25,863 nt of DNA from a virus. Location of the stretch: IMG/VR virus record IMGVR_UViG_3300044716_000416, positions 1 to 25,863 of that record. One strand, 5' to 3'. The notes beneath the pieces were generated by a model that worked only from the letters and a program-made list of their open reading frames with translations, did no database searches and had not been told where the DNA came from. The position numbers and the translations under genes are program-made. Positions within the stretch are counted from its first letter, which is position 1; every line of letters starts with the position of its first letter. Positions 1 to 25,863 of this stretch are shown here, piece after piece.

Positions 1-26
1 GTCAAAAATCAATGGGAATTGGTAAA

Positions 27-497
27 ATGACCCGCAAGACCCCCGTGACTTCCATTGAAGGCCAAGTTCAGACCTACGCCAACGCCCTGACCAAAATTGA
101 ACCGCCAGGCCCATTGTGTGACCTGGGCCAGGTGGTTTGGGACGAAATCATGGGCGCCAGGGCGAAGGACGAATGGCACGGCATCCAGCCCCGAATTGCG
201 TATGAACTGACCCTGACCCTGGTTGACCTGGCGCGAGAACGGCGGACCCTGGCCGAAGAACCGTCCATGTTCCACGTCAAGGGCAAGCCTGTGGTGAACC
301 CACGGATTGACCTGGTGGAGAAACTCATGCGGCGCGTTGTTCTGTTGCAGCGCCAACTCCGCATCCACCCGGCGGCGGAAGGGACCGAACCCGGCCTGGT
401 GGTTCCGAAGCGGAACGCGGAACGCGAAGCGGTGGCCATGGTCGCGGCCATCCAAAGCGGCCAGGATGACTTTGACCGACTCCTGGCGATGCAATGA
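27..497 (+). CDS. phage terminase small subunit (P27-like, probable)
   Basis: Probable small terminase subunit, which recognises phage DNA and hands it to the large subunit for packaging. The reading frame opens at ATG 12. I prefer the in-frame ATG at 27 because GGGA lies about 10 bases before it, while almost nothing precedes ATG 12 inside the window. The product is 156 residues (161 from ATG 12), mostly helical and charged, with a QRQLRIHP segment and a basic C-terminal third. This fits the size and helical character of P27-type small terminases, but no diagnostic motif is visible. The call rests mainly on position: it is the first gene of the packaging block and the large terminase lies two genes downstream. 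It overlaps the next gene by ATGA. Another small DNA-binding protein cannot be excluded. Confidence 0.6.
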   Translation: MTRKTPVTSIEGQVQTYANALTKIEPPGPLCDLGQVVWDEIMGARAKDEWHGIQPRIAYELTLTLVDLARERRTLAEEPSMFHVKGKPVVNPRIDLVEKLMRRVVLLQRQLRIHPAAEGTEPGLVVPKRNAEREAVAMVAAIQSGQDDFDRLLAMQ

Positions 498-1156
498 CCA
501 CCCGTGTGGAACACATCGCGGAAGGCGTGACCCTTTACCTGGGCGACTGTCGGGACATCGCGCCCCTGGTCGGCCAGGTTGACGCGGTGGTGACTGATCC
601 GCCCTACGGCATCGGCATCACCAGGTCCGCCCGCCTGGCGCGTTCACGCGGCATGGGAGGCAAGACCTGGGACGATGCACCGGCGGACGTGTCCTGGATT
701 GTGGCCATGGGTGTGCCGTCCATCATTTGGGGCGGAAACTATTTTGACCTGCCACCGACTAGGGCGCCCCTGGTGTGGGACAAGAACAACGCGGGCCGTG
801 ACTTCGCGGACTTTGAGATGGCCTGGTCCAACCTGGACATGGTGGCCCGCCGGATTGTGTTTCGACCCATGAACATGGACGGCGGCAAGGTCCACCCGAC
901 ACAGAAACCGGTGGAAGTCATGCGGTGGTGTCTGTCCCACCTTCCGGCGGACTCTGACGTGATCCTGGACCCGTTCATGGGTTCTGGCACCACAGGCGTG
1001 GCGGCGGTGAAGATGGGCAAGCGGTTTGTGGGTGTCGAAATTGATCCCGGCTATTTTGACGTGGCGTGCCGTCGCGTGGCCGAAGCCATACGGCAACCCG
1101 ACCTGTTCGTGGCGCCACCACTTCCTGGCCTGAACCAGGCGGCGTTGGACCTATGA
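494..1156 (+). CDS. DNA methyltransferase, N6-adenine/N4-cytosine type (beta-class order)
   Basis: A 220-residue AdoMet-dependent DNA amino-methyltransferase. The catalytic motif DPPYGIG is at residues 35-41. The AdoMet-binding motif (DPFMGSGTTGVAA) comes later, at about 159-171, so the order is catalytic motif first, as in the beta class. HPTQKP at 134-139 is a typical conserved element just before motif I, and VGVEID at 179-184 matches the acidic residue after it. DPPY enzymes methylate the exocyclic amine of adenine or cytosine, not cytosine C5. No partner endonuclease lies next to it, so it is probably a solitary enzyme protecting phage DNA from host restriction or marking it for packaging or regulation. 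The target site cannot be read from the sequence. It overlaps both neighbours by ATGA, which ties it to the terminase operon. It is short for the family and seems to lack a large target-recognition insert. Confidence 0.9.
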   Translation: MTTRVEHIAEGVTLYLGDCRDIAPLVGQVDAVVTDPPYGIGITRSARLARSRGMGGKTWDDAPADVSWIVAMGVPSIIWGGNYFDLPPTRAPLVWDKNNAGRDFADFEMAWSNLDMVARRIVFRPMNMDGGKVHPTQKPVEVMRWCLSHLPADSDVILDPFMGSGTTGVAAVKMGKRFVGVEIDPGYFDVACRRVAEAIRQPDLFVAPPLPGLNQAALDL

Positions 1157-1575
1157 CGAATTGGCGTGACCGTTTCCTGGACCTGGCGGCCATGGTGGCC
1201 ACCTGGTCAAAGGACACCACAAAGGTGGGCGCCGTGGCCGTGGACTCGTCCAGGAAAATCCTGGGCACCGGCTACAACGGATTGCCCCGTGGCGTGGCGG
1301 ATGACCCCGCCCGCCTGGAACGGCCCACGAAATACTGGGTGACCGCCCATGCCGAACAGAACCTAGTGGCGAACGCGGCCAGGTCCGTCCTGGCAGGGTC
1401 CACGGTCTATGTGACCCACCCGTGTTGTTCGGCCTGTGCCGGTGCCCTGATCAACGCGGGCGTGTCCACGGTGGTGACCAGGAACGGCAAGACATCCATG
1501 GACCCCGACACGTTCGCCTGGGCCAAAACCATGTTTCAGGAAGCGGGCGTGGAATTTCTGGTGATTGATGACTGA
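1153..1575 (+). CDS. deoxycytidylate (dCMP) deaminase-like protein
   Basis: A 140-residue zinc-dependent deaminase of the cytidine/deoxycytidylate family. The likely reaction is dCMP to dUMP, feeding thymidylate synthesis. The zinc and proton-transfer motif HAEQN is at residues 66-70 (His66, Glu68). The second half of the zinc site is Cys92-x-x-Cys95 in a PCCSAC context. The N-terminal TTKVGAVAVD strand and the GYNGLPRG loop (40-47) are typical of dCMP deaminases. The open frame extends upstream to 1066, but ATG 1153 is chosen because it overlaps the methyltransferase stop by ATGA and begins where family similarity begins. Sitting between methyltransferase and large terminase is unusual for a nucleotide-metabolism gene. 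Another substrate, such as a free cytidine or a modified nucleotide, is possible but less likely. Confidence 0.85.
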   Translation: MTNWRDRFLDLAAMVATWSKDTTKVGAVAVDSSRKILGTGYNGLPRGVADDPARLERPTKYWVTAHAEQNLVANAARSVLAGSTVYVTHPCCSACAGALINAGVSTVVTRNGKTSMDPDTFAWAKTMFQEAGVEFLVIDD

Positions 1576-3172
1576 ACTGGACCCCATCATCCGCCGGGCC
1601 ATCAAGTCCGGCCCCATCCCCGACATGCGCCCCTGGCGTGACCTTCCCCTGGAAGACCTGACCCAGGCGGAACGCGTCATGCGTTTCTGTGAAGGCTTGC
1701 CGGTGCCGGAAGGCAAATTCGTGGGCCAGAAAATCCAACTGTTGCCGTTCCAGGAGGCGTTCGTCCGTTCCGTGTTCGACAACCCGGCGGGCACCCGCCG
1801 CGCCTACCTGTCCCTGGGCCGCAAGAACGGCAAGACGGCCCTATGTGCGGCCCTACTCATTGCGGCAATCGTCGGCCCCCTGGCGCGGCGCAACACCCAA
1901 ATCGTGTCAGGCGCCCTGTCGCGTGACCAGGCGTCACTGGTTTTCAACCTGGCGTCAAAAATCATCACCCAGTCACCGCGCCTGTCCCAGGTCATCCGCG
2001 TGGTCCCATCGGGCCGCCGCCTGGTTGGCTTGACCACGGGCGTTGAATATAAGGCCCTAGCGGCGGAAGGTTCGACGGCCCACGGCCTGTCACCCCGCAT
2101 CATCCTGGCGGACGAAACGGGCCAAATCAAAGGCCCCCAGGACTCGTTCATTGAAGCCTTGGAAACGTCCCAGGGCGCCCATGAAGACCCATTGTTCATT
2201 TGCATTTCCACCCAGGCGGCCACGTCTATGGACCTGTTGTCCGTGTGGTTGGATGACGCGACCAAACACCAGGACGAACGGGTGGTGTGCCACCTTTACG
2301 CGGCGGACGATGACGCGGACCTGGAAGATGAAAACGCCTGGCGCCAGGCCAACCCCGCCCTGGCCGTGTTCCGTTCCATTGACGATGTGCGCGAACAGGC
2401 CAAACAGGCAAAGCGGCTTCCGTCTTTTGAGTCTTCCTTCCGTTCCCTGATCCTGAACACGCGTGTGTCCACTGAGGCGCCCTTCCTGACGCCTGGCGTG
2501 TGGAATTCATGCGCCGGTCCCATCAACACGGACATTTTCACGGACGGGCGCCCCGTGTTCGGCGGCCTGGACTTGTCGGCCAGGACCGACTTGACGGCCC
2601 TGGTCCTGGCCGCCAGGGACGATGACGGCCTGGTCCACCTGTGGCCGCATGTGTGGACGCCCCAGGACACCTTGTTGGAACGTTCGGCCCGTGACCGGGC
2701 GCCGTATGACGCCTGGGTCCGTGACGGGTTTCTCCGCACCACACCCGGTTCGGCCATTGACTATGACTGGGTGGCCAATGACATCGCGGAAGTGACCCAG
2801 GGCATGTGGGTGTCCGCGTGTCGGTTTGACCGGTGGCGCCTGGACGTTCTGTCATCGGCCATGGACCGCCAGGGCGTTGCCTTGCCACTGGTCCCGTTCG
2901 GCCAGGGCTACAAGGACATGTCACCGGCCCTGGAGGCGTTTGAAGGCGCCGCCCTGGAAGCCAGACTCCGGCACGGTGATCATCCTGTGTTGAGGTGGTG
3001 TGTCGCCAATTCCGTGGTGGATCAAGACCCGGCTGGAAATCGGAAACTGAACAAGGGCAAGTCCTACGGGCGCATTGACGCGGCGGTGGCGTCTTTGATG
3101 GCGGCGGCTGGCATCCTGTGTGAAGTTGAAACCGAAGGAATGACCGGGCGCGGTGAATTGCTGGTGATATAG
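1568..3172 (+). CDS. phage terminase large subunit
   Basis: The 534-residue DNA-packaging motor and nuclease. The ATPase domain has a Walker A-like GRKNGKT at residues 84-90 and a Walker B strand IILADE at 178-183, with Glu183 as the probable catalytic glutamate. The RNase H-like nuclease domain starts at GGLDLSARTDL (332-342), with Asp335 as the first metal ligand. Likely further acidic residues are Asp421 (FDRWR) and Asp504 (YGRIDAAVASL). Length and motif spacing fit the large terminase family common in HK97-like siphoviruses. The frame also has a TTG at 1565, but ATG 1568 is the better start. It overlaps the deaminase gene by 8 bases. After its stop comes one of the few real gaps in the head block. 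Confidence 0.96.
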   Translation: MTELDPIIRRAIKSGPIPDMRPWRDLPLEDLTQAERVMRFCEGLPVPEGKFVGQKIQLLPFQEAFVRSVFDNPAGTRRAYLSLGRKNGKTALCAALLIAAIVGPLARRNTQIVSGALSRDQASLVFNLASKIITQSPRLSQVIRVVPSGRRLVGLTTGVEYKALAAEGSTAHGLSPRIILADETGQIKGPQDSFIEALETSQGAHEDPLFICISTQAATSMDLLSVWLDDATKHQDERVVCHLYAADDDADLEDENAWRQANPALAVFRSIDDVREQAKQAKRLPSFESSFRSLILNTRVSTEAPFLTPGVWNSCAGPINTDIFTDGRPVFGGLDLSARTDLTALVLAARDDDGLVHLWPHVWTPQDTLLERSARDRAPYDAWVRDGFLRTTPGSAIDYDWVANDIAEVTQGMWVSACRFDRWRLDVLSSAMDRQGVALPLVPFGQGYKDMSPALEAFEGAALEARLRHGDHPVLRWCVANSVVDQDPAGNRKLNKGKSYGRIDAAVASLMAAAGILCEVETEGMTGRGELLVI

Positions 3173-3183
3173 TGCAACCAGAG

Positions 3184-3213
3184 TTGACAAAAAATCGGTG
3201 ATTTGCTGGCGAT
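3184..3213 (+). promoter_or_regulatory. possible promoter upstream of the head genes
   Basis: The gap between the large terminase and the next gene has a perfect TTGACA at 3184-3189 followed by an A-tract. No good TATAAT lies at the usual 16-18 base distance. The nearest candidates are GCTGGCGA from 3205, which partly resembles alphaproteobacterial -10 elements, and GATAGG at 3211, which is too far. The strong -35 in an AT-richer gap before the capsid genes makes a promoter plausible, not proven. Confidence 0.35.
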
Positions 3214-3241
3214 AGGGGAACGCGTTATTTGCGAGGCGGCC

Positions 3242-3508
3242 ATGTCCATTCAGTCCAACATTCTCCAGGGCATCATCCAAATCCTGGGCCTTTCCACGAT
3301 TGACAAAAGGTTTGTTGAGCTTGTTGTGGAGGAAGGTGGCGGCAAGAGCGCCGCCGACTTGCAAGAGCAGATGCAAAAACACGGCTACCTAAACCCGACC
3401 CTTGAACAGTGCGCGGCCATTCTTGCGGGCGGCACGGCGCCGGTTGAACCACCGGCACCCCCCACCGAACCGGAGGCACCGGCCACTGAACCTGGCGAGG
3501 CGGTTTGA
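3242..3508 (+). CDS. small protein of unknown function between terminase and protease
   Basis: An 88-residue protein of unrecognised family. The frame opens upstream at 3203, but ATG 3242 is chosen because GAGGCGG precedes it and the sequence upstream looks non-coding. The N-terminal two thirds looks helical, ending with QKHGYLNPTLEQCAAIL, which suggests a small folded domain. The last 20 or so residues are almost all Pro, Glu, Ala and Thr, a disordered acidic tail. Position between terminase and prohead protease suggests a head or packaging accessory role, but the sequence does not show one. It is followed at once by the protease gene, whose start is 2 bases after this stop. Confidence 0.7.
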   Translation: MSIQSNILQGIIQILGLSTIDKRFVELVVEEGGGKSAADLQEQMQKHGYLNPTLEQCAAILAGGTAPVEPPAPPTEPEAPATEPGEAV

Positions 3509-3510
3509 TC

Positions 3511-4068
3511 ATGGAAACGCGTTCCGCTTCCGCCGTCCTTGAACAGTCAACGGACAAAACGTTCACGTTCGTGGCGTCCGACGCCACCGTGGACCGCATG
3601 GGTGACGTGATTGACCCGAAGGGATGGCAACTTGGTTCGTTCAAGTCCAACCCCGTCATCCTGTTCAACCACAATCACAACGAACCCATTGGCCGCGCCG
3701 TTGACGTTTCCCTGAAGGGCGACAAGTTGGTGGCGGACATCGAGTTCATGGACGAGTCGGTGTCACCCTTCGCGGCAAAAATCGCCCGCATGGTCCGCGC
3801 CGGTTTCATCAAGGCCGTTTCGGTTGGCTTCCGCGCCCTGGAAGCCAAGCCCATGGAAAAGTCCGGCGGCTACCTATTCACGAAATCCGAACTGTTGGAA
3901 ATCAGCGTTGTTTCGGTTCCTGCCAACCCATCGGCGTTGGCGGTTGCGAAGGCGTTTGACTTCACCAGTGACGAAATCACCCGCACCTTTGCCCACCAGG
4001 TCCAGGCGGACCCCTTGGCGTGGGAAAAGGCGGCGGTTGATGTGCTACTGGCGCGTGGTCGCGTCTGA
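3511..4068 (+). CDS. HK97-type prohead protease
   Basis: A 185-residue serine protease of the herpesvirus-assemblin/HK97 prohead family (peptidase U35/S78 type). It matures the capsid by cutting the scaffolding (delta) domain from the major capsid protein. Candidate catalytic residues are visible: the histidine region FNHNHNEPIG at 52-61 (His54 or His56), Ser104 in KAVSVGF, and Glu130 in LLEISVVSVPANP, the family signature strand and loop. An in-frame TTG at 3505 is ignored in favour of ATG 3511, with GAGG about a dozen bases upstream. It is immediately followed by the major capsid gene, as expected for enzyme and substrate. Usual length for the family. Confidence 0.95.
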   Translation: METRSASAVLEQSTDKTFTFVASDATVDRMGDVIDPKGWQLGSFKSNPVILFNHNHNEPIGRAVDVSLKGDKLVADIEFMDESVSPFAAKIARMVRAGFIKAVSVGFRALEAKPMEKSGGYLFTKSELLEISVVSVPANPSALAVAKAFDFTSDEITRTFAHQVQADPLAWEKAAVDVLLARGRV

Positions 4069-4073
4069 ATTAT

Positions 4074-4089
4074 TGGCCAACATTGGCCA
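4074..4089 (+). other. small hairpin in the leader of the capsid gene
   Basis: Two copies of the self-complementary TGGCCA (4074-4079 and 4084-4089) are separated by ACAT. They can pair as a 6-bp stem with a 4-base loop in the 51-base gap before the capsid start. There is no T-run after it, so it is not a typical terminator. It could affect mRNA stability or processing ahead of the most highly expressed gene, or be chance. Confidence 0.25.
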
Positions 4090-4119
4090 TTCCATCAACG
4101 CAATCCTATGGAGGAACCT

Positions 4120-5475
4120 ATGATTGCAAAGCAGATCGCGGCCCTGGAAGAACAGCGGACCGCTAAAGTGAAGGCCATGGAAGACATGGTTGGCAAGGCC
4201 GAAGGCGAAGCCCGTGGTCTTAACGATGACGAAAAGGGCACGTTTGCGGACCTGAAAAAGTCCATCACGGACCTTGACTCGCGCCTTGATGACCTTCGCG
4301 CCACTGAAAAGTTGGTTGCCACCAAGGCCGCGCCGGTTGTTGTCGAAAGCCCGAAGGCTTCCATTCAGGTGGGCGGTGTCCGCCGTGAAAAGGGAACATT
4401 CTTCGCGCGTCTTGCCCATGCCCTTTACATGAACCAGGGCAATCACTTTGCAGCGGCGGAATATGCCAAGTCACACCTTGGCGACGAAGAACTCGCGTCG
4501 GTGTTGCGTATGCCGAAGGGCGCCCTTGAACGGGCCGCGTCGGCCCTTGGCACCACGGGTGACAACGCCTTTGCAAAGCCCCTGACCACCATTCGTCAGG
4601 CATCGGAAGAGTTCATTGACATGTTGCGTCCGGCGTCGGTGTTCGCCCGCGTCCCGGCCCGCCGCATGAACTTTGACGGCAATTCGTCCATCGTGATCCC
4701 GCGTCAGACGGCTGGCGCATCGGGCACATGGGTGGGTGAAGGCGCCGCCATTCCGGTGAAGAAACTGGCGTTCGACTCCATCAACCTGACGCCCAAAAAG
4801 ATGGCCGTCATCGTTGGTGTGACCAACGAACTCCTGTCCCATTCGTCCCCGGCGGTGGAGGCCATCATCCGTGATGACATGATCCGTTCAACGGCGACCT
4901 ATTTGGACACTTGCTTCCTGGACAACACCGTCAACTCGTCTTCGCGTCCTGGTGGCCTTCAGGTGTATGACGCCGCGCCGACAACTTCGGCTGGCCCAAC
5001 ACTCGCGGACATCACGACAGACCTGGCCGCGTTGATGGCCGACATGCTGAACGCCAACGTTCCTATGAACCGTCCGGTGTGGATTATGAACCCGGTCAAC
5101 GTGAACGCCCTTATGTGGGTTCGTGACGGCCTTGGTTCGTATGCCTTCCGTTCGGAAGTTGCTGGCGGCACCCTTAACGGGTTCCCCATTCTCGCTTCCA
5201 CTTCGGTTCCGGCGGACAAGGTGTTCCTGGTTGACGCGGACACCGTCGTGGTGGCCGAAGACCTGGCGCCGGTCATTGACATGTCGGAAGAGGCAGTCCT
5301 TCACGTTGAAGACTCCACCCCGGCCAGTGACATCGGCAGCGCCACACCCGTCCGTTCGCTTTGGCAGACGGACTCTGTGGCCCTTCGCCTTCGCTATCGC
5401 CTGGACTGGAACATCCGTCAGAACGCCGGTGTTCAGGTTCTTTCTGGCGTGGCTTGGTCGGCGGCGGCGGGCTAA
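4120..5475 (+). CDS. major capsid protein, HK97 fold
   Basis: The 451-residue main shell protein. About the first 90 residues are strongly charged and helical (EEQRTAKVKAMEDMVGKAEG onward), as in the scaffolding delta domain removed by the upstream protease. Features after about residue 100 fit the HK97 capsid fold family: the RQTAGASGTWVGEGAAIP region with its N-arm/E-loop character, and the KKMAVIVGVTNELLSHSSPA segment. ATG 4120 is preferred over the in-frame ATG 4108 because GGAGG lies 6-10 bases before it. It would form pentamers and hexamers of the icosahedral head. The portal gene is not upstream, as in most HK97-like phages, but downstream. Confidence 0.96.
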   Translation: MIAKQIAALEEQRTAKVKAMEDMVGKAEGEARGLNDDEKGTFADLKKSITDLDSRLDDLRATEKLVATKAAPVVVESPKASIQVGGVRREKGTFFARLAHALYMNQGNHFAAAEYAKSHLGDEELASVLRMPKGALERAASALGTTGDNAFAKPLTTIRQASEEFIDMLRPASVFARVPARRMNFDGNSSIVIPRQTAGASGTWVGEGAAIPVKKLAFDSINLTPKKMAVIVGVTNELLSHSSPAVEAIIRDDMIRSTATYLDTCFLDNTVNSSSRPGGLQVYDAAPTTSAGPTLADITTDLAALMADMLNANVPMNRPVWIMNPVNVNALMWVRDGLGSYAFRSEVAGGTLNGFPILASTSVPADKVFLVDADTVVVAEDLAPVIDMSEEAVLHVEDSTPASDIGSATPVRSLWQTDSVALRLRYRLDWNIRQNAGVQVLSGVAWSAAAG

Positions 5476-5485
5476 GGCCCGCCCT

Positions 5486-5722
5486 GTGCGATACGTCGCA
5501 AAACAGGGGTTCATGTATGGCCGGGCGCGGGTGGCGCCTGGTCATATCATCGAACTTTCACCAGGCGCGGCGGAGTCCCTACTCCGTCGCGGTTGGCTGG
5601 AAGCGGCGGGTGGGTCGGTCCTCCCGGCGGCCCCACCCGCCGAACTTGAAAAGCCTTATGGCAAGCGTGGGCGGCCACCTAAATCCTATTACAAAGACCG
5701 AATGATGAGCGCGGCGGAATGA
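5486..5722 (+). CDS. small basic head-region protein with an AT-hook-like tail
   Basis: A 78-residue protein of unknown family between capsid and portal. The chosen start is GTG 5486, 8 bases after a TAAGG sequence overlapping the capsid stop; ATG 5513 (69 residues) is the alternative. The middle (VAPGHIIELSPGAAESLLRR) resembles small head proteins that sit next to capsid genes. The C-terminus reads KPYGKRGRPPKSYYKDRM, with RGRPPK close to an AT-hook core (RGRP), so contact with DNA during packaging is possible. That is inference from one short motif. It overlaps the portal gene by ATGA, which supports it being translated. Confidence 0.7.
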   Translation: MRYVAKQGFMYGRARVAPGHIIELSPGAAESLLRRGWLEAAGGSVLPAAPPAELEKPYGKRGRPPKSYYKDRMMSAAE

Positions 5723-7098
5723 ACATCCTGAACAAAGCCATGTCGGTCTTCACTAGGACGAAGGCCGTTCCGAACGGCGGAAATCTTTTCTTCCCCCGTG
5801 AAAGCGCAATGACCAACTGGTGGCAGCGTGGTTTTGACAAGCCGTCCGCCCGCGAAGCTATGACGAATTCCGCCGTCTATGCGTGCGTGTCGGTCATTTC
5901 CCAGGAAATTGCCAAGTTCGACATCCGCCACTGGAAACAGAACCCAGACGGTGGCCGTGAACTTGTGAACGGAACGGTTGCGGCGGTTCTTCGCAATCCG
6001 AATGAATACCAGACTCGTTCAGACTTTTGGCTTTACATGATGGGCAACTTGCTCCTGGGCGGGAACGCCTACGCCATTGCTGAACGTGATGGACGTGGCG
6101 CGGTGGTTGCGTTGCACCCGCGCCCCCATGGTTCCATTGCGCCCTATGTCGCGCCTGACGGTTCTGTGTTTTATCAGGTGGGCGGAAACGCGGCCAACGA
6201 ACTGACGCCCGACCTGTTGGAAAACATGGTCCCGGCGCGTGATGTCCTTCACATCCGCCTTCATTGCCTAAGCCATTGGTTGATTGGCGTGTCCCCCCTG
6301 GTTGCCTGTGCGGCGGCCCTTGCTGGCGCGGACGCCATCCAGAAAAACACGGCGGCGTTCTTCACGAACATGTCCCGCCCTGGCGGCATCCTGAAGACGC
6401 CAAAGCCCTTGAACCCTGACGCGGCGGCCCGACTGAAGGCCCAATGGGAACAAGGCACGTCCGCCAACTTCATGGGCAGAACCGCCGTTTTGGACAATGA
6501 CGTGTCCTGGCAACCCCTGACCATTTCCGCCCAGGACGCGGCCCTGGTGGAACAATACAAAATGGGCGTCCATGACGTGGCCCGCGTTTATCGCGTGCCA
6601 CTGTGGATGATTGGCGACCTGGAAAAGGCGTCATTCCACAACGTCGAAACACTCCAGCGTTCGTTCGTTGTGTCCACCCTTGGTTTCTACCTGGAACACC
6701 TGGAAGACGCCCTGGAAAAGTTCTTCCGCCTGGGCGCCACTGAATATGTGGAATTTGACGTTGAAGGCGGACTCATGCGGGCCGAAACAAAGGACCGCTT
6801 TGACGCCTACGCCAAGGCCCTTCAGTCCGGCATCCTGACGCCCAATGAAGTCCGCAACATTGAAGACCTACCGCCGATTGACGGCGGTGACCGCGCCTAC
6901 ATGCAAGCGCAAATGCAACCCATCGACCTGACCGCCGAAATGGTGGAGGCCGAACTTGAAAACCTGAAGAACCCACCCGAACCACCCCCGGCGCCCGCCC
7001 TACCGGCACCGGCACCGAAGGACGAACCGCCCGCCAAATCCTATTCCACGGACGATGTGCGGGCGGCGGTTCGGGCCATGATGAGGGCCACCGCATGA
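5719..7098 (+). CDS. phage portal protein, HK97 family
   Basis: A 459-residue portal protein, the dodecameric ring at one capsid vertex through which DNA enters and leaves. Typical HK97-portal features are NSAVYACVSVISQEIAKF near residue 50, the GNLLLGGNAYAIAERDGRG segment, the GVSPLVACAAAL helix and ARVYRVPLWMIGDLEKASF near 290, the conserved region before the wing/stem. The C-terminal 60 residues are proline-rich and low-complexity (PPEPPPAPALPAPAP) before a short helix. Family length is normal. It lies after the major capsid gene rather than before the protease, and overlaps the genes on both sides by ATGA. Confidence 0.95.
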   Translation: MNILNKAMSVFTRTKAVPNGGNLFFPRESAMTNWWQRGFDKPSAREAMTNSAVYACVSVISQEIAKFDIRHWKQNPDGGRELVNGTVAAVLRNPNEYQTRSDFWLYMMGNLLLGGNAYAIAERDGRGAVVALHPRPHGSIAPYVAPDGSVFYQVGGNAANELTPDLLENMVPARDVLHIRLHCLSHWLIGVSPLVACAAALAGADAIQKNTAAFFTNMSRPGGILKTPKPLNPDAAARLKAQWEQGTSANFMGRTAVLDNDVSWQPLTISAQDAALVEQYKMGVHDVARVYRVPLWMIGDLEKASFHNVETLQRSFVVSTLGFYLEHLEDALEKFFRLGATEYVEFDVEGGLMRAETKDRFDAYAKALQSGILTPNEVRNIEDLPPIDGGDRAYMQAQMQPIDLTAEMVEAELENLKNPPEPPPAPALPAPAPKDEPPAKSYSTDDVRAAVRAMMRATA

Positions 7099-7958
7099 CC
7101 CACGAACTTCCCCAGTTGATTGCGGCGGGCATCGCGGAGGCCACCGGCTTGATTGAAGCGCGGGTGGCCGAACAGTTGGCCGAACTTCAAAAGCGTGTTG
7201 ACGCCCACCAGGTCACCATCCTGGAAGAAAGGGCGGCCCATGCCGAACGTCTGGAGTCTGTTCGCCAGGAAGCGCGGGCCGAAGTCCAACGCGAAATCCA
7301 ACGTGCCGTTGACCAGGCCGTCCAGGACATCCGTGGCGCCGCCCTGGCGTTGCCGGTGCCGACCGACTGGCGGGAACGGACCTACTACCAGGGCGAGGCC
7401 GTCCACCATCGTGGCGGCACCTGGGTGGCCACCAGGAAGACGGCGGACGAACCGCGTGTTGGTGGTGACTGGACCCTGTTGGCGGACGGCGTGGCCGAAG
7501 TCACAAAGGGTGGTGACAGTGTGTTCATCATCCGCACATCGGAAACCGTCACCGAACTGGCCGACATGCGCGGCGCCCAGGGCGAAGGGTTCCGCGTCCG
7601 TGGCCTTTACCAGGCGGGCGAAACCTATTCCAAGGGTGATCTAGTCCTGGAAAACGGTTCCAGGTTCGTGGCCCTAAAGGATGACCCTGGCGCCTTCCCT
7701 GGCGCCGGTTGGGAATTGTTCGTCCAACGTGGTTCCAAGGGCACCAAGGGCGAACAGGGACCGCGTGGTGAAAAGGGACTGGACGGCGCCCACGGCCCCA
7801 GTCTGTTGGAAGATTTGCGGGCCTGGCGTGACGGGCGCCTGATCGAGTCCGGTTCCCTGGTCCACCATGACGGCAAACTGTTTGTGGCCCTGGATGACAC
7901 CACGTCACCGCCTGGCACGGGTTCGGCCTGGCTCCGCGTGAAAGGGTTGGGCGAATGA
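7095..7958 (+). CDS. head-region protein with coiled coil, three carbohydrate-binding-like modules and a collagen-like stretch
   Basis: A 287-residue mosaic protein. Residues 10-80 form a charged heptad-like helix, a probable oligomerising coiled coil. Three short modules follow, at about 97-131, 171-210 and 250-283. Each has the pattern (Y)xxGExVxxxGxxWVAxxxxxxxxPxxxxxW, resembling chitinase-type family 5/12 carbohydrate-binding modules. Between modules two and three, residues 213-234 contain Gly-X-Y triplets (GSKGTKGEQGPRGEKGLDG), a short collagen-like rod. Lying between portal and head-tail connector, it could be a capsid or neck decoration fibre that binds host or environmental polysaccharide. 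That is inference; a virion role is not shown by sequence alone. Start is ATG 7095, overlapping the portal stop. Confidence 0.85.
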   Translation: MTHELPQLIAAGIAEATGLIEARVAEQLAELQKRVDAHQVTILEERAAHAERLESVRQEARAEVQREIQRAVDQAVQDIRGAALALPVPTDWRERTYYQGEAVHHRGGTWVATRKTADEPRVGGDWTLLADGVAEVTKGGDSVFIIRTSETVTELADMRGAQGEGFRVRGLYQAGETYSKGDLVLENGSRFVALKDDPGAFPGAGWELFVQRGSKGTKGEQGPRGEKGLDGAHGPSLLEDLRAWRDGRLIESGSLVHHDGKLFVALDDTTSPPGTGSAWLRVKGLGE

Positions 7959-8518
7959 ACACCTTGTTTCCGGCCATCCGTGACCTGACCAACGTTCGGC
8001 GCCGCCGCCTGTCCTATGACATCGGCGCGGCGGCGGACATGTTGTCCCCCCTGGTGAAGGCCCACCTTCGCCTGGCGACGGACGCGGAGGACCAGTTGGT
8101 CAAGACCTACACGGCGGCGGCCATCGGCATCATTGAAGAGGCGGCGGGCATCGCTATTGCCAACCAAGTCCATGAATGGACCATTTCCTGTTCCGAACCC
8201 GGCACCCTTCAGGTCTTCCCTGGTCCGATCGTCACCGCCACGGTGGACGGCCAGGACGCGGACGTGATCCACACAGGCGCCGCCCATAACCCCTACGGGT
8301 TGATTGCCGTTGGCGTCCTGGACGCGGCGCCGGTCAACTTCACGGCGGGCGCCACGGTGGTTGATGACATTGACCCCGTGATCCTTCAGGCCGTCCTGGT
8401 GACGGCGGCCCACCTTTACGAAAACCGCGAGTTCGCGGCGCCTGGTGCCTTCGGGCGCATACCCATGGCGGCGGAAATGTTGCTGGCGCCCTACCGAAAC
8501 GTGGTCCTGGGTGTTTGA
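7955..8518 (+). CDS. head-tail connector protein (gp6-like)
   Basis: A 187-residue connector that stacks below the portal ring. The core LVKAHLRLATDAEDQLVKTY (about 32-51) followed by a helix running to AGIAI is the standard start of the gp6-like head-tail connector family. The C-terminal part has the usual final helix (LVTAAHLYENREF) that gives these rings their helical bundle. The protein has about 30 extra basic N-terminal residues ahead of the core. It overlaps the previous gene by ATGA and is followed by the head closure gene, the normal order. Confidence 0.88.
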   Translation: MNTLFPAIRDLTNVRRRRLSYDIGAAADMLSPLVKAHLRLATDAEDQLVKTYTAAAIGIIEEAAGIAIANQVHEWTISCSEPGTLQVFPGPIVTATVDGQDADVIHTGAAHNPYGLIAVGVLDAAPVNFTAGATVVDDIDPVILQAVLVTAAHLYENREFAAPGAFGRIPMAAEMLLAPYRNVVLGV

Positions 8519-8520
8519 CC

Positions 8521-8850
8521 ATGCGGACCGGCGCCCTTCATTACCAGGTTCGCATTGAACGCCTACAGGGTGGCAAGGACGCCCTGGGCGCCCCTGTGTC
8601 GGCCTGGGTTGAACATGCCGTGGTGTGGGCGGACATCCGCGACCAGTCAGGGCGTGAACTCGTGGCGGCGGGCCAGGTGGTGGCGGACGCTACCACCCAA
8701 ATCATCATCCGGTTCCGTGGCGACGTGGCCGCCGGTATGCGTGCCGTGGAAGTGGTGACCGGAAGAATTTACGACATCACCGCCGTGTTGTCTGACGCCA
8801 GGCGGACGAAGGAAACTTTGGTGGCAAGGCATGGAGTCAGTCACGGATGA
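8521..8850 (+). CDS. head closure / head-tail adaptor protein (SPP1 gp16-like)
   Basis: A 109-residue beta-barrel adaptor that closes the connector and docks the tail. The pattern RTGALHYQVRIERLQ...DALGAPVSAWVEHAVVWADI at the N-terminus and a GRIYDITAVLSDARRTKETLV end match the family well. An in-frame TTG at 8515 exists, but ATG 8521 starts exactly where the family begins (MRTGALHYQV). It starts 2 bases after the connector stop and overlaps the tail terminator gene by ATGA. Gene order and length both support the call. Confidence 0.9.
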   Translation: MRTGALHYQVRIERLQGGKDALGAPVSAWVEHAVVWADIRDQSGRELVAAGQVVADATTQIIIRFRGDVAAGMRAVEVVTGRIYDITAVLSDARRTKETLVARHGVSHG

Positions 8851-9233
8851 TTGAGGCCAAGTTCATCGCCACCTTGGAAACAGAATTGGGTGTCCCTGTT
8901 TATTTCGGCACTGCGCCACAAAAACAGGATGACGCCCCCATTGATTTGCCGGTCATCGTGTTGAATAGAATTGCAACGAGTTGGCTTTCGACTCTTTGCG
9001 GAACAGACACAACAGTGTGCCAGGCAACAGTCCAGGTGGACATTTACAATTCAGGGGCGGCGGCGGCCACCGCGTTGGCGGACCAGGCCCGCGCCGTTCT
9101 TGCACAAGACGTTTCGGTCCCGTCACTGGAAAACGAAAGTGTTCAGTTTGACGAGTTCTCGAAAGCGTGGCGCGTCATGCAACAGTGGCGCGTTTCAGAC
9201 TATCAACCCGCTCTCACGGAGGCGACAAAATGA
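8847..9233 (+). CDS. tail terminator (tail completion) protein
   Basis: A 128-residue protein with the layout of tail terminators (DUF3168/gpU-like): an N-terminal helix (MIEAKFIATLETELGVPVYFG), a strand with PVIVLNRIA, a VQVDIYNSGAAAATALADQA segment (strand then helix) and a final strand VMQQWRVSDYQP. These rings cap the tail tube at the head-proximal end. It lies between head closure and tail tube genes as expected. Base composition is a little more AT-rich than its neighbours. It overlaps the tail tube gene by ATGA. Confidence 0.8.
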   Translation: MIEAKFIATLETELGVPVYFGTAPQKQDDAPIDLPVIVLNRIATSWLSTLCGTDTTVCQATVQVDIYNSGAAAATALADQARAVLAQDVSVPSLENESVQFDEFSKAWRVMQQWRVSDYQPALTEATK

Positions 9234-9940
9234 AGTTCACCGGCAACGGTATTGATTGCTCTCTTGAGAGCAAAGAAAACCCGGCAACCCCCATCACCAT
9301 CCAGGCCATCACGGCTGGCAAACCCACCACGTTGACCATCGCGGGCGACGAACCGCCGGTTCTTGCTGCTGGCGACATGGTGACGTTCAGCGCCACGGGT
9401 TCGGCCACACTTGATGGCAAAGCCTACCTGGTCAGTTCTGTGGAACTTGTCCCGGCCCCGCCGCCGCCTCAAAGCGATGTGGGCTATAGCGGCGTTGACA
9501 CCCTGGCGGCTGGCGACACCTACACCGTGACCATCGGCGCCGCCGACACAACGGGCGAAACCCTGACGGGCGGCACAATGACGGTCATCATGGGTGACGT
9601 GTTTTGCCTGAAGTCTTTGGAACGCCAGGTTCCGGCGGCCCAGGCCATTGACGTGACCACGTTCTGTGGCGCCGAAAGCCTCGCGGGCCAGGCCGTCCCA
9701 GGCAACCTGAAGTTGAAGGGTTTTGTGGACTACGCGTCCGACGCATACAACGAATTTCGGCGTGCCGTCACAGATGGCCAACGTCGTTGGTTGCGCCTAA
9801 CATTGCCCAACGGCATTGGCACCATCATCATGCAAATCACCGCCACCGGCTTCACGGAAACCTTTGAAGCCAACGCGGCGGCGGCCTTTGACGGTGAAGC
9901 GGTGATCAACGCGGAACCCCTTTACATCATCGGAGCCTAA
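9230..9940 (+). CDS. major tail tube protein
   Basis: The 236-residue building block of the tail tube. ATG 9230 is chosen over the upstream open frame because GGAGG lies about 8 bases before it and it overlaps the terminator stop by ATGA. The second half is diagnostic: ERQVPAAQAIDVTTFCG, KGFVDYASDAYNEFRRAV and the final strands ATGFTETFEANAAAAFDGEA with EPLYI fit the tail-tube fold (two beta sheets and a helix). The first 90 residues, including a PAPPPPQ linker, look like an extra N-terminal domain that may project from the tube. It is followed directly by the chaperone genes, as in lambda V then G. Confidence 0.85.
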   Translation: MKFTGNGIDCSLESKENPATPITIQAITAGKPTTLTIAGDEPPVLAAGDMVTFSATGSATLDGKAYLVSSVELVPAPPPPQSDVGYSGVDTLAAGDTYTVTIGAADTTGETLTGGTMTVIMGDVFCLKSLERQVPAAQAIDVTTFCGAESLAGQAVPGNLKLKGFVDYASDAYNEFRRAVTDGQRRWLRLTLPNGIGTIIMQITATGFTETFEANAAAAFDGEAVINAEPLYIIGA

Positions 9941-9943
9941 GCC

Positions 9944-10231
9944 ATGGAATTCGGGAGGAAGAAAGTGGACGCCCCAAAGTTTGGGGCGGACGTGGAAATC
10001 AGGGAAGTGACTATGGAGCAGTTGCTTCCCTTGTTTCCCTTGACGGAAACCGGACAGATGCACGAATTCGCGTTTCGTCTTTTGGGTTCCGCCATGTTCG
10101 TCAACGGGAAGCCCATTGGCTATGACAACTTGATGGCCATGGGCGCGTCCGTCTTCCGCGACATTGAGCGACTCCTTCCCATCGCCACTGAAATCAATGG
10201 ATTGGCGGCGGTGGGAAAGTCCAAAAAGTGA
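9944..10231 (+). CDS. tail assembly chaperone, short form (lambda gpG-like)
   Basis: A 95-residue tail chaperone that binds the tape measure protein and helps build the tail tube around it. It lies between tail tube and tape measure genes, 3 bases after the tail tube stop. No strong domain motif is visible; the call comes from position and from its end. Codons GGA AAG form part of GGGAAAG at 10213-10219, ten bases before its TGA stop, in the correct phase for -1 slippage into the next frame. So this frame yields a short form by normal termination and a long G-GT fusion of about 165 residues when ribosomes slip. Confidence 0.85.
   Translation: MEFGRKKVDAPKFGADVEIREVTMEQLLPLFPLTETGQMHEFAFRLLGSAMFVNGKPIGYDNLMAMGASVFRDIERLLPIATEINGLAAVGKSKK
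10213..10219 (+). promoter_or_regulatory. programmed -1 ribosomal frameshift site GGGAAAG
   Basis: The heptamer is identical to the lambda G/GT slippery site. Its phase in the short chaperone frame is G|GGA|AAG, the X XXY YYZ arrangement needed for simultaneous slippage. Reading then continues GTC CAA AAA GTG ATC into the frame of the downstream gene with no stop, joining the two. I have not folded the RNA downstream to look for a stimulating structure. Confidence 0.85.
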
Positions 10232-10440
10232 TCCGCCCTGAACGGCGTTTCCTGTTGGAGTTGGCGTTGGTTCTTCACAAGACGCCCCGCGAACTCGCAA
10301 GGGAAATGACGATGGCGGACATGATGGAATGGGACGCGTTCTTCCGACTGAAAGCGGAGGAAGGCGCGGAACCGGCGGCAGACCTTGGCACTATGTCACC
10401 GGACCAAATCGCGGCGGCCTTCGGAGCGAAGATGGCATGA
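10228..10440 (+). CDS. tail assembly chaperone, T extension (made by frameshift)
   Basis: A 70-codon frame that begins with GTG overlapping the previous stop (GTGA) and ends at 10440. It lies in the -1 frame relative to the short chaperone and is reached by the GGGAAAG slip, so it is best read as the C-terminal domain of the long chaperone (gpGT-like), which recruits the tail tube protein. The sequence has the PxEL and MxxWxAFxRL character usual for this domain (TPRELAREMTMADMMEWDAF) and ends in a short helix (SPDQIAAAFGAKM). Independent initiation at GTG cannot be excluded, but no clear ribosome binding site precedes it. Confidence 0.85.
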   Translation: MIRPERRFLLELALVLHKTPRELAREMTMADMMEWDAFFRLKAEEGAEPAADLGTMSPDQIAAAFGAKMA

Positions 10441-10901
10441 ACGGCACAATCAAACTGAAGGGCGCCCGCGAACTGGCCTACCGCCTGGCCGAACTAGACA
10501 ACGCCATGAAGAACGAAACGGCCCGTGGCGCGGTTGCGGCCATGGGCAACGTTGTTCGTGATGAGGCCCAGAGTCAGGCAAACAGTCAGGGATTGAACAA
10601 GGTTGGCCCAGGCGTCCTTCCTTCGGGCAAACCCTACACGTTCAAGGGCGCCATTCCCAAAGCCATCCAGGCCCGTGTCCTGAAAAAGGAAGGGACGAAG
10701 AACAAAGGCGTGGTCTACGTCCGCACGGCGGGCAAGTGGCCACGCGCCCCACACTGGCATTGGCTGGAGTTCGGTTCAGTCAACAACGTTCCCAAACCTT
10801 TCATGCGCCCCGCCATCACCGTGGCGGGCGCCAAGGCCATTCAGGCGGCCATTGATGTGTTGCGCCGGAAGGTTGACCGCGCCAACAACGGAGGCGGCTA
10901 A
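10437..10901 (+). CDS. HK97 gp10-like tail/neck protein
   Basis: A 154-residue protein of the HK97-gp10 (minor tail/tail completion) family. The recognisable core is APHWHWLEFGSVNNVPKPFMRPA near the C-terminus, preceded by a helical N-terminal part typical of the family (KGARELAYRLAELDNAMKNE). ATG 10437 overlaps the chaperone stop by ATGA; the frame's longer upstream extension is ignored. In most HK97-like phages this gene sits between head closure and tail terminator. Here it lies between the chaperones and the tape measure gene, so its job may be shifted or the gene moved. Exact role in the virion is unsettled even in relatives. Confidence 0.85.
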   Translation: MNGTIKLKGARELAYRLAELDNAMKNETARGAVAAMGNVVRDEAQSQANSQGLNKVGPGVLPSGKPYTFKGAIPKAIQARVLKKEGTKNKGVVYVRTAGKWPRAPHWHWLEFGSVNNVPKPFMRPAITVAGAKAIQAAIDVLRRKVDRANNGGG

Positions 10902-12779
10902 ATGGCCATTGGAAATCTACAGGTTGACCTGACCCTTGAAACTGGCCAGTTCAGCGCGAACGTCAAACAGGCCCAGGTCAGCATTGAAGGTTTGACCAGT
11001 TCGGTGGTCGGTGTCGGCGCCGCCTTTGCGGGCGGCCTGGCGGCTGGTGCGGCCATGGCGGCCCTTCGCGCCATTGGCCCTTTGGTCCGCAACATTACCC
11101 AACAGTTTGAAGAGTTGCGTGATGTGGCCTTTTCCCTGGGCCAGGGTGAACAGGGCATTGCCGTTTTGGAACGGGCGTTGGAACGCGTCGGCCTGAATTC
11201 CAACCAGGCCACGTCCGCCATCAAGGCCGTGGGCGACGTGATCCAGGACGCCTATTTCAACAAGTCATCCAAGGCCCGTGACGCCTTGGACATGTTGGGC
11301 GTGTCCCTACTGGACCAGGCGGGCAAGGCGCGTCCTGTTGAACAGATACTCTATGACCTGTCCGACGCCTGGACCAAACTTCCTGAAGGCATGGACAAGG
11401 CCCGCATCGCCCAGGAATTGTTTGGCAAGTCCGCCCGTGAAGTCAGCGAAGCCCTGTCCGTTGGAAGCGGCAACCTTAAACAGGCCGCCGCCGACGCATC
11501 GGGCACGGCGGACATGTGGAAGAGTTTGGCGGACGCCATCAAGAGCGCGGGCGACTCCATTAAGGACGGTTTCACGGCGGCCCTTGACTCTTTGATGCCG
11601 GTGTTGACGGACGTTGGCGCCGAACTGAAAAATTCGTCCGCCGGTTTTGAACTGATCAAACAGGGCGTGGCCATCGCGGTGGGCGCCCTGGCGGCGTTCA
11701 TGTCCATGATTGCGTCCGTCATCGGCTCCATCGGCAAGATGATTGACGCGGTTTCCAAGGGCGGCGAAGCCCTATCTGCCCTGGGCAGTGCCGTGGCCAA
11801 GGGCCTACGCGGTGACTTTGAAGGCGCGGGCCGTCAGATGACGGAGTTCGGCAACAAGGCCGCCGAAGTTGGCCGCACAACGGAAGCGGCGTTTGACCAG
11901 GCGTTCAGGGCACCGGACAAGGCCATCGCGGACGGCGCCAACGCCTACACCGCCATGGCGGACAAGTTCGCGGTGGGCGAGAAGAAATACACCACCGCCC
12001 TGAACCAAACCGGTCAGGCCACAGATGAACTACGCGAAAAGACTCGCCAACTTTTTGGTGACCGCGAAAAGGTTTCCAAGGGCGGCGGCGGCGGCGTGGA
12101 CGAACTGTTGCAGTGGTCCCAACGCATCCTGGACGCGGTTGACCCTATGCGGGTTTATAACCGCGAGATTGAAAAGCTGAACCAGGCGTGGGCCGCCGGG
12201 TTGCTGAAGGGCTATGAATACGCGGATGTAGTCGCAAAGATCAAAGAGCAGACCCTACAAAGCGGCAAGGGTTTGTCCGACCAGTTCGATGAACTGAACC
12301 GTTCCATTGTGGCGTTTGGTTCGCGTGTTGGCGATGCCTTCATTGACGCCATCGCAAACGGGAAAGACTTTGGCCAAGTCCTGAAGGCATTGATCACCGA
12401 CCTGGCCAAGATGTTCTTCCGCCTGTTGGTGATGAAACCGTTGATGGACTTCATGTTCCCAACTGGGGCATCGGCCAGTGTTGTTGGTTTTGCGGCGCCT
12501 GTTTCCATGCCTACGTTCGCCGCGCGTGACGCGGCATCGGTGACCGGGCAAACGATGGGCCTCGTGTCGCCACTGTCCGCCGTCACGGGCAACAAGAACC
12601 AGGAGTCCCAGGGTTCGGTGAACCTGGGCGACATGACCATCAACATTGACTCGCGCGGCGGCAGTGAAAAGGCCGACCAGGAACAGGCGCGGGAACTCGC
12701 AAAGAAAATTCGGCAATCAGTGGTGGCCGTCCTGGTGGATGAGCGCCGCCCTGGCGGCTTGTTGGCAGGAGCGCGGTGA
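10902..12779 (+). CDS. tape measure protein
   Basis: The 625-residue ruler that sets tail length and is expelled at DNA injection. Starts directly after the previous TAA, with GGAGG about 8 bases upstream. It is largely helical, with glycine/alanine-rich hydrophobic stretches at about 29-67 and 254-281 that could insert in membranes, and a coiled middle (INQ-poor, KAIADGANAYTAMADK). The C-terminal part (LNRSIVAFGSRVGDAFIDAI, then LKALITDLAKMFFRLLVMKP) is the typical end of lambda-type tape measures. By the usual rule of about 0.15 nm per residue it would give a tail of roughly 90 nm. No lysozyme or peptidase motif is visible. Confidence 0.93.
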   Translation: MAIGNLQVDLTLETGQFSANVKQAQVSIEGLTSSVVGVGAAFAGGLAAGAAMAALRAIGPLVRNITQQFEELRDVAFSLGQGEQGIAVLERALERVGLNSNQATSAIKAVGDVIQDAYFNKSSKARDALDMLGVSLLDQAGKARPVEQILYDLSDAWTKLPEGMDKARIAQELFGKSAREVSEALSVGSGNLKQAAADASGTADMWKSLADAIKSAGDSIKDGFTAALDSLMPVLTDVGAELKNSSAGFELIKQGVAIAVGALAAFMSMIASVIGSIGKMIDAVSKGGEALSALGSAVAKGLRGDFEGAGRQMTEFGNKAAEVGRTTEAAFDQAFRAPDKAIADGANAYTAMADKFAVGEKKYTTALNQTGQATDELREKTRQLFGDREKVSKGGGGGVDELLQWSQRILDAVDPMRVYNREIEKLNQAWAAGLLKGYEYADVVAKIKEQTLQSGKGLSDQFDELNRSIVAFGSRVGDAFIDAIANGKDFGQVLKALITDLAKMFFRLLVMKPLMDFMFPTGASASVVGFAAPVSMPTFAARDAASVTGQTMGLVSPLSAVTGNKNQESQGSVNLGDMTINIDSRGGSEKADQEQARELAKKIRQSVVAVLVDERRPGGLLAGAR

Positions 12780-13993
12780 TGGCGAACGATTTTACAAAAG
12801 ACGGCTGGTGCCCCGACATCCCGGCATCCCGTGAAGAAAAGTGGCGCCTTCGCACGGCCAAGTTCGGTGATGGCTACGAGGAACGCGTCCTGGATGGCAT
12901 CAATGCCCTGGACGAAAAATGGTCCGTGAAGTTTTCAAACCGGCCAAAGGACACAATCCTGGCCATGGACAGGTTCCTGAAGGCGGTGGGCGCCAACTCG
13001 TTCCAGTTCTATGAACGCGACACACAGGGAACGATTGAAGTTTATTGTGACGGGTGGTTGGTTGAATGGGCCAACAAGTCCGCCGGTGAAAGCCTCCTGG
13101 GCACACTGACCGTTGACCTTCGGCGTGTTTATTCCCACGCGTCACCGACCAATGCACCGGACTATGCCTTGCCCATCGCCACAGACGTCACCCTGGGCGG
13201 CGTGAAGTCTTCAAAGTCTGTCATGGTTGACGCCATGACGGGCGTGATGTCCGCCACGCCCGCGTCCATCGGCGCGGCAAAGGCCGAACACAACCACACC
13301 ATCGGTGAAGTGGAAGGACTCCAGGAAGCCCTGGAAGGTGCCACGGGCGCCTTCCTTCCTATTACTGGCGGCGACATGACAGGGCCACTGACGGCGCCTG
13401 GTATCAGCGCCGTGAAGCCCGAAGGCGTGACCACACTGTCTGTGACATCGGGCGCCGTCACCGTCCAGTTCTTTGCGGACGCAACTTACACCTACGGCGG
13501 CCTGTTCGTCGGCGGTGATTTTTACGTTGCGGCCCTGGGTGAACGAAAAATCACGTTCCGCACCAATGACATTGACCGACTGGTGATCCAAAGCACCGGC
13601 GCGGTGGAAGTGAAGTCCCGCCTTATGGTGTCCCAGGACGCCACGGATGACCTAGAGGTGATCCCCAAACGCCAACTGGACGCCCTGTCCCAACGCGTGG
13701 ATGACATCGTGGCGGCGGGTGGCGGCGCCACAACGTTGGAAGAACTGTCTGACGTTGACCTGACCACCACACCGCCCACGGGAAACGAAGTCCTGACGTT
13801 CGACGCGGAAGGCGGCCTGTGGGTGCCAAAGACGCCCGCCACTGGCGTTGACCTGACGGCGCGTGTGGAAGCCCTGGAGGCACGTTGCACGGCCCTGGAA
13901 GAGGCCCTGGCGGGCAAGGTCAACACCACGGGGGACAACACAATCACCGGCACCTTGACCGTCACTGGCGAAATCACAGGACTGACCGGATGA
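12779..13993 (+). CDS. minor tail protein M-like N-terminus fused to a tail-fibre-like region
   Basis: A 404-residue protein of two parts. Residues 1-115 resemble the lambda gpM family: WRLRTAKFGDGYEERVLDGINA, then EKWSVKFSNRP, FLKAVGANSFQFYE and a final LTVDLRRVYSH, fitting a distal tail protein that joins tube to tip. Lambda gpM is about this short length alone. The remaining 290 residues are fibre-like: ITGGDMTGPLTAPG (a repeat type common in side tail fibres), a beta-rich stretch with RTNDIDRLVIQSTGAVEVKS, an EELSDVDLTTTPPTGNEVL motif and a C-terminal coiled coil (VEALEARCTALEEAL). ATG 12779 is chosen over GTG 12776; AGGAG is 6 bases upstream. It overlaps the tape measure stop (TGATG). 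Confidence 0.85.
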   Translation: MANDFTKDGWCPDIPASREEKWRLRTAKFGDGYEERVLDGINALDEKWSVKFSNRPKDTILAMDRFLKAVGANSFQFYERDTQGTIEVYCDGWLVEWANKSAGESLLGTLTVDLRRVYSHASPTNAPDYALPIATDVTLGGVKSSKSVMVDAMTGVMSATPASIGAAKAEHNHTIGEVEGLQEALEGATGAFLPITGGDMTGPLTAPGISAVKPEGVTTLSVTSGAVTVQFFADATYTYGGLFVGGDFYVAALGERKITFRTNDIDRLVIQSTGAVEVKSRLMVSQDATDDLEVIPKRQLDALSQRVDDIVAAGGGATTLEELSDVDLTTTPPTGNEVLTFDAEGGLWVPKTPATGVDLTARVEALEARCTALEEALAGKVNTTGDNTITGTLTVTGEITGLTG

Positions 13994-15093
13994 CCCTTCC
14001 ATCCACTGGCCCCCTGACCCTTTCCCAAATGGCGGGTGAGTATGGCATCGCGGCACCGGTGCCCCTGTCCGCGTTCGTGGGCAAGAACGGACTCCCTGGT
14101 GCCGGTCCCATCAACTGGTCGGGCTTCCTGGGCAAGTCCAACGCCCAGGTGTGGGAAAACGCCACCGGTGTTGACGTTCAGCGGTATGACCTTTGGGCGG
14201 AATATGTCGCCAGGTTTGGCACACCTTCCGCGCCGGTCCTGGCCACGTTCGTGAACCGTGGCCGACTCCTGGGAACGGACTGGGCGTTGGTCATCGGCCA
14301 ACAGAACTTCCCCGAAGGTTCAACCATCACGGTGGAGAACTTCGGCCACATCCTGGGCCAGGCGGGCAACATCAATTCCGGCCAGGGCGGGCATTGCATC
14401 CGCTGTGACACCGGAAGCCCTGGCGGCACCACCCGCGTGGACATCATCAACAGGGCTGGCGGCCTAATCTATTCCGGCGGCGGCGGCGGCGGCGTGGGTG
14501 GCGCTGGCGGCGGCGGTGCGTGGCAGGCTCATACGAGCGACAACTGTTATACGGTCTATGACAATGTTGGCGGCGCGCATCATTTGCCTTCTTCGGCGTA
14601 TTGGCCCCAACCATGTCTTGCCCAAGGGCTTGAATCGTATGATTGCCGCGTTGCTGTGTGTTCGGCACAATACGGCGGCACACTTTGTTCTGGGCCGATA
14701 CAGTACGCCAACCCCGCAGACCCGTACAATGACGGGTTGATTTGCCCCATGTGCGTGCGCCCTCGCACGCAATGCGATCCCGTCTACACATGGCAGTATT
14801 CTAGCGGCGGCGGCGGCGGACAGGGTGCCTATGGCATCGGATGGAACAATGGTGACACCGCCAATGGCCGGACCGGTGGCGCCGCCGGTGGATCATACGC
14901 GGGCGCCGGTGGCGCCGGTGGCTATGGCGGCGCCTGGGGCACAACGGGAGGCACGGGTGAAACAGGCGCGGCGGGAAACAACGGCGCCGGTGCCGGTGGC
15001 GCCGCCGGTGGCGCCCCAGGCTATTGGATGTTGAAAGGTGGCGCCAACGTTGGCGTGACCAATGAAGGCGACATAAAAGGTTTGGAAGGCTAA
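13990..15093 (+). CDS. glycine-rich tail adhesin A with a cysteine-rich insert
   Basis: A 367-residue receptor-binding-type protein. The N-terminus has two short motifs common in tail adhesins (TGPLTLSQMAGEYG and GPINWSGFLGKSN). A beta-helix-like part follows (EGSTITVENFGHILG near 109-123). Polyglycine runs at 163-176 and 273-345 flank an insert (about 177-272) with eight cysteines (186, 209, 219, 224, 233, 252, 255, 262). The layout, glycine-rich motifs enclosing variable segments, recalls T-even gp38 adhesins. Base and codon use in the insert are visibly more AT-rich than around it. ATG 13990 overlaps the previous stop by ATGA. It shares layout and sequence with adhesin B at 21479-22563. 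Confidence 0.85.
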   Translation: MTLPSTGPLTLSQMAGEYGIAAPVPLSAFVGKNGLPGAGPINWSGFLGKSNAQVWENATGVDVQRYDLWAEYVARFGTPSAPVLATFVNRGRLLGTDWALVIGQQNFPEGSTITVENFGHILGQAGNINSGQGGHCIRCDTGSPGGTTRVDIINRAGGLIYSGGGGGGVGGAGGGGAWQAHTSDNCYTVYDNVGGAHHLPSSAYWPQPCLAQGLESYDCRVAVCSAQYGGTLCSGPIQYANPADPYNDGLICPMCVRPRTQCDPVYTWQYSSGGGGGQGAYGIGWNNGDTANGRTGGAAGGSYAGAGGAGGYGGAWGTTGGTGETGAAGNNGAGAGGAAGGAPGYWMLKGGANVGVTNEGDIKGLEG

Positions 15094-15105
15094 CAGGAGG
15101 CCACC

Positions 15106-15480
15106 ATGGCATCGTTCAAATACACAATTCTGAAATATGACCCTGAACTCCTTCAGGTTCATCTGTCCTTTGACAACACGGGCCGTTTCATGGTGGCGCA
15201 AATGCAAGCCCCATTGCCGGTCACTATTGAACAATTCGAGGCGTGGGTTCGGAACTTTCTTCCCCGCTATGAAGTGGTGTCGGCCCGTGCCGAACCGCAC
15301 CAGGCCACGGATGACCTGGTGAATTCCCTGGTGGGCAAGGAACGCGCCATTGAAGTGGCGCCGCCCGCGCCGACTGAACCGGCACCCACGCCAGACTCCG
15401 CCGAACTGGAAGCGGCCCAGGAAGCCTACCTGACCGGCATCATTGAAAAAGTCCTGGCGGCCAAGGGCATCGCGCAATGA
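15106..15480 (+). CDS. unknown small protein after adhesin A (possible fibre chaperone)
   Basis: A 124-residue protein not recognised. AGGAGG lies 7 bases before ATG 15106, one of the strongest ribosome binding sites in the window. The first 85 residues look like a small alpha/beta domain (YTILKYDPELLQVHLSF, then EQFEAWVRNFLPRYEVV). A proline-rich linker (APPAPTEPAPTPD) leads to a C-terminal helix. Small proteins directly after fibre genes are often fibre assembly chaperones, so that role is a guess from position. It overlaps the L-like gene by ATGA. Confidence 0.8.
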   Translation: MASFKYTILKYDPELLQVHLSFDNTGRFMVAQMQAPLPVTIEQFEAWVRNFLPRYEVVSARAEPHQATDDLVNSLVGKERAIEVAPPAPTEPAPTPDSAELEAAQEAYLTGIIEKVLAAKGIAQ

Positions 15481-16181
15481 CAGTTCGTGGCGACGTTCAG
15501 GGCCTTCAACCCCTGACCATCCTGGACCTGTTTGTGTTCGACGCCACGGCCATCACTGGCAACCAGGATGACCTGTTGCATTGGCACGCGGGAACCACAT
15601 TCCAGGGTGAGCCTGTCTATTGGCAGGGCGTCCGTTACGAACCCATGCCCATTGAGGCGGAAGGCTTTGAAATCCCGTCCACGGGAAAGTTGCCACGGCC
15701 CAGGCTACGCGGCGCCAACCTTGGCGGCGAACTGGGCGCATACCTTCGCGCCATTCGTGACGGGTTGAAGGCCAAGGTGATCCGCAAGCGGACTCTGGCC
15801 AAATACCTTGACGCGGTGAACTTCCCCGAAGGCAACCCATCGGCGGACCCCAACGCCCATTTCCCCGACGAGGTTTATTTCGTCGCCAGGAAGACTTCCG
15901 AAAACCCCGTGTTCGTGGAAGTGGAACTGGCGGCGGCGTTCGACGTGGAAGGCATCATGTTGCCCAGGCGCCAGGTGTTGGCGTCCGTTTGCCCTTGGCG
16001 CTACCGTTCGGCGGAGTGTTCCTATGCCGGGCCGCCGGTCCAGGACGTGAACGGCAACCCCACCAACGACCCCGCAAAGGATCAATGCCGCAAGACCATG
16101 GCGGCGTGCCGTGTCCGCTTCGGTGAATATGGGGAACTTCCCTATGGGGCCTTCCCTGCGTCGGTTCTGGTGCGCGGATGA
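15477..16181 (+). CDS. minor tail protein L-like (tail tip, predicted iron-sulfur)
   Basis: A 234-residue homologue of lambda gpL, a tail-tip protein that connects the tube end to the central fibre hub. The N-terminal domain (TILDLFVFDATAITG) and the RPRLRGANLGG segment are typical. The C-terminal domain keeps four cysteines, Cys172, Cys181, Cys204 and Cys211 (CPWRYRSAEC and C-x6-C). In lambda gpL the equivalent cysteines bind an iron-sulfur cluster, so a cluster is likely here. It ends with the usual RFG...LPYGAFP motif. ATG 15477 and ATGA overlaps on both sides tie it to its neighbours. Normal length for the family. Confidence 0.92.
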   Translation: MTVRGDVQGLQPLTILDLFVFDATAITGNQDDLLHWHAGTTFQGEPVYWQGVRYEPMPIEAEGFEIPSTGKLPRPRLRGANLGGELGAYLRAIRDGLKAKVIRKRTLAKYLDAVNFPEGNPSADPNAHFPDEVYFVARKTSENPVFVEVELAAAFDVEGIMLPRRQVLASVCPWRYRSAECSYAGPPVQDVNGNPTNDPAKDQCRKTMAACRVRFGEYGELPYGAFPASVLVRG

Positions 16182-16882
16182 TTGAACTGTCTGACGAAAC
16201 CCTGGAAGACATTATGGACGCGGCTGGCGAAGCACAGCCCCGCGAAATGTGCGGCGTCATCGTTGAAGGCGGTGGGTTCATACAAATTCCGAACCGCGCC
16301 ACGGACGTGGACACGTTCGTCATGGACCGGCACGCCTTCGCCCAGGTGTCCAGGACTGCAAAGATCATCGCTATTGTTCATTCCCACGTCTTCCTTCCGC
16401 CGATTGCGTCTGAAGCGGACCGTGCCATGTGCGAAAAACTTGGATTGCCCTGGGTGATTGTGTCCTGGCCCACCGGCGCCAGGCGCATCATCGAACCAAG
16501 CGGATGGATGGCGCCCCTGGTTGGGCGTGAATGGGGTTGGGGTTCCCAGGACTGCTACGGCCTATTGCGTGACGCCTACAAGTCCATGGCCAATGTTGAC
16601 GTGCCGGACTTCACGCGTGACTGGATGTGGTGGGAAAGCGGCCAGGACATCATCACAGAAAACTTCCAGGCCGCCGGGTTCTTCCGTGTTGACGAAAAAC
16701 CCAAACACCTTGACGTTCTGATCATGCAAATCCACGCGCCCGTTCCTAATCATTGCGCCATCTTCATGGAGCCTGACGCTATCCTTCACCACTTGATGGG
16801 CCGAAAGTCAGTCCGCGAAGTCTATGGCGGCTTCTATCAGCGTTCCACGGTCCTTCACCTTCGCCACGAGTCCTTGGCATGA
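16178..16882 (+). CDS. tail tip peptidase K-like (JAMM plus NlpC/P60)
   Basis: A 234-residue two-domain protein like lambda gpK. Domain one (about 1-105) is a JAMM/MPN+ metal-peptidase: Glu23 in REMCG, then His68-Ser-His70, seven residues, Ser78, two residues, Asp81, the complete zinc motif. Domain two (about 118-230) is an NlpC/P60 cysteine peptidase-like module with Cys126 in WGSQDCYGLLRDAY and His192 in PNHCAIF as likely catalytic pair. The cell-wall-cutting domain probably helps cross peptidoglycan during entry, while the JAMM domain may act in tail assembly. Order L-K-I-J is exactly as in lambda. Confidence 0.93.
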   Translation: MIELSDETLEDIMDAAGEAQPREMCGVIVEGGGFIQIPNRATDVDTFVMDRHAFAQVSRTAKIIAIVHSHVFLPPIASEADRAMCEKLGLPWVIVSWPTGARRIIEPSGWMAPLVGREWGWGSQDCYGLLRDAYKSMANVDVPDFTRDWMWWESGQDIITENFQAAGFFRVDEKPKHLDVLIMQIHAPVPNHCAIFMEPDAILHHLMGRKSVREVYGGFYQRSTVLHLRHESLA

Positions 16883-17484
16883 TCAACGTTCACCTTCACG
16901 GCCCCCTGGCGGACAAGTTCGGCGGACTTCACGCGTTCGACATCAAGACGCCTGGCGAAGCGGTGGCCGCCCTGTCCGCAAACTATCCAGGTTTTCGCCG
17001 GGCGTTCTTTGAGTCGGCGGAATACTTTGTCATTGCGGATGGTGACGTTGTGACCGGCGAACTGGCCGCTACCGTGCCGTTGTCAAAGGAAGTCCACCTG
17101 GTTCCTAACATTGAAGGCGCGGCCTTCCTGGCGCCTGTGTTCATTGCGGTTGGCGCGTCCATTGGTGTGGGTGCCGTGGCGTCCCAGATCATCGGCGGCA
17201 TCATCATCACGGCGTTGATGGTTGGCGTGTCCATGTTGTTGTCGCCTAAGCCAAAGAAACCAACCAACGAAGCCCAGGAAAGCGCCAGGGACGAAAACTA
17301 CATGTTCAGCGGACCTGAAAACGTCACAGAACAGGGCGCCGCCGTCCCCCTAGTATATGGGCGTTGTTTCGTGGGTTCTGTTGTCGTTTCGGCTGGCCTT
17401 TCAACAAGTGATCAGTATTATTTCGGCGTGATCCCAACAATGGACACGATGAAAGTGGCAGGGCAAAGGGTGGTCCCGGCATGA
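16879..17484 (+). CDS. tail assembly protein I-like
   Basis: A 201-residue lambda gpI-type protein. Residues 1-75 resemble the ubiquitin-like fold expected in this family (MINVHLHGPLADKFG, then TPGEAVAALSANYPGF). Residues 82-121 are hydrophobic and glycine-rich, enough for two membrane-spanning helices (FLAPVFIAVGASIGVGAVAS and IIGGIIITALMVGVSMLL). The C-terminus carries LVYGRCFVGS, the conserved end shared with the adjacent J gene family. It is needed for tail-tip assembly in lambda but is not clearly retained in the virion. ATGA overlaps on both sides. Confidence 0.92.
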   Translation: MINVHLHGPLADKFGGLHAFDIKTPGEAVAALSANYPGFRRAFFESAEYFVIADGDVVTGELAATVPLSKEVHLVPNIEGAAFLAPVFIAVGASIGVGAVASQIIGGIIITALMVGVSMLLSPKPKKPTNEAQESARDENYMFSGPENVTEQGAAVPLVYGRCFVGSVVVSAGLSTSDQYYFGVIPTMDTMKVAGQRVVPA

Positions 17485-20400
17485 CCAACGAACTGACTAT
17501 TGCGGGTCATGGCGGCGGCAAGAAAAAGGGCGGCGGTGGCGCGGCCCGTCCTGGCGTTGAAGCCCCCAACACGTTGCGTTCCAGGCAATACGCCAAGGTT
17601 GTTGACCTATTGGGCGAAGGCCCGATTGACGGCCTGGTGGGTGGCGCCCAGGGCATTTTCTTTGACGGTTCGCAAGTCCAGAATGACGATGGCACCTACA
17701 ACGTCCGTGACGCCCAAATCACCTGGGTGAATGGCTACCAACACCAACCCCGCCTTCCCCACTTCAGCAATGCCGAAGCGGAGTCCGCCGTCAGTGTTCG
17801 GTTGCGGCACAACCAACCCGTGGTCCGCACCATCACGAACAATGAAGTGGACCAGTGCCGCGTCACCGTGTCGGTGCCGTCCCTGTCAAGGACCGACAAG
17901 ACCAACGGCGACGTGACCGGCGCCCAGGTGGTGTTCCTTGTTGAAGTCCAGGCGAATGGTGGCGGCTTCCAGGTTATAACGGACCATTACATCACCGGCA
18001 AAACAAACTCCCGCTATCAGCGTTCCCTGGTCTTCCGCCTTCCTGGCACAGGGCCGTGGGACGTTCGCCTCACACGCCTGACCGAAGACTCCCAGGTCCA
18101 GGAACTTCAAAATGACCTGTATTGGGACTCGATGACGGAAATCATCGAAACGCGTTTGTATTATCCGAACTCCGCCCTGGTTGGCGTGACGATTGACGCG
18201 GAACAGTTCAGTTCAATCCCAAAGCGTGTCTATGACGTGCGCGGACTCCTGGTCCGCATCCCCACAAACTATGACCCCATCCAACGGACCTACAGCGGCG
18301 TGTGGGACGGAACGTTCAAGTTCCAGTGGACCAACAACCCCGCGTGGGTTTTCTATGACCTGGTTCTAAATCCGCGTTACGGCCTGGGCGAGTTCATTGC
18401 CGAACACCAGGTTGACAAGTGGTCCCTGTATGAAATCGCCCGATATTGTGACGAACTGGTCCCAGATGGGCGTGGCGGACTTGAACCGCGTTGGACTTGC
18501 AATGTGGTTATTTCATCGCAACAGGAAGCCTTTGACCTGTTGCAGTCCATCGCGTCTATGTTTCGCGGCTTTTCTTATTGGGCGGGCGGTTCGTTGGTTG
18601 CCGTGGCCGACATGCCGAAAGACCCAGTGGGACTCTACACGAACGCCAACGTGATTGATGGCCTGTTCACCTATCAAGGGTCAGACATCCGCGCCAGGCA
18701 CAGTGTTGCCCTGGTGTCCTGGAATGACCCCACCAACCTGGGCGAACGCCGCGTTGCCTATGTGGATGACCCCGAAGCGGTGGCGCGTTTTGGTGTGCAA
18801 AAAACCGACATCATCGGCGTGGGTTGCACGTCCGAAAGTCAGGCCCACCGGATTGGTCGGTGGGCGTTGTTCACCGAACAAATGGAAAGTGAAGTTGTCA
18901 CGTTCAAAGCGGGCGTGGCATCGGCCTGGGCGCGTCCTGGCGACGTGGTGGAAATTGCGGACCGCACAATCAGCGGTGACCGCATGGGCGGGCGCGTGAT
19001 GAACGCGACACAGGCCGTGATCAACATTGACCACCCTGTCAACTTTGACCCAAACCGTTCCTATTGGTTGTCCTGTGTCGTTGGAGAAGGGCGTGTTGAA
19101 ACCAGGCCTGTGGCCGTCATCGGCGGTGAAACGCAACAGGTGATTGTGTCACAACCCTTTTCATTGGCGCCAGTCACGGACTCTGTGTGGGTTTTGACGG
19201 CGGATGATTTGCACCCAACAACGTGGCGCGTCATCACAGTCCGTGAAGAACCTGGCCCCATCTATGAAATCACGGCGGTTCGGCACAACCCTGGCAAATA
19301 TGCCTGGGTTGAATATGGCGTCCCCCTTCCTGAACTGGACTACAGCGCGATTGAGGTTTATCCGCCCGCGCCCAAAGACATCAAAGTCCAGGAAGAACTT
19401 TATCTGTTGTCACCAGTCCTGGTTGGTGTCCGCATTACAATTTCATGGCAAAGCACGGCACAGCGTTTTGAAGTTGGAGTCCGCCGTGAAGGCGGCGCCC
19501 TGGAAGTGATTGAAACGCCTGACACGTCACTGACCATTTCCACGCGTGAAGGGCGCCATGAAATTTCAATTCGCGCCATCAATTCCATTGGCCGCAAGGG
19601 CAAGCCTGGAACGTTGGTCCATTCTGTGATTGGCCGCCTGGCGCCGCCGTCTTGCCCCACGAACTTTTCCATTCAGGTTTCGGATGGCCTGGCCCACTTC
19701 ACCTGGGAAAGGACGCCTGACCTGGACGTGAAGGTGGGTGGCACGTTTGAAGTTCGCTATTCGCCCCGACAAGACGGATATACGGCCTGGGAAACGGCGG
19801 TTCCGGCCCTTCAGGCAATCCCTGGTTCGGCAACGTCCGTCGAAATGCCCTACCGCTCCGGCACCTATCTCATCAAGGCGCGTGACAGTTCGGGAATATA
19901 TTCTGACTGTGGCGGCGCCATGATCATTTCGGAATATGTGGACTCGCGCTATAGGGGTTTTATTCGCATTGCGGAAAGTCCCGACTGGTTGGGAACGTTC
20001 GACAATACGGAAATATATTCTGACAACAGGTGGCTCATCATTTCCGGCGGCGCGGCGCCTGGCGGGCGTGTTGTCGCGCAAGAATGGCATAGTGGCCGGT
20101 ATTATTTCGCCAACAAAATCGACATCAAAAAGAAATATCAGGCCCGCTTTGCCGTGGACGTGTTGGCCTTCCCTTGGCAGGAAGGTGACGCGTGGATTGA
20201 TACGCGGCCAGGTCTTGTTGATGACTGGCAAGACTGGGATGACGTGGCGGCGGGTTCCGCCGGATTGGTGAATGTCTATATCCGCACCACCGACGATGAC
20301 CCCGCATCGTCTGAAGCGGTTTGGAAAGAATGGTCCCGGTTCGTTGCGGGTGAATATATCGGGCGCGGCTTTGAGTTCATGGTTGAACTTTCGGCTCCAC

Positions 20401-20684
20401 CCGCTTCCAACATTGGTGTGGAAGAACTGGCCGTCATCGCTGAATTGCGCCGACGCCATGACAGTGGTTCGGACTTGAGCTACACGGGCGAAAAGAAAAC
20501 TGTGACGTTCAACGAGGTGTTTTACTTTGCGCCATCAATCAGCGTGACCCTGGAAGAGGCTCAACCTGGCGACAACTGGAAAATCACCAACAAGACGCCC
20601 GAAGGTTTTGACATTGAATTCTTCCAAGCGGACGGCACGCCAGCAAACCCGCGCCAGTTCGATTGGATGGCAAGCGGCTATTGA
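17481..20684 (+). CDS. host specificity / central tail fibre protein J-like
   Basis: The 1067-residue hub and tip protein, similar to lambda gpJ. After a glycine/lysine-rich start, NTLRSRQYAKVVDLLGEGPI and FFDGSQVQNDDGTYNV are the standard J opening. WDGTFKFQWTNNPAWVFYDL, YGLGEFI, SLYEIARYCDELVPDGRGG and FRGFSYWAGGSLVAVADMP (about 275-380) are strongly conserved hub motifs. Residues about 640-850 look like two fibronectin-III-type domains. The C-terminal 200 residues are fibre-like and should carry any receptor-contacting part. It is slightly shorter than lambda J (about 1130 residues), and the end differs from the usual tip. It follows the I-like gene by an ATGA overlap. Confidence 0.95.
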   Translation: MTNELTIAGHGGGKKKGGGGAARPGVEAPNTLRSRQYAKVVDLLGEGPIDGLVGGAQGIFFDGSQVQNDDGTYNVRDAQITWVNGYQHQPRLPHFSNAEAESAVSVRLRHNQPVVRTITNNEVDQCRVTVSVPSLSRTDKTNGDVTGAQVVFLVEVQANGGGFQVITDHYITGKTNSRYQRSLVFRLPGTGPWDVRLTRLTEDSQVQELQNDLYWDSMTEIIETRLYYPNSALVGVTIDAEQFSSIPKRVYDVRGLLVRIPTNYDPIQRTYSGVWDGTFKFQWTNNPAWVFYDLVLNPRYGLGEFIAEHQVDKWSLYEIARYCDELVPDGRGGLEPRWTCNVVISSQQEAFDLLQSIASMFRGFSYWAGGSLVAVADMPKDPVGLYTNANVIDGLFTYQGSDIRARHSVALVSWNDPTNLGERRVAYVDDPEAVARFGVQKTDIIGVGCTSESQAHRIGRWALFTEQMESEVVTFKAGVASAWARPGDVVEIADRTISGDRMGGRVMNATQAVINIDHPVNFDPNRSYWLSCVVGEGRVETRPVAVIGGETQQVIVSQPFSLAPVTDSVWVLTADDLHPTTWRVITVREEPGPIYEITAVRHNPGKYAWVEYGVPLPELDYSAIEVYPPAPKDIKVQEELYLLSPVLVGVRITISWQSTAQRFEVGVRREGGALEVIETPDTSLTISTREGRHEISIRAINSIGRKGKPGTLVHSVIGRLAPPSCPTNFSIQVSDGLAHFTWERTPDLDVKVGGTFEVRYSPRQDGYTAWETAVPALQAIPGSATSVEMPYRSGTYLIKARDSSGIYSDCGGAMIISEYVDSRYRGFIRIAESPDWLGTFDNTEIYSDNRWLIISGGAAPGGRVVAQEWHSGRYYFANKIDIKKKYQARFAVDVLAFPWQEGDAWIDTRPGLVDDWQDWDDVAAGSAGLVNVYIRTTDDDPASSEAVWKEWSRFVAGEYIGRGFEFMVELSAPPASNIGVEELAVIAELRRRHDSGSDLSYTGEKKTVTFNEVFYFAPSISVTLEEAQPGDNWKITNKTPEGFDIEFFQADGTPANPRQFDWMASGY

Positions 20685-20696
20685 CGGAGGAACACG

Positions 20697-21482
20697 ATGC
20701 CCCAAAGCGATTATGTGGTTGACAACGGCACCGGCGCGTCCGTGCGGCGTGACATTAACGTCCACCTGTTGGCGATTGCCACCAACAACAGTGGGCCGGT
20801 TGAACCGGCGACTCCATACCCTGGCCAGTTGTGGTTGGACACGTCCTACGGCGTGAACGGGTTTGTGAAGTTGCGCGACCAGGCCAACAGCGCCTGGATT
20901 GAATTGTTCGACGCGGACGCGGGTGGTTTCTATCCAAAGTCAGGTGGAGAAATCACCGGCGAAGTCATCGTGAAAGACCCGAACGGTTGGTCAGGCGTGA
21001 AGTTGCAGAACACCGCCACCGGCAACGAAGTGTGGTTGCACGGCATGGGCACCAGTCTTGAGACCGTCAATGAATTCCGCCTGGCGTTCATCACCCAGGC
21101 CATGAAGGACGCGGGCCTGGATCGTGGAGTCATCGGATCGCCTTTCGTCTTCAACATGCAAACGGGCGTTGCGACGGCAACGGGCGACTGGGTGACCACA
21201 TCGGACCGGCGCGTGAAGGAAAACATCCGCGCCATCCCTGACGCCCTGGAACGCGTCTTGGCGATGGCGGGCGTGTTCTTCACCAGGAAGGACACGGCCA
21301 TCCCTGGCGCGGGCGTCATCGCCCAGGACATTGAAAAAGTGGCGCCTGAACTAGTCACCGAAACGGACGGCATCAAGGGCGTGAACTATGGCGGCCTGGG
21401 CGGCTATTTCATCGAGGCCATCCGCGTCCTGAACGAACGCATTGAAAGCCTGGAAGCCCAGTTGAAGGACGCCAAGGCATGA
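20697..21482 (+). CDS. tail fibre with C-terminal S74 self-cleaving chaperone domain
   Basis: A 261-residue fibre. The N-terminal part includes PGQLWLDTS (about 42-50), a motif seen in fibre and tip-attachment proteins, and a GGEITGEVIVKDPNG fibre repeat. From about residue 167 (TTSDRRVKENI) the protein is an S74/intramolecular chaperone domain: VFFTRKD, GAGVIAQDIEKVAPELV, KGVNYGGL and a final coiled coil (AIRVLNERIESLEAQL). In this family the chaperone trims itself off just before a conserved serine, here Ser169, after helping three fibre chains fold. The mature fibre would therefore be about 168 residues. GGAGG lies 8 bases before ATG 20697; the gene overlaps adhesin B by ATGA. Confidence 0.92.
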   Translation: MPQSDYVVDNGTGASVRRDINVHLLAIATNNSGPVEPATPYPGQLWLDTSYGVNGFVKLRDQANSAWIELFDADAGGFYPKSGGEITGEVIVKDPNGWSGVKLQNTATGNEVWLHGMGTSLETVNEFRLAFITQAMKDAGLDRGVIGSPFVFNMQTGVATATGDWVTTSDRRVKENIRAIPDALERVLAMAGVFFTRKDTAIPGAGVIAQDIEKVAPELVTETDGIKGVNYGGLGGYFIEAIRVLNERIESLEAQLKDAKA

Positions 21483-22180
21483 CCGACAAGGCCGACGCCA
21501 GGCAAATTCCCACAGGTGCCATCGGTTTGAATGACATCGTGGCGGAATTTTCCGGCACGTTGCCCCATGGCCTTACAGAGTATACTCGCGGCGGTGCCCA
21601 TGTGCCGTCCAACGCCTGGGGAAACATCCCCAGTTCGGCGCCGATTGGGATTGCCCAGTTCCGTGGCGCCGTTCGTGAGTTTGTCTATGAACAGACGGGC
21701 GACTGGGTGGACCCTGGTGACCTTCGGTCCGTGTTCAATTCCACCTGGTTTGACCCAGGCACAACGCCAGTCCGCTTCCGTTTCATCGTTCGCGGGCGCA
21801 TCGCCGCCAGCACGCCTGACCGCCACGCCCTTTATGTCGGCGCCTTTCCGGCGGGTTCGACGGTGACCATCGAAAACCGTGGCGAAATCTACGGCGCGGG
21901 CGGGCGGCCAAACGGCGGTTGGGGTTCAGGTTGCATTGCGGCCCATCACGATGGGTTTGAGACGGTCATTGAAAACTTCGGGCGGATTTGGGCGGGTGGC
22001 GGCGCCGGTGGATATGGCGGCGCGGGCGGCGGCGGCTATTACCAAAACACCTACACGGTGGAAGTCCAACTGGGCGCCGGAACGGGCGCATCCACAAGCG
22101 CCTTCGGCAGTGCGGCTTGCACAGTGTCTTGCACAACACCATTCGGCGGGAGCGCCTGGTGCGCGGGGAGTTGTTATTGA
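21479..22180 (+). CDS. glycine-rich tail adhesin B, N-terminal frame
   Basis: A 233-residue adhesin, a diverged copy of the first half of adhesin A. It shares an opening motif (PTGAIGLNDIVAEFSG), a beta-helix-like strand (AGSTVTIENRGEIYGAGG, then ETVIENFGRIWAGG) and a polyglycine run (AGGGAGGYGGAGGGG). It stops inside the cysteine-rich segment (CTVSCTT ... WCAGSCY) where adhesin A reads on. The rest of the adhesin lies in the overlapping -1 frame starting at 22180. Either the two parts are made separately and assemble, or a one-base change has split one gene. Confidence 0.8.
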   Translation: MTDKADARQIPTGAIGLNDIVAEFSGTLPHGLTEYTRGGAHVPSNAWGNIPSSAPIGIAQFRGAVREFVYEQTGDWVDPGDLRSVFNSTWFDPGTTPVRFRFIVRGRIAASTPDRHALYVGAFPAGSTVTIENRGEIYGAGGRPNGGWGSGCIAAHHDGFETVIENFGRIWAGGGAGGYGGAGGGGYYQNTYTVEVQLGAGTGASTSAFGSAACTVSCTTPFGGSAWCAGSCY

Positions 22181-22563
22181 TGGCGGACACAAATGGCGGC
22201 TTTGCGCCGCGTTACATCATCGTTTGTTATGACTGCCGACGCAACGAAACACGCGTGGACACCATCTACACCAACGGCGGCGCCGGTGGTGCCGGTGGGT
22301 GGGGCGTGGGTTGGAACAACGGTGACCCGAACCTGGGGCGCCAGGACGGTTTCCCCCCGAACACAAACGCGGGTTGGGGCGGGCGCGGCGGCTATGGCGG
22401 CGCCTATGGAGCCCGTGGCGAAAACGGCCAACCAGGTGGCGGCGGCAACAATGGCGGCGGCGCCGGTGGTGGGTCTGGTGGTGAACCCGGCCCCTATATC
22501 AGCGGCATTGGGCGGGTTCGTTTTGTTGACAATACGGGCGATTGTCGCGGGAGGGTTGAATGA
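22180..22563 (+). CDS. glycine-rich tail adhesin B, C-terminal frame
   Basis: A 127-residue protein that starts at ATG 22180, overlapping the previous stop as TGATG, with GGGGAG at 22165-22170 as a fair ribosome binding site. It begins with the end of a cysteine-rich segment (YIIVCYDCRR) and continues with a glycine-rich tail that parallels the end of adhesin A: GVGWNNGDPNLGR here against GIGWNNGDTANGR there, and GGYGGAYGARG against GGYGGAWGTTG. So it corresponds to the second half of one adhesin. It is in the -1 frame relative to the first half. It could be a separate subunit or the tail of a frameshifted gene. Confidence 0.75.
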   Translation: MADTNGGFAPRYIIVCYDCRRNETRVDTIYTNGGAGGAGGWGVGWNNGDPNLGRQDGFPPNTNAGWGGRGGYGGAYGARGENGQPGGGGNNGGGAGGGSGGEPGPYISGIGRVRFVDNTGDCRGRVE

Positions 22564-22745
22564 TTGCGCCGGAAGACGTGCGGAAGGCACGCGTGGAAAT
22601 ATGCCTGGCGTGTCCGCACCTGAAGAAAGGACTCATCTTCCGGTGTGGGAAGTGTGGTTGCGTCATCAAGGGCAAGACGGCCCTGGCGCGTGAGTCTTGC
22701 CCTGATGATCGTTGGCCTGTTCATGTGGGCATTGTTGGCCAATGA
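22560..22745 (+). CDS. small zinc-ribbon protein 1
   Basis: A 61-residue cysteine-rich protein, with GGGAGG about 6 bases before ATG 22560. Cysteines are placed as ICLACPHL ... CGKCGCVIKGK ... CPDDRWP, giving C-x2-C, then C-x2-C-x-C, then C, a compact zinc-ribbon pattern. Small proteins of this type are frequent in tailed phages, but I know of no established function. A second copy with the same pattern lies at 24033-24200, after the endolysin. It overlaps the holin start (ATGA). Confidence 0.85.
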   Translation: MIAPEDVRKARVEICLACPHLKKGLIFRCGKCGCVIKGKTALARESCPDDRWPVHVGIVGQ

Positions 22746-23419
22746 TGGACGAACCAAAGGCACCACCACCACCGCCGAAGGCACCACCGGCATCGCCACC
22801 GAAGGTCCAAGGCCCCACCGATTACGCCAACATTCTGTTCCGACTCCTGGAGTTCGTGGACAGTCCCTTCAAGTTGTTTGTTGTCACCTTGCTGGCAGTG
22901 TTGGGCTATTCCGGTTTCTTTTTTCATTCAAACTACCAAATGATTTTGGCCGTCTATCACAAACAACTTGAACTCCCGAAACTGAACTCGTCGCGTTTCG
23001 ATGACGTGGCCGCCATCGCCATGCGTGAAACAAAGGCGGACATTTTAGTCATCTTCAAAGTTGACCCCATACTGAACAAGCGAGTGGTGGAACGGGCCTA
23101 CCAACGCGAAGGCGGGCGGGAAGCAAAGGTTGAAGGCGTTGACGTTGGCCTGTTCACGTCGAACCAAGCCAACAACCAGGACGTGGTGGCACTCCTGGCG
23201 TCTGAAATTCCGTGTGGCGACTATCGGCGCCCGCAATCAGAAATTGGCCTTTGGTATATGGCCAAGGGCATCACCTACACATGCCGCGTTTCGGTTCCGC
23301 CGGAAATCAACCAGTTCATCGGGCAAATCACCCTGGGCTGGAAAGTCAAACCAGAAAACCTGGACTACATCCGCGACATCTTGACGGTGGCGGCGGGTGC
23401 TATCAGCAAGGAAAAGTGA
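22742..23419 (+). CDS. holin, T4 gpT-like
   Basis: A 225-residue membrane protein with the layout of T4 holin T (218 residues). A proline-rich cytoplasmic start (PPPPPKAPPASPP) leads to a short DYANILFRLLEFVD segment, then one membrane helix (about 43-61, FKLFVVTLLAVLGYSGFFF). A long periplasmic domain follows. Two cysteines there, Cys158 (EIPCGDYRR) and Cys181 (YTCRVSVP), are well placed for a disulfide like the one in T4 T. The end QITLGWKVKPENLDYIRDIL parallels the T4 C-terminus. It would form the lethal membrane hole and release the endolysin encoded next. Start is ATG 22742 or the adjacent ATG 22745. Confidence 0.85.
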   Translation: MMDEPKAPPPPPKAPPASPPKVQGPTDYANILFRLLEFVDSPFKLFVVTLLAVLGYSGFFFHSNYQMILAVYHKQLELPKLNSSRFDDVAAIAMRETKADILVIFKVDPILNKRVVERAYQREGGREAKVEGVDVGLFTSNQANNQDVVALLASEIPCGDYRRPQSEIGLWYMAKGITYTCRVSVPPEINQFIGQITLGWKVKPENLDYIRDILTVAAGAISKEK

Positions 23420-23427
23420 GGTGGCCA

Positions 23428-24036
23428 ATGTTGATCAATGTCGAATATCTAGTTGAAGCCGGACTCTGCAAATCCAGTGAAGCGGAAAAGTGGGTTGAAC
23501 CCATCAACGCCGCCATGGAGCGTTTTGAAATCAACACGCCTGAACGCGTGGCGGGTTTCCTGGCGCAATGCGCCCATGAAAGCGCCCATTTCGCCCGCAC
23601 CACCGAAAACCTGAACTATTCAGCGGACGGGTTGCGGCGCGTGTTCCCAAAATACTTCCGCGACGTTGACGCGAATGACTACCACCGCCAGCCTGAGAAG
23701 ATTGCAAACCGCGTCTATTCATCGCGGATGGGCAATGGCGACGAAGACAGTGGCGACGGTTGGCGCTATCGCGGGCGCGGCCTGATCCAGTTGACGGGCC
23801 GGTCCAACTACTCCGCCCTGGCGGCGGACATTGATGTGGATGTGGTGGAAGACCCTGACCTGGTGGCGGAACCTGAACTGGCGGCCCTATCGGCGGCCTG
23901 GTTCTGGTGGAAGAACGGGTTGAACAAGTTTGCCGACGCCCAGGACATCGTTGGCATGACCAAACGCATCAACGGCGGCACCATTGGCCTGGAAGAACGG
24001 CGCCACCTGTATCACCGCGCCCTGGCCGCCGCATGA
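23428..24036 (+). CDS. endolysin, family-19 glycoside hydrolase (chitinase/lysozyme type)
   Basis: A 202-residue muramidase-like endolysin of the GH19 family. VAGFLAQCAHESAHFARTTE at 41-60 holds the likely catalytic acids, Glu51 (HES) and Glu60. LNYSADGLRRVFPKYF, the WRYRGRGLIQLTGRSNY strand and the terminal TKRINGGTIGLEER are standard. It would cut the sugar backbone of peptidoglycan. No signal peptide is visible, in agreement with release by the holin just upstream. ATG 23428 is chosen because GAGG lies 7 bases before it; the longer upstream frame is antisense-free but overlaps the holin and lacks family similarity. Confidence 0.93.
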   Translation: MLINVEYLVEAGLCKSSEAEKWVEPINAAMERFEINTPERVAGFLAQCAHESAHFARTTENLNYSADGLRRVFPKYFRDVDANDYHRQPEKIANRVYSSRMGNGDEDSGDGWRYRGRGLIQLTGRSNYSALAADIDVDVVEDPDLVAEPELAALSAAWFWWKNGLNKFADAQDIVGMTKRINGGTIGLEERRHLYHRALAAA

Positions 24037-24200
24037 CAACGCCCCAGGACATCTTCCTGGAACGCATCAAGGCGTGTGCCGCATGTCCCCACGTCCGAAA
24101 AGACTATGGGGTCATGCGGTGTTCGCGTTGCGGGTGTTTCGTCAGAACCAAGGCCATCGTGTCCTGGTTCAAGTGCCCCGTTGGCCGGTGGACTCGTTGA
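24033..24200 (+). CDS. small zinc-ribbon protein 2
   Basis: A 55-residue protein that overlaps the endolysin stop by ATGA. Cysteine pattern: CAACPHV ... CSRCGCFVRTK ... CPVGRW, i.e. C-x2-C, C-x2-C-x-C, C, the same as zinc-ribbon protein 1 at 22560-22745. The two are clear paralogues, though neither is near a replication gene. Its last 32 bases overlap the 3' end of the leftward repressor gene. Function unknown. Confidence 0.8.
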   Translation: MTTPQDIFLERIKACAACPHVRKDYGVMRCSRCGCFVRTKAIVSWFKCPVGRWTR

Positions 24201-24585
24201 GGATTTGAATGATCCGCAACGCGGCATCCGAAGGAATGGAAGCCCGAATTTCAATCCTGGCGAAGGCCGGGCGTGAAGGGTCCATTTCCAGGCGGACCGC
24301 GTTGTCCGACTTGACCGGCGCGGGAGTCGGCGCGGGCGCGGTGACTATCTGTGCCGGTTCTTCGGGCGCCAGGAATTCATCCGCCGACATGCCCAGGTTG
24401 GACGCCACCCGTTTCAGTGTGGGCAAGGCCGCCATTGAACGGCGGTTCACCCACACAGACACAACGTCCGGTCCTATTTGGGCATGTCGGGCAAAATCGG
24501 CCTGGGTCCAACCCCTTTCCCTGCAAATCCGCCGGATGGTGGCGGCCAGGTGTTCCTTGTCCCTATCGGGCGCGGTGGCTGGCAT
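24169..24585 (-). CDS. HTH transcriptional regulator (phage repressor-like, XRE family)
   Basis: The only leftward gene of the window, 138 residues. Residues 12-72 form a helix-turn-helix domain of the Cro/C1 (XRE) type: LAATIRRICRERGWTQADFA, then GPDVVSVWVNRRSMAALPTL and a last helix (ASNLGMSADEFLAPE). The rest has a Pro/Ala linker (TAPAPTPAPVK) and a short C-terminal domain, too small and lacking the Ser-Lys of LexA-like self-cleaving repressors. Start ATG is at 24583-24585, with GGAG about 11 bases upstream. A palindromic element lies in the spacer upstream. It probably controls the genes to the right and possibly its own promoter; whether it maintains lysogeny is not shown. Confidence 0.85.
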   Translation of the reverse strand: MPATAPDRDKEHLAATIRRICRERGWTQADFARHAQIGPDVVSVWVNRRSMAALPTLKRVASNLGMSADEFLAPEEPAQIVTAPAPTPAPVKSDNAVRLEMDPSRPAFARIEIRASIPSDAALRIIQILNESTGQRGT

Positions 24586-24652
24586 TGGCGGTCTGTCTCC
24601 AAATCAACCCAACTATGACGCCAACGACTATCACCCATTCTTGGTCCCCATG

Positions 24653-24670
24653 CAACATTTTAAGGTGTTG
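24653..24670. promoter_or_regulatory. candidate operator palindrome in the divergent spacer
   Basis: An imperfect 18-bp palindrome, CAACA-nn-TTAA-nn-TGTTG, lies about midway in the 147-base spacer between the repressor start (24585) and the probable start of the rightward gene (24733). Fourteen of 18 positions are symmetric. For the leftward promoter, TTGCAT overlapping this site and GATAGT 17 bases on are candidate -35 and -10 elements. For the rightward genes I see only weak candidates (TTGAAT or TTGAAA around 24668-24683). Confidence 0.45.
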
Positions 24671-24732
24671 AATGGGGTTGAAAGCGGATGAGATTTAGGC
24701 AAGAGAATAAAATCAAACCACGGGAGGAAACA

Positions 24733-24987
24733 TTGCACTGTTATGACTTAAATTTGTCCCAAACGTTCACAGTTGTGTGTCACATCCGCCGTGACCTTGT
24801 TTCTGATAGCATTACGGAGTCGGAAGCCAACGTGGCCATGGGCCTATTGATTGTTCTGCGCGACGCGTTGCCTGACCATGCGTGCCGGTTGCGGCGCCTG
24901 GTTGACCATACACTGACCTATTGCGTTGAACGTTGGCCCTTTATTCATGGCGACACTGAACAGTTCAGCGTGAAGGTGACGGCATGA
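24733..24987 (+). CDS. small protein of unknown function, probable TTG start
   Basis: The frame is open from ATG 24688, but that start has no ribosome binding site and would place coding sequence on the control spacer. GGGAGG at 24722-24727 is 5 bases before an in-frame TTG at 24733, which is therefore the better start, giving an 84-residue protein. It is helical (SEANVAMGLLIVLRDAL, then DHACRLRRLVDHTLTYCVERW) with no recognised domain. It is the first gene right of the divergent regulator and overlaps the DnaA-like gene by ATGA, so may act in the control or replication switch. Confidence 0.6.
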   Translation: MHCYDLNLSQTFTVVCHIRRDLVSDSITESEANVAMGLLIVLRDALPDHACRLRRLVDHTLTYCVERWPFIHGDTEQFSVKVTA

Positions 24988-25352
24988 CCAGGCACCTTCA
25001 CCCCCTGCAAATCCGCGCCATGGAAATCCGCCGCCGGTTCCTACAGGCCGCACCGCCAGCCGAACCCGTGCGGCCCGCGCCGGTGAAACGTGTTGTCCCA
25101 CACATCCCAACGCCCCGCGACCGGCGCCGCCAGATTGAAATGGACGTGGCCCAGAAGCATGGCGTGGCGGCTTCGGAATTCGCCAGCACCACTAGACAGG
25201 CCAAGGTTGTCGCGGCGCGTTCAGAACTGTTTTACCGTCTCAACAAGGAACTGGCCTTTTCGCTGGCCCGCATTGGCCGACTCTATGGGCGCGACCACAC
25301 AACGGTCCTTCACTCTGTCCGCCGTTTCGTGGACATTGTTGGCCAACTCTGA
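24984..25352 (+). CDS. DnaA domain IV-like DNA-binding protein
   Basis: A 122-residue protein without the ATPase domains of DnaA. Residues about 53-117 resemble DnaA domain IV, which binds DnaA boxes. VAQKHGVAASEF matches the first helix, ARSELFYRLNKELAFSLARI the basic middle, and GRLYGRDHTTVLHSVRR (98-114) the DnaA signature helix. The DNA-contacting residues His105, Thr106, Thr107 and His110 all correspond to conserved ones. The N-terminal 50 residues are basic, with a proline-rich stretch. It may bind DnaA boxes to steer phage replication or block host initiation, or act as a transcription regulator; the sequence alone cannot choose. It is preceded by an ATGA overlap. Confidence 0.82.
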   Translation: MTRHLHPLQIRAMEIRRRFLQAAPPAEPVRPAPVKRVVPHIPTPRDRRRQIEMDVAQKHGVAASEFASTTRQAKVVAARSELFYRLNKELAFSLARIGRLYGRDHTTVLHSVRRFVDIVGQL

Positions 25353-25425
25353 TCATTGTTTTCTGTGCCAGTGGGCCTAGTCCAACCCACCAAGGCCATC
25401 ACCAACGGACCGCCGGGAGGCATCA

Positions 25426-25830
25426 ATGAAACTGGAAGAAATCATTTTGAGCGTGTCGCGGGTTCTTCACGAACGCGGCCAGGTCTATGGCGACGTGGCG
25501 CCCCTGTTTGAAAAGGCGGCGGCCATTGCGTCTTTACGTTCACACGGGCGGACGTTTTCGGCCTTTGACGTGGCCGTGGTTCTGCAAAGCCTGAAGGACG
25601 CCAGGGCGGCCCTGACCGGCCATGACCATTGGGACTCGATCCTGGACGGCCTGGGCTACGCCATCATTGCGGCGGCCCTGTCCGGCGCCCATCCTGACGT
25701 GCCGTCCACAGCGGAAGTGGCGGCGAAGTTTTCGCCCCGGCGCCGGTTGGATGAAGCGCAATTCCAGGACGCCCTGTCCCAGGCCGTGACCGCCATCAAC
25801 GAACCTGAAGCGGTGCCAGCCCATGGTTGA
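25426..25830 (+). CDS. DUF6378-like phage protein of unknown function
   Basis: A 134-residue protein with GGGAGG about 7 bases before ATG 25426. Its core, HERGQVYGDVAPLFEKAAAIAS, then FSAFDVAVVLQSLKDARAALTG and HDHWDSILDGLGYAIIAAAL, resembles the DUF6378 phage family: a YGD start, a DVA..L..LK.AR helix and an H-D...D.LGYA end. The conserved acidic and histidine residues recall nucleotide pyrophosphohydrolase-like helical bundles, but that link is weak. The 73-base gap before it (25353-25425) holds a short GTGGG...CCCAC inverted repeat without a T-run and no other signal I can name. Confidence 0.75.
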   Translation: MKLEEIILSVSRVLHERGQVYGDVAPLFEKAAAIASLRSHGRTFSAFDVAVVLQSLKDARAALTGHDHWDSILDGLGYAIIAAALSGAHPDVPSTAEVAAKFSPRRRLDEAQFQDALSQAVTAINEPEAVPAHG

Positions 25831-25863
25831 AGTGGTGTTGGCGTTCTTCCTGGGTTGCCTGGG
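25823..25863 (+). CDS. start of a probable membrane protein (cut by window end)
   Basis: ATG 25823 overlaps the end of the previous gene by 8 bases and opens a frame that runs off the window: MVEVVLAFFLGCL. The visible 13 residues are almost all hydrophobic, as in a membrane anchor or signal segment. The overlap style fits the rest of the operon. Nothing more can be said. Confidence 0.4.
   Translation, partial: MVEVVLAFFLGCL

Follow-up and report, generated by a model that had tools for sequence, protein, structure and literature searches.

A conserved and mislabelled phage protein family encoded between portal and head-tail adaptor, probably linked to the portal

The window analyzed here is the whole 25,863-nucleotide viral stretch IMGVR_UViG_3300044716_000416. 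Judged from its sequence, the 287-residue protein encoded at positions 7095-7958 (+) is a divergent member of a portal-adjacent family, PHROG 1289. The gene is real, and the family is conserved and mislabelled. A link of the protein to the portal has good support and is considered likely, while its location inside the capsid is moderately supported, the balance being about even. The reading as a whole, a portal-linked rod carried on the C-terminal tails of the portal inside the head, with modules that are not lectins, is held with moderate confidence.

The open reading frame starts with ATG and overlaps its neighbor by an ATGA at both ends. The preceding gene encodes a portal protein (Phage_portal in Pfam) and the following one the head-tail adaptor Ad1, followed by a head completion protein, in agreement with the position between portal and head-tail connector given in the preliminary description. 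The gene order in the window is terminase, protease, major capsid protein, portal, 7095-7958, adaptor, head completion, tail terminator, tail genes and gpJ, with tail-fibre genes 3' of gpJ at 20697-22180. Towards its ends, the window also holds a DNA methyltransferase-like gene directly 5' of the terminase region (494-1156; phrog_67, E 5e-45) and, past the lysis region near the end of the fragment, a gene for a small protein similar to phrog_474, which is labelled phosphofructokinase (25426-25830; E 6e-10). The features discussed below are:

5719-7098 (+), portal protein, partner by position and putative binding partner (PF04860, E 2.2e-87; ATGA overlap)
6970-7041 (+), portal C-terminal linker, Pro/Ala-rich (sequence)
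7042-7095 (+), portal terminal helix YSTDDVRAAVRAMMRATA, putative dock for the rod protein (portals with versus without the gene)
7095-7958 (+), portal-linked rod protein (probable link), 287 residues (open reading frame; phrog_1289, phrog_16748 and phrog_2271 relatives; family alignment)
7107-7343 (+), long helix at the N terminus (residues 5-83) that is a probable coiled coil (AlphaFold2; 11/3 periodicity)
7365-7487 (+), CBM5/12-fold module 1, residues 91-131, with Arg-Lys in place of the aromatic pair (Pfam, AlphaFold2, Foldseek, alignment)
7488-7538 (+), inter-module beta-hairpin, residues 132-148 (AlphaFold2; position matches in the family alignment)
7587-7730 (+), CBM5/12-fold module 2, residues 165-212, without the aromatic pair (Pfam, AlphaFold2, Foldseek)
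7731-7802 (+), eight Gly-X-Y triplets, residues 213-236 (Pfam, shuffles; low confidence here in the single-chain model)
7812-7943 (+), CBM5/12-fold module 3, residues 240-283, unseen in aligned relatives (AlphaFold2, shuffle scores)
7955-8518 (+), head-tail adaptor Ad1, ATGA overlap with the rod gene (phrog_40, E 1.1e-16)

In the AlphaFold2 model, built from 29 aligned sequences, residues 5-83 form one helix with pLDDT mostly above 90. Its hydrophobic residues recur with a period of 11/3 (hendecad), which supports the coiled coil proposed earlier. C-terminal of the helix, three small beta modules are predicted at about residues 91-131, 165-212 and 240-283. The whole protein scores 30.5 bits against CBM_5_12 in Pfam (cut-off 26.2), and the relatives that were scanned score below this cut-off. 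A Foldseek search with the model gave a superposition of 0.9 Å over 37 residues on the three-stranded CBM5 of Serratia chitinase B (ChiB). Module 3, located C-terminal to the Gly-X-Y stretch, reached 20.8 bits, while none of the 1,890 shuffles that were scored exceeded 9.8. Hence, the three carbohydrate-binding-like modules named in the preliminary description are upheld as a fold, and a different fold, which it had set beforehand as the outcome that would count against it, is not what the model predicts. The collagen-like rod described there is upheld in part: at least eight consecutive Gly-X-Y triplets occurred in none of 5,000 shuffles, but the Pfam Collagen score of 19.3 is below the cut-off of 27.2, so this is a short stretch and not a long rod. 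The expectation of a design other than the Ig-like Hoc type agrees with the search results, as neither Pfam nor the fold matches listed include anything Ig-like. Likewise, no match in the 287-residue protein was found to the PF04860 portal domain (Pfam), to fibritin or to a MuF domain (both Pfam and PHROGs), and NCBIfam contains no model for it. Weak Pfam matches to ApoLp-III, PrkA, EFP_N and TetR_C_35 were set aside as coiled-coil or low-complexity noise, as were PDB sequence matches to alpha-amylase and designed helical repeats.

The suggestion that the modules bind sugars found no support. In CBM5 domains, two adjacent surface aromatics (Trp-Trp or Tyr-Trp) bind chitin (PMC8449059). The window modules share the fold of the ChiB CBM5/12 and the CjLPMO10A CBM5, and modules 1 and 2 also their buried core Tyr and Trp, but the chitin-binding surface pair is absent: in module 1 Arg-Lys aligns to the Trp-Trp of chitinase B, and modules 2 and 3 are non-aromatic at this position. 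This is nearly family-wide: neither position of the pair is aromatic in 45 of the 46 sequences that could be scored for module 1, or in any of the 56 for module 2. With the canonical residues missing from the sequences, a lectin role of the modules is not supported; binding of another glycan through another surface is possible.

A direct search with the whole protein matched only a second, 10.4-kb contig, IMGVR_UViG_3300042544_001577, which carries identical copies of the rod and portal proteins (loci L002, L005 and L091), and bacterial genomes searched with the window portal gave no matches. As the direct searches were nearly empty, family alignments were used instead. The protein matches phrog_1289 (E 9.5e-5), phrog_16748 (E 2.7e-7) and also phrog_2271. 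Members of these groups, which are labelled 'portal protein' or unknown (e.g. phage JLK-2012 gp62 and Salmonella phage FSL SP-016 SP016_00155), share with it the genomic position, the helix at the N terminus, a rod and the core of two modules, whereas the window protein shows about 30% identity, lacks DGK-type helical repeats and carries an extra third module after the Gly-X-Y stretch. Reached through portal relatives and phage records, homologues were found at the same site in JLK-2012, FSL SP-016, PPompW phages, EBPR siphovirus 3 (gp5) and Stenotrophomonas phage SOVA965. The common core of the closest ones consists of module 1, the hairpin and module 2. Between the N-terminal helix and this core the rod is highly variable: it may contain helical repeats (DGKSVTxxDVxP...), a series of collagen-like triplets, or the two combined, and rod length ranges from 263 to 613 residues.

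Scans of IMG/VR returned 256 stretches encoding relatives. In the loci that were fetched, 170 core-domain open reading frames were analyzed, representing 142 distinct proteins in 38 groups at 80% identity. The portal lies directly upstream and the adaptor downstream in 111 of the 170; most of the others have one of the two adjacent and a contig end on the other side, 18 are fused to the portal, and only 2-3 lack both neighbors in the fetched stretch. A four-base overlap joins the gene to that of the portal in 90 loci, and 146 loci show one with the adaptor gene. Across the 170 frames, the two-module core hardly ever occurs away from the portal-adaptor site, and not among tail-fibre genes. In a portal-based survey the core gene followed 50 of 78 portals. 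The gene is accessory, as close relatives such as Mcat1 are without it and have the adaptor directly after the portal. PHROGs, PGAP and phage authors label the family 'portal protein', while the free protein has no portal domain; the label was probably inherited from fused forms. Homologous stretches are present in 1,243 of 5,426 complete E. coli genomes, with 'phage portal protein' in the records listed. The literature search yielded no earlier description of the family, nor did the cryo-EM papers that were checked yield such a neck or head protein.

The fused forms bear most directly on the location of the protein. In 11 other IMG/VR portals of the portal-based survey, which have 476-486 residues and come from Moraxellaceae-type phages (L181-L188, L190-L192), a single C-terminal module of the module-2 type is joined in frame behind a variable linker, the adaptor comes next, and a separate gene is absent; Moraxella phage Mcat9 (L258:2277-3716) is an annotated case. 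Between diverged pairs of fused portals, identity is 69% in the module, 65% in the portal body and 42% in the linker, and the dN of the module does not exceed that of the portal body. Two of these portals (L183 and L188) have diverged and carry near-identical modules, a pattern that suggests module exchange. In the model of a fused portal, which is HK97-like, a disordered linker precedes the module, and among solved structures the HK97 portal is the nearest (8cez, TM 0.80). In HK97-type portals the C termini point into the capsid interior. The portal crown lies exposed on the inner side of the capsid (PMC10359639), and in the JBD30 structure it lies inside the capsid (PMC11445458). A module conserved on the portal inside the capsid is hard to reconcile with a surface lectin, which makes the exposure on the virion surface assumed in the preliminary description doubtful. 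In 18 E. coli-type loci (e.g. L136, L113 and L004) the whole gene is fused to the portal, with reading frames of up to 893 residues. Where split and fused forms were compared, a single G sets them apart, the G-run being five long in the former and six in the latter, and the fused form keeps the internal ATG, from which the free protein may still be made. Since this explains the E. coli-type fusions, they were set aside as main evidence for an interior location, and the argument was based on the Moraxellaceae-type fusions instead. The G-run itself is a possible site of phase variation or slippage.

The tails of the portals provide a further line of evidence. Where the free gene follows, the portal closes with a linker, in many cases rich in Pro and Ala, and a short terminal helix, as in AAKAMLRGLLTK, QARMLALLIEKEL and, in the window portal, DDVRAAVRAMMRATA. 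The median tail length is 55 residues for portals with the gene versus 13-48 without, a difference that phylogeny confounds and for which the measure is rough in distant portals. In a comparison uncorrected for relatedness, 13 gene-less portals had shorter tails, a lower helix propensity at the end and no terminal helix. The terminal helix of the portal may therefore be the dock for the N-terminal helix of the rod protein. Genomic position, fusions and matching portal tails together support the link to the portal.

In the proposed arrangement, the N-terminal helix would dock onto the helix that ends the flexible portal tails, which would place rod and modules within the head, next to the portal crown. 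Acting as small protein-binding, or DNA-near, units rather than lectins, the modules might aid portal incorporation, prohead assembly or the way in which the DNA end is arranged. By way of the ATGA on either side, translational coupling would keep the rod protein in step with portal and adaptor. We put forward only tentatively, somewhat short of an even chance, that a CBM fold was recruited without its sugar site as an internal part of the phage DNA gate, in a rod held on or fused to the twelve flexible portal tails within the capsid, and that the family is a widespread, unnamed portal partner that more than one in five complete E. coli genomes carry under a wrong name.

Alternatively, the protein could be an external neck or collar fibre, a trimeric rod near the portal-adaptor junction with outward modules that bind host or mucus sugars. 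Rods, Gly-X-Y stretches and CBM-fold modules are common in phage fibres, and the best structural neighbors in Foldseek also include tail fibre modules of Agrobacterium phage 7-7-1, Milano and cyanophage A-1(L). Furthermore, in one lineage (L006, L012 and L013) two collagen-like genes and a gene for a small protein (phrog_2618) are inserted between portal and family gene (L006:4858-7330), one of the collagen-like genes ending in a putative fibre beta-helix; from its sequence this is a fibre cassette within the head operon, so that fibre genes can occupy this site. Because of this lineage and the fibre-like range of rod lengths, the external fibre is kept as the main rival. We nevertheless regard it as unlikely, as the canonical aromatics are missing from all modules, the core is practically confined to the portal-adaptor site, the portal-fused modules under selection would lie within the capsid, and the window phage has tail-fibre genes of its own after gpJ.

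Less probable still is a factor acting in assembly only, which would bind either the portal subunits or the capsid protein's scaffold domain while the prohead assembles and be lost or cleaved before the virion is completed. Gene order with the portal and the accessory distribution are compatible with it, and the HK97 scaffold, whose trimeric coiled-coil towers surround the portal wing (PMC10275583), would be a plausible coiled-coil partner; a portal-fused module, however, could leave only if cut by the prohead protease, a cleavage that is hypothetical. That a fibre gene landed beside the portal by chance and was kept for unrelated reasons, without portal contact, would fit the mobility of such modules among phage proteins but is very improbable given a position conserved across 38 groups, repeated fusion to the portal and matching portal tails.

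The probable portal-linked rod shares traits with several known accessory proteins. SPP1 gp12 also has a Gly-X-Y stretch in an accessory protein of the head region, but it is a 64-residue protein encoded beside the capsid gene, located on the outer capsid and without CBM modules (PMC6316719), compared with eight triplets and a sub-cut-off Collagen score here. Hoc, pb10 and N4 gp17 share the idea of a multimodular accessory head protein (PMC7602432); they are Ig-like, while the window protein has no Ig fold and is not assigned to the capsid surface. The phi29 head fibre gp8.5 is likewise a coiled-coil accessory head protein, but binds the outer capsid at quasi-3-fold sites (PMC7602432), and no sequence similarity to the window protein was detected. 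EPclA/B of EHEC combine a coiled coil with Gly-X-Y in E. coli prophages, but are tail fibres with PfN/PfC domains (PMC3368898), which are absent from the window protein (Pfam).

These findings correct the name under which the family appears in PHROGs, PGAP and phage records, and point to an unrecognised accessory component of the HK97-type portal vertex. The split, fused and single-module forms are natural variants for probing the function of the portal C-terminal tail.
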